A stretch of 55,644 nt of DNA. Source: a virus. Positions within the stretch are counted from its first letter, which is position 1; every line of letters starts with the position of its first letter. Position numbers and translations under genes: made by a program. This document shows positions 1 to 55,644 of this stretch, piece by piece. The DNA lies in IMG/VR virus record IMGVR_UViG_3300035698_008169, positions 1-55,644 of that record, one strand, 5' to 3'. The notes beneath the pieces are model-generated. The model did not search any database and was not told where the DNA came from. It saw only the letters and a list, made by a program, of their open reading frames with translations.

Positions 1-556
1 CAAGGCGTTCCACCAATCTACCATCAAATTTAACCATGGCTGGCATGATTTCAAGATAAAAGTCGTCCCCAAACATACTCTTAAGTAATGAAGCCAATGC
101 TTCGGCTTCCTTAAAATTACCCTGTAGCAAAAGATAATTAATTTCTCCTATAAAACAACCACTACCGACGATTAGCCCTTCTTTGTGCTCATTTAAAAGA
201 CTATAAGTAATTCTAGGTCTAGAATAAAAATAAGGTAACGCATAGGCTTTAGAAGATAGCTGACAAAGATTCTTATAACCTACGGCGTTCTTACACCAAA
301 CCGTAAGATGATTGTAAGACCCCTTGTGTTCTTCATCGGTTTTCCTAACTACATAAAATTCTTCGCCCAATACTACTTTTTGGTCTTGTTTTTTGCCTTC
401 TCTGTAAAGTTCCAATCCCGATGAAAAATTTCCGTGGTCAGTAATGCCCACGGCATAAAGACCTTTCTCTTTTGCCGATGTGACCCAATGGGGGATCGTA
501 CCCACTCCATCAATGCTGAAATGACTGTGATTGTGCAAAGCTGCGTATGTCTTCAT
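1..556 (-). CDS. dnaE: DNA polymerase III alpha subunit (DnaE, family C), N-terminal PHP part, truncated by window edge
   Basis: This is the start of a bacterial-type replicative DNA polymerase. I translated it from an ATG at 556-554; about 185 codons remain open to base 1, so the polymerase domain lies outside the window. The N-terminus shows the PHP-domain signature HNHSHFSIDG, followed by GITDHGN near residue 40 and an FYLEIMPA stretch near residue 170. All three match the metal-binding PHP region of DnaE. A GGAG-type ribosome binding site precedes the ATG. The ATG overlaps the primase stop codon as ATGA, so the two are probably translationally coupled in one replication operon. A stand-alone PHP phosphoesterase is possible but less likely, because the spacing of motifs follows DnaE. 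Confidence 0.85.
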   Translation of the reverse strand, partial: MKTYAALHNHSHFSIDGVGTIPHWVTSAKEKGLYAVGITDHGNFSSGLELYREGKKQDQKVVLGEEFYVVRKTDEEHKGSYNHLTVWCKNAVGYKNLCQLSSKAYALPYFYSRPRITYSLLNEHKEGLIVGSGCFIGEINYLLLQGNFKEAEALASLLKSMFGDDFYLEIMPAMVKFDGRLVERL

Positions 557-1524
557 AATAAACTCCTGATCGTGTAAGGCTTAGAAATTTTAACATAGTG
601 ATCGACTTCTTGTTCAGTACAGGCACCAATATCTTTATGCGTTGGTAGCCGCATTACATTAACATTCCAAATGTCCGCAAGACGAATGGCCATATTATAA
701 GCCACTTTTCTAGCATCTGGGTCAAGACCTATGTAAATCTGTTTTAAATGTGGCATCCTTAAGAGCAGTTTAAATTGATTTTCAGATAAGGATTTTCCCA
801 GCAGAGCCACAGCATTGTGCTTATGTCCCCTTACTGCATCGATAGGACCCTCCACTATCATTATGCTCTCGACTTTTTCTATATTATCAAACCCATACAA
901 TAACAAACTCTTCTTTAAACCTTCATTACTAAGTAATTTTGGGGTCATTTCATTTGAAATTGCTCTTGCCTGCCACCCCACTGCCTTACCCCTATGATAT
1001 ATAGGAAAAATTATGCGCCGCATAAGACTATTATACCGTATATCAAATTTACGCATCAAATCTGGAGTAAGGCCACGACGAATGGCATACCTATACCCCG
1101 GAGAATCTTTGGGAAATTCCCATATCTGCCTAAAATTCGAAGGAAGTTCAATGGGTTTATTAATCTTAATGATCTCTTTTTTCTTAATGTCATCTAGTGT
1201 AAGCTCAAGTATGGGTTTATAGTTTGCATAATCCTCAGAGCTTCCACCAACCACTTTTTGAAAAGCTTCCCTCTTTTCAATGTGTTCTAGCTCCCCAATC
1301 ATATCAAAGATGTTACCATGGTGTCCACAAACCCAGCATCTCCAAAAGCCCTTGCTTTGATCTGCGTCTCCGGCATGGACATACAATTTGTTTTTACCAC
1401 ATCTCCAGCATCTAGTATAGTAAAACCCACCTTCGCTTCTAACATTAAATTCTACACCCAGATTTTCAAGGTATTGGAAGAGGTCAAATTTTCTGATCGA
1501 TTTATTTAAATTATGATAATTCAT
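553..1524 (-). CDS. dnaG: DnaG-type DNA primase (zinc ribbon + TOPRIM)
   Basis: This 323-aa protein would make RNA primers for the phage replisome. Residues 39-66 form a CHC2-like zinc ribbon (CWRC at 39-42, CWVC at 63-66). A TOPRIM catalytic domain follows, with the acidic motif IVEGPIDA around 223-230 and a DPD motif (GLDPDA) around 267-272, which are the metal-binding residues of DnaG primases. It is much shorter than cellular DnaG (about 580 aa) and lacks the C-terminal helicase-binding domain, as is usual for phage primases. It overlaps the helicase gene upstream by 14 bases and the polymerase gene downstream by 4 bases, consistent with a compact replisome operon. Confidence 0.92.
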   Translation of the reverse strand: MNYHNLNKSIRKFDLFQYLENLGVEFNVRSEGGFYYTRCWRCGKNKLYVHAGDADQSKGFWRCWVCGHHGNIFDMIGELEHIEKREAFQKVVGGSSEDYANYKPILELTLDDIKKKEIIKINKPIELPSNFRQIWEFPKDSPGYRYAIRRGLTPDLMRKFDIRYNSLMRRIIFPIYHRGKAVGWQARAISNEMTPKLLSNEGLKKSLLLYGFDNIEKVESIMIVEGPIDAVRGHKHNAVALLGKSLSENQFKLLLRMPHLKQIYIGLDPDARKVAYNMAIRLADIWNVNVMRLPTHKDIGACTEQEVDHYVKISKPYTIRSLL

Positions 1525-2914
1525 ATTTTTCTAGTTTTGCGACGTCGTCATCACCATACAATTCATACTTCATATCATCACCAAACACTCTAAGAGCATC
1601 AAAGTTAGTATGAAATTTCACAGCAATTTGAGTACGTCCACGCCTTTGCTTGTCTAATAGATAAATGATTTCGTTGTTTTCCTCGTGGGATTTTGATCGA
1701 GTAATTGTTATAACCACATCTGATTTACGTATAATTTCAAATGAATCGGAAATATCAGTAATGCTTAACAAGGCGTCCTTGCGTTTGGCATTTTTTTGCT
1801 TCTTCTGGGCATCTCTATTGCCCTGGGCCGCAGTAATAACAACGATGTCATTCTTTTTGGCCATGAGCGAAAGCATACGGGCTGATTCTCCGTGTTCATT
1901 ATACTTGCTATCATATTTCTCTTTTGTTTTTAAAATTTGTAGATAATCAATGATCAAGGCATCATACTGAAATTCTTCCTTCTTGTGTTCTGCCCAAGCT
2001 ATTACATCTTCAACTTTGGTGCTGTAATCCTGCCAAATTTTAATTTCAACATATTCATCCAACAGTTTCTGTGCTTCGGCTATCTTTTTACGATCCGCCG
2101 CAGACAACGAATAAGCTCTATTTAGGGCATTATAATGAATCCCAGTAAGGCAGGACATTACTCTTAAAATTACTTCAGAGGGGTCATTCTCCAAGTCCAC
2201 ATAGAGCACTTTTTTCTTGTTTTTTACAAAATTAACCATACAGTTAATGAGAATAACCGACTTACCAACGTTCGTTCCTCCAAGCCACAGAAGAAGCTGT
2301 TTGCGAGCAATACCACCCAATAACACTTCATCAAATGGGGGTATACCCAGCGGCAACCTGTGTTTTTTAGATTCTGACATTTCTTCAGCTATGTCCCAGA
2401 ATTGGCTAAATTTAAAGACCAATTCTTTTCTGAAATCCACGGCAGTATGCTCAGCAATCAAATCTTGAATTTTTATGACTGCTTCATCAGAATCGCTATA
2501 AGCAAAAGCATCGCGGACTTTCTCAAAATGCGTCCTAAACACAGACTCTTTAATAAATTTATTAAGACCATCTTGTATATATTCCGGATGAGTAATATCA
2601 GAATCGAGAATCTTCTTAAAAACCCTGACATACTCTAGACGATCTTCTTCTTTGTGTTTTAAAATCTCGTTTTTAATAACTGTAACGGAAGGAAGCTGGC
2701 CATAATTTTCATTATACTTCTGTATGAATTTAACAAACCAACTAAGATGGTGATTACCGAAATAGGACGGTTTTAGATAGTAACTACAGACTTTGCCAAA
2801 ATCTGGTGATTTAATCATTAAATGGATTATACCATGTTTAATGTCTTTGGTAAAAGGCAGAACTTCATACCCCTCCAAGTCACTATCTTCTAAAGTTGTA
2901 TCCTCTTCAAACAT
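1511..2914 (-). CDS. dnaB: DnaB-family replicative helicase
   Basis: This hexameric 5'-3' helicase of the RecA fold would unwind the fork together with the neighbouring primase. Numbered from an in-frame GTG at 2920, the Walker A motif GGTNVGKS lies at 214-221, Walker B ALIIDYLQI at 322-330, and the arginine-finger region KQRRGR at about 424-429. The N-terminal 150 residues are helical and charged, as in DnaB N-terminal domains. I place the start at the ATG (2914) because a GGGGG ribosome binding site sits five bases before it; the GTG two codons earlier is a less likely start. The gene overlaps the primase start. Confidence 0.93.
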   Translation of the reverse strand: MFEEDTTLEDSDLEGYEVLPFTKDIKHGIIHLMIKSPDFGKVCSYYLKPSYFGNHHLSWFVKFIQKYNENYGQLPSVTVIKNEILKHKEEDRLEYVRVFKKILDSDITHPEYIQDGLNKFIKESVFRTHFEKVRDAFAYSDSDEAVIKIQDLIAEHTAVDFRKELVFKFSQFWDIAEEMSESKKHRLPLGIPPFDEVLLGGIARKQLLLWLGGTNVGKSVILINCMVNFVKNKKKVLYVDLENDPSEVILRVMSCLTGIHYNALNRAYSLSAADRKKIAEAQKLLDEYVEIKIWQDYSTKVEDVIAWAEHKKEEFQYDALIIDYLQILKTKEKYDSKYNEHGESARMLSLMAKKNDIVVITAAQGNRDAQKKQKNAKRKDALLSITDISDSFEIIRKSDVVITITRSKSHEENNEIIYLLDKQRRGRTQIAVKFHTNFDALRVFGDDMKYELYGDDDVAKLEKYELS

Positions 2915-2935
2915 TACCACCCCCTGTCACTATAA

Positions 2936-3385
2936 TTATAATAATTTATAATTATCAATCTTTCCAGACATGTCTGGATTCTGCCATATATTACCCACAA
3001 TCTCCAAACAATCTTGAATTGATTCATGGTCCTTCTTTACATAAACCAAATCAGAAACAGTCTTAAATTGCATCGTAAAAGTATCTATTAAGATAAAACT
3101 CATGAAATCAGAACAATACTGGACTACAGCCAGATAATCACCACCTTCATATTTAATTCTAAGTATGTCATCTTCATAAATCTTCTGTTTATTTTTATCT
3201 TTTTTACCAGAATAAAGTTGAATGTCTATTGACTCTCGATTCTTGTCGTTCTTCAAGGCCACTTTAGTGCCGCCACCATCATTGGACCAGAAGGCGCCAT
3301 GACGCCACTCAAGCAGCTCAGCAAGTTTACATTCGTGCATTGTATTAGTTTTTTTGTGATAAATCCGACATGTCAAATCATTCAT
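2936..3385 (-). CDS. YopX-like protein
   Basis: This 149-aa protein resembles the YopX family of phage proteins. The recognisable pieces are a central LYSGKKDKNKQKIYEDDIL stretch, matching the family pattern YTGLKDKNGKEIYEGDI, and a C-terminal EIVGNIWQNPDM, matching EVIGNIYENPEL. Between them is a beta-rich segment. The biochemical role of the family is not established. It lies between the replication helicase and a small unknown gene on the same strand, with a purine-rich ribosome binding site before the ATG, so it is probably co-transcribed with replication genes. Confidence 0.75.
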   Translation of the reverse strand: MNDLTCRIYHKKTNTMHECKLAELLEWRHGAFWSNDGGGTKVALKNDKNRESIDIQLYSGKKDKNKQKIYEDDILRIKYEGGDYLAVVQYCSDFMSFILIDTFTMQFKTVSDLVYVKKDHESIQDCLEIVGNIWQNPDMSGKIDNYKLL

Positions 3386-3387
3386 AT

Positions 3388-3591
3388 TTAATTTAACCTC
3401 TTTTTCTTTTCTAATTCTATTTGGGCTTTTAATATGTCGTGAAGTTTATCGTTTGTGGTCTTTATTATTAAATTTCCATCAATATCGACATGCGCCTTCA
3501 CCACATCACGGTCTACCACAACTTTACTTATTCTGGTTATGTCGACTTCTTCGGTTAATCCCAACAATTTCACATCTTTTGTTATTTTCAT
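3388..3591 (-). CDS. Small hypothetical protein (67 aa)
   Basis: I do not recognise this 67-aa protein. It has no visible membrane segment or metal-binding motif. It alternates charged and beta-branched residues and ends in a lysine-rich helix (ELEKKKRLN). An AAGGA ribosome binding site precedes the ATG. It fits tightly between the chaperonin gene (two bases between the coding regions) and the YopX-like gene, which supports it being a real member of the operon. Confidence 0.6.
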   Translation of the reverse strand: MKITKDVKLLGLTEEVDITRISKVVVDRDVVKAHVDIDGNLIIKTTNDKLHDILKAQIELEKKKRLN

Positions 3592-3593
3592 GT

Positions 3594-5336
3594 TTATCCT
3601 TGTTCCTGTGTCGCATCTACGGCGAACATTTCAGTTGGGTCGACCTCGGCCGAATCTTTGGCAAAAACACAATATCCTCCACCCCTTAAAATCTCACACC
3701 CAATAGACACGGCATTTTTTAACGCGGTCTGAACCACTAAGTAGGGGTCAACTATTCCACTCTCAAATACGTCACCAACAATCTTTCTTTTAAGTGCGTC
3801 ATAGCCAAGCACACCAATCTTATCACAAACCGTATCACTAGTTAAGAGCTCATGGATTATGATATCATCAGATTGATCAGAATTTTTAACTATTTGACGT
3901 AAAGGGGCCTGTAACATGGTTTTGAAGATGCTAATACCAAATTCTATGTCATCATAGTCCTTCTTCAGACATTGCGTACAATTTAAAAGTGCCACGCCTC
4001 CCCCTGGGACAATACCTTCTTTTAGAGCGGCCTTGGTAGCATTAAGAGCATCTTCAACACGAGCCTTCTTCTCTTGAATTTCTAGAATTGTTGTGCCACC
4101 AACCTGTACCGATACTACGCCATCAACCAACCTCGCTATCCTCTTCTTATGAATTTGAGAATCCCAATTATGTTCGGCATCGTTTATTTGTTTTTTTATA
4201 ATGTTCATGTGTTCTTCAAGAGATTCTTCTGTGGCAAAACCATCGTAAAAGGTAGTGATGTTTTTAATCTGTCTTACTCGTTCACACTGGCCAAGAACTT
4301 CATCTGTTAATTTGCTAGTGGTGGGACCGGCCCCACGCTGGATGTGCTGCCGAAGGGTACCCTGCTGAACCACTTCTCCTCCGGTGTAGGCTGCAACATC
4401 ACTAAGCATAAGAATCTGAGAATTAGGGGTCATGAGCATTTCAGTTTCAACCAACATTATAGGAAGACCATTTTGAACCATATTCTCGGCCACCATCTGT
4501 CGTATCTGCCCAGAGAACTTGTGCGCTAGGATGGTTAATTGGTGAATCTCTCCGTGTTTATGGGTGGTTTGGTCAATTTGATTAAACGCAATAATAAAAT
4601 CCGCAAATTCTCCCAAATCAGTCATTTCTCCATCATAACAAAGCACGGAAGGATTATGGGCAAAATAAACTTCTTGTTTTTGTACGTCGGTCATCATACG
4701 AGTAGCAAAAATTTTGTGGTCTGACCAGCCGTTTTTAACTTGATAACCCTGTACCTGATGTACTTCAATGTTGGCCGTAACGCCATCTTCTAAAATGGCC
4801 ACACCATCTTTACCAGATTTCATGACAGCTTCTGTAACCTTTTCGGCCACTTCATTATCATTATTAGAAGAAATCGAGGCCACATATTTAATTTCCGTTT
4901 CTTCTTTAATCTCCCTAACTTGATCTTTAAGTCCAGACAAAACCCTAGGAAGAGTGTTCCTAATTTGGCTCACCAAAAGTTGTGGAGAAATTAGACCTGA
5001 ATTTATATATTTCATGCCTTCTTCTATAAGGGCTTCTGTCAATACAATGGCGGTAGTAGTGCCATCTCCAACCTCTTCATTGGTTTTCATAGAAGCTTCT
5101 TTAATAGATTGAATAATCGTGTCTGTAACAGGATCACTAGAAAATATCGACATGGCTACAGTAACACCATCTTTGGTCATTAGGGGTGGTTTATTGCCCT
5201 TCTGTTCTAATAGGATTGGAAGTCCATCTGGTCCAAGGGTAGCTTTTACTGGATCAGATAAAACGTGTAAGGCTTTCAACACCTCATTAGAAAAGTCATT
5301 CTTCGTCCCGATCTTCTTGGCATTCTCTTTTTTCAT
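3594..5336 (-). CDS. groEL: Phage-encoded GroEL-type chaperonin (HSP60 family)
   Basis: This 580-aa protein is a group I chaperonin subunit, expected to form an ATP-driven folding chamber. The ATP-binding signatures are all present: VKATLGPDG (30-38), TKDGVTVA (54-61), GDGTTTA (90-96, with the catalytic-site Asp), KKARVEDALNATKAA (423-437) and EGIVPGGGVAL (440-450). It is longer than E. coli GroEL (548 aa). The apical region (about 190-375) is very divergent and the C-terminal Gly-Gly-Met tail is missing. No GroES gene lies nearby. Chaperonins are known from a few large phages, such as Pseudomonas phage EL. A strong AAAGGAG site precedes the ATG. The location in the replication operon suggests early or middle expression. 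Confidence 0.93.
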   Translation of the reverse strand: MKKENAKKIGTKNDFSNEVLKALHVLSDPVKATLGPDGLPILLEQKGNKPPLMTKDGVTVAMSIFSSDPVTDTIIQSIKEASMKTNEEVGDGTTTAIVLTEALIEEGMKYINSGLISPQLLVSQIRNTLPRVLSGLKDQVREIKEETEIKYVASISSNNDNEVAEKVTEAVMKSGKDGVAILEDGVTANIEVHQVQGYQVKNGWSDHKIFATRMMTDVQKQEVYFAHNPSVLCYDGEMTDLGEFADFIIAFNQIDQTTHKHGEIHQLTILAHKFSGQIRQMVAENMVQNGLPIMLVETEMLMTPNSQILMLSDVAAYTGGEVVQQGTLRQHIQRGAGPTTSKLTDEVLGQCERVRQIKNITTFYDGFATEESLEEHMNIIKKQINDAEHNWDSQIHKKRIARLVDGVVSVQVGGTTILEIQEKKARVEDALNATKAALKEGIVPGGGVALLNCTQCLKKDYDDIEFGISIFKTMLQAPLRQIVKNSDQSDDIIIHELLTSDTVCDKIGVLGYDALKRKIVGDVFESGIVDPYLVVQTALKNAVSIGCEILRGGGYCVFAKDSAEVDPTEMFAVDATQEQG

Positions 5337-5454
5337 TTATGATCTCCTTTTCTGTGGCTTTTTTTATAATTTCATGTTCTTCAACATATTTATCTATATA
5401 AATTTGAAGTTCTCTTTTCATGTCTTCTGGGGTCTTGCGTTCTTTTTTTCTCAT
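5296..5454 (-). CDS. Small charged hypothetical protein overlapping the chaperonin start
   Basis: A 52-codon reading frame runs from an ATG at 5454 to a TGA at 5296-5298, overlapping the first 41 bases of the chaperonin gene in another frame. The product would be very rich in Lys and Glu, mostly helical, with no known motif. No clear ribosome binding site precedes the ATG. The AAAGGAG before the chaperonin gene lies inside this frame. It may be a short leader peptide of the operon or a chance frame. Confidence 0.35.
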   Translation of the reverse strand: MRKKERKTPEDMKRELQIYIDKYVEEHEIIKKATEKEIINEKRECQEDRDEE

Positions 5455-5679
5455 TGTGCTAAAGATTCTAACACAGAAATATCTACATTGTTAATAATAC
5501 GGGGAATATTTACAGACGGAACCTAACCATTATATAATCCCGCTGAAGGGATGATGAGGGGCCACTGAGAGTTACAGTTATTCAGTCCTTATTATGTTCT
5601 TCACCTCACAGATTTGGTTTTAAACCCGAAACTGAAGACAATCGAACTCTGAAAGGAAAGCTGAAATATGGAGGAAATA
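5455..5679. other. Divergent intergenic region and helicase leader
   Basis: This is the only sizeable gap without a gene of normal length. It separates the minus-strand chaperonin operon from the plus-strand helicase. It holds the sigma70-like promoter, a small TCCC/GGGA hairpin around 5538-5551, and an ACTGA...TCAGT inverted repeat around 5563-5585. I see no tRNA, ribozyme core or riboswitch that I can name. Confidence 0.5.
5509..5538 (+). promoter_or_regulatory. Sigma70-like promoter for the plus-strand helicase gene
   Basis: A -35-like TTTACA (5509-5514; one mismatch to TTGACA) and a perfect TATAAT (5533-5538) are separated by 18 bases. Transcription would start near 5545 and leave a leader of about 120-135 bases before the helicase. 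The TATAAT sits in the palindrome ATTATATAAT, so it could also serve as a -10 on the minus strand, but I see no matching -35 there. Confidence 0.6.
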
Positions 5680-7074
5680 ATGGACAGAAGTCTATTGGAA
5701 ATTAATAATTCACTCACTACAGTAAATCTACAGAGTAATGCTTTGATAAGAGAGTTATCATACAAATTATCTTATCCAGATAAAACTGCCCAATTTGCAT
5801 ACACAAGGAGAACCAAAAAATTTAAAGAATTCAGGGTTCATCTAATGAAAATGACAGATGATGGAAATTATGTTTTCCCCACTGGGTTATTAAATATAGC
5901 TAAAGATTTTTTGGCTGTCAAGGATGTTCCGGTCGAAATAATAGATAATAGAGTACCACCTACAGATTCTAAATATAAATATTACAGAAGATTTAGTGAA
6001 GAGCCTGCATTAAGAAAATATCAGGATAAATGCCTGGCCAATAGTAGAATCTATCCACGAGGAATTGTTGAAGCGGCCACGGGAACAGGCAAAACCAGAA
6101 TGATGCAAGAGATCACTGGTGACAAGGGTCTACCCACCCTAATTATCGTACCATCTTTGAACATACTAAAACAAACTTACAACGAATTTTCTTCACTTTA
6201 CTCCCCCAGTAAAGTTGGGATGGTAGGAGGCGGTAAGGACCAGGACCAATATCCTATAATTATCGCCACCTTCCAATCCCTTTTAGAAAAAAGTCTTTCC
6301 TTCTACAAAAAATTTGATATGGTCCTTATTGACGAATCCCACCATGCGGCCGCCCAAACTATTCAACAAATTAATGAAAAATTTTTAGACCACGTCTATT
6401 ATAGATATTATTTTAGTGCTACACCTTTTAGGAACGACGGGGCCGACTTGGCTTTAGAAGGAGTCATAAGCAACGATAAAATACTTGTATATGATTTTAA
6501 GAAGGCTTGTAAGGATGGTTATTTGACTCCTCCGTTTTTCCTTATCTATAAGTATGATCATAACGTAACATTTGAGAAGAAACCCGATTATAGGAAAGAA
6601 TATAAACATCTTATAGCGGAAAATGAAGCTTATAATGATTTTATTGCATCGGTCACTGAGACCATGAGGAAAAAAGATAGGCAAATCCTTATTTTTGTAA
6701 AACAGATTTCCCAAGGAGAACTTCTAAGAGAGAAAATCCCCAGATCGGTGCTTTTAACCGGGAAAGAAAAAATCAATGATAGTGAAGATATACTAAAAGC
6801 TTTCGAAAATAAAGAATTTGACGTATTAATAGGTACCTCTGTTATAGGGGAAGGAGTTAATCTCAAATCCGTTGATTGTGGCATTATGGCCGGAGCTGGT
6901 AAATCTAAGGGAGATATAATACAAAAGATAGGACGTCTTCTTAGAATCCATCCGAACAAAAAGAATGTTCTAGTAGTAGATTTTACACATGGCGGTTCCA
7001 TATTTAATCGAAACCACCACATAACTAGGAAGAAAGTATACGAAGGGTACGGTACTAAAATTTTTACTCTATAG
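5680..7074 (+). CDS. SF2 DNA/RNA helicase (UvsW-like DEAD/DEAH ATPase)
   Basis: This superfamily 2 helicase resembles T4 UvsW, which unwinds recombination intermediates and R-loops. Numbered from an in-frame ATG at 5668, motif I is ATGTGKT (137-143), motif II DESH (222-225) and motif III SATP (250-253). The C-terminal lobe carries GEGVN and QKIGRLLR (motif VI, with arginine fingers). The N-terminal 110 residues are a separate domain. I place the start at 5680, because GGAGG lies five bases before that ATG. Start 5668 would add four residues and has a poorer site. It opens a two-gene plus-strand island running against all other genes. Confidence 0.88.
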   Translation: MDRSLLEINNSLTTVNLQSNALIRELSYKLSYPDKTAQFAYTRRTKKFKEFRVHLMKMTDDGNYVFPTGLLNIAKDFLAVKDVPVEIIDNRVPPTDSKYKYYRRFSEEPALRKYQDKCLANSRIYPRGIVEAATGTGKTRMMQEITGDKGLPTLIIVPSLNILKQTYNEFSSLYSPSKVGMVGGGKDQDQYPIIIATFQSLLEKSLSFYKKFDMVLIDESHHAAAQTIQQINEKFLDHVYYRYYFSATPFRNDGADLALEGVISNDKILVYDFKKACKDGYLTPPFFLIYKYDHNVTFEKKPDYRKEYKHLIAENEAYNDFIASVTETMRKKDRQILIFVKQISQGELLREKIPRSVLLTGKEKINDSEDILKAFENKEFDVLIGTSVIGEGVNLKSVDCGIMAGAGKSKGDIIQKIGRLLRIHPNKKNVLVVDFTHGGSIFNRNHHITRKKVYEGYGTKIFTL

Positions 7075-7082
7075 GGGAAATT

Positions 7083-7319
7083 GTGGGAAAACCAAAATAC
7101 ATAAACACAATGAATTATATAACTTTGGCCAGAAAAATTGGTAATCAACGAGAAAAAATTAAAGATTGGCTCATAAAAGGCGACCATACGGTTACGGACG
7201 ATGAGGCACAATTTTATAAATTAGAACACATAATAAAAAAGTCAGAATCTCATAGTCATCCTAAAAACATGATATGGTATAATTCAGACAAAAATGTAGT
7301 AGAATTTACTGGTTATTAA
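7083..7319 (+). CDS. Small hypothetical protein downstream of the helicase (78 aa)
   Basis: I do not recognise this 78-aa protein. The start is a GTG preceded by AGGGGA at five bases; an ATG nine codons later (7110) has no comparable site. The product is basic, with several His residues, and no membrane segment or known motif is visible. It follows the helicase by eight bases and is surely co-transcribed. Its stop codon overlaps the stop of the convergent minus-strand gene, with no hairpin terminator between the two. Confidence 0.6.
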   Translation: MGKPKYINTMNYITLARKIGNQREKIKDWLIKGDHTVTDDEAQFYKLEHIIKKSESHSHPKNMIWYNSDKNVVEFTGY

Positions 7320-7558
7320 TCGGACTTCTCTCCGTCACCATCTTTACCAAGGTATTTAGCATCTGTAAATCTACGAAAACCGTACAAGCCGAAGGCCGGA
7401 GCCAATAAAGCAAATAGGATGGACGCGTCTATTAATCTGAATTTGAAAGTTTTGTCCCCAATGGTCATTTCCTCTATGACTCCAAGCCCCAGCAAGATCA
7501 AAGCTGCTGCAAAACTAATTAAAGCAAGTTTATAAGATTTAGATTTTTGAATTGGCAT
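7316..7558 (-). CDS. Small two-helix membrane protein, holin candidate
   Basis: The product of about 80 aa has two hydrophobic segments (roughly residues 8-25 and 40-60), separated by a short polar loop and followed by a charged C-terminus ending DGDGEKSD. This layout is common in class II holins, which make membrane holes at lysis, but no family signature was recognised. I use the ATG at 7558; an upstream in-frame TTG could add five residues. The gene overlaps the preceding gene by 20 bases and closes the late operon after the tail fibres, a usual place for lysis genes. Confidence 0.5.
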   Translation of the reverse strand: MPIQKSKSYKLALISFAAALILLGLGVIEEMTIGDKTFKFRLIDASILFALLAPAFGLYGFRRFTDAKYLGKDGDGEKSD

Positions 7559-7826
7559 ACGCTCGCGCCTCAATTTCTAATGGATTATTAAAATATCCAT
7601 GTTTAAAATGATTCCAAAAATACACAAACAAAAATCCTACTATCCAGTATCGTTTCCATTGTTCGATATGTTTTTGTTCATGTGCAATTAATATTTTATC
7701 ATCGACAATTTCTGGAGGCCAAATAAAAATAAAAGGCCAAATTGCAATACCCATCACGTTGAATTCCTTATTCAATTTATCGGCAATGCCCACTATAAAT
7801 CTCGCTATAAAATTGTTTACTATCAT
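7539..7826 (-). CDS. Small membrane-associated HExxH (zincin-like) protein
   Basis: This 95-aa protein carries AHEQKHIEQW (about residues 48-57), a HExxHxxQ zinc-metallopeptidase-like motif, followed 25-30 residues later by NPLEIEARAYA, which could supply the third ligand (Glu). Flanking hydrophobic stretches (IAIWPFIFIWP and IVGFLFVYFW) suggest membrane attachment. The arrangement recalls short peptidase-like domains such as DUF4157, but I cannot assign a family. It lies between the terminal tail fibre and the holin-like gene, so a role in lysis or envelope passage is possible. AGGGA precedes the ATG. Confidence 0.55.
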   Translation of the reverse strand: MIVNNFIARFIVGIADKLNKEFNVMGIAIWPFIFIWPPEIVDDKILIAHEQKHIEQWKRYWIVGFLFVYFWNHFKHGYFNNPLEIEARAYANSKI

Positions 7827-7833
7827 TTTGTCC

Positions 7834-9060
7834 CTATGTTGTCGGCATAAACCACAACACTAAACGATAAGATTTCCCACCATGATCACTACCATTGCTA
7901 TGCCATCTAAAAACTCCTGTGCCAGTGTTATAATCAAAATTATTATCTGTAGTCTCACATTCCCAACTACTGGCACCTTCATCTACCATCATATGTCCAC
8001 CCATAAATGTTAAACCCGAAGATAGAGTAAATTCTACGTCCCCACTACCATTCAATGTCCCAATAACGCACAGCGGCATTATACTATAATTTTGGTTAAT
8101 AGTTGCCGTTCCAACGCTAGCAGTGAAAACGCCCCCAAATTGAGTTTCATCTGCTCGTATGCGTTGCTTCGTTGGAGCATATAAATCTATCTGACCCTGT
8201 CCGCTTGCGGTACTACCATAAACACCAAGACAAGTTCCATTCCTACCATTAAATACTTTAAAATCTCTGTAATAACTGGTGCCACCACTATGTCCCGACT
8301 GATTCACCCATATTTGAGCACCATCACTAGCATAATTCCATCCAGCGCCTATTCCACCATTATCACTGTCAATCCATATATCGCAAGCGCCAGTGCCGTC
8401 ATCAAAAAATGTTGTATCGGTAAAAGTCTTCTCACCAGAAATTGTTTGGTTAGTGGCTAGGGTAACATAACCAGCTAGAGACGGTATACTATCAATAACA
8501 TATTGCATATTAGCTACATGATAAGGCTGTGTTGGGGCTGAATGGGGGGTGTATAACCAACCACCAGCTTGAGTAACAAGAATGCGGTCAGCTATTGGTG
8601 TCGATCCGTCATAAGTAGTAAAACCATCTAATAAATCAGCATCCAAATTAATGACTTTTGTAGAACCCGCAACCACCGTAAATGGGGCACCGACATTATT
8701 AAACGCTACTGTAGCACCATTATCAAATGTGGCGGTAGCACCGCTAGCAAATGTCATATTAGAAAGATTAGCAAACGTTGCAGCAGCGCCGCCCTGCCAA
8801 GCGAGGGTTCCAAAAATAGAATCACCATATCTGTTCGCATGTCCTTGACAAAGTTTGGCCACAGCATCGGTAAGGTTATCATCGTCGGCTATGGTATCTG
8901 CTGGAGCACCACCTGGGGCACCCACACCATGTACAACGTAACCATAACTAAGGTACGAAGGTTTATTTTCACCTTCATCGGCTGCGCCGATATAAGCCAA
9001 AGTTTGTGTAGTTAAAGGGGTAATCAGCTGTCCGCTTTCCCCATCATCTAATCTAAGCAT
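7834..9060 (-). CDS. Tail fibre protein
   Basis: This 408-aa protein is Gly/Ala/Thr/Asn-rich and beta-structured, typical of a trimeric tail fibre. A NQTISGEKTFT element near the middle (about residue 205) is a motif found in many phage tail fibres. The C-terminal about 100 residues, rich in Trp and Gly, look like a receptor-binding tip. The N-terminus (MLRLDDGESGQL) is probably the attachment segment. It ends with TAG and is the last fibre gene of the baseplate/tail-fibre operon, preceded by GAAGGAG at a good distance. Confidence 0.75.
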   Translation of the reverse strand: MLRLDDGESGQLITPLTTQTLAYIGAADEGENKPSYLSYGYVVHGVGAPGGAPADTIADDDNLTDAVAKLCQGHANRYGDSIFGTLAWQGGAAATFANLSNMTFASGATATFDNGATVAFNNVGAPFTVVAGSTKVINLDADLLDGFTTYDGSTPIADRILVTQAGGWLYTPHSAPTQPYHVANMQYVIDSIPSLAGYVTLATNQTISGEKTFTDTTFFDDGTGACDIWIDSDNGGIGAGWNYASDGAQIWVNQSGHSGGTSYYRDFKVFNGRNGTCLGVYGSTASGQGQIDLYAPTKQRIRADETQFGGVFTASVGTATINQNYSIMPLCVIGTLNGSGDVEFTLSSGLTFMGGHMMVDEGASSWECETTDNNFDYNTGTGVFRWHSNGSDHGGKSYRLVLWFMPTT

Positions 9061-9079
9061 TACGTTTCTCCTTCATTTA

Positions 9080-10753
9080 TTATATACCTACGTATATGGC
9101 GTCATTAACCCTACGACAAATTATAACACGGTCTGGGTTTGGCTCATATAAAGCCGAAGTAATCACAGCCACGTCAGTAATTGGTTGCAAATCTTTATCT
9201 GCACTTTTATCTAAATTAGCATATACAACCATGTTATTGTTTGGTATAATGATAGAACCAGCAAAATCAGCGACTCTAATATAATTAGTAAAGGCTGTGC
9301 CCGGTAACAAAATGACAAAATCAGAAGTAAACGTCATGTCATTAGCGCCAAGAGTCCAAGTGATAACACCACCACCATTAAGGCCTATTCCAAATGAAGC
9401 TAGGTTGGCTGGGGCCTCTTCATACCAATAATTATTTGTGGTAGTATCACCAAATTTAATCTCAAGAATCCGGGACATCATAAAATCCATCCATTCTTTA
9501 AGATTGTCTAATTCTTTATCACCACCAAGAAAAGCATTAACATCAACAAACAAATCAGCATTTGGTTCCCCCGGAGAGGCCATTACGTATCTGTAACTTC
9601 CACCTGCGTTTGCGACAGCGGTAAAAGACCATTGATCGGCCAACGTATGACCAATGTCACCCGGAGTAGCGTCAAAAGTCCAAGATTCACCAATAGTATG
9701 ACCATCGACAGCAGCAAAAGTTATGGTAACACCATCGCTTAATGTTTGGGCAGCGCCAGTAATGCCAACACCAACCGTAGGGGCTCCACCATCATCCCAA
9801 GTAAATGTATCTGGACTTGGTACTGAGGCGTCGATTGTAATTGTATATGTTTTTACTGTAGAGCCAGTATATGTGCCGCCGGATGTTCCATCATTTAAAC
9901 CAACGCCAGCAAATACTGCATCATTAACTTCCGATTCGAAAGTTATATATACGGCTTTTTCTATAAGTTGTGGGGTGTCTGCGGTAATCGGGATAGCTGC
10001 TGACCACGTACCACCGCCATCATTAGACCAGACAAAATCATCTGGAGCACCAGTAGCATCAATTTCTATTAAATAACCCGTGTCTGAAATGCCAGTAAAA
10101 GCACCGGCAGCAGTCATGTCATCAATGCCCGCACTCAAAAAAGTAACCGTTCCAACACTACCAATACCAGCAAAAAACGTATTTTTGCCAAGTCTGTAAT
10201 AAAGGTTTCTCTCATCTTCAATAGATGTAACATTTCCTACCCCATCTACTACCACTTTACAAACTAAAATGTGCGCGGGGTCGGCAGAGGGAGAACCCAG
10301 AGTAACTACAGTGGTTAACTCTTTTATCTCGGCGGTATCAACTGTCTCTTGGTACTCACCACCAGAGCCATCATTGGCTGCTGGATTCCAAAAAGTTCTA
10401 AGACCTGGAGAAGTGGTAGCCCTATCTATCATAATATGTATATAATTATCATTAGCGGCCGTACAAGTGACATTGTCCACTGTGGTAGTGGCCTCTGTGA
10501 TAAATAATGTGCCACGTAAATTAGACGGGTCAAGAGCATTAAATAATGCCGAATTAGTAACGTCTAAAGAAATCACACTACCACCGGCCCACGCAGGTAT
10601 AAAACCCTTAACGACCCACGCAGTTTCACCACCAGTTAATAGGTGTAGATTCTGCAATTGAAGATCGTCTTCCATGAAATTTTGCAAATTATCATAATCT
10701 GGAAGGTCATATCTTTCATATGCCCACATTTTAACTTTTTGACTCTGACCCAT
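9080..10753 (-). CDS. Tail fibre or baseplate-attached fibre with a duplicated beta module
   Basis: This 557-aa virion protein begins with an N-terminal region (about 1-200) of the kind that joins fibres to the baseplate, including an IEDERN segment. It then carries two copies of a beta module, at about 207-273 and 282-363. The more complete copy ends GHTIGESWTFDAT, and both share a Y-x-I-x-ID start and an F-x-W-x-DGG core. A third copy occurs in the fibre at 47842-49512. The C-terminal third is another beta-rich domain. It lies between the 508-aa baseplate protein and the terminal fibre, with a strong AAGGAG site. Confidence 0.7.
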   Translation of the reverse strand: MGQSQKVKMWAYERYDLPDYDNLQNFMEDDLQLQNLHLLTGGETAWVVKGFIPAWAGGSVISLDVTNSALFNALDPSNLRGTLFITEATTTVDNVTCTAANDNYIHIMIDRATTSPGLRTFWNPAANDGSGGEYQETVDTAEIKELTTVVTLGSPSADPAHILVCKVVVDGVGNVTSIEDERNLYYRLGKNTFFAGIGSVGTVTFLSAGIDDMTAAGAFTGISDTGYLIEIDATGAPDDFVWSNDGGGTWSAAIPITADTPQLIEKAVYITFESEVNDAVFAGVGLNDGTSGGTYTGSTVKTYTITIDASVPSPDTFTWDDGGAPTVGVGITGAAQTLSDGVTITFAAVDGHTIGESWTFDATPGDIGHTLADQWSFTAVANAGGSYRYVMASPGEPNADLFVDVNAFLGGDKELDNLKEWMDFMMSRILEIKFGDTTTNNYWYEEAPANLASFGIGLNGGGVITWTLGANDMTFTSDFVILLPGTAFTNYIRVADFAGSIIIPNNNMVVYANLDKSADKDLQPITDVAVITSALYEPNPDRVIICRRVNDAIYVGI

Positions 10754-10765
10754 ATCTTCTCCTTC

Positions 10766-12292
10766 TTATGCTAATATAACGGTTATAAGACCGTTCCACA
10801 TCATTAATTGTTGAGTTAGTGTATCATACCAAATACGACCAGCTTCTGGAAGTCCCCATCCTATAATCATTGCCTGCCAATGTATTGTTTCCATTTTAGG
10901 TGGCTGGAACCAAGCTTGTCCACCGATTCCACCTGCTGGTCCATAATTATACCACCCAGGTAGCCCATCACCTTCGTACATATATTCTGTTTCATATATA
11001 TCAAATTCTAGTATCACCCCTGCTGCTTTAATAATGTCTAATACCTGAGTAATAAGTTCTTGAGCCACATGAGTATCTATAAAATATATGGGATAATCAC
11101 TGCCATCCTTGCGCGGGTATGTCGCGTCAGCATCTACGCCCACACTATTGTTTAAAAGAGTAATTTTAGCACCGGATGCCCACGTGTCCTCAAAAACATG
11201 AAGAGGATCAATAGATAGTAAAGTATTAGATAGTCTACCATTATAAGTGATCTTGTCCATATTATTGGTGCCCCAACCGAGCATTATATTACCAGTTTCG
11301 TTAGGGAAAGCGCTACAATCATCAACGGCGATCTGGTTTATGACACCACTTTCCCAAATAATGGCAGTGGTTAAACACGTAGTTTCTGACAGATACCAAT
11401 CAATAGTAGTATCATAAAAGAATGAGCCGGGCCAATACGGGTCTGCCGTTGTAGGAGGATCACCATCTAAGATGGTTGCATCTGTGTGAAATCGATGAGA
11501 ACCATACAAATCACTCAAAATCGGTATGAGGGCCGGAATTTTAATGATTAAGTGTTTTGGATAAATCTCAAATATTGTACATTCAACAGATTGAACACGG
11601 GCAGTATCAAAACCTAAAAGGACATTAGCGTCTGCGGCTAGATCTGGCAATCCGGTTACTGGATCTACATAAGCTTTAATCTGTATAGAACCACTAGGGC
11701 CTGGGGTATTAGTGTAGATTTTTACATAAACATCATTGGTGATAACGTCTATTTTAGATACGGCAGTAATCCTCTCACCATAAATGGCATTAATTTTAGT
11801 GCACACTTCTTCAGCAGTTGCTGTGCCAGCTACTGCAAAATCGGTTAATTCAAATTTAATAATTTTATCATCTTCATTGTCCGAAGCGATGGTTAAATAA
11901 TACGGAGCACCAGCAAAATTGTAAGTTTCTGCCGATGTAGAAGTAATAATAGAATGGGTATATTCTGGTCCCCAAAAAACTTCTAACAATTCGTAAATTA
12001 ATTTGCGCAGAGTCTTTGGTTTATATCCAGCTGCCAATATGTATTCTCTATATTGTTCATCATTAATGGGAGCAAGTGTAGGACGAATAACTCCCATTCC
12101 AGAACCCAAATAATCAAGGTATTTGCCGCTTGCCAATCTAACAAATAATTGGTTTTTGGTTTCTTCAATGTTTATGGCAACATTTTCATCAGATGCAGCC
12201 CAAGCTTTAACAAGTTGGGTGATCATCTGGTTATTACCGACCTTATAAAAGCTCGGTATGAATTTTTGCATTCTTTCGTATTTAGTTACCAT
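10766..12292 (-). CDS. Baseplate-associated tail protein (after baseplate J), with C-terminal tip module
   Basis: By position right after the baseplate J protein, this 508-aa protein is the likely equivalent of the gpI-type tail protein linking the baseplate to fibres. The N-terminal about 110 residues are helical (YLDYLGSGMGV, ELLEVFWG), resembling tail-associated proteins that follow baseplate J in many phages. The last about 35 residues (GLPEAGRIWYD, LMMWNG) form a small module repeated in two short stand-alone genes at 49524-49959. The specific function is inferred from order, not from a full family match. Confidence 0.6.
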   Translation of the reverse strand: MVTKYERMQKFIPSFYKVGNNQMITQLVKAWAASDENVAINIEETKNQLFVRLASGKYLDYLGSGMGVIRPTLAPINDEQYREYILAAGYKPKTLRKLIYELLEVFWGPEYTHSIITSTSAETYNFAGAPYYLTIASDNEDDKIIKFELTDFAVAGTATAEEVCTKINAIYGERITAVSKIDVITNDVYVKIYTNTPGPSGSIQIKAYVDPVTGLPDLAADANVLLGFDTARVQSVECTIFEIYPKHLIIKIPALIPILSDLYGSHRFHTDATILDGDPPTTADPYWPGSFFYDTTIDWYLSETTCLTTAIIWESGVINQIAVDDCSAFPNETGNIMLGWGTNNMDKITYNGRLSNTLLSIDPLHVFEDTWASGAKITLLNNSVGVDADATYPRKDGSDYPIYFIDTHVAQELITQVLDIIKAAGVILEFDIYETEYMYEGDGLPGWYNYGPAGGIGGQAWFQPPKMETIHWQAMIIGWGLPEAGRIWYDTLTQQLMMWNGLITVILA

Positions 12293-12296
12293 AATG

Positions 12297-15200
12297 TTAT
12301 CCCACCACTATATCTTCTTCTCTAATTCTTAATAATTGGTTGTCCGACACCGCAGTATTGCTGGTTGGTAACAGGTATTCTATGTCCCAAACTCCTGTTA
12401 TGCCCTGTAGTCGATATGTTAATTCTGTTAAAATTAAATCATCACCAACTCCAAGTGCATTAATGTAAGTGGAGATCGTGGCCTTAACTGAGTTACTAAC
12501 TGAACTTAGAGACGTCCCAGAATCAGTGGTGATGTTTACGTTGATGCGGCACGGTTTTATAACCGGATAGGCTACTTCAATTTGTACACCTGCAGCTTTA
12601 TACCCAGGATAGGTATCAAGATCTTCGTCCCATCCGTCTAGCGTTCTTTGTACTTCTCTAATTAATCCTGTGTAAAATTTATATCCATCTAGACCACTGT
12701 ACATGCCCGACAGAAAACTAAATTGATTGTAGTCTACAATCCGTGCGCTAGAGGTTGTTGTGTACGCTGAAATATCGGTGGCAGCTGTGAATGGGTAAGT
12801 ATCATCAAAAGTAACGGTATACGGCCCACCGCCAACAATGTTAGAAATGTAACAAGGCGTTGCCACAGTGTCGTCATCAACAACATTAACATATAAACCA
12901 ACCGATAAACCATCAATGCTGCTAGCTGTACAAGTTCCCGTTACTGTGCCATCTGTAGCAAAAGGTATGGAAATACTGTTCCCAGTACCTCCAGCGATTT
13001 GAACACTTTTTTCAGATCCAGGCTCTGTGGCTGAAATTTGAACTTTTGTATCATCGTCTACGGACTCTATCTCAGCAAAAATCCCAAGAGTTGTAAAATT
13101 CGGATTGCTCATTAAATTGGCACAATTTTTGGCCGTACGAGGCATTATTTTAAAAGTGTCACCAATGGCTGGTACTGCGGGCAATGCCCCCCAAGCCACG
13201 TCTAACAAAATATCTCCTAGCGTTCCATCATAACCAATAATTGGTCTAATAATGTTTCTTAATGCGACTGTTGTTGAGGACTCATCAAATTGAAGATGAC
13301 ACCCAACAAAAACACTATCTGTGGGATACATAGAATTAAAACTGCTTCCACGGACTGTGTTAGCCGCTAGCGGAGGAGCAGTAACTGATACTGTCCCCGC
13401 TTGATGCATTGATACATTAAAAGATCTGTTTACAGCATCATTATCAAGGATAACCATTAAAGTCTGGTCACGTCCAAAGGAGTAAGTCTCAGAATTGGCG
13501 CTTTCTACATAGGCACTACTGGGTGCTTGATTTGAATATAATGTGTCAGTGGTAAAAGTTAGGGCTGGGTCAAGACCAGCAGTTGCAGGAATGAGTATAA
13601 ACCCAGTAGTTTCATCCCATGTATTGGTGCGCACCGATAAATAAGTGTCTGCGCCAATCGTATAAGCAAAAAACGTACAACCATTTAAATCCCCAGTGGC
13701 ATTAAGTGTGGTGGCTAATGCTGCGGCCGATTGTGTTAAGGGCGCTGCAAAATTATGTGTTTGTGTAGCTCCACCATCTACTTGAACATCCATGGTATTG
13801 CCAGCGGTTACACTATAGGGACCAGGGGATAAACACCTAAGCCACGCTCTGGTGTAAGCAGTGCCTGCTGTTAATCGATCATAAGCATCAAGCGGTTCAA
13901 CTAGTTTAATCTGCCCGTTGTATCGATTTAAGTAGTAGTTTGCGTCCTGACCAGTGTCTGCCGCAGTTGGGAATTGTAACACAAGAGTATTGGCACTTCC
14001 ACCAGTAATCCATATTCTCGAATCTGATGAATTAGTATTATGTGAAGTTATTCTAATAACGCCAGTTACAGTTACTTCTGCAAAGGCGCCAGCGAGTTGC
14101 GAGTTGATCATATCAATGACTTGAGTAGCTGTATAAGTTCCTGCTCCAGGCCACACAAAAACAACTTGCTGAGTAGCTGCCTGATCTACGATAATATCTA
14201 GGGGCATATTGTTAACAGGAAATGTATAAGTTGGACCTGCAACTCCACTTTCTACCCAAGCTGTGTCACCGTCTTTGCTGAGCAATGCCTCGTTTAAGTA
14301 TAAATTTAATGTGTAAATTGGCTCATCTTCAACAAAATTAAGCGCGTCGTTAGCATCGGTAGCAGACGCGGCCTGTATTTCAATTTTTTCGTTGGTAACG
14401 TCTCTGGCTTGTACTACTATATAACGTCTTCCGCCGGTAGTTCTGGCCTCAGCAAGATCTGATAATTCACTAATGGCCGCTGCAACTTCTTCTGCTGTGG
14501 CCGCTGACATGTTGGAAAATTGAGTGGCCAAAAAACTGATTTCTTCTTCGGCATCATTGATTACAATTTTCAAATTGTTTTGGGCGACCAAATTATATGG
14601 TTCTGCAGATCTACTGATTAAAGACGCTTTTACTAGGGGATAATTATCTAATTGAAAATAACGCTCACCACCAGTGGCTTCGTCAATAATGTTCTCAGAA
14701 CCAATCCCGGAATAGGTCGGCTCAAGCCCAGTGCCGTCATCAACATAAAGGTAAGACGGTTTATCAAGCTGAGTGGCTTCAATGAAACTTGTAGAAATGA
14801 CCGTCGCTTGTTGGTCTACACTAGTTACTCCAGAGATTTGACTTAATACTGATGTTTTTGTGGCTCTAGAAAGCGACTGAATGTGATTTTTAATTCTGCC
14901 TCTTAGAGTTTGGTCACTTTCAATGTCCTTACCATTAGTAAAACTCTCTTCATTTTCCACTTCTGCATTAAGGAACGGCGGGGAAGAAAACATTGTAATG
15001 GCACCAACTGGAACATTGTAAATACTACCAGTCTCTTCTGCATCTACGATGATGTCTTCTATTTCATCTTCACCATCTAGCATAAAAGCATCTTCTCTTA
15101 CTGAATAATTCAATTGTGGGTTTACGTCTGTTTCTGGGACATAACATGACGTGCCAGCGCTTACAGTTCTTAAACCACCCTGTGAAAGGATGATTGACTC

Positions 15201-15722
15201 TTCGGTTCCGTGATTGTTGCCCACCCCAACCGTCAGAGTAAATTGATAATAAGAACCTACGGCTGTAATGCCGCCTACGGGATCAATGACACGATTCTCT
15301 ACGTTGTTGGTATCACGACCTATGATGATAGTATCACCATCAGAAAATCCAGTGGCATCTTCAACATATACGTAAGTTTGCCCTGAAATTGGTCCGGGTT
15401 GTCCAGAAAAAAACTTTGTAGAAATTTTAGTGATGACTGAATCTGTGACTGTAACATGGCCACTAGTTTTAGTAGGATCTGCTCTTTCAAGACCGTATTC
15501 CAACGCCCTCTCATCAAGGTCATCGCCAGTAGTAGTATCAAGGTTGAACACTTTAATGACGTCAACCATTGTTAGATATTGTTGATAATCTTCGTTGGCT
15601 ACGGCCTCTAAGAGCGTCAATAGAACTGAACCAGCATTAATATCAGTAAGAGGAGTGTTGGCAACGACATACGCTACCAAATCTTCTAAAACCATAGGAA
15701 AACTTTTAAATTCGAGACTCAC
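12297..15722 (-). CDS. Baseplate J-like wedge protein
   Basis: This 1141-aa protein is a baseplate wedge subunit of the baseplate J/gp47 type. The N-terminus has the family's typical helical start (VLEDLVAYV, DINAGSVLLTLLEA, then DDLDERALEYGL). The C-terminus ends with the usual arm (INVNI, LTELTYRLQGITGV). Long beta-rich insertions in the middle make it far larger than P2 gpJ (about 300 aa). The start is GTG, preceded by AAGGAG at seven bases. It sits between the LysM/gp25-like protein and the 508-aa protein, the normal order of a contractile-tail baseplate operon. Confidence 0.9.
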   Translation of the reverse strand: MSLEFKSFPMVLEDLVAYVVANTPLTDINAGSVLLTLLEAVANEDYQQYLTMVDVIKVFNLDTTTGDDLDERALEYGLERADPTKTSGHVTVTDSVITKISTKFFSGQPGPISGQTYVYVEDATGFSDGDTIIIGRDTNNVENRVIDPVGGITAVGSYYQFTLTVGVGNNHGTEESIILSQGGLRTVSAGTSCYVPETDVNPQLNYSVREDAFMLDGEDEIEDIIVDAEETGSIYNVPVGAITMFSSPPFLNAEVENEESFTNGKDIESDQTLRGRIKNHIQSLSRATKTSVLSQISGVTSVDQQATVISTSFIEATQLDKPSYLYVDDGTGLEPTYSGIGSENIIDEATGGERYFQLDNYPLVKASLISRSAEPYNLVAQNNLKIVINDAEEEISFLATQFSNMSAATAEEVAAAISELSDLAEARTTGGRRYIVVQARDVTNEKIEIQAASATDANDALNFVEDEPIYTLNLYLNEALLSKDGDTAWVESGVAGPTYTFPVNNMPLDIIVDQAATQQVVFVWPGAGTYTATQVIDMINSQLAGAFAEVTVTGVIRITSHNTNSSDSRIWITGGSANTLVLQFPTAADTGQDANYYLNRYNGQIKLVEPLDAYDRLTAGTAYTRAWLRCLSPGPYSVTAGNTMDVQVDGGATQTHNFAAPLTQSAAALATTLNATGDLNGCTFFAYTIGADTYLSVRTNTWDETTGFILIPATAGLDPALTFTTDTLYSNQAPSSAYVESANSETYSFGRDQTLMVILDNDAVNRSFNVSMHQAGTVSVTAPPLAANTVRGSSFNSMYPTDSVFVGCHLQFDESSTTVALRNIIRPIIGYDGTLGDILLDVAWGALPAVPAIGDTFKIMPRTAKNCANLMSNPNFTTLGIFAEIESVDDDTKVQISATEPGSEKSVQIAGGTGNSISIPFATDGTVTGTCTASSIDGLSVGLYVNVVDDDTVATPCYISNIVGGGPYTVTFDDTYPFTAATDISAYTTTSSARIVDYNQFSFLSGMYSGLDGYKFYTGLIREVQRTLDGWDEDLDTYPGYKAAGVQIEVAYPVIKPCRINVNITTDSGTSLSSVSNSVKATISTYINALGVGDDLILTELTYRLQGITGVWDIEYLLPTSNTAVSDNQLLRIREEDIVVG

Positions 15723-15733
15723 AGTTATGCTCC

Positions 15734-17857
15734 TTATAATGAAATCTGCAAAGGTATTGTTCTACCAATGTTGGTAACTTGTACCCTCATATCAATTAAA
15801 ATCATGGGGCCATCGCGAACTAATGACATATCAGTAATCCTCTCAAAACGCGGATCAGATAATATGCTAGATTTAATATTGTCCATAATTTCATCGATTT
15901 TAGACGAATCTTTAAATCCGGGTTGCAGACTTACGCCTTTATATAAATGATATTTTAGTGCGCCCTGCTCTATAGACAACGCCAAATGTATAGCCTGCGC
16001 GGCGTTAGCTGCTCCGGCCACAAGGTCAATGTCTTGACGAGCATTGATTCTTAAATCGCCGTCTAGATTAATTTCAAGGTCTACGCCCATGCTTTTTTCT
16101 ACTTCAGACATATTCTCGGTAATATAAGTTTCTCGACCTTTAATAATATTATATTTAGTAATGGGAGAACTAGAGGGTATATAAATTTTATCCCCATATC
16201 CCAATGTTTTTGCTCCAAAATCTGCTGTTTCTTCAATGTAAGGGTGTTTTAGTTGATTAATGGCTACTATGTCGTACCATCGACTAACATCGCCTAAAGT
16301 TCTCATGGCGATCTCTTCTAATGTTTCTCCATATCGAATTGTAGTTACTATTGCAGAATTTGGTATGGTTAGAATCAATTCATTATTAAATAACCTTTGA
16401 ATACCTTCTAAAGTGGTCTTTTTTAATTTTATCTTGTCATTACTTGATAAAATAATGGAATTGGAAGTATTAAAAGCATCTACTGAAGATACTGTAGGAT
16501 CTGAAGTTTCTGTCGAAAAAATTAAATTGGTAGCTGTGGCTATCGTTAGGCCGCGCTGAACATAATTTAATCCCTTAAAAATTAAGAGCTCTTCTGGAGT
16601 GGCTTCTCTGTCTGCCGCTGGATTGGCTGTTGAAATACGTCCCATTCTAGCATTATAAGTAGAACTCCCCAGATTAGTCCTGTCCTCTAGGCTTCTTTCC
16701 AAGACGGTTATGTTCGCCTGTAAATCTGTATAAAATTTTCTTGGCAAAGCAGAAACTCTGTTTACTCCATTCTGTACGGCCTGTAACACGTTCGTTACAG
16801 CGTGAATTGGACTCATTATTAGAGTTTCAAAAGACTGTTCTATCTGCACCACATAATCTAGAGCTTGAGTAATTATGCCAGCCCCAGTATTAATTAAATC
16901 AATAGAACCAGTAAGGACCGTTTCCGCGTTTTCTAACTGTCCTAAAAATTGACCAAATGCACCTAACGAATCAGAATCATCAAGGCCCGGAAGAGCAAAA
17001 GTCCTTTTTAAAGCTCTAAGAGTAATATTGTAAGTATATAGAAACGGGTTAGACGCAGAACGAACCATGGTGAAGCCCGTAGGCTCAACAATCCAATCCT
17101 CTCCGTCTTTGCGATTTTTAAATACTAAAACGGCTTTTTTATGTCTTGGGTCTGCTTTTAATTGTGCGTAAGCTCTAAGATAGTTCTTGAGCATGTGGAA
17201 ATGATAAAACCCAGGGGGCTCGCCATTAAGAGCGCCAACTCCGCCCCATAAAGGTGCAGCCACCTCTCCCAATTGTCCACCCGGACCATTATAATTGCCA
17301 TCCAAAGCAGGCGCAGTGCCTTGACCCTTTGGGGGGTTAGCGTATTCTTTTTCTGTGTTCCAAATCCGAAGGTTGCCATTCGGACCTTTCCTAACGCCAT
17401 TATGAGACAAATAATTTCCAAGTGTCCCCTTCTGTACCCCGCCAGCACCCCTTCTAGGATGTACTCCGGTAGTCCCAGATAAGGTAATTTCTTTAAAAAT
17501 TGAACCAGAATGCTGAGATACTACACCTGTCTGAGTAGGAATTATGTTGATGGCAAACGGTTCGTGAACCGTAAGATTATTTGGATTAATGTTTAATTTA
17601 AACTCACTAAAGCTTTTGTGTTCCCCATCCTCATCCCCGACTTCATAAAATTTATGTGGTTTGTCATCAGACACCACCACAAAAGAATAACCTAAATTAA
17701 GACGCCAATTGGGTTGATTAGAAAGGACTTCACTACTCTCTTGAAGAAAATCCTGAAAGTATGAATACCACGGATACATAGAACCCTTGGAATAGCCACC
17801 TGTAAAAAAGTTGACAATCCCTTCACCCGCGTTTTTAATTGTAGAGACTAAACCCAT
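15734..17857 (-). CDS. Baseplate protein with LysM and gp25-like domains
   Basis: This 707-aa protein appears to join several baseplate functions. The N-terminal 270 residues look like the LysM-associated tail family (an NPNNLTV segment, then PTQTGVV and SGTTG). Residues 504-562 form a LysM-like domain (RYGETLEEIA, WYDIVAINQL, YGDKIYIP). Residues about 590-707 resemble the gp25/W wedge family, ending in a DPRFERI segment and a terminal beta strand. Separate genes usually encode the LysM protein and gp25, so a fusion is inferred. The ribosome binding site is weak; a TATAATTACA box lies 20 bases upstream of the ATG. Confidence 0.75.
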   Translation of the reverse strand: MGLVSTIKNAGEGIVNFFTGGYSKGSMYPWYSYFQDFLQESSEVLSNQPNWRLNLGYSFVVVSDDKPHKFYEVGDEDGEHKSFSEFKLNINPNNLTVHEPFAINIIPTQTGVVSQHSGSIFKEITLSGTTGVHPRRGAGGVQKGTLGNYLSHNGVRKGPNGNLRIWNTEKEYANPPKGQGTAPALDGNYNGPGGQLGEVAAPLWGGVGALNGEPPGFYHFHMLKNYLRAYAQLKADPRHKKAVLVFKNRKDGEDWIVEPTGFTMVRSASNPFLYTYNITLRALKRTFALPGLDDSDSLGAFGQFLGQLENAETVLTGSIDLINTGAGIITQALDYVVQIEQSFETLIMSPIHAVTNVLQAVQNGVNRVSALPRKFYTDLQANITVLERSLEDRTNLGSSTYNARMGRISTANPAADREATPEELLIFKGLNYVQRGLTIATATNLIFSTETSDPTVSSVDAFNTSNSIILSSNDKIKLKKTTLEGIQRLFNNELILTIPNSAIVTTIRYGETLEEIAMRTLGDVSRWYDIVAINQLKHPYIEETADFGAKTLGYGDKIYIPSSSPITKYNIIKGRETYITENMSEVEKSMGVDLEINLDGDLRINARQDIDLVAGAANAAQAIHLALSIEQGALKYHLYKGVSLQPGFKDSSKIDEIMDNIKSSILSDPRFERITDMSLVRDGPMILIDMRVQVTNIGRTIPLQISL

Positions 17858-17876
17858 GAGTATTCTTTCTCTTTTA

Positions 17877-17886
17877 TGTAATTATA
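17877..17886 (-). promoter_or_regulatory. Candidate late promoter box TATAATTACA
   Basis: An exact copy of a 10-base box that also lies upstream of two other virion genes, at 26604 and 39150. Here it overlaps the stop codon of the 533-aa baseplate protein and ends 20 bases before the start of the LysM/gp25-like gene. Confidence 0.45.
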
Positions 17887-19483
17887 GTACCTGATATGCT
17901 CTAGCTAAATTGTCCTCACTATAATCGTCAGACACTTCAAAGCTTAGATCAATCCTGTACACGCCGTCTTCATCGGGTTCATAAACCCACAAAATGTTAC
18001 CTATAAGTTCAACTTGAGCTTCATCTGCAACATATATGGCCTTAGATAAATCAAATTCGGAAGCGTCTAATACATAAATGGTATGTAAATCTTTTGTTGA
18101 ATCATCTGTTTCAGTCTGAAAATCTACTAGGTCTTCGCTATCCGTTTCTTCTATAACTAAAGCCGAGGCTATCATCGCTTCACCATAAGTAACTTGGGCC
18201 GCCTCCGCGTTTTCTTTTTGTTGTGTCATAATAGTACTAGTATTGCCCATATTAAGATATTGGGCCAAAGAACCATAACTTTTGTTAACCATCCGATCCA
18301 GAGCTCGATACCTCAGACCTATGGCTCCTGTGGCAGAAAAGGTATCTCCGGCGGCATTAGCGACTTCTCCGAGGGCAGTAACAAGTCCTGCAAGACGAGT
18401 ACCCTGTAGATATGCATCTCGTACCCCTGCCGTAGTATTTAAGGGCGTTAACCCAGCGTCTTGGTATCTAATGCCCGGACTAGCCAAAGCTAACCATGTG
18501 TCATGAGCGGCCTTAGCTATTGTTGCGGCCACCCCAGCTGCCGTATTTTCGGTGGCTTGGGGGTCTCTACTATCTTCGTTAGCTGCTAAAGCATTTATTT
18601 CTGCAGTGAGTTGCGTGCCCCACAATCCATCTTCCATATAAGTAATAATATAGTCCCTAGCTATGGTGTGGCCTGCTGGAGTACCAGGAGCAGTAGGGAA
18701 ATTTGCCCTATTAGCTTCAACCCAAGAGAATCCCGTAACAACCACGGAGGTGGGATTTACTAGAGCAATGTTTCCTGGGCCTCCACAAATAATCCACCCT
18801 GTTAATGTATTAGTACCACCACCGGAATTAACTAAAAAAACATATTCAGAAACCACGGGAATGCCGCCACCATCATCTCCAGAGATTAATATCACGTCAT
18901 CGTTAGCTATACCTATGCCGTTAGTTACGGCGACAGTAGTACCAGCCAACGTAAAAGGAGCAGTTAGAGTAGTGTTGGGGCCGACACCGTTGAATCCATT
19001 AATTAAGACTTCACTAAGCCTTTCAAAATCTTTGGCCCTCTTAGACTCGTAGTCTGTTAAATAAGAAGCTGGAACATGGCTAGTATAAGTGTCAATTAGT
19101 GGGTGCATAAATTTGTTATCTAAGGCAACATCAAAGGGGCTAGACCACGGAAAAAATTTACTCCTAGCATCTGGGTCAGCTGGTGGAATTGGATCTGCAG
19201 CGTCAGGATATCCTAAAGTAAATAATAGGTGAGCCTCAGCCACAGTAAATGTATCTGGGACATACCCCATAAGAGCTTGACGTTCGGCTAAATAGTAAAC
19301 TACGATATTTTCAAGCCACTGAGTAAGGAATTCTTCGTCGGCGTCATAAACTTGCAGATATGCCGACTCCGCACCCGAAACATTAGCCCCCGCCTCGGTC
19401 ATAATACTAACTTCATTTGATAATTTAATAAGTCTTCTAGAAACAGCTCTTCTAGTGTCCTCATTAGACATGTCTACTGGCAT
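17882..19483 (-). CDS. Virion structural protein of the baseplate region (unknown family)
   Basis: I cannot assign a family to this 533-aa protein. The N- and C-terminal parts are largely helical (many Ala, Glu, Arg), and about residues 165-260 form a Gly/Thr/Val-rich beta insertion. The C-terminus (about 450-533) is acidic and beta-like. Its place between the spike gene (now separated by an HNH gene) and the LysM/gp25-like protein suggests a baseplate wedge or hub-associated component. Its ribosome binding site, GGGAG, lies inside the last codons of the upstream HNH gene. Confidence 0.5.
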   Translation of the reverse strand: MPVDMSNEDTRRAVSRRLIKLSNEVSIMTEAGANVSGAESAYLQVYDADEEFLTQWLENIVVYYLAERQALMGYVPDTFTVAEAHLLFTLGYPDAADPIPPADPDARSKFFPWSSPFDVALDNKFMHPLIDTYTSHVPASYLTDYESKRAKDFERLSEVLINGFNGVGPNTTLTAPFTLAGTTVAVTNGIGIANDDVILISGDDGGGIPVVSEYVFLVNSGGGTNTLTGWIICGGPGNIALVNPTSVVVTGFSWVEANRANFPTAPGTPAGHTIARDYIITYMEDGLWGTQLTAEINALAANEDSRDPQATENTAAGVAATIAKAAHDTWLALASPGIRYQDAGLTPLNTTAGVRDAYLQGTRLAGLVTALGEVANAAGDTFSATGAIGLRYRALDRMVNKSYGSLAQYLNMGNTSTIMTQQKENAEAAQVTYGEAMIASALVIEETDSEDLVDFQTETDDSTKDLHTIYVLDASEFDLSKAIYVADEAQVELIGNILWVYEPDEDGVYRIDLSFEVSDDYSEDNLARAYQVL

Positions 19484-19484
19484 A

Positions 19485-20156
19485 TTAACTCCCTACTAAA
19501 CTGACCCCTTTACTAATGTTTTCTTTCCACCACATAGGCTGAGTATTAGTAAAGTCGGCCGCCTTTTTAAATTCTCTTTTATCTGATAAATTAAAACTAC
19601 TAAGTGGAATTATATGATCTATGTGCCAACCCCTTAGGCCATAATTACTCCAAGACATGTTTTTAGACCATTTAGATTCTAAGTATTTTTTAAATTCCTC
19701 TATTGAACACCCTAAATCTTGTACAAACGAACCGGCTTTAGGATCTCCCCTTAAAGCATTGTTTAATCGACGTCTGAGACTACATTTGAGTTTATAATTA
19801 ATGTCAGTCTTTCTTCTTCGTCGATTATTTTTAACATTTCTAGCAATAATTTTATCTTTGTGTTCTTTATAATATTGTATACCGTATTCTTTAAAATTTT
19901 CTTTATTTTGTAGATAATATCTTTTATTCTTTTCTGAAATTTGTTTGCGATTTTTTATGTTGTATTGTTTTTGAGAAGCTAAAATGTCATCTCTATTTTT
20001 TTCATAATGGTCCTTTTTTTGTTGGCTAATGCGTTTCTTGTGCTTTTGGTAGTGTCGTTTCTTGGCCACAAGTCGTGCACAACGCTTACAACAATATTCC
20101 TGTTGTGGTCTAAATTTATTAGGCATAAAGCATTGCCCGCAATAACATTGTTTCAT
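19485..20156 (-). CDS. HNH homing endonuclease with N-terminal zinc finger
   Basis: This 223-aa protein is a free-standing HNH endonuclease, a mobile selfish gene. The N-terminus has cysteine pairs (CYCGQC, CCKRC) forming a probable zinc finger. A long basic repeat-like helical region with many Lys, Arg, Tyr and Asn follows. The C-terminal HNH core has WHIDHIIPLSSF and NTQPMWWKEN. It sits between two baseplate genes, overlapping the spike gene as ATGA and ending one base before the next ATG. The last five residues, SLVGS, are identical to the last five of the upstream spike protein, as if the end of the invaded gene had been re-encoded. Confidence 0.9.
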   Translation of the reverse strand: MKQCYCGQCFMPNKFRPQQEYCCKRCARLVAKKRHYQKHKKRISQQKKDHYEKNRDDILASQKQYNIKNRKQISEKNKRYYLQNKENFKEYGIQYYKEHKDKIIARNVKNNRRRRKTDINYKLKCSLRRRLNNALRGDPKAGSFVQDLGCSIEEFKKYLESKWSKNMSWSNYGLRGWHIDHIIPLSSFNLSDKREFKKAADFTNTQPMWWKENISKGVSLVGS

Positions 20157-21052
20157 GAACCCACCAAACTGAGGAATGATCCGTTTATAATTTTCGACAT
20201 TACTGGTCCACCTTGATTGCCTGTTCCAACGACCATGTCTCCAACTCTTGCTGACTGCGTACCACTATTACCAATTTTAGTTAATTGGCTTTTAATATTG
20301 AGGGCTTGTTTTGGGGCTATGTTCATGGTCTGACTTTTAATCTTCATGGCTCCACCCTGAGCCATGGTCATGGCATTATCTCCTGGCCCCTTTAGATTAA
20401 TAGCACCCAGTCTGTCCATGACCATCTTTTGCTGACCCCTAACCATTCCCATCGCGCCGTCTTTTGTGATTTGCATTTTTGAACCAATGGCTAAAGGCGT
20501 GGAACGTACCCCGCTAGCATTTTGGGGGCCGCCAACGTTTTCAATGGTGTGCGTGCCAAATTTATCAACACTAGTTTTAATACCATTAAATTCTTCTGTG
20601 TGTGTGACCCCTTTGGCTTTAGTAGCGCTTGATTTATTTTTAGGATGTGATTTAGATCCAGTAATGATTGGGCGAATTCCACTAAAGCTTACAATAACCA
20701 TGTCCCCAGAAGATCTTAAATAATTTTTTGAATAATCACCATCGGGTTGATAATCTGGATCGGCTGTTCTTACGGTTTCAGAGTTATCATTTATGCCTCC
20801 ACCTTGAGATTCATCCATGACATTATAAAGTATATTGCCTTGGTGATTTCCACTACTTATTACTACTAAATTGTATTGTAGTCGTGGGACGTCTAGTCCC
20901 TTGGTAGTATTCCTGTCATCGTCTATGTATAGAGTTTCATTAACTTTACATTCTAGAATGCCACTGGATCGATTTGATACCGCTTCGGTCGTCCTATTTT
21001 GTGGCAATTTGACCCCGCTACTAACAACAGAACCATCTGGCATTATTATCAT
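20153..21052 (-). CDS. Baseplate central spike protein (OB-fold plus repeat shaft)
   Basis: This protein of about 299 aa probably forms the membrane-piercing spike under the hub. Near the middle, GDMVIVSFSGIRPIITG resembles the OB-fold of gp5/gpV-type spikes. The C-terminal half is a Gly/Met/Lys-rich repetitive region with short beta-strand periodicity (MKIKSQTM, LNIKSQLTKIG), typical of a triple-stranded shaft, ending near ARVGDMVVG. I place the start at the ATG at 21052, which overlaps the hub stop codon as ATGA; the frame stays open 21 codons further upstream inside the hub gene. The HNH gene follows at once. Confidence 0.7.
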   Translation of the reverse strand: MIIMPDGSVVSSGVKLPQNRTTEAVSNRSSGILECKVNETLYIDDDRNTTKGLDVPRLQYNLVVISSGNHQGNILYNVMDESQGGGINDNSETVRTADPDYQPDGDYSKNYLRSSGDMVIVSFSGIRPIITGSKSHPKNKSSATKAKGVTHTEEFNGIKTSVDKFGTHTIENVGGPQNASGVRSTPLAIGSKMQITKDGAMGMVRGQQKMVMDRLGAINLKGPGDNAMTMAQGGAMKIKSQTMNIAPKQALNIKSQLTKIGNSGTQSARVGDMVVGTGNQGGPVMSKIINGSFLSLVGS

Positions 21053-22851
21053 CTTTTCATCCCCTTTATCACAGTTAGACCAGTAGAAGAATAATCGTCC
21101 GTTTCTACGTCGCATGAATAAGTTTCAGAGCCGTTTTTAATGAAAATCCCCCTGTCAAGGGCGACCGTCTGTGTCCAAACCCCAGGATATTCCCATTGGT
21201 CAGTATATTGTACAACATAATAATGTTGATCAAAACCCCCCGTAGATTCAGTAGATGGGATTTTTAATCGTTTACCAATCCTTATGTCTGGATTACCAAT
21301 CATGGTTAGCGAACCATTTAAAAGGCATTGGTTGTTTTTAAACCAATGTTTTCTCAATAAATTAACGGCATGCAATAATTTATAATTAGGGCCTTTTTTT
21401 GTGGAAAAAGTTAAAAATCTACTCTCACCAACATCTATACGTGTGCCGTATCTTTTTAATGAACCTTCAACGATTAAGTCTTCTGATTGTAAAGATACCG
21501 CAGACAGTTCATGATTGTTTTGCCCATCTCCGGCGGCTATTAAAAAAAACAGGTTTTTCCTATCATGATCAGACAACCCAATATTAAGATTCATAATGTA
21601 ATCAAGTGGTACCTCTACTTGAGCTAAATCCATAAAATAAGATATGTCAGAAATCTGTTTTTTAGGGTCTGTGTATTTTTTAAAAGCATAGGGGTGCATG
21701 CGCAAAGTTAGTGCTGGTCTACCATTATCAATTTCACAAAACAATTCATTAATGGCGGGATGTGAATGCGTTAACATCATCTGCCACAAAGTTGTTAATG
21801 GAGGGAATAGCCAATCAATCCTAGCGCCGTCAATTTGGTTTAAGTAATTCTGTTGTAAAATATTATAAAATAGAGGACCACTAGTACCACCGGCACCAAA
21901 ATATTGGGCCATCGGTTTGGGGATGTGCCATTGTTGAGTTAACCGCGTTATGGGGGTTTTAACTCCTGGTCCTAAAAAAAAATTAACAAAGCCTTCAATC
22001 CATCCCTGTGGTAATTGTTTCATACCATCCTTGGTTGGCTTAAACACATCTTGCATTAATTTTTGGTACTTAAAATCTTCACCAATCCATTGATTTAAGT
22101 AAATGGTTGTATCAAAAAAAACTTTAGTAAAATCAAACCCACTAACAACATATTGAGTTATTCTAGTACCAAGTGCATTAATGTTTTCAGAACGAGCGGA
22201 ACGGTTTATGTTACCTAAACATCGTAAAGACCAACCATCTAAATTGTCGGGCTCTACAGATATTGGTGGTGCGTTTAGCCCCCCACTTTGAATTAATTGG
22301 TCAAAAGCATCAGCATCATTTATAAAGAGGTATCCATTAGATCTTCCGGCCTGAAATGCTGCCGCAATATTATCGTTTTTGCTCGGAAATCTCTCTTTTT
22401 GTCGATCTTCAAATAATTTTCTTTGGCTTGGGGTCCAGTAATATGTCTTTTGTCTATCTGTGCCATCAAGTGATTGAGTATAAGTAACCGGAGTGACAGT
22501 TTCGTAAGCAGAAACAGGGGCTGACGCAGATTTTGAGTCATTACTACCCTGTGTAAGATATATCGCTATCCAATCCCCCGGACAAGCCTTTTTTAAGATA
22601 TTAGTAGAAGGGGCAAATGTGACCTTAAATTCACCCGGACTGTTAGACATAGATTTTCTATACATAACAGAAGTTACTGGATTATCAGCTTGAGATGAAC
22701 CAGACGATTCATTAGAGAAGGTATAAGTTGTCCCTTCATAATTGAGATCGTCTTCATTATCTTTAGTAATTTCTTGATTATCTTTAAAATGCCATATGAT
22801 GACTTTACATCGACTATTTATTGAATGTAATATCTGTGCTCTTTTTGCCAT
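21049..22851 (-). CDS. Baseplate hub protein (gp27/gpD-like)
   Basis: This 600-aa protein is the likely baseplate hub, on which the tube and spike assemble. Placement between tape measure and spike is the usual one. A segment around residues 70-105 (SPGEFKVTFAPS, PGDWIAIYL) matches the pattern seen in phage hub and late-control D-like proteins, where a conserved region of this kind opens the first beta domain. The C-terminus (YVVQYTDQWEY, WTQTVALDRG) resembles the closing strands of the same fold. Assignment to the hub is good; the subfamily is not certain. AGAGGAAAA precedes the ATG. Confidence 0.75.
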   Translation of the reverse strand: MAKRAQILHSINSRCKVIIWHFKDNQEITKDNEDDLNYEGTTYTFSNESSGSSQADNPVTSVMYRKSMSNSPGEFKVTFAPSTNILKKACPGDWIAIYLTQGSNDSKSASAPVSAYETVTPVTYTQSLDGTDRQKTYYWTPSQRKLFEDRQKERFPSKNDNIAAAFQAGRSNGYLFINDADAFDQLIQSGGLNAPPISVEPDNLDGWSLRCLGNINRSARSENINALGTRITQYVVSGFDFTKVFFDTTIYLNQWIGEDFKYQKLMQDVFKPTKDGMKQLPQGWIEGFVNFFLGPGVKTPITRLTQQWHIPKPMAQYFGAGGTSGPLFYNILQQNYLNQIDGARIDWLFPPLTTLWQMMLTHSHPAINELFCEIDNGRPALTLRMHPYAFKKYTDPKKQISDISYFMDLAQVEVPLDYIMNLNIGLSDHDRKNLFFLIAAGDGQNNHELSAVSLQSEDLIVEGSLKRYGTRIDVGESRFLTFSTKKGPNYKLLHAVNLLRKHWFKNNQCLLNGSLTMIGNPDIRIGKRLKIPSTESTGGFDQHYYVVQYTDQWEYPGVWTQTVALDRGIFIKNGSETYSCDVETDDYSSTGLTVIKGMKR

Positions 22852-22875
22852 TTTTATTTTCCTCTATGTTTTTAA

Positions 22876-25179
22876 TTATTCTCCTGGGAGTAGATCGTAC
22901 ATATTAGCAGATTGTAAACCTGTCTGTGCAGAATCTTTGGCCATAGCACCATTAGAACCCTCTATCGCTTTCATGGCTTCTAACGTTTTCTCTTGTAAAG
23001 TGATCAAATTACGCATCTCATTTTGAACTTTTTCATCGTAGCCTGAGCCTTTATTGTATGTCTTATTTCTAGCACTAAATGTAGACCCATTATCTTCCCC
23101 AGCCACTGCGAGTGTGGCCATGGCATTATAAACATTATCCCTTTGCGCCCGCTCCCAGTCAAAGCCTTTTCTCTTAGCTGTGGCTTTAGACAATTGACCC
23201 CAACCAACGCTTGGCCCATTTTTATTACCCACATCGCCTAATAATTGTGTTCCGCCATTAGATTCAAGAGACATACGAGCTATGTGCTCATTAATTTCTT
23301 GGTCAGAGTATCCGGCTGCGGTTGCTTGTAAACGGAAGTCCGCAAGTTCATCTTTGTCAGTATCTAAAAATCCAGCTAACCTTTTTTCTGTAGAGTTTAG
23401 CCCCTTTGTTTTACTGTATTTTCCCGAAATGTTTTTTAAAGGGCCACCCAATCCTGTAGAACCACCGTCGCCCCTAATCGTTTCATATATAAGCTTGAAT
23501 GCGCTACCACCAAGACCACCACTAAACTTGGCTATCGTAACCACAAGATTTTTAATTGATCCAATGTCTTTGGTAATCTGAGCCTTATCAATGCCTGATT
23601 GGACAGCAAAGGCATCAATGATTTCAGCTTCACCAGCAAGCCCCGCCTCTGAAAAGTGTTCCATGGCGGTGTCTCGTCTAGCTATGGATTTTCTATATTT
23701 CCAATCAAGTGTGCCAGACATTTCATCTAAACGAGCTTGGGCCGCATTTAGCCCCCTTGTTCTACGCTCACTTGGTTCTTCATCTTCTAATCCACTTACT
23801 TTGCCCATCTGTCTCATAAAGGCGACTGCGCTTTTGTGACCCTTAGTGCCTCCCTGAAAAACGGTTGGAAAAGCTCTTGTTAAAAATTCCACCTGCCCAG
23901 ATTCACCCATTCCACCAGTTAAACCCTTAGCCATGCTGGCCATCTCTTTAAACATAGACGCCCCGCCACCCTGTTTTAAAATGCCTCTTAACATTGGCTG
24001 GATATCTTTGGCTGCGTGAGGGATGTCGGATTCACCAAAGAAAGGACCCATCGCCTGAATACCTTTAGCTTGAAATAAATTGGCTTTTCCGCCAGTCATT
24101 TTTCTTATAACTTCGTTCATCCAGACGTTATGTTTGGTATTACCAAGATTGCCAAGAGCGCCAGCCATGCCCCCTACGCGACCAGGAGTAGACAGAAAAC
24201 CTTTTTGGTCATAAAGACTGGCCATGGTTCTTGTCATGGTGGTCGGAGATAACCCTGCCGGACCCAATTGTTTTAAGAGCTTTACTTGTTCTTCTAAAAA
24301 CCTTGGTAAATCTGATGTCTTTATTCCAGCGGCGAATGCTTCAGCCATGCTATCTACAAATGAAGATTCTAACTTTCCTCCAGTTCTGCCGGCTTCACGC
24401 ATTCCTCCAATTCCACCAGTCATTAAGGAAGGGTCCACGCCAGCAGCACGAGCAAACCGCATGGTACTTTGGGTAAGACCAACAGCACCGGGTCCAGATT
24501 TAGATAATTTGTCCATGACATTCATGGATTGGCCGCTGGTGTATCCTTTGCTAGCACCGCTATATAATTCACCCGTCACTGCATCTGGTCCAAGAGTGGT
24601 GCGAGCATAAATTTTTAATCTTTGTTCCATCTGTGCAATACGGCCGCTTTCCCCACGATCAGAAACCTTTTGCAGCATCCCGCCCACACCCATGCCAGCT
24701 CTAGCACCTTGTTCAGCGGTAACCCACGGCAGCATACCACCTGCTATGGCCCCAGTCATGCCTCCGGCTTTGCCCCACATGCCGTTACCGCCCATGGCGG
24801 CTCCGGCCATTGCACCACCAGTGTTTCTAACGTGTCCCCATGCAGTAGTGTGGCCACCCGGATCAGAACCCACTTGACGATTAAATTGAGTAGCGGCCCT
24901 ATTAATGCCAGACCATTCCCTGTAGTTTGAAGCAGCTTCGTGGGTTTTAGCTATGTTCCAGTCATTTAGCGGTTGATTTGCGAGATTCTTTAAAGTTCTG
25001 GATTCTGAAGCTTGACCGGACGCAGACGTTTTAATAAATTTGTTGGCATCTTTCCTTAGAGTAGAAGTAAAATCGTTAGACCATTTAGTATCACCAACTA
25101 ACTTTTTAATGGTCTGAACGTCTTTAATAAATTCTTTAAGGTCAGCCTTAATCTTTACAATACTTTCATGATCGGCCAT
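22876..25179 (-). CDS. Tape measure protein with C-terminal lytic transglycosylase-like domain
   Basis: This 767-aa protein spans the tail lumen and sets tail length. It has an N-terminal coiled-coil (1-50), a Gly/Ala/Met-rich central region with hydrophobic stretches (about 118-170 and 330-450) and helical repeats, typical of tape measure proteins. Residues about 630-700 look like a lysozyme-fold domain: MSLESNGG, with a candidate catalytic Glu near 639, then VGWGQLSKAT near 658. That is the E-S-x-G ... G-x-x-Q-L pattern of soluble lytic transglycosylases, suggesting local wall digestion during ejection. At about 0.15 nm per residue the length would predict a tail near 115 nm. Confidence 0.8.
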   Translation of the reverse strand: MADHESIVKIKADLKEFIKDVQTIKKLVGDTKWSNDFTSTLRKDANKFIKTSASGQASESRTLKNLANQPLNDWNIAKTHEAASNYREWSGINRAATQFNRQVGSDPGGHTTAWGHVRNTGGAMAGAAMGGNGMWGKAGGMTGAIAGGMLPWVTAEQGARAGMGVGGMLQKVSDRGESGRIAQMEQRLKIYARTTLGPDAVTGELYSGASKGYTSGQSMNVMDKLSKSGPGAVGLTQSTMRFARAAGVDPSLMTGGIGGMREAGRTGGKLESSFVDSMAEAFAAGIKTSDLPRFLEEQVKLLKQLGPAGLSPTTMTRTMASLYDQKGFLSTPGRVGGMAGALGNLGNTKHNVWMNEVIRKMTGGKANLFQAKGIQAMGPFFGESDIPHAAKDIQPMLRGILKQGGGASMFKEMASMAKGLTGGMGESGQVEFLTRAFPTVFQGGTKGHKSAVAFMRQMGKVSGLEDEEPSERRTRGLNAAQARLDEMSGTLDWKYRKSIARRDTAMEHFSEAGLAGEAEIIDAFAVQSGIDKAQITKDIGSIKNLVVTIAKFSGGLGGSAFKLIYETIRGDGGSTGLGGPLKNISGKYSKTKGLNSTEKRLAGFLDTDKDELADFRLQATAAGYSDQEINEHIARMSLESNGGTQLLGDVGNKNGPSVGWGQLSKATAKRKGFDWERAQRDNVYNAMATLAVAGEDNGSTFSARNKTYNKGSGYDEKVQNEMRNLITLQEKTLEAMKAIEGSNGAMAKDSAQTGLQSANMYDLLPGE

Positions 25180-25786
25180 ATATATTTTCCTTCTTTAAAA
25201 ATCGTATAGAATAATCAGACTCTAGTATATCTATAAAAATTTTAGCCCATTTTTTTACACTTTTAATGTATTTTTTGGGGACATATCCGCGCTGAACGTT
25301 CCCCGGACCCGCGTTGTAGGCCGCTAAAGTTTTCTCTCCATAAAAACCAAAATCCTCTCGAAGATGTTTTCTATATCTTATTCCCCCAAGTATGTTTTGG
25401 TATGGTTTATGCGGGTTAACTCTCATTAAACGAGCTGTTGAGGGCATTAATTGCATTAGTCCTACTTCGCCACTGCTACCCTTAGCATGCTTCCATCCAC
25501 CTGATTCATGAGCAATGGTAGCCAACACTTCGGAAACCTCTTGGATAGTAGGATTTAATTCTTCTTCTTTTAGGGCCGCAATAACATCTAATCTATATTC
25601 TAGGGTTCTAGTTAGTGCTCTTTGCATATATTTTGTTGGTAGAGGTTCTGGGACAAGACACTGCTGGACTTCTTCAATTACGTCGATCTCGTGAATTGGA
25701 GCGTAAGAAATGGTAGAAAACAAAGAAAGAAAAATTACTACCCCAATAACTATTACACTATTTTTTAAAATCTGTAAAGTCTTCAT
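25166..25786 (-). CDS. Membrane-anchored lytic transglycosylase (SLT family)
   Basis: This protein of about 206 aa cleaves peptidoglycan. It starts with a hydrophobic signal or anchor segment (VIVIGVVIFLSLFSTISYA). The SLT domain carries the catalytic motif AHESGG, then GLMQLMP and AYNAGPG, the standard order of family 23 transglycosylases. I use the ATG at 25786, which puts the hydrophobic segment directly at the N-terminus; a GTG four codons earlier is possible. It lies between the tail chaperone-like genes and the tape measure, overlapping both. It may be a tail-associated wall-piercing enzyme or the lysis enzyme; the signal segment fits either. Confidence 0.88.
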   Translation of the reverse strand: MKTLQILKNSVIVIGVVIFLSLFSTISYAPIHEIDVIEEVQQCLVPEPLPTKYMQRALTRTLEYRLDVIAALKEEELNPTIQEVSEVLATIAHESGGWKHAKGSSGEVGLMQLMPSTARLMRVNPHKPYQNILGGIRYRKHLREDFGFYGEKTLAAYNAGPGNVQRGYVPKKYIKSVKKWAKIFIDILESDYSIRFLKKENIYGRS

Positions 25787-26147
25787 GAATTTCGCCACCC
25801 TCTTTCTTCATGTCTGCGATAACCTTTTTGGCTTGCTTTTCCAGATCAGTTACCGGTGGCTTATAAACATCTCCCATTTCATTTTCTAACCATTCTTCGT
25901 CTAACTCGTCTATGTTCAAAATACCGAATTCACACTGTTTTTTGAATTCTTTATCATGCAGGAAACGATTTACAAACCATTCAAGCATAAGTTCTTCTTC
26001 TAAATAATCACCCAAGTTATTGTGAAATATGGGTTTTTTATAATTCTGAGACCACCATACACACAGCGACATTACACTGCGATTATAGGTTAAATCATAC
26101 GCAAGACGCATTAAAGCATTTTCTAAAGAAGTATAAGAGGATGACAT
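25758..26147 (-). CDS. Tail assembly chaperone-like protein, second of pair
   Basis: This 129-aa acidic protein sits between the tail tube and the tape measure, where tail assembly chaperones are nearly always found. Its content (many Glu and Asp, helical, two Trp-rich spots LCVWW and EEWLENEM) is compatible with that role, but no family signature was recognised. It begins directly after the stop codon of the first chaperone-like gene and in the same reading frame, with AAGGA seven bases before the ATG. It ends with TAG and overlaps the transglycosylase gene. Confidence 0.5.
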   Translation of the reverse strand: MSSSYTSLENALMRLAYDLTYNRSVMSLCVWWSQNYKKPIFHNNLGDYLEEELMLEWFVNRFLHDKEFKKQCEFGILNIDELDEEWLENEMGDVYKPPVTDLEKQAKKVIADMKKEGGEIHEDFTDFKK

Positions 26148-26564
26148 TTATTCGTCCTTTTTGTCGTCCGTATCTTCTTCTACGTCTTGGGTTTTTTTAA
26201 TTTTTACTTTTGCGGCCCTTTTTTTAACTTCTTCGGCCCAAGACACGCTTGACTCTTGAATTTTTTCAAAAATCGAGCCCACGACATTAAAATCGTACAT
26301 GTTAGCGCCATTATCAGATTCTGTGAACCATTTTGGCGCAGTAATAACACCAAAACGCACTGACGACAATATTGTATAAACCATCTTAATGTTGTCATCA
26401 ACTGCTTCTTCACCGACGTTGCGATTATACCACCTTTGTGCTTCGGCTTTTTCTGTGATTGTTAAACGTTTATAAAGGAAATCGCCAGCGTACTCTTCTC
26501 CGGTTTCTTCACCTTTTTCTTTAATTGAAAATGAAAATTCAATCGACGGTAGGTTATTATCCAT
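26148..26564 (-). CDS. Tail assembly chaperone-like protein, first of pair
   Basis: This 138-aa protein has an N-terminal half with alternating beta strands, a central AEAQRWYNRN helix, and a very charged C-terminus (many Lys, Glu and Asp). Position directly after the tail tube gene, and pairing with another small acidic gene before the tape measure, fit the G/GT-type tail assembly chaperones that coat the tape measure protein. No classical -1 slippery heptamer was found at the end of the gene. A strong AAAAGGAG site precedes the ATG, and a candidate promoter lies 40 bases upstream. Confidence 0.6.
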   Translation of the reverse strand: MDNNLPSIEFSFSIKEKGEETGEEYAGDFLYKRLTITEKAEAQRWYNRNVGEEAVDDNIKMVYTILSSVRFGVITAPKWFTESDNGANMYDFNVVGSIFEKIQESSVSWAEEVKKRAAKVKIKKTQDVEEDTDDKKDE

Positions 26565-26603
26565 AATAATTCTCCTTTTAAAATTGTTGTTTTCTTTTTA
26601 TGT

Positions 26604-26613
26604 TGTAATTATA
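26604..26613 (-). promoter_or_regulatory. Candidate late promoter box TATAATTACA
   Basis: An exact copy of the box, within the longer string GATATATAATTACA. It lies 25 bases after the hairpin terminator of the tail tube gene and 40 bases before the first chaperone-like gene, so transcription could restart here. Confidence 0.5.
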
Positions 26614-26638
26614 TATCATACTTATTTCATATAAAATT

Positions 26639-26665
26639 GGGCCCCCTAGATACAATAGGGGGCCC
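26639..26665 (-). terminator. Strong hairpin terminator after the tail tube gene
   Basis: A perfect 10-base-pair stem (GGGCCCCCTA with TAGGGGGCCC) closes a 7-base loop; on the minus strand the stem is followed by AATTTTAT. It would stop or weaken transcription after the highly expressed tube gene. Confidence 0.85.
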
Positions 26666-26699
26666 AGAAGTAAATTATCTCCATCAATAAATCCTCAGA

Positions 26700-27146
26700 T
26701 TAAGAACCCGAAGAACTTGTACCTGGATCTTGTTCACAACCTTCATCACCAGCAGTGATTCCAACAAAGTTGTAACTTTCTGTCGCTAGATCACGTGCTC
26801 CAACCGCACCAGAACGCTCGATCATTTTGCAACGATGAACAGTAAGAACTGTAGTACCACTAATCTTATCAGTGATTTCAGCTGTTAATTCTGGCTGAGT
26901 AAGAATGTTTGCCAATTTAGGCTGAAATCCTTCACCAATGACCGAATAAGTAGGAACTCTAAAGCCACTCGCACTAAAAGTTACATAATACGCGGTTTCT
27001 GAGTATTCCACTGGTTCTAACATGTCCAAAACATTAACAGGAAGATGTTCATGCGTAATGGTATAAGAAACACTGGTTGCCCAAGCGACTTTCTTACCAC
27101 TTAATTTAAAAACTACTCTGGCTCCACTAACAGTATTACTAGGCAT
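26700..27146 (-). CDS. Tail tube protein
   Basis: This 148-aa protein is beta-rich (Ser, Thr, Val), with an opening VFKLSGKKVAWATSVSY segment and a central TVLTVHRCKM strand. Size, composition and position directly after the sheath gene match tail tube proteins of contractile-tailed phages, which polymerise as stacked hexamers around the tape measure. It has a full AAAGGAGG ribosome binding site and is followed by a strong terminator hairpin, both fitting a highly expressed structural protein. The C-terminus ends in a Gly/Ser tail. Confidence 0.8.
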   Translation of the reverse strand: MPSNTVSGARVVFKLSGKKVAWATSVSYTITHEHLPVNVLDMLEPVEYSETAYYVTFSASGFRVPTYSVIGEGFQPKLANILTQPELTAEITDKISGTTVLTVHRCKMIERSGAVGARDLATESYNFVGITAGDEGCEQDPGTSSSGS

Positions 27147-27163
27147 TGTATAACCTCCTTTTA

Positions 27164-29449
27164 TTATGCGCTGTCGCGAATATTATCCAACGTTATCCTG
27201 GCCAAAATGAAGTCGATGCCCTGGAGTGGTGTAATGATAACATCAACATAAACCGAATTACCTGTAACCGAAACCATGAGATCTTTATAGCCTTTATAAC
27301 CGTTAGATTCATCCGGAACCAACAAACCAGCACTTCTGAAATTACCAAGTATAGAAGCGGTAACATTCACTACGGACTGAGTTGCTGTCGAATTCCTCTG
27401 TCTGCCTGTACCAATAAAAATGGCCTCAAGCTGATTTCTCATATTGTAAGCTACATAATGAGCAACTTCCATGACTGAAATTCTATTAAAAGTAAAATTG
27501 GCATCTTTACCGTAAGTTGTGTTACCAACCACGATACGATACCCACCAGAATCAGGTTCTTCAACAACACAAAGACCAGCGTCAATTGCTGAGTCAACGT
27601 CTTGTTTTGAATCATAATCTTCATGACTAATACCATAGATATTTAAATATTTATAAGTAATTGGCTCGCCAACTTCTGTACCGGATTGTACTCCCGCCAT
27701 GCAGGCAGCAAGTACGTGGGGTTGTTTAGTGGCTAGATCGCCATCTTCAGTAACAAAACTAATGTCTTGTAATGCCATTGTAGTGAATTCTGAATTCATT
27801 GCTTTGGCAGCGTTTCTGGAAAGTAAGAAGGTGTCTTTATAACCAACATAACAGTTACGCTCTGAACGATTTTTTGTATTAGAAGCTGTACGACAATGCG
27901 TGTCAGCTTGTGCTATAACCGAGTTAATCGTGTATGTGGAGCCCGCGTCTGTTAAACCATCTGTGACGTCCTCGGTACCATCCTGAGATATACACGGCAT
28001 AACCGTATTACAACGGTATGAAAGTAAAGCATCAAAACCGCTTTGAAAATCGGTATTAGCCGAAGATCCTCTAACACCACCAGTAAAATAACGCTTTGCT
28101 GTGGGCGCAATAATTTCTACCGCTCCATAAACTTCATCGATGAGTTCAACCTGTACTAAACTAGACTGATCATTGATGTTACCTTGGATTTCAAGCTGCG
28201 CACCCTTAAGGTCAACAGGTAAATCTTCGATATTAATGGCACTGTACCAATCAAGCCATGCGGCATTACGAATTGAAGCATTGCCGTATGTCGTAACGCA
28301 TGTATAACTGGCGTTATTATTGATAAGATCAACTAATTCTTTAATTGTGTAATTCTCAAGAGTAAGGTCTAGGTCATCTGCTGCAACACCTGTACAAGTT
28401 GTTGTGAGATGTTTCAAGCCGCCCGACAATTTAATGTCCATAACGGCAGGAGTACCGGCACCCGTGTAATAAATCGACATGTACACGTCATTTTGATTTT
28501 CATCAATTGCTTCAACGGTGTCATTTTTATTAATAACAACAATCCTTCCACCACGTGAACCACGGACGGGACCAGCTCCACCAGGAGTAACTACTAATGT
28601 AGTAGCATTAATCGCCGATGCAACCGTTAATTTAAGATCAGTTTCTACTCCACCAACGCCTACGCCTACTGATAACATCGAATATTCATGCAATGACGTA
28701 GCCGCCGTGATAATTACAGGATCAATAGTAAAAGAGATTTTGGCCGTGCCAGAAGCCACAAAAGTGACTGGCTGTGATGGTGCCCATGTTGGAGTTGCAG
28801 TGTCTGCACCAACCACAACGGGCGTGCCATTAAGCAATGTAACTAAATCAGCTAATGTAGCAATAGCTACTGAACCGCCAGGGGCGGTAGCAAATGTACA
28901 TGTGTATGTAACTGCGCCATTAATTACAACAAGAGTATCAGCGTCAGTGATGGTTAATGGGAAAGTAATGTCGGTATCAGAAACGATAGTGCCTTCATCA
29001 TCAAGAGAAAGCCCTTCCGAAATGTAATAACTAATTAGGTTTCCACTTTCACCATAATTTGATGCTGTCATGTCATAATAGTCATCATCTACAGTATCAA
29101 TGTTTGTAACGGCCGATAATGCTTGTACTGAACTGTTTGTTTTCCAAATTCTAACCATTTGAGAACCATTAGGTACCCTAGCATCCCTAGCTGGGCTAAT
29201 AAGCGCTCTAGCGACATCCACAATAGGACCGCTTTCGTAGGTGTCCACTAAATTGGAAATTTGAGTTACATAATAAGACTGTACTCCAATCCCAGTAGCG
29301 TCACCAGGAGCCCCACCAATGGCTTCTCCAACAATGCCGACAATACCTGTGTCGGAAAGTGGGAATCCCCCTAAAACATTAACTGTAGTTTTAGAATAAG
29401 CACCAGGCCTATAGATAGTGGCTCCATTAAAAGAAATTTTAATTGACAT
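27164..29449 (-). CDS. Tail sheath protein
   Basis: This 761-aa protein forms the contractile sheath. The N-terminus (FNGATIYRPGAYSKTTV) and the C-terminus (VYVDVIITPLQGIDFILARI) match the conserved ends of phage sheath proteins, which provide the inter-subunit beta-strand linkers. A large beta-rich insertion (about residues 100-450) probably forms the outer domains and explains a length above the usual 400-660 aa. It is directly upstream of the tube gene with an AAAGGAG site. This gene is the clearest evidence that the phage is a myovirus. Confidence 0.93.
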   Translation of the reverse strand: MSIKISFNGATIYRPGAYSKTTVNVLGGFPLSDTGIVGIVGEAIGGAPGDATGIGVQSYYVTQISNLVDTYESGPIVDVARALISPARDARVPNGSQMVRIWKTNSSVQALSAVTNIDTVDDDYYDMTASNYGESGNLISYYISEGLSLDDEGTIVSDTDITFPLTITDADTLVVINGAVTYTCTFATAPGGSVAIATLADLVTLLNGTPVVVGADTATPTWAPSQPVTFVASGTAKISFTIDPVIITAATSLHEYSMLSVGVGVGGVETDLKLTVASAINATTLVVTPGGAGPVRGSRGGRIVVINKNDTVEAIDENQNDVYMSIYYTGAGTPAVMDIKLSGGLKHLTTTCTGVAADDLDLTLENYTIKELVDLINNNASYTCVTTYGNASIRNAAWLDWYSAINIEDLPVDLKGAQLEIQGNINDQSSLVQVELIDEVYGAVEIIAPTAKRYFTGGVRGSSANTDFQSGFDALLSYRCNTVMPCISQDGTEDVTDGLTDAGSTYTINSVIAQADTHCRTASNTKNRSERNCYVGYKDTFLLSRNAAKAMNSEFTTMALQDISFVTEDGDLATKQPHVLAACMAGVQSGTEVGEPITYKYLNIYGISHEDYDSKQDVDSAIDAGLCVVEEPDSGGYRIVVGNTTYGKDANFTFNRISVMEVAHYVAYNMRNQLEAIFIGTGRQRNSTATQSVVNVTASILGNFRSAGLLVPDESNGYKGYKDLMVSVTGNSVYVDVIITPLQGIDFILARITLDNIRDSA

Positions 29450-29464
29450 AGCCTACTCCTTTAT

Positions 29465-29827
29465 TTAATATGTGCTAAAAAGTTCTTCCCACTCTTTTAT
29501 TGTCATCTGGGGTTTAGCACTCTTAGATTCAGCGAAAAGTTTCATTGATTTATACCAATGTTTTTTCGATTTAGTTGAATTAAACCAAACATCAAAGCTA
29601 CGGAGAGGTTCATTAGAAGTAGATTTAATTACTTCGTCATGAATTACCACCGCCTTAGTTTGTTTAGTCTTTTTCTTTTCCTTCTCTTTGGGCTTCTCGC
29701 TGGACGTTTTTCTCTCTGGAAGTTTTACTTCCTCGATAATCTTTTTATCTACCACTTCAGACATGATCGCCTCATCTTTCTTTTCATCTTTTTTGATTTT
29801 TTCAGTATACTTTTCTTTTATAACCAT
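29465..29827 (-). CDS. Lys/Glu-rich small protein upstream of the sheath gene
   Basis: I do not recognise this 120-aa protein. The first about 65 residues are extremely charged (Lys and Glu runs) and likely disordered or coiled. The C-terminal half is more folded (LRSFDVWFNSTKSKKHWYKSMKLF). No membrane segment is visible. Tight packing between the 309-aa neck/tail protein and the sheath, with TAGGAG before the ATG, supports a real gene, possibly a small tail-completion or assembly factor. Confidence 0.5.
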   Translation of the reverse strand: MVIKEKYTEKIKKDEKKDEAIMSEVVDKKIIEEVKLPERKTSSEKPKEKEKKKTKQTKAVVIHDEVIKSTSNEPLRSFDVWFNSTKSKKHWYKSMKLFAESKSAKPQMTIKEWEELFSTY

Positions 29828-29853
29828 AGCTACTCCTAGATAATCATATATAC

Positions 29854-30783
29854 TTACTCATCCTCAGTAGTATCTACTGTAAATATATCACCATCTTCAC
29901 GGGGGTAAATATCCTTCTGGACGCGTACTTTATCGCTAATAGCACCAGCTATGCGATCCCTAGCTTCTAACCATTGGAAGAAGGTGTAGGCATATATGTC
30001 TAAGGAACGAGTATAAATGTGTTCTGGTAATTTCATCTCATCTCTAGTAAAATCACTGGCTGCCCACGTAGTTAAAACAAGTCCTCTTTTAGTTAGACGT
30101 GTTTTCTCTGATAACATAATATAAATTAGTAAATAATGAAGGTTTTTGGTCATAAATGCATCTTCAGTATGAACACTAATTAAAAGGCGATGCTGTACCG
30201 GTACTTCAAGGTGCCTCTCTCTATAAAAAGAGATATTACTAATGACTTCACCAGTGCCGGTGGCATCAATGTCAGACCCAGGAGCCACACCTATGATTTT
30301 TTTGCCCGATTCATCTATCATTGCAATGATAGCATAAGAAGTATTAGTAGTGTCCCTAAAAAGCTGACCAGTAGAAACGCTGTCCAAGACAGTTCCCGCA
30401 TCAAGATGTATAAACCCAGTATCGTCATCATAACTATCAATGGTTATAGTCTCCAATATGATTTCAGGATCAGTAGAAGTATCCTCTGTATACCCATAAT
30501 CACCAAGATAAGCTTTATCTTGCATTTCATCAAAATTTAAAGTAGTGATAGTTACACAAGGTATTTTAGAAGGCACATCATGGTACCCTTGTAAAATTGG
30601 TATCTGATTATCAGTAATGTAAGTCTTTATTTTATTGATCGTGTCTTGGCCATAATGGTTATCTAGGTAATCTTCTTTATAGATACCTAACCAGTCATTG
30701 AATTTTTCGGGATTCTCCCGCAAGAGCCTAAAACCCTCATGAAAAATTCCCTCTAAAATTATTTCTGGAATAATTATACTCAT
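29854..30783 (-). CDS. Putative tail terminator/neck protein
   Basis: This 309-aa protein has no motif that I can name. It is mixed alpha/beta, with an N-terminal region IIIPEIILEGIFHEGFRLL, a central beta insertion (about 90-185) and a C-terminal EARDRIAGAISDKVRVQKDIYPR. Its place just before the sheath gene, after the small neck proteins, is where tail terminator or tail completion proteins lie in contractile-tailed phages. That role is inferred from gene order only. The ribosome binding site before the ATG is weak. Confidence 0.5.
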   Translation of the reverse strand: MSIIIPEIILEGIFHEGFRLLRENPEKFNDWLGIYKEDYLDNHYGQDTINKIKTYITDNQIPILQGYHDVPSKIPCVTITTLNFDEMQDKAYLGDYGYTEDTSTDPEIILETITIDSYDDDTGFIHLDAGTVLDSVSTGQLFRDTTNTSYAIIAMIDESGKKIIGVAPGSDIDATGTGEVISNISFYRERHLEVPVQHRLLISVHTEDAFMTKNLHYLLIYIMLSEKTRLTKRGLVLTTWAASDFTRDEMKLPEHIYTRSLDIYAYTFFQWLEARDRIAGAISDKVRVQKDIYPREDGDIFTVDTTEDE

Positions 30784-30803
30784 TACTAAAAAATTATATA
30801 TTA

Positions 30804-31382
30804 CTAAATACCGCGACTAAATGTTCGTGCTATTAAAGTATCTATTTTTAATTTAATTGATAGATATACTTCGGGCATAATTTGATACCCCTCAAAATTA
30901 AGCGGGGGCTTGGTTTTAGCTATCTTTTTAGATGTTGTAACAGCCTTTTGGGTGTCGTTCTTGCGATTTTGTAAAGCCTGCAACTCCCCATGTAAATTGG
31001 GAGCTCTACGGGCATCGCCAAACACATTATTATTGGGAGTAGTGGTAGATTTTTGCGGTTGGTCCTTCTGCAATGCGGCTACATGATCCGGGACTCCAGT
31101 ATCCCATTTAAATGCTTTACCTTTAACTCCAACATGATATTCTATATAACCATAATGCACGTCCATTTTTTTATAGAACACACCTTTTAGATAGGCATTC
31201 AAGATTTTTTTATCTTTAATTTTTCGAATGGCTTTAAGTTGGATATCTCGATGTGCTTCTACGGCGATAGACTCTATTGAACTTTGAAAAGCCTTAATGA
31301 TCTTCTCTTCAAATTTTTTACCTCTTGTAGAATCTCCAGCATAGAGTAACCCAGCCATGTCTAAAACTAACTCTTTGGCCAT
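30804..31382 (-). CDS. Putative neck/tail completion protein
   Basis: This 192-aa basic protein has helical N-terminal segments (KKFEEKIIKAFQSSIESIA) and a Gly/Lys-rich C-terminal half. Small basic proteins of about 150-200 aa at this place between head-closure and tail-terminator genes are often HK97 gp10-like, but I do not see a clear signature, so the call rests on order and size. It overlaps the upstream 128-aa gene by 16 bases and ends with two consecutive stops (TAG TAA). Confidence 0.45.
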   Translation of the reverse strand: MAKELVLDMAGLLYAGDSTRGKKFEEKIIKAFQSSIESIAVEAHRDIQLKAIRKIKDKKILNAYLKGVFYKKMDVHYGYIEYHVGVKGKAFKWDTGVPDHVAALQKDQPQKSTTTPNNNVFGDARRAPNLHGELQALQNRKNDTQKAVTTSKKIAKTKPPLNFEGYQIMPEVYLSIKLKIDTLIARTFSRGI

Positions 31383-31753
31383 TTTGATATTGTCCTTTTA
31401 ATATCGTCATCCGTGCGTGGTTTTACAACCTCATTGACCGTTTTTTCTTCTGGGTGTACTGTGTCATGGGCGATTTTTTTAACAGAAGTACCACCCTTGA
31501 TTTTGTTAACCACTTTGTGGGCAATTTTTTGCACAAAATTTTCTTTATGCTTTTTTGCTGATTGCCATTCACCAGTAGCATCATAAAGTTGGTAACGTCC
31601 GACCTCTTCCATAGTAGTAGGATTATAGTGGATAGATTCACCAATATACTTTGCCTTAATGCGTTCCTTGGCCTTTTTAATAATCAAGTGGGGTTTCAAT
31701 AATTTCATGGTCAATTTCTTGAGGCTCGACAGGAGGCTTAAAAGGTAATCCAT
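31367..31753 (-). CDS. Small basic protein overlapping the head-closure candidate
   Basis: I do not recognise this 128-aa protein. It is basic, with a Lys-rich helix early (IIKKAKERIKAKYIGE) and a short Ile/Val/Lys stretch in the middle. The ATG at 31753 has AAGGA five bases upstream, which supports the long version even though it overlaps the preceding gene by 77 bases in another frame. The next ATG, 31708, would remove 15 residues but has a poor site. It belongs to the neck gene set. Confidence 0.45.
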   Translation of the reverse strand: MDYLLSLLSSLKKLTMKLLKPHLIIKKAKERIKAKYIGESIHYNPTTMEEVGRYQLYDATGEWQSAKKHKENFVQKIAHKVVNKIKGGTSVKKIAHDTVHPEEKTVNEVVKPRTDDDIKRTISKWPKS

Positions 31754-32510
31754 TTACGTCCTTTTTAGTAACATAGTAATCTTTTTTAATTAATGCAAAC
31801 TGTGGGAATCTGATAGTTTGTTTCCCAGGCGAACGAAGTTGTTGAGAGTATCTACCCTCATGCATTAATTCTAAGACCCTATATACTGGTCTAAACAGAT
31901 AGCTTACTGTAAAGGCCTCTCCGATACCCTCTTCGGGGTTTCCGTTAGGTCTGGGCTTACCAGGTTCCCAGACAATGTTTCCATCTCTACTAAGTTTAAA
32001 ATGACTTCCTTCTTTATACTCTTTACCATTTCGGTCCATCACATACAAAACTTTTAATGCTTGATACCTTAATAAATCCATGTCTCCATCGGACTTATTC
32101 AAAAGCTCATAAAACCTTTCTTCTTGATCTAAAAGTGTAATACGGTCAAAATAAGAAACTAAAATCTGGCCTCCATCATCATCAATAGTTGGAATCGAAA
32201 TTAGGGCTTGTCCGGGCTCAAAAATGCCCTCCTTTAAAAAGGCCCTAACTAAAGCATTCTGTTGGAACACCGCCCAACATTCAATTGGATCATAATGAAC
32301 AAAACCATTTTCACAAAGAGTACAGTTTGGATCATGCTGCATAGAATCAACTGTGGCCTTGTAATTAGGACACACAGAAGTCTTTTCAATTTGAACACGG
32401 ATTCCGTGTTGAGCTATTAAAGCATTGAAAGCTATAGGGTCAAAATGCAATTCCGGATCTTTACGATAAGGATTGTTTCTTGGATATCTATTATTACTAT
32501 TACCAGCCAT
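31677..32510 (-). CDS. Putative head-closure/neck protein with cysteine cluster
   Basis: This 277-aa protein lies between capsid and tail genes, where head-closure proteins occur. Near residues 43-62 it has a cysteine cluster (CPNY, then CTLCENG) that may bind zinc. The middle part is beta-rich, with an acidic ISIPTIDDDGGQI, and the C-terminus is Pro/Glu-rich. No named family was recognised, so the assignment is positional. The ATG overlaps the stop of the preceding frame by one base (TAATG), with AGGGA upstream. Confidence 0.45.
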   Translation of the reverse strand: MAGNSNNRYPRNNPYRKDPELHFDPIAFNALIAQHGIRVQIEKTSVCPNYKATVDSMQHDPNCTLCENGFVHYDPIECWAVFQQNALVRAFLKEGIFEPGQALISIPTIDDDGGQILVSYFDRITLLDQEERFYELLNKSDGDMDLLRYQALKVLYVMDRNGKEYKEGSHFKLSRDGNIVWEPGKPRPNGNPEEGIGEAFTVSYLFRPVYRVLELMHEGRYSQQLRSPGKQTIRFPQFALIKKDYYVTKKDVNGLPFKPPVEPQEIDHEIIETPLDY

Positions 32511-33064
32511 TATAATTCCCTAGTTTTTAATAATTTATTCTTAGTGTACCAACCCTCGACCGCTTTAGCGATCTTATTGCTTTTCTCATCAATCTTTAGG
32601 GCTTTACGAAGTATGTTTTTAAACACAATTTTATATGATTCAATATTATCCGTGGTAATTTCCAAATTACTTTTCATGTAATGGCGACGTTGTCTCATTT
32701 TACTCCTTGAATTATCGGCTCTCTTAGCATGTGTTGTAGTATCGCCCGCACTTGAACTCTGTTTTTGTCCTCTAGTCTCTTTAGGCCCAATCATCGCAGA
32801 GGGCGTAGATGTCTTTTTACTAACGTGGGTTACTCTGTCTGGGTTACCAGTCACACTATAAGGTCTTGCATTGGCTTTTTTAGGGACGGAAGGAGGACGC
32901 CGATTATGGGCATTTTCCGTATATTTAGATTTAGGATTCCAGGGGAGCGTACGACCCGATTGGCTAGAGACTTTTAAATTTCTTATTTTTTTGCCTTTTT
33001 TCTTAGCCTTAGCTTTTGGGGCTCCTTGCTTGTCAGCTTTAACATTCGTTTTTTTCTTAGCGCC
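32510..33064 (-). CDS. Lys-rich basic protein, in-frame continuation of the InPase gene beyond an amber codon
   Basis: Directly after the TAG at 33065-33067, the same frame stays open for 184 sense codons to a TAA at 32510. The first about 30 codons continue the Lys-rich composition of the end of the upstream gene (GAKKKTNVKADK, AKAKKKGKK). A Pro/Ser/Lys-rich linker and a helical end (YKIVFKNILRKALKI) follow. There is no ATG or GTG with a ribosome binding site at its start. The first in-frame start-like codon is a GTG at 32854 with no site, giving 114 aa. I read this as the C-terminal part of one 441-residue protein, either made by readthrough or cut by a recent nonsense mutation. Confidence 0.6.
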   Translation of the reverse strand, partial: GAKKKTNVKADKQGAPKAKAKKKGKKIRNLKVSSQSGRTLPWNPKSKYTENAHNRRPPSVPKKANARPYSVTGNPDRVTHVSKKTSTPSAMIGPKETRGQKQSSSAGDTTTHAKRADNSRSKMRQRRHYMKSNLEITTDNIESYKIVFKNILRKALKIDEKSNKIAKAVEGWYTKNKLLKTREL

Positions 33065-33838
33065 CTACTTCCCCTTTTTCTTCTTGTCTTTTTTACTACC
33101 TCTGGATTTTTCCATTTCCTTAAGTTTAGTGTAATAATCTGGCATCTCATCCAAATGAGCAATAGCAATCTTGGCTGTGGCTGTTTCATTATCGTGGGTT
33201 ACGTCAGTCTTTTTGTTCTGAGAACCATGTTCTACTTCAACATTCAGACCCATATGAAATTGATGCTGATCATACTTACCCCAGTCTAGTTTCAATTTGT
33301 CCCCTACGTGTTTAGCGTCTTCCATAGAGAATTTTTCTGGCGTTGATTTTTGTATTATGGCGTCTGATATGCGCTTAGAAATATTTTGTTTTAACCAAGC
33401 TTTATCTATCTTCTTAACCTCTTTGCCGATTATTTTTTCCTTCAATTCATCAACGGTCATTTTAGTACAACCTCCCCAAAAAGAACTATTAGTATAATGT
33501 TTTAAATAAGCCTCTTTGGCCTCTTTTTCATTAGTAAATCCTAACATAATTTTGTCTTCGTCGTGCTTACCACCAATGGTTTGATGAACTACAAAGACCA
33601 TTTCTGAGTCTTTGTCGGGGCCAACATAACAATCTATGTGATCTCCATCTTTACCAAGGGTACGTTTAATGTATCCATAATCATGACACATCTTTGTAGT
33701 ACCCGACCGACCGTTTCTGTCGGTCCATTCACGCACAGACCCCTTGCGGTTTTCAACCGAGATCTGTAAACCCTGAAATGGATACTTTTTCTGAAGTTTC
33801 CATCCAGAAAAAGTTGGGGTTTTACCCTTTAAAGACAT
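33065..33838 (-). CDS. InPase-like plus DUF5661 protein (polyvalent-protein type domains)
   Basis: This 257-aa protein combines two domains known from phage polyvalent proteins. Residues about 10-135 resemble the phage inorganic-pyrophosphatase-like (InPase) domain: HDYGYIKRTLGKDGDHIDCYVG, in which the acidic DGDHID is the probable metal site, then IMLGFTNEKEAKEAYLKHY. Residues about 168-245 resemble DUF5661: FSMEDAKHVG, then HMGLNVEVEHG and HLDEMPDYYTKL. The end is a Lys-rich tail stopping at TAG, yet the frame continues downstream. AAAGGA precedes the ATG. Such proteins may be packaged and delivered with the DNA; that is inference. Confidence 0.75.
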   Translation of the reverse strand: MSLKGKTPTFSGWKLQKKYPFQGLQISVENRKGSVREWTDRNGRSGTTKMCHDYGYIKRTLGKDGDHIDCYVGPDKDSEMVFVVHQTIGGKHDEDKIMLGFTNEKEAKEAYLKHYTNSSFWGGCTKMTVDELKEKIIGKEVKKIDKAWLKQNISKRISDAIIQKSTPEKFSMEDAKHVGDKLKLDWGKYDQHQFHMGLNVEVEHGSQNKKTDVTHDNETATAKIAIAHLDEMPDYYTKLKEMEKSRGSKKDKKKKGK

Positions 33839-33847
33839 ATTAATCCT

Positions 33848-34258
33848 TTAGTATGCTGTCCCAGTTTTTGGTGGTTTATTTGCATCTGGGTCCACCATCG
33901 ATGATTTTTCACAAGGAGATGGATTACCACGAATCAAGTCAATGTTAGCCCTAAAAATGGCTTCTTGATGTTCTTTAGATTTACACATCTCAGCTTGTCC
34001 ACCGTTAGCCTTTTCAGAAGAACCGTGGATAAGTTTTGACCCGGCATTAACAGTTGCGTCCGCAACACTACCAACTGCTCCACCGGCGATTGCGCCACCA
34101 AGAGCTCCAAGAGGGCCTAAAGTAGCCCCGCCCACTGCTCCAATTTTAGCACCAGCGCTGCCAAATCCCTTTTCCATTTCATTTTCTATTTCACCTTCTC
34201 TTATTGACTTTGCAATAACGTCGGTGAAACTTTCATCATCTCTATATAAGTATACCAT
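33848..34258 (-). CDS. Glycine-zipper small protein
   Basis: This 136-aa protein has a long Gly/Ala-rich stretch at about residues 32-75 (GSAGAKIGAVGGATLG, GALGGAIAGGAVGS), a glycine-zipper pattern able to insert in or pack against membranes. The N-terminus is acidic and the C-terminus is polar with two Cys. No family was recognised. It could be a virion-carried pore or channel component or a membrane-active assembly factor. AAGGAG lies upstream of the ATG, which overlaps the preceding stop by one base. Confidence 0.55.
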   Translation of the reverse strand: MVYLYRDDESFTDVIAKSIREGEIENEMEKGFGSAGAKIGAVGGATLGPLGALGGAIAGGAVGSVADATVNAGSKLIHGSSEKANGGQAEMCKSKEHQEAIFRANIDLIRGNPSPCEKSSMVDPDANKPPKTGTAY

Positions 34259-35019
34259 TAGATCATCTCCTTTTTCTGCTTGCGATTCCTTGGTTTCTTT
34301 TTAACTTTGCTAGCAATTACGTCCAAAATGATTGGAGCTGCGATACTGGCCACCGCCCCCCATGCTTTTTCAGCCCTATTGGATCTAATTTCTGCCACTT
34401 TAGCTCTTACAATTTCTTCTAAAGATTTTTTAATAAGGGTAGGCTTTCTTAAATCTGCTTTACCTTCTGATTTCGCGGCCGTCCCCTCCATCCATGTTCT
34501 AAATTTTTTATTACCTTCAGATTCTGGCTCAGCTCTAGGCGAGGCCGATTCCGGTTTTTTAACCGCTGACCCTGCGGTATCCATGGGAGATGTAGCCTTC
34601 ATTTTGCTGTAATGTTTATTTACATGTCCCTCAAGTTTTTGGCTATATTCCTTGGCTTTTTTCCTAGCTGTGTGTCTAAACAAAGACCCGTATTTAGAGC
34701 CCTCAGCCAATTTATAGGCCGCATCCCCAACTTTATCATGGTTCCAAGAAACTTTTTCTGGTAGCGCCGTCTTGGTCTTCTCTTTAGCTGACTCCCAAAC
34801 TCGGCCTTTACTAACACTAGTAGACCAATCTTGACCTTTACAGTCTGCAATGTCCAGAGGAGGATTAGCTTTTCTATAACGTCTCTGACGAATTTTATCT
34901 AACATAGAGTGTGAACCACCCAATGATTGGGAAACTTTTTTACGTACTCCGTATGCAGACCCTCTACCAACAGTGCGGGATCGACTTGTAGTACGACTTC
35001 CAGGCCTAGCCTTATTCAT
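34258..35019 (-). CDS. Basic hypothetical protein of the neck region
   Basis: I do not recognise this protein of about 253 aa. It is strongly basic, starting with an Arg/Ser/Gly-rich tail (NKARPGSRTTSRSR), with a Pro/Glu/Ser-rich middle and a hydrophobic segment near the C-terminus (AWGAVASIAAPIILDVIAS) followed by a Lys/Arg tail. I place the start at the ATG at 35019, where AAGGAG stands eight bases upstream; an earlier in-frame start inside the previous gene is unlikely. It could bind DNA or be packaged. Confidence 0.5.
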   Translation of the reverse strand: MNKARPGSRTTSRSRTVGRGSAYGVRKKVSQSLGGSHSMLDKIRQRRYRKANPPLDIADCKGQDWSTSVSKGRVWESAKEKTKTALPEKVSWNHDKVGDAAYKLAEGSKYGSLFRHTARKKAKEYSQKLEGHVNKHYSKMKATSPMDTAGSAVKKPESASPRAEPESEGNKKFRTWMEGTAAKSEGKADLRKPTLIKKSLEEIVRAKVAEIRSNRAEKAWGAVASIAAPIILDVIASKVKKKPRNRKQKKEMI

Positions 35020-35029
35020 AATAAACTCC

Positions 35030-35830
35030 TTATAACGTCGAAAATTCAAAAGGTTTATAATATTGTATTAGCTCATTAGCAAGTTCTTCCATCTTACCTT
35101 CATACATCTCTATGCGTTGAGCAAAACCTTCGCGATTTAAACTTTGTGATAATCCATCCATACCAATTGAATAGCCGCCGATTCCTGGCATGCCAAGAAT
35201 AACATCACTAACAAGTCTCATGATTTCTACGGCTGTAGCATACCCAATCCATTGATTAATCATTGCGGGGATTTCATCACGCGCAAACCCGGCAACATAA
35301 GTAACTTTAATAAGCTGTGGGTAATCTTTTTTCATACCCCAAACTCCGGGCAAAATAGCTCCAGATTTTGCAATATAAAACTGACCCATGGTTCCAGACG
35401 TTGGCGTCATTTGAATTTGTCCAAATTCTGGATAAATACGATACCACTGTTTTGGTAGTTCAATTAGAGTAGTATCCCTAATATATTGAATTTCTATTGA
35501 AATGTCTTCCGGATCAGCACTAATGGGTTTATGACGTAAATTCATAAAAAACCATTTATCATAATCTTCGGCTCTGTAATCTCGGTCATCAATATAAGTA
35601 GTGGGAGTAACTGTAATGTTTAATTTGTGTTCAATACGTGACAGCGCAGCGCCATGATGGTATTCTATAATGGACATCGGCATTTCAACACCACTAGGAT
35701 CAACAAGAGGAATACCCCAGAGAAAGTTCTTTTTAACTTCTGATGGGGTAATAAGTGGCCCAGAGCGTTGAAACCCTGAGTTAGTTACTGCTTTTGGAGC
35801 AGGAACAATTTTACAAGTTTTTCTTCCCAT
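35030..35830 (-). CDS. Putative head-tail adaptor/connector protein
   Basis: This 266-aa protein has a beta-rich N-terminal part and a helical C-terminal part (INQWIGYATAVEIMRLVSDVILG, then EMYEGKMEELANELIQYY). A long helical C-terminal bundle and its place soon after the capsid gene fit a head-to-tail adaptor joining portal and neck. No definite family signature was found. AGGGGG precedes the ATG, which overlaps the stop of the preceding small membrane protein. Confidence 0.5.
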   Translation of the reverse strand: MGRKTCKIVPAPKAVTNSGFQRSGPLITPSEVKKNFLWGIPLVDPSGVEMPMSIIEYHHGAALSRIEHKLNITVTPTTYIDDRDYRAEDYDKWFFMNLRHKPISADPEDISIEIQYIRDTTLIELPKQWYRIYPEFGQIQMTPTSGTMGQFYIAKSGAILPGVWGMKKDYPQLIKVTYVAGFARDEIPAMINQWIGYATAVEIMRLVSDVILGMPGIGGYSIGMDGLSQSLNREGFAQRIEMYEGKMEELANELIQYYKPFEFSTL

Positions 35831-36189
35831 TAAATGTGCCCCCTAAGTAAAAAAAACAGGAGAGTCATGATTGCCGCGAAACCACCCCCACCTAAAACCC
35901 CATAAAAACTACTTTTGATTTTATGTGATATAGCCAGTCTTTTTACTTCTATTACCAAACCTTCTTTACCGTTACCGTATAGCGTTTTCATAACTCTATT
36001 AATCACTTCATTGTCTGGTACCTTGCTTATCTTTATCTTTAAATCTTCAAATTCTTCTTTATTAATCTGCGTTTTTTTAATTTCAGTCACATCAACAGAC
36101 AAATCTTCTAATAAACGAACGACATAGCCTTTCCAAGTTTTTGCATCTATGTTTTCGCTCAGTAATTTTGAACCGTTACCGTCTGGCAT
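35830..36189 (-). CDS. Small coiled-coil protein with C-terminal membrane anchor (XhlA-like)
   Basis: The product of about 119 aa has a charged helical region with heptad-like spacing (about 35-75) and a single C-terminal membrane segment (YGVLGGGGFAAIMTLLFFLL) ending in RGHI. This layout resembles XhlA/hemolysin-type phage proteins that act with holins, but in the head region it may have another role. I use the ATG at 36189, with AGAGGGG just upstream; a GTG two codons earlier is the alternative. Confidence 0.5.
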   Translation of the reverse strand: MPDGNGSKLLSENIDAKTWKGYVVRLLEDLSVDVTEIKKTQINKEEFEDLKIKISKVPDNEVINRVMKTLYGNGKEGLVIEVKRLAISHKIKSSFYGVLGGGGFAAIMTLLFFLLRGHI

Positions 36190-36202
36190 GCTCACCCCTC
36201 TC

Positions 36203-36571
36203 TTAGGTCAACATTTTTTTAATTACAAAGTCGGCATAAGCAATACGCGTGAGGCCCGCATCGACGTATTCGAACTTAAGCCAACCTGTCATTATGTTCC
36301 CTGTTTGTGTAGCATCTAAATCAACTCCAAAAACTGAAGGACAGTTTGCGTCCTGAGTAATATCAGCATCGAGAATCTCAATGTCAGCTTCTGTTACCGC
36401 AGGTATCGTCACTGTTTTTACGGCTGTTGAAGGGACGCATACTTTTTGGTTATTATTATCATCATATACTTGAAATCGGAGGGTGCGAGTTTCGCCAGAA
36501 TAAAACGTAAACTGCTCGATCAATCCTTGATCACAATCTCCAACAATTCTAAGTGAAAGGTTACTAGGCAT
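36203..36571 (-). CDS. Small beta-rich virion protein near the capsid gene
   Basis: This 122-aa protein is beta-rich with an Ig-like look (RTLRFQVYDDNN, TVTIPAVTEADI, GWLKFEYVDAGLTRIAYADFVI). Its size, its place downstream of the capsid gene and its predicted sandwich fold fit a head decoration or minor capsid protein; this is inferred, as no family was recognised. Its ATG overlaps the stop of the preceding gene. The closely related last strands end with KKMLT. Confidence 0.45.
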   Translation of the reverse strand: MPSNLSLRIVGDCDQGLIEQFTFYSGETRTLRFQVYDDNNNQKVCVPSTAVKTVTIPAVTEADIEILDADITQDANCPSVFGVDLDATQTGNIMTGWLKFEYVDAGLTRIAYADFVIKKMLT

Positions 36572-36828
36572 TATTTAATCTCCTTAAGTGCCTTGTCAAT
36601 TTCGTTTCTGAAAAATGTCCACCAATCGCGGTACTGTTTTTCGTCTGAATTATTCCAAGACATTGCTAAGTCAGAACCAATGTTTCTGGGGTCAACGAAA
36701 CGTGCAACAACTCTAAGCCTTCCTTCGTCATCTTTGACCTCGTGGTCCAAATATTTCAACCCGTGCATTTGTAGATACGGCATCAAAGTCAATATGTCTG
36801 TTTCGTACACTCCGTCTTTGTTCGTCAT
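36571..36828 (-). CDS. Small hypothetical protein downstream of the capsid gene
   Basis: I do not recognise this 85-aa protein. It is acidic and polar with no membrane segment. Its centre (LRVVARFVDPRNIG, then WNNSDEKQYRDWWTFF) and Lys-rich end suggest a compact alpha/beta fold. AAAAAAGGAG gives a good ribosome binding site. It is the first gene after the capsid terminator, and an AT-rich GATATATAC element lies 40-60 bases upstream. Confidence 0.5.
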   Translation of the reverse strand: MTNKDGVYETDILTLMPYLQMHGLKYLDHEVKDDEGRLRVVARFVDPRNIGSDLAMSWNNSDEKQYRDWWTFFRNEIDKALKEIK

Positions 36829-36870
36829 ATCATTCTCCTTTTTTTATTCTTATTATAATTATGTTCCTAT

Positions 36871-36884
36871 AAAAAGTATATATC
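36871..36884 (-). promoter_or_regulatory. Weak copy of the late promoter-like element
   Basis: GATATATACTTTTT shares the GATATATA part with the elements at 26604 and 41582 but lacks the TTACA end. It lies between the capsid-gene terminator and the 85-aa gene, where a restart of transcription would be expected. Confidence 0.25.
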
Positions 36885-36910
36885 ACAATCTATCGTCCAC
36901 AAATACAAAA

Positions 36911-36932
36911 ATGGGGACCCTAGAGTCCCCAT
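36911..36932 (-). terminator. Hairpin terminator after the major capsid gene
   Basis: A perfect 8-base-pair stem (ATGGGGAC with GTCCCCAT) with a 6-base loop; A/T pairs extend it by two more. On the minus strand it is followed by TTTTGTAT. It stands 28 bases after the capsid stop codon. Confidence 0.85.
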
Positions 36933-36959
36933 TTAGTATTAGTATATAATGTCTACAGA

Positions 36960-38459
36960 TTACATGCGGCCGATATTACGAGCAATCATGTGATGCTTCG
37001 GTGCGTATACCAAAGGCATACCATAAAGAAGAACCATAAAACGGATTGCCGGAGAGAGAACCGCGAGGTTCATCTTCATCAACGGTGCAAGCTGTTTCCA
37101 TTCGAGTTCTGACTGCTGAAGGTCAAGGAGATAACCCGATGACAAGCCAGCGTCAAAATAACCTATATCAAAACCAACACCACCAGTACCAACACCGGCT
37201 GTGGCATTAACATATCCAACAAATTCGTGGCCAGCGACTGTGCCAACTGGGGCACGATAGACAGCATAGTAGATCGAGCTGTTATCACCAACACCAGCAG
37301 TAACGGTCATCTGTACACCACTAGCATCAACTGCGACTACGATTTCAGAAGTACCAGCGCCGAGGCCAGCTGCCGAAGCCACTGATTCACCAACGTTGTT
37401 AAGAGCTGAAAATCTGTAGGAATAAGTACCCGCTACTAAGCGAGAGTCTGCCATTACGCCAGCATCAACAAGTGCTGAAGTTGGAACGCCAGCAGGAGCG
37501 CCACTCTGTGCAACCGTAAGAGAAGCTCTCTTAGGAGACAAGAAACGGGAAGGAACCATTTTGTACGGGCCTGCAGCACTGAAAAACTCAGTGAGAACAA
37601 ATCCGGCCTGACCATTCACAACACCCATAGAGTTAATACGCTCTTTAGGCTGGAATTGGCGGTTCAAATCCGAATGGGTTTTGAAATCCATGAAAAAATG
37701 ACTAGGAACACCAAAGTTCTCTGCCATATTACGTGTAATGGCTTCCATGTCTTCTTCCGTCATGACAGCACCTTCAAGGCTGTAAACACATGAGGGATTG
37801 CCACCGTAACCAGCAAAGCCAGTATACTGAGCAGCTGTGTCAGAATCACCATAAACGATCTGCTGACCTAGACCATTATACTTCAAAGAAGTTGCAGGTA
37901 GGTTAGCAGGATCGCCATCGGCAATACCTGTTACTGGATCAAGAAACATGTCGTTAGCTTCGAAAAGCTGACGTTCCATTTGTTCCAAAACCCATTTTGT
38001 TCCAGCGCGTGCTTCAATAGCAACCGCTGATTCGACACTTGTACGTGCCAATGTCATTGGATGTGTTACGACTTTCGTACATCCAATATAACGGACGCGG
38101 GCTACTTGACGATTAAATTGAGCATCAACTTCGGTCGGAAGGACCTGAGCATCAGCATCAAAAAAACCACCACCAGCCAGCTGCGCACCGTGTGACGTAT
38201 ATCTATTATATTCATGGACTGTGTTCCATACGTCCGATTTAGGGACTATAGGCCACATTCTGAGATGTCTTTCATCCCAGGTTACTGAATGGAGAGTATA
38301 CTCAAGCGACTCAACCATTAGAGTTGATCCACCACTCATAGCACCTGGTGCACCAGCATATCCATACCCAGCTGTTAGAGCTTTGGCCAGTTCTTCTACT
38401 TCCTGCTGACCGTATTGAAGGCCCTGAGCTCCAAAGCCATTTTGAATTCCTTCATACAT
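36960..38459 (-). CDS. Major capsid protein
   Basis: This 499-aa protein forms the head lattice. It follows an acidic scaffold-like gene and has an N-terminal segment (residues 1-50) likely removed by the prohead protease. The body contains typical HK97-fold helices (AVAIEARAGTKWVLEQMERQLF) and a final domain ending MIARNIGRM. About residues 325-440 form an inserted Ig-like or fibronectin-like domain (YSYRFSALNNVGESVAS, IYYAVYRAPVGTVAG), probably exposed on the capsid surface. Residues 29-52 contain GYAGAP and SGGS, found again in the 918-codon protein. It has AAAGGAG upstream and a terminator downstream. Confidence 0.88.
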   Translation of the reverse strand: MYEGIQNGFGAQGLQYGQQEVEELAKALTAGYGYAGAPGAMSGGSTLMVESLEYTLHSVTWDERHLRMWPIVPKSDVWNTVHEYNRYTSHGAQLAGGGFFDADAQVLPTEVDAQFNRQVARVRYIGCTKVVTHPMTLARTSVESAVAIEARAGTKWVLEQMERQLFEANDMFLDPVTGIADGDPANLPATSLKYNGLGQQIVYGDSDTAAQYTGFAGYGGNPSCVYSLEGAVMTEEDMEAITRNMAENFGVPSHFFMDFKTHSDLNRQFQPKERINSMGVVNGQAGFVLTEFFSAAGPYKMVPSRFLSPKRASLTVAQSGAPAGVPTSALVDAGVMADSRLVAGTYSYRFSALNNVGESVASAAGLGAGTSEIVVAVDASGVQMTVTAGVGDNSSIYYAVYRAPVGTVAGHEFVGYVNATAGVGTGGVGFDIGYFDAGLSSGYLLDLQQSELEWKQLAPLMKMNLAVLSPAIRFMVLLYGMPLVYAPKHHMIARNIGRM

Positions 38460-38488
38460 GATTTAACTCCTTTCAAATTAAGTCAAAC

Positions 38489-39124
38489 TTATTTCAGTAA
38501 GTCGGCCTCTTGTAGGATAGACTTTTTAAGATTATCATCCAATTTGGCTGAACCAAAGAGTTCGAAATCTGTAACAGCCTTACCAGGGAGTTTACCGGCT
38601 TTATGAAGCTCACAAAGAGTATAAGCTACGCGGCGTTTGTTTGCCTTAATAAGTTCATCATAGTTAGTTTGTGGGGCTGTTGCTTTTTCAATCACTTCAA
38701 CCTCGTTTTCGTTAACGGCTGATTTACGCGCACGGGCTTTACCCTTAGATAAAGTTTCAACCTTGTTTGTAAGTTTACTAATTGCATCCTGCATGTCAAT
38801 CATGCCCTTCATCTGAGCTTTAATTAAATTAACGCCCTCAGATCTATTCGCCTTTTCTGCGAACGGGTTACCTTCTTTTTTCTTCTTGTCTTCATCGTCC
38901 TCATCATCCTCATCATCATCCTCAGCCTTTGTGGTAACACCTTCTTGTTCTGCAACGGCATCGGCTTCGCCAAAATCGTTATTAAGGCCAGGTTGTGAAT
39001 GATCAGGCTCTGTGGGACCACCAGCCATAATTTCGCCACCCTTGGCGAGTTCATCGATAGTAGCATCAACGACTTCGTCTAGGAGCTGGTTAAGTTCCTC
39101 TGTGTTTAAATTTTTCAGATCCAT
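38489..39124 (-). CDS. Putative head scaffolding protein
   Basis: This 211-aa protein directly precedes the capsid gene. It starts with a helical segment (LNTEELNQLLDEVVDATIDELAKG) and then has an acidic low-complexity stretch (a run of Asp and Glu ending in KKKK). A coiled-coil-like region (MIDMQDAISKLTNKVETLSKG) and a final helical part follow. Acidic, helical and adjacent to the capsid gene are the usual marks of scaffolding proteins, which are degraded during maturation. Assignment is by these features, not by a family match. A candidate promoter lies 26 bases upstream. Confidence 0.7.
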   Translation of the reverse strand: MDLKNLNTEELNQLLDEVVDATIDELAKGGEIMAGGPTEPDHSQPGLNNDFGEADAVAEQEGVTTKAEDDDEDDEDDEDKKKKEGNPFAEKANRSEGVNLIKAQMKGMIDMQDAISKLTNKVETLSKGKARARKSAVNENEVEVIEKATAPQTNYDELIKANKRRVAYTLCELHKAGKLPGKAVTDFELFGSAKLDDNLKKSILQEADLLK

Positions 39125-39149
39125 GATCTTACTCCTTTCAATTATCTAC

Positions 39150-39159
39150 TGTAATTATA
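39150..39159 (-). promoter_or_regulatory. Candidate late promoter box TATAATTACA
   Basis: An exact copy of the box, 11 bases after the hairpin terminator at 39171 and 26 bases before the scaffold start codon. It would drive the scaffold and major capsid genes separately from the fibre cluster. Confidence 0.5.
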
Positions 39160-39170
39160 TTATAAAACCA

Positions 39171-39192
39171 GGGGGTGTAAATATACACCCCC
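39171..39192 (-). terminator. Hairpin terminator between the fibre cluster and the scaffold gene
   Basis: A perfect 9-base-pair stem (GGGGGTGTA with TACACCCCC) closes the tetraloop AATA. On the minus strand it is followed by TGGTTTTATA. It lies 11 bases after the stop codon of the 667-aa beta-helix protein. Confidence 0.85.
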
Positions 39193-39203
39193 CATTAATT
39201 CGT

Positions 39204-41207
39204 TTAGTCCGAAACTACGTACTCAAAAAACATGACCATAGCGCCAGCAGTCAAATCGCCAGCACCAGCGGCAGCCACAGTAACTGTGATTGCTCTATCG
39301 TCTGTTAATTTAACCATTGAAGCTACCGTGTCAACAGGGATACCAGGCCTAAGACCAGCATCCCAGTCAGTGGCAGCATTAATAGCCACTGCGGCTATCA
39401 TATCGTCAGCACCTTCTACATGGATTGCTATCGTCTGAGCATCTGTTACTCCACCACCAGCATCTCCAGCAAAGCCAGTAACAACATCAACCCACATCCT
39501 AGTAATAATAGCATTATCAGGAATATGTACTGGGCAAGCGAAAACGGCAGGAGTACCAGGACCGGCGAGGTCATCCCAATTAAATGTTGCACGAGCAACA
39601 AATTTGCGCTGAATGCCGTTCATAGGCCCATCTTGAATGGAACCACCTATTAGAGCAATAACACCAACCCAATCACCAACAAATAAAGAACCAGCGTAAC
39701 CACTAACATTAACGCTAGCGGGGATGGTATATTCCTGGCCAACAACACCGAATTCAGAACCAGCGTGACACCCGACATTAACCACACCGGCTGTTGCTGG
39801 TGTAAGGGTCAAGCTGGCTGCCGTAACCGCGCAACGTGCATTAAAAGCATACATGTTTGTCGCGTTGTCACCAGCAGCAAGTGCGTCTGCCGAAATAGGA
39901 TTAGCACTGTCATGTGTTACGGTTACTGTCCCAGCATATGGGTATGTGAAACTTGGGCCAACAAAAAGGACCGCAAAAACTTCGTTAAATTCTACGTTTG
40001 TATCGATTGTGCAATTATCAAATTTGATTATGTTAGCGTTTGTTACTGCAATATCCGCGCCATTTTCAAAAATACAATTGGTGAATATGCAATCTGATAA
40101 GAAATGATTACCAGCTCCATCAGTATCACCTGTAAAAACGATGTCACCAGTTGCAAATCCCATGTTCTGGAAATGTAAGGTGGCAAATAAATCATTATTG
40201 CCTGTACAGACTACACCAACGGCGTTGTCTAAGACAGTTGAAGATGGACCACTACCGATAATAGTAACATTAACCAAAAGGGCGTCGTTCATTTCAAGAC
40301 CATCATTATATGTTCCAGGTGCTACCATGATCGTATAAGGTTTGTCAGTGGCATTATCGGCGTTTGAAATAATCTGATCAAGGGCATCTTGAATTTCATG
40401 AAAAGGCTTTGAGGGTGATCCGTCCCCTAGAAATGTTGCAAAATCAGGTCTTTCAATATCAACATAAAGAATGTCTGAAGCAGGAACGCCCATGCTATAG
40501 GCGTAAACACCGCTTGCTGGAATACCAATTGCGTTTTCAACTGCTGGTATTACAAAATAATACTGACCCACTACGCCATGAGATGTCGCGTCGCCATCAT
40601 GCTGGATGAACATCAAGTAGAGATCGTTCAGTTTTGCAACTGCGTCATCAAGACTTATGATAGCAGTAGCATCGGTAAGGGTGCTAGCCGCTGTCTCTTG
40701 CGCTGCATGGAAAACCCAGCCCATGGCGAGGGCTGCATCAACTTCATGGGCCGCATACGCCGTAAGCATTGCGTCGCCGAGCGTTCTTAAAGAGGCAAAA
40801 TCTGAAGCGTCTGCTGCAATGATTGGGTAATTGACATTATCAATTGCGGTTGTATGTAGCGTACCGTCTGCGGCATGCCCATTAATCGTATACTTTAAAA
40901 CGTTTGCCATCATAACTGCAGAAGCTAAATAAGATGACTGAGCTCCGATTGTTGGTTCCAAAGAACCGTCGGCTGCCTGAGATAAACCGTCTCCGGCCAC
41001 ATCTGCGGCGATCTTATCTTGATCTACTGCGTCTGGTCCTAATTTAGCCGTTGTTACTGCGAGATCTGCCAACTCTAAAGTTGAGATCGAGCCAGCTGGA
41101 ACAACACCGGTGGCCGCATTGTCTACTGCTTGTATCAGTTCATCAGAGGCTGCTTTGTCGGCGATGCCGTCCCTAATGACATGAGTAGTTCTATCACTAA
41201 TAGCCAT
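39204..41207 (-). CDS. Beta-helix fibre/surface protein
   Basis: This 667-aa virion protein has an Ala-rich helical N-terminal part (about 1-215) with several H-x-x-D spots (HAADGTLH, QHDGDATSHG). A right-handed beta-helix region follows at about 245-400 (YVDIERPD, GDGSPSKPF, TIMVAPGTY, then repeating rungs with Asn-rich turns). Pectin-lyase-like helices of this kind occur in phage spikes and fibres. The C-terminal about 250 residues are beta-rich. It stands just before the scaffold gene, so it may be a head fibre rather than a tail fibre. It is followed by its own terminator. Confidence 0.65.
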   Translation of the reverse strand: MAISDRTTHVIRDGIADKAASDELIQAVDNAATGVVPAGSISTLELADLAVTTAKLGPDAVDQDKIAADVAGDGLSQAADGSLEPTIGAQSSYLASAVMMANVLKYTINGHAADGTLHTTAIDNVNYPIIAADASDFASLRTLGDAMLTAYAAHEVDAALAMGWVFHAAQETAASTLTDATAIISLDDAVAKLNDLYLMFIQHDGDATSHGVVGQYYFVIPAVENAIGIPASGVYAYSMGVPASDILYVDIERPDFATFLGDGSPSKPFHEIQDALDQIISNADNATDKPYTIMVAPGTYNDGLEMNDALLVNVTIIGSGPSSTVLDNAVGVVCTGNNDLFATLHFQNMGFATGDIVFTGDTDGAGNHFLSDCIFTNCIFENGADIAVTNANIIKFDNCTIDTNVEFNEVFAVLFVGPSFTYPYAGTVTVTHDSANPISADALAAGDNATNMYAFNARCAVTAASLTLTPATAGVVNVGCHAGSEFGVVGQEYTIPASVNVSGYAGSLFVGDWVGVIALIGGSIQDGPMNGIQRKFVARATFNWDDLAGPGTPAVFACPVHIPDNAIITRMWVDVVTGFAGDAGGGVTDAQTIAIHVEGADDMIAAVAINAATDWDAGLRPGIPVDTVASMVKLTDDRAITVTVAAAGAGDLTAGAMVMFFEYVVSD

Positions 41208-41219
41208 TTTTTAACTCCT

Positions 41220-41540
41220 TTACTTTGTTTCCCCATCATCAGGGGCTTCTTCTAAGGTTTCTAATACCTGTCCGCGGATGAGCGGCCCAAAAGTCGCATC
41301 ATCTCTAACTATGTCTTTAACACCATTTAAATCTGATTTGTCCAAAAGCACCATCTCTTTCTTGTAAAAGTTTCTAGCAAGTTCAAGAAGTTTAATAGGA
41401 TCAAATTTTTTACCCTTATAATTCTGTACTATTAGGGCTACTACCTTACCTACAGTAATAGGTGTACTATCAGTAGAAGACATCACAATAGGTTTGTCTT
41501 CTAGGTCCATAATTTCTTTTTTCAAATCGATCTTTTTCAT
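41220..41540 (-). CDS. Small hypothetical phage protein (106 aa)
   Basis: This small acidic protein has the pattern TVGKVVALIV, DPIKLLELARNFY, then VLLDKSDLNGVKDIV and GQVLETLEEA. I have seen similar layouts in small phage proteins without an established function, so I give no name. It may help assembly of the neighbouring surface proteins. I use the ATG at 41540, eight bases after GGAGG; the GTG two codons earlier lies too close to that site. A promoter-like box lies about 40 bases upstream. Confidence 0.5.
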   Translation of the reverse strand: MKKIDLKKEIMDLEDKPIVMSSTDSTPITVGKVVALIVQNYKGKKFDPIKLLELARNFYKKEMVLLDKSDLNGVKDIVRDDATFGPLIRGQVLETLEEAPDDGETK

Positions 41541-41581
41541 AGTCACTTCCTCCTTTTATGGTTTTCTTTATGCTTCTCTAG

Positions 41582-41591
41582 TGTAAATATA
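41582..41591 (-). promoter_or_regulatory. Candidate late promoter box TATATTTACA (9/10 match)
   Basis: One mismatch to TATAATTACA, within GATATATATTTACA, which closely parallels GATATATAATTACA at 26604. It stands in the 71-base gap before the 106-aa gene. Confidence 0.4.
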
Positions 41592-41617
41592 TATCTTCTC
41601 TTATTAACTTAAATTAT

Positions 41618-42814
41618 TTAAGCCGTTGCTACCCAAGTCGTGCCATCATAAAAATACATTGTTGCAACCCCAGCGCCCTGAGCAAATTGTCCCACGGTGC
41701 CAAACGCAGTAGGAGGATCAACTGGAGCATGGGTTACTGATGAATGTTGAAATGGGGCGATATTAGTGATCTCATCAATAGTTAAATTTATCGTCATCGT
41801 ATTTGGACAACACGGTGATATGTAAATCGCTCCGTTTTGATTTCTTGTAACGGCAGGCAATGGCCCTTTACAGGCAATGCGATTGCACCCCTGTATTTCT
41901 AATGTAGAAGAATCACCATTCTGTGCAAGTGCTGTAAAATTTTCGCCATTAATTATGGTAGAAGTCAATATCCTAGCCTCAGCTGAGGCGACTACATGAA
42001 ATGTTGGGTCAGTAAGCGATTCATTACCTATATAACTATTCCTTACAAAACAACTAGAATCGTTAGCGTCCCAAATAACGGTGTTGTTGCCACCCAATAA
42101 CATACTATCAGTAATAGTAACATCATTCGCGCCGCTGAGATCTATCATCTTATAATTAAAAGTTATATTTTGGGTAAGGATATTGCTATTTACTATAATA
42201 AGCCCCCCAGTAGTTCCGCCTGCTGCTCTATAAAAACCGTTTATCGGACTTATTATGGGCGCACCCCAGTACACAATAACAGAATTCCTGATTGTAATAT
42301 CAGCATCAATAGTATTATTTATGATTGCATCTTCTCCGATAATACTAACAAGATCCAAAAGTAAATAACTAAATTGCAGCCTAATACCACTAGATGCACT
42401 CGTTGCGTCTTCTTGAATTGTAAATTTACCCTGTAAAATGGTAAAATTTTCAAAATTATAGTCTCTGCCTTCTATTAATGCTATCGAAGTTAACGGATTA
42501 ACCGCAACCCCTCCAGTGCCAATAGAGCAATTTGTATAAACATTGATTATGTCACCGTCGGCAGATGCCGCGTTAGCAAGAGGAATCGTATTAAATGGAG
42601 AACTCATAGAGCCATCTCCATTAATTGGTTCTGCTAAATTGACATACCAAGCTTTGGCCTGGGCAGGGATAGCCGCCGAACCAGCTTTACTAGCCACTTG
42701 GTCCATGAGGGTAGAAAATTCTAAACTACCCACGGTTACATTATCTAATTTATCAATTAAGGGAGTATCTGATCCCAAAACGCCATATTTGTACCCTTTA
42801 TAAATTACCGACAT
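41618..42814 (-). CDS. Beta-helix surface/fibre protein
   Basis: This 398-aa protein has an N-terminal helical head (about 1-50) and then a pectin-lyase-like beta-helix: AWYVNLAEPINGDGSMSSPF, followed by rungs rich in Ile, Val, Asn, Thr and Ser to about residue 330. The opening AWYVNLAxP-x-GDG-x-x-SPF resembles the start of the helix in the 667-aa protein (DGSPSKPF). The C-terminus ends MYFYDGTTWVATA, a small knob-like end. It belongs to the fibre cluster between protease and scaffold. GAAAGGGAG precedes the ATG. Confidence 0.65.
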   Translation of the reverse strand: MSVIYKGYKYGVLGSDTPLIDKLDNVTVGSLEFSTLMDQVASKAGSAAIPAQAKAWYVNLAEPINGDGSMSSPFNTIPLANAASADGDIINVYTNCSIGTGGVAVNPLTSIALIEGRDYNFENFTILQGKFTIQEDATSASSGIRLQFSYLLLDLVSIIGEDAIINNTIDADITIRNSVIVYWGAPIISPINGFYRAAGGTTGGLIIVNSNILTQNITFNYKMIDLSGANDVTITDSMLLGGNNTVIWDANDSSCFVRNSYIGNESLTDPTFHVVASAEARILTSTIINGENFTALAQNGDSSTLEIQGCNRIACKGPLPAVTRNQNGAIYISPCCPNTMTINLTIDEITNIAPFQHSSVTHAPVDPPTAFGTVGQFAQGAGVATMYFYDGTTWVATA

Positions 42815-42845
42815 GAAATCTCCCTTTCTTCCATCTTAATTAATA

Positions 42846-45800
42846 TTAAGCAACTGTTCTAGATGTTTCTCTCCACCACGCGCCATCAAATACAAGAGTT
42901 AAAGTGTCTCCATCTGCTGCAACAAAATTCGCTCCTCCTGCAAGGGCTAGCCCGTATTCCGTGCCCGAAACTGCCGTCCCATCGGTTACCGTAATAGCAT
43001 CGTTAAATTTTAATGTAACCACAGATCCGATCGTCCATGCATGTTGATTTGTGAGAGCGGAGTCTATCCTAGTTATGGTGGTGGTTCCAGTTACATTAAT
43101 GTAATTAGACATGTCTAAACCTAAGGTCGTAGCCGAAGCTTTAGTAGCCGTATTACCTAGATATCTTCCACCGCCAAAGGTAGGATTTAAATAGATGTCA
43201 CCAGTACCATACAAAGCGTAATTAAATTGATCGCTGTTTGTTGCGGCAGCCCAAACGGCTATGTTACCAGCTAATGTATTCCCAGTGCCGCCGTGCGTAT
43301 CCGTGGCCTCAAACCAACTACCGTATGATGGAACATTATCGGCTGACGAACTTACAACGCCCTTACCAAATACGCCCACTCCAGTATAAAGGTTATTGGC
43401 TTCGCCAACTCCTACTAAACCAAAACCACCAACTGATACGTCGGCTTCTGCTTCACCAACTAACCCTATATTCACCGCTGAAGTATAATGAGCAGCATCA
43501 CACTGCATTACTATTACTTGGGCGGCTGAATAGGCTGGCATTGAAGCCAGAACAAATTCACCAAAGATTGACCTTCCTTCAAACCCTGCTGTGTAAGCAT
43601 TAGTAAGAGTCACGGTATCATCGGCAGGGGGGCCATCAACATAAAAAGTAAACCCATTTGTGATTGTTGTCGCACCACCGGTTGTAGCAAGAGCGGAATG
43701 TTTAATCCAAAAATCTCTCTGTGTTGTAAAATTACCTGCGTCGAATTGACGACCCTTTGTCAAGTCAAATATAACCGCTGGTTGTTCAGTTGCTGTAGTA
43801 AGCGATAGCCCATATCCAGTGGTTACCTGTAAGATTGGGTGGTAATCGTGATCTTGCTGATCTAGCTGGGTGATATTTAATCCACCATCTGACCAGAACC
43901 AATCGACCGAAGTATATGTACCAGCAGCTAACCCAACACCAATGTCTAGCAATTTTGAACCGCTTTTTGTTGTTGAATAGGTAGTATCTGAGACAAACGC
44001 AAAATTGTATTGATTGGAATTATCTCCGTTATCCACAGCGAACAACACTTCATTAGCAGCACTTCTAGTAATGCTCATCCAATCTTGAAAGTACATTTGA
44101 CTATTAGGATCGATCTTAAAAATTTCTGTGGGCGTTGTGCCCATGTTATCTGCTATAAAAAGCATGTAAGTATCTGCAGCAATTTCATTTGTTGCGTAAA
44201 AACCAAAGACGGGATCACCCGCAGTTGTGGGATTTGCTTCAGATAAGAAAATCGCGCCCTTATAATCAGTTGTAGTTAGAGAAAGCCAATCTCCCCAGTA
44301 TGTATTACCAGCGGAATTAACCTTAAAAGTGTCATCTGGAGTGCCACCCAAATCATGACCCACATAGAATAACCAAGCGTTATCAGCGATATCTGAAGTG
44401 GCCAGAAGCCCGAAGACAACATCATCGGCAGATGTTGGGACCGCAGCAGACGTAATAATAAATGCACCATAATCGCTTGTGGCTATGGTGGCCCAATTGT
44501 CTAAAAACAATTGACCCATTGCGTCTACAGCGAATACTTGATTGTAAGCTGCTGTGTAATTATCCCCAACCGATAGCAATATGGTATCATCACCATAACT
44601 AGCAGTTGTTGCCATTAAGAAAGCGGCGTCCGCGTCTGCTACTGGAACGGCCGTCGTTACGAACTGCGCTCCATCAAAACTAGTTGTTGAAATATCTAAG
44701 AAAGATGCAGAACCTAAAACCATTCTACCACTATCATATAAAGAAAATGTCAGAGCGGCAGTCGAATCATAACCTTTAGCCAAATAAGAGGCTCCAGCCG
44801 TGCTTCTGGACGTAATCCCAAGTTTTGTATTTACATCGGTTGCCATCATGCCAACGCCTGTATTATAAGCATTACCTGCACCTACGGGGTCATAACCTAA
44901 AACAATGCCACCAATAGCACCAGCATCACCGCCGCCCGCATCAGCACCACCCGCACCACCTACAATATATACGCTTGCACCCGCACCGCCATCGCCGAGA
45001 GTTAAAGCATCCGACCCCGCGCCACCTTGAATCAATAAACCACCACCCGCAAAGCCGTTGCCTGTGGTTGTTCTAGTTCCACCTGCGCCGCCGCTGAAGT
45101 CAGTTGATAGTCCATCGCTGTTATTGCCTTTATTATAACTTTTAAGCGATATTAACCCAGTTCCCGGCCCGCCTGTGGGGTTGTAAGATATGTCGAAAAC
45201 AGGAAGTTCAGTTGCGAAGGCGTCTATAATTCTAAAATCGCCTATCGTTAAAACATCGCCATTATTATCAAGTCTAACTAAAGGATTGATTGCTAAACCT
45301 ACTGCATCGTAATATCCAAAATCAGCTATCGAAGAAGTTGTCATCGCTGTTGCGGTGTAGAAATTGTAAGCGGCGACAGTTGAAACGGAATCATCACTTG
45401 CTACATAAGACCATAAATTATTATTACCTTCATTCCACCAACTCATAATCGTATCACCCGCGAGCGTGAAAGTTACTGTGTCCTCATCGGCTGTTGCTTC
45501 AACGTCAACTTTCGTATCACCATCTGCATCAATTATATAAGACCCATGGTTCAATATTTGAGCAGCGACATAAGTTACAACTGCTTTTTCTGAAGGCAGG
45601 GCATCGTTGGAATTACCGGCCATGGTTCCGTCAATCGAAAATTCGTTTATGTCTGTACCCAATGATGTATGTATTGCAGACTTAAACCAAAAATAATCTT
45701 CATCTTCCATCCATTGTATTATACCATCTGCAGTTTCGCCATTAAACGTTAAAGTGTAGTCAACCCCTGCGGCTCCAATTCCTATGACAGTATTGCCCGT

Positions 45801-46199
45801 TATAGTAACATCTCCGGCTGGTAGGATCGTTAATCTTTCTACACCAGCTGAAAATATATGAACAATATCATCGTCAGCAGTGGCTTCTACATCTATATAA
45901 GTATCACCATCAGCATCAGTAATCATATGAGAAGATGGAGATGGGGTTAAATTAATTAAAGACCAGTTTCCTGCAACCGAACCTGGTAGAGTATCTAACA
46001 TGTAGTAATCGTTAGTGTCAGCTTGGTAGGTCATCATACCAACTTCTTGACGAAGCAACGGTACTGCTAATCGTGTCGCCTGATCTGCTACCGAACGTAA
46101 TCCACCTTGCCCATAAAGGGCTTGATGAGTTGGGTATATGTCGGCGTCATCTGTTGGAACTATTTTATCACCTACTATAATGCCTGTTAAAGCGGCCAT
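42846..46199 (-). CDS. Large fibre protein with tandem repeats
   Basis: This 1117-aa protein is a long fibre. Two DADGDT-x-x-DVEATAD elements occur at about residues 95 and 224, a motif common in phage fibres. A Gly-rich stretch spans about 365-435. Three tandem repeats of about 69 aa lie at 502-570, 571-639 and 640-708, each ending with a W-preceded turn (DNWA, GDWL, QDWM). The last about 75 residues (VTLKFND, VFDGAWWRETSRTVA) match the end of the 571-codon fibre, so the two share a C-terminal tip. It starts with AAGGAG before the ATG. Confidence 0.7.
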   Translation of the reverse strand: MAALTGIIVGDKIVPTDDADIYPTHQALYGQGGLRSVADQATRLAVPLLRQEVGMMTYQADTNDYYMLDTLPGSVAGNWSLINLTPSPSSHMITDADGDTYIDVEATADDDIVHIFSAGVERLTILPAGDVTITGNTVIGIGAAGVDYTLTFNGETADGIIQWMEDEDYFWFKSAIHTSLGTDINEFSIDGTMAGNSNDALPSEKAVVTYVAAQILNHGSYIIDADGDTKVDVEATADEDTVTFTLAGDTIMSWWNEGNNNLWSYVASDDSVSTVAAYNFYTATAMTTSSIADFGYYDAVGLAINPLVRLDNNGDVLTIGDFRIIDAFATELPVFDISYNPTGGPGTGLISLKSYNKGNNSDGLSTDFSGGAGGTRTTTGNGFAGGGLLIQGGAGSDALTLGDGGAGASVYIVGGAGGADAGGGDAGAIGGIVLGYDPVGAGNAYNTGVGMMATDVNTKLGITSRSTAGASYLAKGYDSTAALTFSLYDSGRMVLGSASFLDISTTSFDGAQFVTTAVPVADADAAFLMATTASYGDDTILLSVGDNYTAAYNQVFAVDAMGQLFLDNWATIATSDYGAFIITSAAVPTSADDVVFGLLATSDIADNAWLFYVGHDLGGTPDDTFKVNSAGNTYWGDWLSLTTTDYKGAIFLSEANPTTAGDPVFGFYATNEIAADTYMLFIADNMGTTPTEIFKIDPNSQMYFQDWMSITRSAANEVLFAVDNGDNSNQYNFAFVSDTTYSTTKSGSKLLDIGVGLAAGTYTSVDWFWSDGGLNITQLDQQDHDYHPILQVTTGYGLSLTTATEQPAVIFDLTKGRQFDAGNFTTQRDFWIKHSALATTGGATTITNGFTFYVDGPPADDTVTLTNAYTAGFEGRSIFGEFVLASMPAYSAAQVIVMQCDAAHYTSAVNIGLVGEAEADVSVGGFGLVGVGEANNLYTGVGVFGKGVVSSSADNVPSYGSWFEATDTHGGTGNTLAGNIAVWAAATNSDQFNYALYGTGDIYLNPTFGGGRYLGNTATKASATTLGLDMSNYINVTGTTTITRIDSALTNQHAWTIGSVVTLKFNDAITVTDGTAVSGTEYGLALAGGANFVAADGDTLTLVFDGAWWRETSRTVA
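44076..44696 (-). repeat. Three tandem ~69-aa repeats in the large fibre
   Basis: Three consecutive diverged protein repeats of about 69 residues. Conserved spots are S/T-x-x-D/Y near the start, a V/F-F-x-x-x-AT core, L-x-x-x-G/A-D-N/D-x, a FKVN- or FKID-like strand and the W turn closing each unit. Confidence 0.6.
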
Positions 46200-46210
46200 G
46201 TTTTATCTCC

Positions 46211-47026
46211 TTACGTTATCGCCCACGTTGATGGACCATTGTATACATTGTCAGACCTAATAACGTAGTAGTTTGTGGTTCCACCACTTGCGTTTGTAAG
46301 CGGAATGTTTGTCGGCGCAGCATGACCAAATGAAACACCATTAGAATAACTCCAAGCTGTCATCGCCAACCCATTAAAAAGAGAAGTTGCTACTGCCCCG
46401 AAACTTGCTGGCCATGCGAAATAAACATAATTGTCTGCTCCCACGGGAGTAAACGCGTACGATTTTGTTTTACTTGTAGCAAAATCATCATTTTGAGGTT
46501 CAATCGTTGTTATAATGTCTGGTCCAGTAAAAAGAGTCCCATCGGCTGAGACGCCATAATACATTTTCCAAAGAAATGGTATGGAAGTAGTATTAGAACT
46601 AGGGTTACCAATTGTTGCACCCCACGTTACATCATCCCCAACAGCATTCATGGTATATGTATAAGTCGTAGCGGTAGCAGGACTCAAATTAGGAGCAAAT
46701 GCTCCCGCCAGAGTTCTTAATGCCACGGCTACCGTTATTGGAGTACCCGTTAAATCAGTGCCAGATAAGATCTGAGAAAAGGGGTCGTCCGTGTTCCTGT
46801 TATAAGTCCAATTAAAAGTGGTAGTGGCTACTGTAGCCCCTACTTCATGACTACCAGATTCCGTATTAGTAAGCGTCGCAAGCTCGTGCAGTTCTTTAAT
46901 AACGTTTTCGGAAATAAAATTGCCTTTCCCGACAGTGTTCGGGGCTGTCCTTTTTACTAAAAAAGTGTCTCCGATGCTTACGGTTGCATCGTCATATTGT
47001 AACCCTTTTTTCCTTAGATCGGTCAT
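46211..47026 (-). CDS. Virion surface protein of the fibre cluster
   Basis: I cannot name a family for this 271-aa protein. It is beta-rich with many Thr, Asn, Ala, Gly and Tyr residues and ends with YVIRSDNVYNGPSTWAIT, typical of adhesin-like surface proteins. An N-terminal segment (SIGDTFLVKRTAPN) may be the attachment part. It follows the 197-aa gene without a gap and is expressed with the fibre cluster. GGAGGT precedes the ATG. Confidence 0.5.
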   Translation of the reverse strand: MTDLRKKGLQYDDATVSIGDTFLVKRTAPNTVGKGNFISENVIKELHELATLTNTESGSHEVGATVATTTFNWTYNRNTDDPFSQILSGTDLTGTPITVAVALRTLAGAFAPNLSPATATTYTYTMNAVGDDVTWGATIGNPSSNTTSIPFLWKMYYGVSADGTLFTGPDIITTIEPQNDDFATSKTKSYAFTPVGADNYVYFAWPASFGAVATSLFNGLAMTAWSYSNGVSFGHAAPTNIPLTNASGGTTNYYVIRSDNVYNGPSTWAIT

Positions 47027-47620
47027 TTATACCTCCGCCCTTGCCCATATTCTCACCACAGAAGGACCAGCAACATCCGAAATTAGATGGATATCGGGTG
47101 ATACATATTGATCAGTAAAAGTCTCTGATGTATTAACTTTGTCATGATTAACGTCGGCAACGGCTGCCGCCCCGTAATTAAACCATACTGAATTTGCGGG
47201 GTCGTCATTAACTATAATTACTTCATCGGCATCAAACGCTCCCAAGACAGGATCAACAAAAGTGACTGTCTGATCTACGGCCGTAACTCCCATCTCTACA
47301 TAAAACATCCTAGTCCATCTAGTTGGGGCCGTATTTACAACAACTGTTCCACCAAATGTCGCGTCCACCATCAGTTTGCCGTCTGAAGTTAAACGGAGAG
47401 TACCAACATCCCCGTCACTCAATCCGCCCCCATATTGATCCCAGTATCTACCAGCCACAGCCAAATTGCGCTGCTCAGTATTGATATCTTGTAAGAAAGA
47501 CAAAGAATCGGCTGCTCTAGTATGATAGGGTTCATTGTGAATCCCCATGGCCATCTGCAGTAAATTTAGTGAGGCATCAATGTTACCCTTAGGTACTGCA
47601 CCTCTATTTTGGTCACCCAT
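47027..47620 (-). CDS. Virion surface protein of the fibre cluster (197 aa)
   Basis: This 197-aa protein has a helical N-terminal part (IDASLNLLQMAMGIHNEP) and a beta-rich C-terminal domain with alternating hydrophobic strands (TVTFVDPVLG, EVIIVNDDP, PSVVRIWARAEV). No family was recognised. It probably attaches to or decorates the virion. It has TAAGGAG before the ATG, and a promoter-like element (TATAATTATT) lies 16 bases upstream. Confidence 0.5.
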   Translation of the reverse strand: MGDQNRGAVPKGNIDASLNLLQMAMGIHNEPYHTRAADSLSFLQDINTEQRNLAVAGRYWDQYGGGLSDGDVGTLRLTSDGKLMVDATFGGTVVVNTAPTRWTRMFYVEMGVTAVDQTVTFVDPVLGAFDADEVIIVNDDPANSVWFNYGAAAVADVNHDKVNTSETFTDQYVSPDIHLISDVAGPSVVRIWARAEV

Positions 47621-47635
47621 AATTTAACTCCTTAC

Positions 47636-47645
47636 AATAATTATA
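47636..47645 (-). promoter_or_regulatory. Weak match to the late promoter box (TATAATTATT)
   Basis: Eight of ten bases match TATAATTACA, within GATATAATTATT. It lies in the short gap between the 52-aa and 197-aa surface-protein genes. Confidence 0.25.
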
Positions 47646-47672
47646 TCACTAATTATTAAATTTCTCTATATT

Positions 47673-47831
47673 TTATTTACTAGCCTTAAAAATTCCCATG
47701 ATTATGCTCGGACAAGCTGGCCTTGCTGGGTTTGCTTGAACTGCAGTCGCTTTCATTACAACATCATCCGCGTCTGCCGCCACTTGTCCAGTAGCAGCAT
47801 CTAATAATGCATATCCTCTATAAGCCACCAC
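47673..47831 (-). CDS. Small protein of the fibre cluster (52 aa, GTG start)
   Basis: A 52-codon frame starts at GTG (47831-47829) with GGAG six bases upstream and ends at TAA (47673-47675). The product is Ala-rich (YRGYALLDAATG, then VVMKATAVQANPARPACP) and ends IMGIFKASK. No function is recognised. The good ribosome binding site, and the fit between the 571-codon fibre and the 197-aa gene, argue that it is real. Confidence 0.55.
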   Translation of the reverse strand: MVAYRGYALLDAATGQVAADADDVVMKATAVQANPARPACPSIIMGIFKASK

Positions 47832-47841
47832 TTATTTCTCC

Positions 47842-49512
47842 TTAGACTACCGTCCTTGAAATCTCGCGGAACCACGCACCATCAAATATAACTACAAGAG
47901 TAGCTCCAGCACTCATTAAAAAATCTGCTCCGGCAGCAAGTTTAAATCCGTAATAGCCACCACCTGCAGCGACACCATCCTTAATATTAGGGGAGCCATC
48001 TGTTTGTAAAGCAATTACAGAACCAGCGATCCAATCTGTTCCTAAAATCCTCTGTACTTCGACCACCCCAGTAATGTCAAAATAATTCCCATCACCCAGA
48101 GTAATATCATTAGCTGAGACCACGTCCGTGTCTTGAGTAGTTATAAGTCTTCCATTTGCTGTCAAAGTAGACGCAACGGAAGCAGTCGAAGTTGCAGTTA
48201 ATGCACCTGTAGAAACTGCCCCAGTAATTGTGGCAGAACCAGCGGACATTAAACCACTAATCGTGGCTGAAGCTATGATTAATGCACCAATGTTATCCAA
48301 ATAATAAAGTGGTGTCCCAGCGATATCCGTGGCTTGCCAGAAATTACCAGTATAAGCTGTGGCCGCGATGGCCCAAGTGTCTCCAGTAACATGCCCAGTA
48401 ACGGCACCGAAGGTAACACTAATGCCTTCTTCTATGATGGTGGGGGTTATCGCTACTGGATAACCAGCTCCGCCATTGTCATTCCAGGCTCCGGCATCTT
48501 TTCTCCATTGATAAGTATTAGGATTGGTGGGATCTCCAGCAAAGATTTCAACATCATAAGCCGCATTGGCTGCGCCAGTATAAGCTGAAACTCCCAAAGT
48601 TATGTCGTCTACTCCGGTATTACCACCACCAGCAACCGGGGCACTTAATGTGGTATAGGCTTGTAAAGTAATTAAATCGTCGCCTATGCCAGCACCACCT
48701 AAAGTGAGTGTGTTAAAATTAATCCCAGCAAAAGTGGGGGTATCAGTAGTACGTAAATTCTGATCCAAATAGATAGTGGCTTGAGTATCAAGGTCCAGAA
48801 CCCTGTCGGAACCATTAAGGGCGATTGTAAGATCATCCCCAGCAGCGTCTGTTAATTTTGTCACTTCATTTACCGTCAAAGAAGTAAGAAGAACTTTCCC
48901 ATAAGTTGCGCCATCAATAAAATCATCAAGATCAAGCACAGAGGCAGAAAGTACACCCCCCACAGCTTGAACAATACCAGCAAAGCCAGTTAGAGTTAAT
49001 CCTGCAAATTCTGGAGAGCCAGCAATAGCCACGCTTTGATCTATTGTTGAGTTTCCAAAGATGTTTAGGGACCAACTTCCGGCATTGACATTTAAAGCTA
49101 ATGTTCTATTGGCGATATCATTCTCTGCCCAAGTCACTCTCAAAGTATTAGAAGCATCTGAATCATCTAAGTATACCATGGGAGCTTGAAACGAGGTAGT
49201 GGCATTAACCACTGTACCAACAAGGGTAGTAAAATCACCAGCTGCTGGTGTAGCACCACCAATTACGGTACTATCTATGGTTCCAGAATTAATGTCAGCT
49301 TTCGACATAACCACAGAACCAGTACCTTTAGGGGTGAGGGTAACGTCAATGTCAGCGTCGGTACCAACCGCCCTTAAAAGGGCTGCTGTCATTTCTAGAT
49401 GGGCCGCCGCAACGTTAGTGTCAAAAGTTTGAGCATAACATGAACTAGCAATCGTGGCCGTACCAGCTGCTACCACATTACCAGTTGCATCTACATGATA
49501 ATAAGTTCCCAT
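47842..49512 (-). CDS. Fibre protein with shared beta module and shared C-terminal tip
   Basis: This fibre of about 556 aa begins MGTYYHVDATGN; I place the start at 49512 because AAGGA lies upstream there, while the frame itself is open 15 codons further. A beta module at about 303-390 (YDVEIFAGDP, YQWRKDAGAW, GHVTGDTWAIAAT) corresponds to the two modules of the 557-aa fibre at 9080-10753. The last about 70 residues (WIAGSVIALQ, YYGFKLAAGADF, FDGAWFREISRTVV) match the tip of the 1117-aa fibre. It is probably one of several mosaic surface fibres. Confidence 0.7.
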   Translation of the reverse strand: MGTYYHVDATGNVVAAGTATIASSCYAQTFDTNVAAAHLEMTAALLRAVGTDADIDVTLTPKGTGSVVMSKADINSGTIDSTVIGGATPAAGDFTTLVGTVVNATTSFQAPMVYLDDSDASNTLRVTWAENDIANRTLALNVNAGSWSLNIFGNSTIDQSVAIAGSPEFAGLTLTGFAGIVQAVGGVLSASVLDLDDFIDGATYGKVLLTSLTVNEVTKLTDAAGDDLTIALNGSDRVLDLDTQATIYLDQNLRTTDTPTFAGINFNTLTLGGAGIGDDLITLQAYTTLSAPVAGGGNTGVDDITLGVSAYTGAANAAYDVEIFAGDPTNPNTYQWRKDAGAWNDNGGAGYPVAITPTIIEEGISVTFGAVTGHVTGDTWAIAATAYTGNFWQATDIAGTPLYYLDNIGALIIASATISGLMSAGSATITGAVSTGALTATSTASVASTLTANGRLITTQDTDVVSANDITLGDGNYFDITGVVEVQRILGTDWIAGSVIALQTDGSPNIKDGVAAGGGYYGFKLAAGADFLMSAGATLVVIFDGAWFREISRTVV

Positions 49513-49523
49513 ATATAAAATCC

Positions 49524-49739
49524 TTATCCTACTATAACAACTATTGTGCCATCCCACATATTAAGTTGCAAAGTAGCAGTGTTAAACCACATTTTTCCTG
49601 CATCGGCCAACCCAAGTGGCAAAGCCACAAAGTTAGTTTCCTGAAGGGCGGTTTTGGGGGTAACTTGAAACCAATGACCAATACCGCCAGTCATAATCAG
49701 CATTCCATTAACAGTTATAGACTCATTGTCATATATCAT
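49524..49739 (-). CDS. Small tip-module protein (71 aa)
   Basis: This 71-aa protein consists mostly of a short beta module (GLADAGKMWFNT, QLNMWDGTIVVIVG). It is a paralogue of the 72-aa neighbour and of the C-terminus of the 508-aa baseplate protein at 10766. The ATG follows closely after the previous gene with a weak GGTGG site. Its function is unknown; a small surface cap or trimerising tip is a plausible guess. Confidence 0.5.
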   Translation of the reverse strand: MIYDNESITVNGMLIMTGGIGHWFQVTPKTALQETNFVALPLGLADAGKMWFNTATLQLNMWDGTIVVIVG

Positions 49740-49740
49740 A

Positions 49741-49959
49741 TTAAGCCACCAATACTATTTGTGTGCCATTCCACAATTCCAATTGGCCGGTAGTTAAACA
49801 ATACCACATTCTGCCGGATTCAGTTAAACCCCACGCAGAAGTCATAGTGTTTCTTTGAGCTATGCCGATTCTAGGTAGCCACAGATACAAACTGGACAAA
49901 CCCAAGGAATTCAGCATTTGGATATTATCACCAGTTACCATGACTGCATTAACTATCAT
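49741..49959 (-). CDS. Small tip-module protein (72 aa)
   Basis: This 72-aa protein ends in the same module as its neighbour (WGLTESGRMWYC, QLELWNGTQIVLVA), preceded by about 30 residues with little similarity to other proteins. The ATG overlaps the stop codon of the 918-codon protein (ATGA), so it is translationally coupled to it. It is a paralogue of the 71-aa gene and of the end of the 508-aa baseplate protein. Its function is not known. Confidence 0.5.
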   Translation of the reverse strand: MIVNAVMVTGDNIQMLNSLGLSSLYLWLPRIGIAQRNTMTSAWGLTESGRMWYCLTTGQLELWNGTQIVLVA

Positions 49960-52706
49960 TCGTCACCATACCATTTGTTAAATTGTTTACCCCATTTTCC
50001 ATGGGCACCACTCTCGTGGGCTAAGTCACCAGCATGAGTTAAGTGTTCTAAGGCGTGCTGCATGTGCATGTCGCGTTGTCTTTCAGTGTTGGGTTTCCCC
50101 TCACTGTGCCGTTTTTGAGCTGCTCCTAAATGAAAATTGGCTGCATCAACGTGATCCGCAGAATCATAATCTTTATGTTGTTTTACAAAATGAAAATTCC
50201 TAGAATCTAAATCCTGCTCAGGGGGGACACCTTGCCCCTCACCAAGCCTTTTATAAGATGACAACATTTTAATAGGCTTACCAGTTCCAGTTTGTCCAAC
50301 TTCAACCGAAAAATCCTTTGCTGTCCCCTTAAGAATCTTAGGGAGTATTTTCTCTTCAAACACTTCTATTATGTTTCTTACACCGCTATCCGACTTACTT
50401 AAAGATTTTTTAATCTGACAGGTTAAAGCCATCTTTGCTACTGATTTACGATAACTCTTTTCGTCGTCATCATCCCAGGCTTTGTCAAGCATGCATTTCA
50501 TACATTTATCATTTACATGAGGAGTAACTTGGGTACACTTAGCACAATAATTACCTGTAATATGTTTTGGTTTATTAGCAAGAGATTCAGTCATCAAGAC
50601 TGACCCGCCAGATAATTTACCAGGAGCACCAGCATAACCATGGCCCGCTGTCATTGCTTTCTTTAAATTGTTTTTAAGACGTTCTCTTACTGTTAATGCT
50701 TTAGAATAACCTAGATGCTGAGCTGCCACACTAGCAGGTTTCTTGGGATCATCACTTGGATTGTCCCAATCTTGTCTAGCCATGTCGTCATGCGCCGTAG
50801 GAGAGACTTCTGAGCGTATTTTATTTTCTCCGTGTCCACTAGTTCTTATTTTAGGGGCGGCCTCTGGGGTGTGTTCACCTGCTGATTCATGGCCAGCCTC
50901 AAATGATTCCTGTTTACTAGGTTTAAACATGTTCAACACATCATGATGAGTATGTTTCCTAGGGGTAGAATCTATTTTAGTCTCGGATTCCGCAGTCGAA
51001 GTAATAGAGGGGGGAGCCGTTTTCTCTTTTTTGGGTTTTGGAGTGTGCCATGCATCTTTAACTGACTGAACACTTGGGTGGTCATTCGGAGTGTCATACG
51101 ACCAGTCCATGCCCTGACTATGTAATTTTTCTAATGAAGAATGGTCTTCTGCAGACATCCCCTCTTTAGGCATTAATTTATGGGGAGTATATCCTGAGGC
51201 TGTATTGTAAGCGCGATAACCACCAGTCGTCTTGGGTTTTATCACTTTTTCTGTACGGCCTATGCGATTCACTAGTCTTTCATGAGTCTGTCCTGTAGAT
51301 GAGTGCTGTTTAACCTGTGAAGTGCTTTGCTGTTTTTCTTTGGGAGGTTGTGCCTGACGAGTACCAAAATCAGCGGCGCTTTCGTCCTTTTTAGGAAATG
51401 GTCCAGAGTAAATATTATGATCAATCACTATCCCACTAGCACTACGGGGAGGCTGAGGAGTATCACTAGTCCCGGCCGCTGATCCACTATCTTTGGGCTT
51501 TTTATGACCCCAAGTTGAGCTAGATTTCGGAGGGGTAGAAACTTCCTCACCAGTCTTTTCGTCGTGTCTAACCAATTTTGGACTAGTGCGCTGAGTCTCT
51601 CCATAAGGATGGGGATTCTCTACACGTTTCCTGCTAGAACTCATCTTGCTGGCTTCCCAAGGATGGCTTTCTGATGGCAAATCCATGTTTAATGAAGAAG
51701 CCATTGCTCTGTGTACGTTTTTAGCTTGTACAATGTGCGGATGCTCATTACCAGTAGAATCAACTGCAGTGCCCATTTTCTTATGTATGTTTACAACATG
51801 ACTAACATGATGCCCCATAGATTCATAAGCGCGATAGGCATGTTCACCGTGCAAAGCTTTCTTTTGCTGTGTTTCTACCTTCGTATTCTCCGTCCTCTGT
51901 TTTTTTGTGGTAGGAGATTGATGGGGGGGTTTATCATGTATAGACGGCATCTTCTGAGGCTTATCTACATATATATTAGTTTCGCCGCCGCCAACAACGC
52001 CCAGTCTTTTAGTATGCTCATGGGTAGGTGTAGCAAACGGATTTCTCTTTTTTTCTTCTGGAGTTGGATCGATCCGTTTAATATCACTAACTTCAGCCCC
52101 CCTAGCAGGGACCTGCATAGTATGTTTGGTCGTGGGGTTCTTAGAAACACCTAAATCGGCCCGGCCACGATGTTCTAAACCATGAACATAAAGACGATCT
52201 ACGGATTCTAAATGATCACCAACAGTAAAATCTTTATGAGCTTCTTTGTGGGCCGCAAAAGAATGATCTTTAGCAGTCTGATGTTTGGGGTGATCAACTG
52301 GGGTATCAGCAGTAGCGTCAAAACTGGCGTGACCGTGTTCTGTGGCATGCACACCTTGTTCAGGGTCTTCGTGCCTTTGAAATTTAGTACCCATATGAAC
52401 ATGTTTACCACTACTTAATTTAAAAGCAGGTTCATACCGTATGGCCTGATCTGGAAAATGTTCAGTAGTATAAATTTTGGCGCTAGATTCCGCCTTCTTT
52501 TTATCCACAACATTATAAAAATTGTGTTTATCGCCCTCAGTGGAAGGCACAAATTTATTGCGATAATCAGACCTCACCGCCTTCTGTAAAGCTGCTTGTC
52601 GTAAAAATACTCTTTTAGTGACAGATTTAATGAATCGTTGTTCTCCTTCAGGTAAATCAACAACGATTGCGGCTAGACTCTTTATAAGGGTGTTGTGATG
52701 CGCCAT
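49956..52706 (-). CDS. Long His/Lys-rich low-complexity protein with zinc ribbon and capsid-protein-like peptide
   Basis: This protein of about 916 aa is unusual: visibly rich in His, Lys, Ser, Thr, Pro and Glu, largely disordered, with few hydrophobic segments. Numbered from an in-frame ATG at 52712, residues 688-711 contain GHGYAGAPGKLSGGS and MTESL, closely matching residues 29-52 of the major capsid protein. A zinc-ribbon-like CAKC...CMKC follows at about 723-740. The start at 52706 is favoured by AGAGG six bases upstream. It directly follows the prohead protease, so it may be an internal capsid protein cleaved at the shared peptide; function is inference. Confidence 0.6.
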   Translation of the reverse strand: MAHHNTLIKSLAAIVVDLPEGEQRFIKSVTKRVFLRQAALQKAVRSDYRNKFVPSTEGDKHNFYNVVDKKKAESSAKIYTTEHFPDQAIRYEPAFKLSSGKHVHMGTKFQRHEDPEQGVHATEHGHASFDATADTPVDHPKHQTAKDHSFAAHKEAHKDFTVGDHLESVDRLYVHGLEHRGRADLGVSKNPTTKHTMQVPARGAEVSDIKRIDPTPEEKKRNPFATPTHEHTKRLGVVGGGETNIYVDKPQKMPSIHDKPPHQSPTTKKQRTENTKVETQQKKALHGEHAYRAYESMGHHVSHVVNIHKKMGTAVDSTGNEHPHIVQAKNVHRAMASSLNMDLPSESHPWEASKMSSSRKRVENPHPYGETQRTSPKLVRHDEKTGEEVSTPPKSSSTWGHKKPKDSGSAAGTSDTPQPPRSASGIVIDHNIYSGPFPKKDESAADFGTRQAQPPKEKQQSTSQVKQHSSTGQTHERLVNRIGRTEKVIKPKTTGGYRAYNTASGYTPHKLMPKEGMSAEDHSSLEKLHSQGMDWSYDTPNDHPSVQSVKDAWHTPKPKKEKTAPPSITSTAESETKIDSTPRKHTHHDVLNMFKPSKQESFEAGHESAGEHTPEAAPKIRTSGHGENKIRSEVSPTAHDDMARQDWDNPSDDPKKPASVAAQHLGYSKALTVRERLKNNLKKAMTAGHGYAGAPGKLSGGSVLMTESLANKPKHITGNYCAKCTQVTPHVNDKCMKCMLDKAWDDDDEKSYRKSVAKMALTCQIKKSLSKSDSGVRNIIEVFEEKILPKILKGTAKDFSVEVGQTGTGKPIKMLSSYKRLGEGQGVPPEQDLDSRNFHFVKQHKDYDSADHVDAANFHLGAAQKRHSEGKPNTERQRDMHMQHALEHLTHAGDLAHESGAHGKWGKQFNKWYGDE

Positions 52707-52722
52707 GATCATCCTCTATGTG

Positions 52723-53613
52723 TTATTCTGTTTCTAGTTTATTAAATGCCTTCTTAATTTTACTAGAGACAAGATCTTTAAAAGCTTTTACCGTCTTTTC
52801 TTTTTGGTCTATCATCTGAGCTGCTACTAAAACTGATAATTGTGTTTCAATGCGTTCTAACAATTCATAAACGTTTGGTTCTTTAGGTTTCTGCTGCCCA
52901 CTCCAATCTGGGTCTGGGGAACTGAGTCCATTACCGAGGTCTTCTTGAGCTTCGCCACCCGCTGCAGCTTCGTTAGCCGGATTGGCATCACGTTTCTGAT
53001 CACCTGGACTTAATATGTCATTCTCCTTATGGATGTCAGTTTCCTGGGCTTCATAAGCTTTTTCCATGTCCTCTTCTCCTTTTCGTTTAGAGATTGCTTT
53101 ACATAATTCTACATATGTACTGGTATTAATCGGATCAAAAGTAATGGCAACCTTGTCAACTTTTGCCGCAGAAACAACCTTATTGTTTTTACCAGACCGT
53201 TTAAGGATTTTACCCTCAATAGATAATTTAACAGCTCGACTGTCTTTATCATCAAGGGATTTAAGAATTTGAAAGATGGATTGTGCTCTCTTGTGTTTTT
53301 TAAAGAGATAACCCTCCACAAACAGCCCCTTTTGGGTCATGGATGCGTCGTCGAGCTTCCCAACCATGTCTTCTGGATCACTACTATGATTGTAGTTAAT
53401 CCATCCTTGACCTTGTTTGATTGGACTTATGTCAAGACCGCGCTGTTTAACGATCTCTCCTTGTAAGTCTCTGTCCTCAGTGGAGGCTAATCCTTTAATT
53501 TTCCAACCCTTTTCAGTCTCTTCGCCTTTGACGAGATGAATGGGCATGTCAAATTGGAATTTACTCCAAAGTTGGGAATCGGGATCAGTAGCTTCAATAG
53601 ATTTTTTAACCAT
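52723..53613 (-). CDS. Prohead maturation protease with C-terminal scaffold-like tail
   Basis: This 296-aa protein is a head maturation serine protease of the S78/HK97-like type. GWINYNHSS (about 70-78) holds the catalytic His, and AVKLSIEGKI (about 127-136) the catalytic Ser, as in phage prohead proteases. Residues after about 180 form a charged tail with a Gly/Ala/Pro/Asp-rich linker and a coiled-coil (YELLERIETQLSVLV), which could act as an internal scaffold. It probably cleaves the capsid and other proteins containing the shared GYAGAP segment. AGAGG precedes the ATG. Confidence 0.88.
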   Translation of the reverse strand: MVKKSIEATDPDSQLWSKFQFDMPIHLVKGEETEKGWKIKGLASTEDRDLQGEIVKQRGLDISPIKQGQGWINYNHSSDPEDMVGKLDDASMTQKGLFVEGYLFKKHKRAQSIFQILKSLDDKDSRAVKLSIEGKILKRSGKNNKVVSAAKVDKVAITFDPINTSTYVELCKAISKRKGEEDMEKAYEAQETDIHKENDILSPGDQKRDANPANEAAAGGEAQEDLGNGLSSPDPDWSGQQKPKEPNVYELLERIETQLSVLVAAQMIDQKEKTVKAFKDLVSSKIKKAFNKLETE

Positions 53614-53656
53614 AGATATACCTCTCGATACTATACATTATAATACAAATATAACA

Positions 53657-53702
53657 TTATTCGTCAGAAAAATAAATATGAAATTTGTAGTTATTCGTCA
53701 GA
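53657..53702. repeat. 12-bp direct repeat at the end of the HTH gene
   Basis: TTATTCGTCAGA occurs at 53657-53668 and again at 53691-53702, 22 bases apart. The second copy contains the last codons and stop of the HTH gene; the first lies in the gap after it, between it and the protease gene. It looks like a small duplication of the gene's 3' end. Confidence 0.6.
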
Positions 53703-54005
53703 TGGCTTAAGTTGTTTAATCATCTTAGCATGGGCAGAACGTTCAGCTATGGAAACATTATTTACTGAAGTGCTCCAGAGTTTTGAGATGGCTGTGACTG
53801 TGTGAACTTCACTTGGATGTAAATGAAGATAATACCAAAAACAATACTTAGCTTTAGGATCATCAACAAACCATTCACACCCGCCCCCTTGATTATGTAG
53901 TCTTTTAATGGCAAGAGAACAAGGTTTTATAGGAATGCCTCTAAGTTTTCTGGGGCATTTATCGGACATTACAAATTTGATTGATTTTTTAGAGTTATCT
54001 TTCAC
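53691..54005 (-). CDS. Small Cys-containing protein with sigma-region-4-like helix-turn-helix
   Basis: This 104-aa protein has four cysteines spaced in the N-terminal half (DKCPRK, KPCSLA, GGCEWF, KYCFWYY). A C-terminal helical segment follows (TAISKLWSTSVNNVSIAERSAHAKM), whose spacing resembles a sigma-70 region 4 or related HTH motif. It could bind DNA and help switch on late genes; this is inference. The start is a GTG with a poor ribosome binding site. A TATAATTAAC element lies about 32 bases upstream. Confidence 0.45.
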   Translation of the reverse strand: MKDNSKKSIKFVMSDKCPRKLRGIPIKPCSLAIKRLHNQGGGCEWFVDDPKAKYCFWYYLHLHPSEVHTVTAISKLWSTSVNNVSIAERSAHAKMIKQLKPSDE

Positions 54006-54036
54006 AACAAAAATATATATTTATCTATGTATATTG

Positions 54037-54046
54037 GTTAATTATA
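54037..54046 (-). promoter_or_regulatory. Weak match to the late promoter box (TATAATTAAC)
   Basis: Eight of ten bases match TATAATTACA. It lies in the gap between the RNR stop and the HTH gene, 32 bases before the latter. Confidence 0.25.
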
Positions 54047-54052
54047 TGTCTA

Positions 54053-55644
54053 TCAAATCTGACACATGCCATTTGGACAGTTGGCCGCTATTAAGTCTTC
54101 AACTTTTACTGATTGTATGGGTGCCTCTCCTCTAGAACCGTCAGCATAAAGTGTCACTCCCTTTAGATAAGGGATATATTCAAGGAGTAGGTCGCTGATG
54201 CGCTGCTTCTCCGCTTTGTCTTTAAGAACCGATTTTGGAAGATTTATGGTTTTGGCAATTGAATTATCTACATATTTTTGACAGACTTTCTGCATTTCAA
54301 GATGTATCCTAACAGGTACATCGTGAGTAGTTTTGATTGTAGATACGTCCCTCTTTTCATCTATAAACTGTTGGATTAAAGGATGAACGATCATGCGCTT
54401 ATGGCTAGTTTTCCCTTTTCTAATAATGCGTTGAAATCCTAGTGAGAAAATCGGCTCTACGCCCGACGACGTGCCACATATTATTGAAGTGGTTCCGGTG
54501 GGGGCAATTGTTAATAATGCGCAATTTCTCATACCTTTTTGTGTGATAAGACCTTTAACGTAGGGGGGAAGAGTTTTAGCGAATCCACCTTCCATAAATT
54601 TATCGTGATCATAGACAGGGAACACACCTTTTGTAGCAGCTAATTCTGCTGAAGCCTTATAAGCTTCATCTCTGAGGAATTCCATCATCTTGTCAACAAA
54701 ATCGATCCCAGCTTCATCATATTCTAACCCCATCAAAAGCAGACAATCGTGAAGACCAGTAATTCCTAGTCCTAGACGTCTTACTTGTTTGACATTATTT
54801 TCAATCTCAAGAAGAGGATAATTGGTGGCATCTAATACATTATCAAGGAAACGAACCGAAAGTTTAATAATTTTAGCAAACTTTTCCCAATCAAAGACCC
54901 CGCTACTATTTACAAATTTTGGTAACACTAAAGATCCAAGATCGCAAGCTCCATATGGTTCTAGACAAATTTCACCACAGGGATTAGTACACACCAATTC
55001 TCTTGAGTATCCAATGTTGTTCATTTCATTAGCTAAATTAAAATTTAAGATGCCTGGCTCGGCTTTTGTAATGGCGTGCTCCACCAAAGTATTCCAAAGG
55101 TCTCTAGCTCTGATAGTTTTCCGTACACGATCTTTCCACATCAAAGGGTAATCTTTGTCTTTCTTTAGAGCTTTGAAAAAATCTGTTCCTGGTCCATTCG
55201 ATGGAATAATAACTGATATATTGGCGTTGTTTAAACGTTGTTCCTTAATCTTTGCTTTAATGAAATCTTCGATATTAGGGTGGTTTACTTCTAGAGCTAG
55301 CATTAGAGCCATACGACGACCACCCGAAGCTTGGATTACTTCTCCAAGGGAATTAACCACCTCCATAAAGGCAAGGGGACCACCAGCAGTACCACCAGTT
55401 CCTTTAATGGGATCTCCAGATGGACGGATGTTGGAACAATTAATACCGATCCCTCCACCCATACCGGTAACAATAATTGTGTCTTTAATTGATTGTCCCC
55501 ACTCTTCTCTAGAATCACCAGTAGGTAACACGTAACAATTACTACACACTATGCCCATTATTTGTAATGAATGATTTTTATCTACAGAAATGTCCCACAC
55601 ATCGTCATTGTAATCAATTTCTTCTATGGATTCTACCGATCTCC
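54053..55644 (-). CDS. nrdJ: Ribonucleotide reductase, class II-like (NrdJ), C-terminal part, interrupted by an intein at its 5' side
   Basis: This gene makes deoxynucleotides from ribonucleotides. The frame is open to the window edge, so the N-terminal part lies outside. The conserved parts are SNCYVLP (first redox Cys), GGGIG, the radical-site NPCGE, GACDLGSLVLP (second redox Cys), TIAPTGTTS and a C-terminal cysteine pair (CPNGMC). The order and the SSGVEPIF segment favour the B12-dependent class II enzyme. Codons upstream of the first redox Cys do not look like RNR but like an intein C-terminus (see next entry). The gene would restore a pool needed for replication of a large genome. Confidence 0.87.
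   Translation of the reverse strand, partial: RSVESIEEIDYNDDVWDISVDKNHSLQIMGIVCSNCYVLPTGDSREEWGQSIKDTIIVTGMGGGIGINCSNIRPSGDPIKGTGGTAGGPLAFMEVVNSLGEVIQASGGRRMALMLALEVNHPNIEDFIKAKIKEQRLNNANISVIIPSNGPGTDFFKALKKDKDYPLMWKDRVRKTIRARDLWNTLVEHAITKAEPGILNFNLANEMNNIGYSRELVCTNPCGEICLEPYGACDLGSLVLPKFVNSSGVFDWEKFAKIIKLSVRFLDNVLDATNYPLLEIENNVKQVRRLGLGITGLHDCLLLMGLEYDEAGIDFVDKMMEFLRDEAYKASAELAATKGVFPVYDHDKFMEGGFAKTLPPYVKGLITQKGMRNCALLTIAPTGTTSIICGTSSGVEPIFSLGFQRIIRKGKTSHKRMIVHPLIQQFIDEKRDVSTIKTTHDVPVRIHLEMQKVCQKYVDNSIAKTINLPKSVLKDKAEKQRISDLLLEYIPYLKGVTLYADGSRGEAPIQSVKVEDLIAANCPNGMCQI
55538..55644 (-). other. C-terminal end of an intein within the RNR gene (truncated)
   Basis: About 35 codons before the RNR redox Cys show DDVWDISVDKNHSL, like intein block F (VYDxxVxxNHxF), and then GIVCSN followed by Cys, like block G (GIVVHN|C). 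The terminal Asn and the +1 Cys needed for splicing are present; the penultimate His is replaced by Ser. The N-terminal splice block and any homing endonuclease domain lie beyond the window. Confidence 0.8.

Follow-up and report, generated by a model that had tools for sequence, protein, structure and literature searches.

The shared block and its gene neighbourhood

In the window, i.e. the whole stretch of 55,644 nucleotides of viral DNA that was analysed, a prohead protease of 296 amino acids (aa) is encoded on the minus strand at 52723-53613. It is directly followed by a protein of 918 aa rich in His, Lys, Ser and Pro (49956-52712, minus strand), the start of which at 52712 lies next to the protease end at 52723. 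The protease has a catalytic-domain match to phrog_1028/peptidase S78-like proteins (E 3.9e-35) with the His and Ser columns conserved, H76 and S131 being the predicted catalytic residues. The major capsid protein (MCP) of 499 aa is found at 36960-38459 (minus strand). It is of the SPO1/A511 type, as residues 199-497, the coat domain, align with positions 154-469 of the major head protein profile phrog_752 (E 1e-54), and tblastn connects it to SPO1 gp6.1 (E 2e-46).

Codons 688-711 of the His-rich protein (50580-50651, minus strand) share 19 of 24 residues with positions 29-52 of the MCP (38304-38375, minus strand). No other pair of 24-mers from the two proteins matches as well; shuffled versions of the His-rich protein (n = 100) reach at most 10/24 against the MCP, and the best pair outside the block reaches 7/24. 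A 45-residue query taken from the MCP arm gives the His-rich reading frame a score of 114, the next reading frame of the window 46 and shuffled queries at most 45, and no other protein among all reading frames of the window carries the peptide. The match itself, a similarity reaching a few residues further upstream and the position of the His-rich gene directly behind the protease gene had all been put forward in a preliminary description of this DNA, and all three hold. The upstream limit can be given precisely as the lysine of an LxKA motif three codons before codon 688, which is K26 in the MCP and K685 in the His-rich protein.

The block is thus located at K26-L52 of the MCP (38304-38384, minus strand), where the arm-query scores, the 24-mer match and the codon comparison define it as the putative scissile lysine and the start of the mature N-terminal arm. 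In the His-rich protein, the arm query, a profile and the 24-mer match define it as K685-L711 (50580-50660, minus strand), beginning LKK|AMTAGHGYAGAPGKLSGGSVLMTESL (a bar marks the scissile bond). At the DNA level, 48 of the 72 nucleotides are identical, which corresponds to 17, 20 and 11 of 24 at codon positions 1, 2 and 3, respectively. Identical four-fold codons number 4 of 12, and unrelated codon choice predicts 4.1; this level, equal to chance, implies that the similarity is kept at the protein level and does not come from a recent DNA duplication.

Little else in the His-rich protein resembles a defined domain. Residues 1-684 (50661-52712, minus strand) are cysteine-free, of low complexity and hardly conserved. 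A zinc-ribbon-like motif, CxxC-x10-CxxC (C723, C726, C737 and C740; 50493-50546, minus strand), is found just past the block with its four cysteines invariant in three homologues, and a family search with this region returned no significant match.

Cleavage site and boundaries of the block

The N-terminal processing of two homologous coat proteins is documented. According to its sequence record, the mature MCP of the Listeria phage A511 starts at residue 24, that is after K23 (CDS at 5944, mat_peptide at 6013), and the capsid entry 9row of the Staphylococcus phage 812 contains an MCP of 439 residues that aligns from precursor residue 25, that is after K24. Both lysines align with K26 of the window MCP, in a column that is invariant in 13 MCPs. 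By this alignment the window MCP is predicted to be cut after K26 (ELAK|AL), which would remove a propeptide of M1-K26 (38382-38459, minus strand). As the MCPs of A511 and 812 are cut after the very lysine which opens the block, the block corresponds to the N-terminal arm of the coat protein after processing.

The same site is found in the second protein. Among 77 pairs of MCP and partner, each from one genome, lysine occupies P1 in 77/77 MCPs and 74/77 partners, followed by A, S, G or T at P1', which gives a site of the form phi-x-K|A/S/G/T on both sides. The predicted site in SPO1 gp3.2 is PLDK|SLEAGYE and that in A511 gp84 is TFMK|SWTTGHG. Identity between the two copies of one genome is 27, 25 and 3% at P4 to P2, rises to 96% at the lysine, remains mostly between 40 and 92% up to about P26' and then falls below 20%. 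The upstream edge of sharing coincides with the mapped cuts of A511 and 812. Taken together, the cuts and the identity edges show that the shared block comprises the lysine and ~26 residues at the N-terminus of the mature coat protein.

Distribution of the arm copy among SPO1-like phages

In most relatives the second copy resides within the protease itself, and its location in a His-rich protein is the exception. The MCP arm is duplicated inside the protease on two further contigs (L130 and L131), and one copy within the protease is also found in SPO1 gp3.2, A511 gp84, phage 812, and Enterococcus, Lactobacillus and Bacillus phages, as well as in the Thermus phages phiMa and Cumys, the Pseudomonas phage Dolphis and the Myxococcus phage Mx1. 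A broad MCP alignment contained no stretch conserved enough for scanning, which is why a narrower one was used. When 29 whole records were searched with an arm profile, 25 contained two copies, three contained one, one contained none and three copies were never seen; as the profile was built from 30 arms, many of them from the same 29 records, the informative part of this result is the absence of a third copy.

A set of 63 non-redundant loci was gathered by the MCP alone, although one of the two search patterns sits at the end of the MCP arm and a few of the loci overlap with ones already seen. At 62 of these 63 loci, the copy lies in the prohead protease, a reading frame of ~300 aa two genes upstream of the MCP gene; the runner-up reading frame of a locus essentially never exceeds shuffled controls. 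The PHROGs profiles provide an independent check: the proteases of SPO1, A511 and L130 have a second match, to positions 9-60 of the major head protein family. As a separate observation, phrog_617, a "major head protein" profile of 626 positions, is also matched by the catalytic domain of the SPO1 protease (L132:4338-5105); a fusion of protease and MCP into a single protein may exist in some phages.

Exceptions exist. The whole records of two phages of Bacteroidota, the Bacteroides phage DAC16 (L137) and the Chryseobacterium phage MA9V-3 (L135), contain the MCP arm and no second copy, while a profile search of the record of the Thermus phage TMA (L163) found neither. The only miss among the 63 loci is a protease (L207:2595-3524) that has kept the K-S site and in which the arm copy has decayed (RKSLPANGVTSNRQPLGQGKSSG). 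These cases imply that the mimic is not indispensable.

Change of carrier in the window lineage

The relatives of the window were found through MCP searches. The two with the closest MCPs, G001 and G002 (64 and 66% identity to the window MCP, respectively), are IMG/VR contigs of the same metagenome. When the entire His-rich protein served as the query, no match was obtained among the viral contigs or the phage records, the arm plus the zinc-ribbon peptide gave chance-level matches only against the phage records, and a codon-pattern scan of the viral contigs for GYAGAPG was too unspecific. In both G001 and G002 the protease is immediately followed by a protein that carries the block, of 950 aa in G001 and 975 aa in G002. 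The first ~750 residues of these two carriers are hardly related to the window protein, whose residues 1-684 score no better than shuffled sequence against G001 and weakly against G002. Across the three carriers, flanks of 680-760 residues are nearly unalignable and the arm is kept. The G001 and G002 carriers retain LKKA(M/L)TAG(H/T)GYAGAPGDM(S/A)GGS(V/I)(M/L)MTE(S/E)L, the four zinc-ribbon-like cysteines and a His-rich helical C-terminal region. The motif has thus been conserved while the rest of its carrier has not.

The proteases of the three phages differ from those of SPO1 and A511 in a corresponding manner. They match phrog_1028 only up to position ~173 (17-173 for the window), whereas the SPO1 and A511 proteases match up to ~270, and the MCP-arm copy which follows the catalytic domain in SPO1 and A511 is absent from all three, being found in the next gene instead. 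In the window lineage, the arm copy has been displaced from the protease into its neighbour. All three proteases still have a phi-x-K|A site where the catalytic domain ends (K172, ELCK|AI, in the window). An intermediate form between the two arrangements may be represented by the protease of Mx1 (L136:1201-4920, 1239 aa), in which the arm at residue 242 is followed by ~1000 His/Pro-rich residues that resemble the window His-rich protein in composition.

Several further differences in gene content were noted. A ribonucleotide reductase with a B12-type barrel (54053-55642, minus strand; Pfam E 4e-98), inside which the window ends, is preceded in frame by an apparent intein C-terminus (VWDISVDKNHSLQIMGIVCSN|CYVLPTGDSREEW); the G001 and G002 enzymes read NLLNCFVLP at this place, without the intein-like sequence. 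An inorganic-pyrophosphatase-like domain is fused to DUF5661 in the window (33065-33838, minus strand), and the two are separate neighbouring genes in G001. Between its tail-fibre-like genes and the MCP, G001 has a block of genes (L003:3452-9257), named by eye as glycosyltransferase-, GDP-mannose-dehydratase-, methyltransferase- and sulfotransferase-like, which the window lacks at the same place. The window also encodes a phage chaperonin (3594-5336, minus strand; Cpn60_TCP1, E 1.4e-48).

Coupled evolution of the two copies

Judged from their sequences, the two copies of one phage evolve together. Own-phage pairs of arms score 92 and permuted pairs 69 (sd 1.45). For 11 distant phages the difference is 101 versus 53, a value of 101 being reached in 0 of 20,000 permutations. 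With the MCP body taken into account, arm distances show a partial correlation of 0.33, the permuted maximum being 0.19. A switch between R and G that occurs in both arm copies looked decisive in a Fisher test; as it goes back to only one to three events on the MCP tree, it was rejected as support for coupling and is not used as evidence.

The mean residue identity between the copies is 65%, and synonymous sites are near saturation in most pairs. Identical four-fold codons amount to 328 of 669 overall with 281 expected, a modest excess. The Thermus phage phiMa stands out with 11 of 13 where 5.8 are expected, which looks like gene conversion. As a general cause of the similarity, recent gene conversion was rejected, since the four-fold codons speak against it in most genomes, with phiMa excepted.

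Structure of the carrier proteases

A structure model of the L130 protease, based on 60 sequences (pLDDT 80), shows two confidently folded parts, the catalytic domain and a three-helix C-terminal domain. Between them lies the arm (residues 207-233), which is unfolded, with pLDDT below 50, though it belongs to the conserved parts of the protein. Such an unfolded but conserved segment in the model would suit a peptide that acts by binding elsewhere. The nearest solved folds are those of T4 gp21 and the herpesvirus assemblins. K196 and K207 are invariant across the 60 proteases; K207 is the arm lysine, and K196 (LAK|SW), 11 residues before it at the end of the catalytic domain, is a possible additional self-cleavage site. 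For the C-terminal part of the His-rich protein, the model from three sequences (pLDDT 39) is unusable.

The protease has been found in the virions of three related phages (PMC5618024, PMC3601020, PMC12977511). This is compatible with a protease that imitates the coat arm, without proving it.

A proposed model of coat-arm mimicry

For most tailed phages, the route of the maturation protease into the prohead and the way it is switched on are still to be explained. The repeat of the first ~26 mature coat residues in the protease or in its neighbour suggests a shared tag for capsid assembly and processing. Sequence comparison alone shows that there are two copies with exact boundaries, that they occur generally, that they are coupled within a phage and that one has been displaced; docking, release and the cuts in the window phage are what we infer. 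On balance we consider it probable that the coat-arm mimic, together with the K|A/S/G/T site, leads both shell and protease to treat a second head protein as if it were coat protein.

The second copy of the arm would turn another head protein into a mimic of the coat arm. In most phages checked of the SPO1-like supergroup, the carrier is the prohead protease, with the arm as a flexible linker from the catalytic domain to the small helical C-terminal domain; the window lineage uses the neighbouring His-rich protein of 918 aa instead, with the arm placed ahead of the zinc-ribbon-like motif. The copy would bring its carrier to the site of the coat-protein N-termini within the procapsid, where the protease would cut the carrier at the same lysine as in the coat protein. 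The cut would separate what precedes the lysine (the protease domain, or residues 1-685 of the His-rich protein in the window) from what follows it. The arm may bind to the shell, to an exosite on the protease or to both of them. The more specific model, in which the maturation protease of the SPO1-like supergroup or its neighbour gains entry to the procapsid as a mimic of the coat N-arm and has its tether cut at the same lysine, the arm being a portable shell-address tag re-housed in the window lineage, is held more tentatively, at somewhat less than an even chance.

The block might alternatively serve substrate recognition only, as an extended prime-side recognition sequence; the protease copy would then be an autoprocessing segment or pseudo-substrate, the window His-rich protein another substrate, and docking to the shell would play no part. 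Sharing does begin at the P1 lysine with phi-x-K|small in both partners, and the proteases of other large phages cleave off a C-terminal propeptide of their own, which comprises 64 residues in SPN3US gp245 (PMC10052503). We nevertheless regard this explanation as unlikely, if clearly worth considering, as the block extends to P26', which is long for a protease groove and off-centre to the scissile bond, the L130 model does not place the arm on the protease domain, and the window protease retains a phi-x-K|A site without the block. Furthermore, HK97 gp5 is cut at K103|S104, yet the gp4 protease manages without an arm copy.

Pure paralogy would explain the pattern by an old duplication of the arm into the protease, followed by fission or recombination to the next gene and occasional gene conversion, with no shared binding role. 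The codons of phiMa and the slight overall codon excess are what it would lead one to expect. Residue identity of 65% with a sharp edge at the cut lysine, in spite of synonymous near-saturation in most pairs, makes it improbable, as do the retention of the copy at 62/63 loci and the survival of the arm in three window-group carriers with nearly unalignable flanks.

The preliminary description had proposed LM-x-E|S as the likely maturation site, by analogy to the L/I-x-E preference of the T4 protease. A sequence of the form (L/M)-x-E-S does end the block in both proteins, but the homologues A511 and 812 are cut ~24 residues further upstream, after the opening lysine, and the glutamate is replaced by glutamine in many MCPs and partners (ALRIQSLD), which leaves very little probability for this site, and it was rejected. 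The remainder of that interpretation has fared better: K26, aligned with the A511 and 812 cuts, places the peptide at the propeptide boundary; the motif, whose absence from every relative's protease-adjacent protein had been named as grounds for giving the idea up, is present in G001 and G002; and the peptide behaves as a portable module, in the protease of most relatives and in the next gene of the window group. Chance or compositional similarity, suggested by the richness of the peptide in Gly, Ala and Ser, is refuted by 19/24 identities against at most 10 in shuffles and by conservation in relatives.

The coat-arm mimic is directly testable, since this element of ~26 residues is present in the well-studied phages SPO1, A511 and K/812, and the window group, with its change of carrier, offers a natural experiment. 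If the arm is an address tag, it would provide a simple means to load proteins into these capsids, and phi-x-K|A/S could serve as a cleavage rule for annotating processed head proteins.

Comparison with known systems

Shared prohead signals and common cleavage motifs are of a known kind, as in T4 and SPN3US/phiKZ. What appears to be new, being undescribed in the open papers searched, is that the protease which matures the capsid contains a copy of the mature coat-protein arm, and that this copy has been relocated to another protein. No description of the arm copy was found in the open literature on SPO1, Herelleviridae, 812 capsids and sequences shared by protease and capsid.

The internal proteins of T4 carry a capsid-targeting signal, a short N-terminal peptide removed at (L/I)xE. 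Both systems have a peptide common to head proteins beside the maturation cut, and T4 gp21 is the structure most similar to the L130 protease model. The block described here differs in being internal (residues 685-711 of 918), mostly located after the cut and equal to the mature coat arm, and in starting at a lysine, after which the homologous coat proteins are cut rather than after (L/I)-x-E. In the herpesvirus assemblin/scaffold system, the protease precursor has a C-terminal tail that interacts with the shell and is later cut off. The protease fold is related to that of the L130 model, but the herpesvirus tail is a scaffold sequence which binds coat protein and not a copy of a coat-protein arm. 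HK97 gp5 is cut after a lysine that precedes a serine, and this K103|S104 site resembles the phi-x-K|S sites found here; when HK97 gp4 was searched for the gp5 arm, no copy was found, the score of 29 staying below the shuffled maximum of 35.

In SPN3US/phiKZ, several head proteins are cut by one protease, gp245, which also removes its own C-terminal segment (PMC10052503). The cut in these phages follows A-x-E, the motif that their proteins have in common is a short one preceding the cut, and the propeptides are N-terminal; here, phi-x-K rather than A-x-E (S-x-E) precedes the scissile bond in 77/77 MCPs and 74/77 partners.

The closest counterparts are the SPO1-like head-maturation proteases of phrog_1028, the family to which the window protease (52723-53613) belongs. 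SPO1 gp3.2 and A511 gp84 carry their own MCP-arm copy after the catalytic domain, whereas in the window, G001 and G002 this copy is carried by the next gene.
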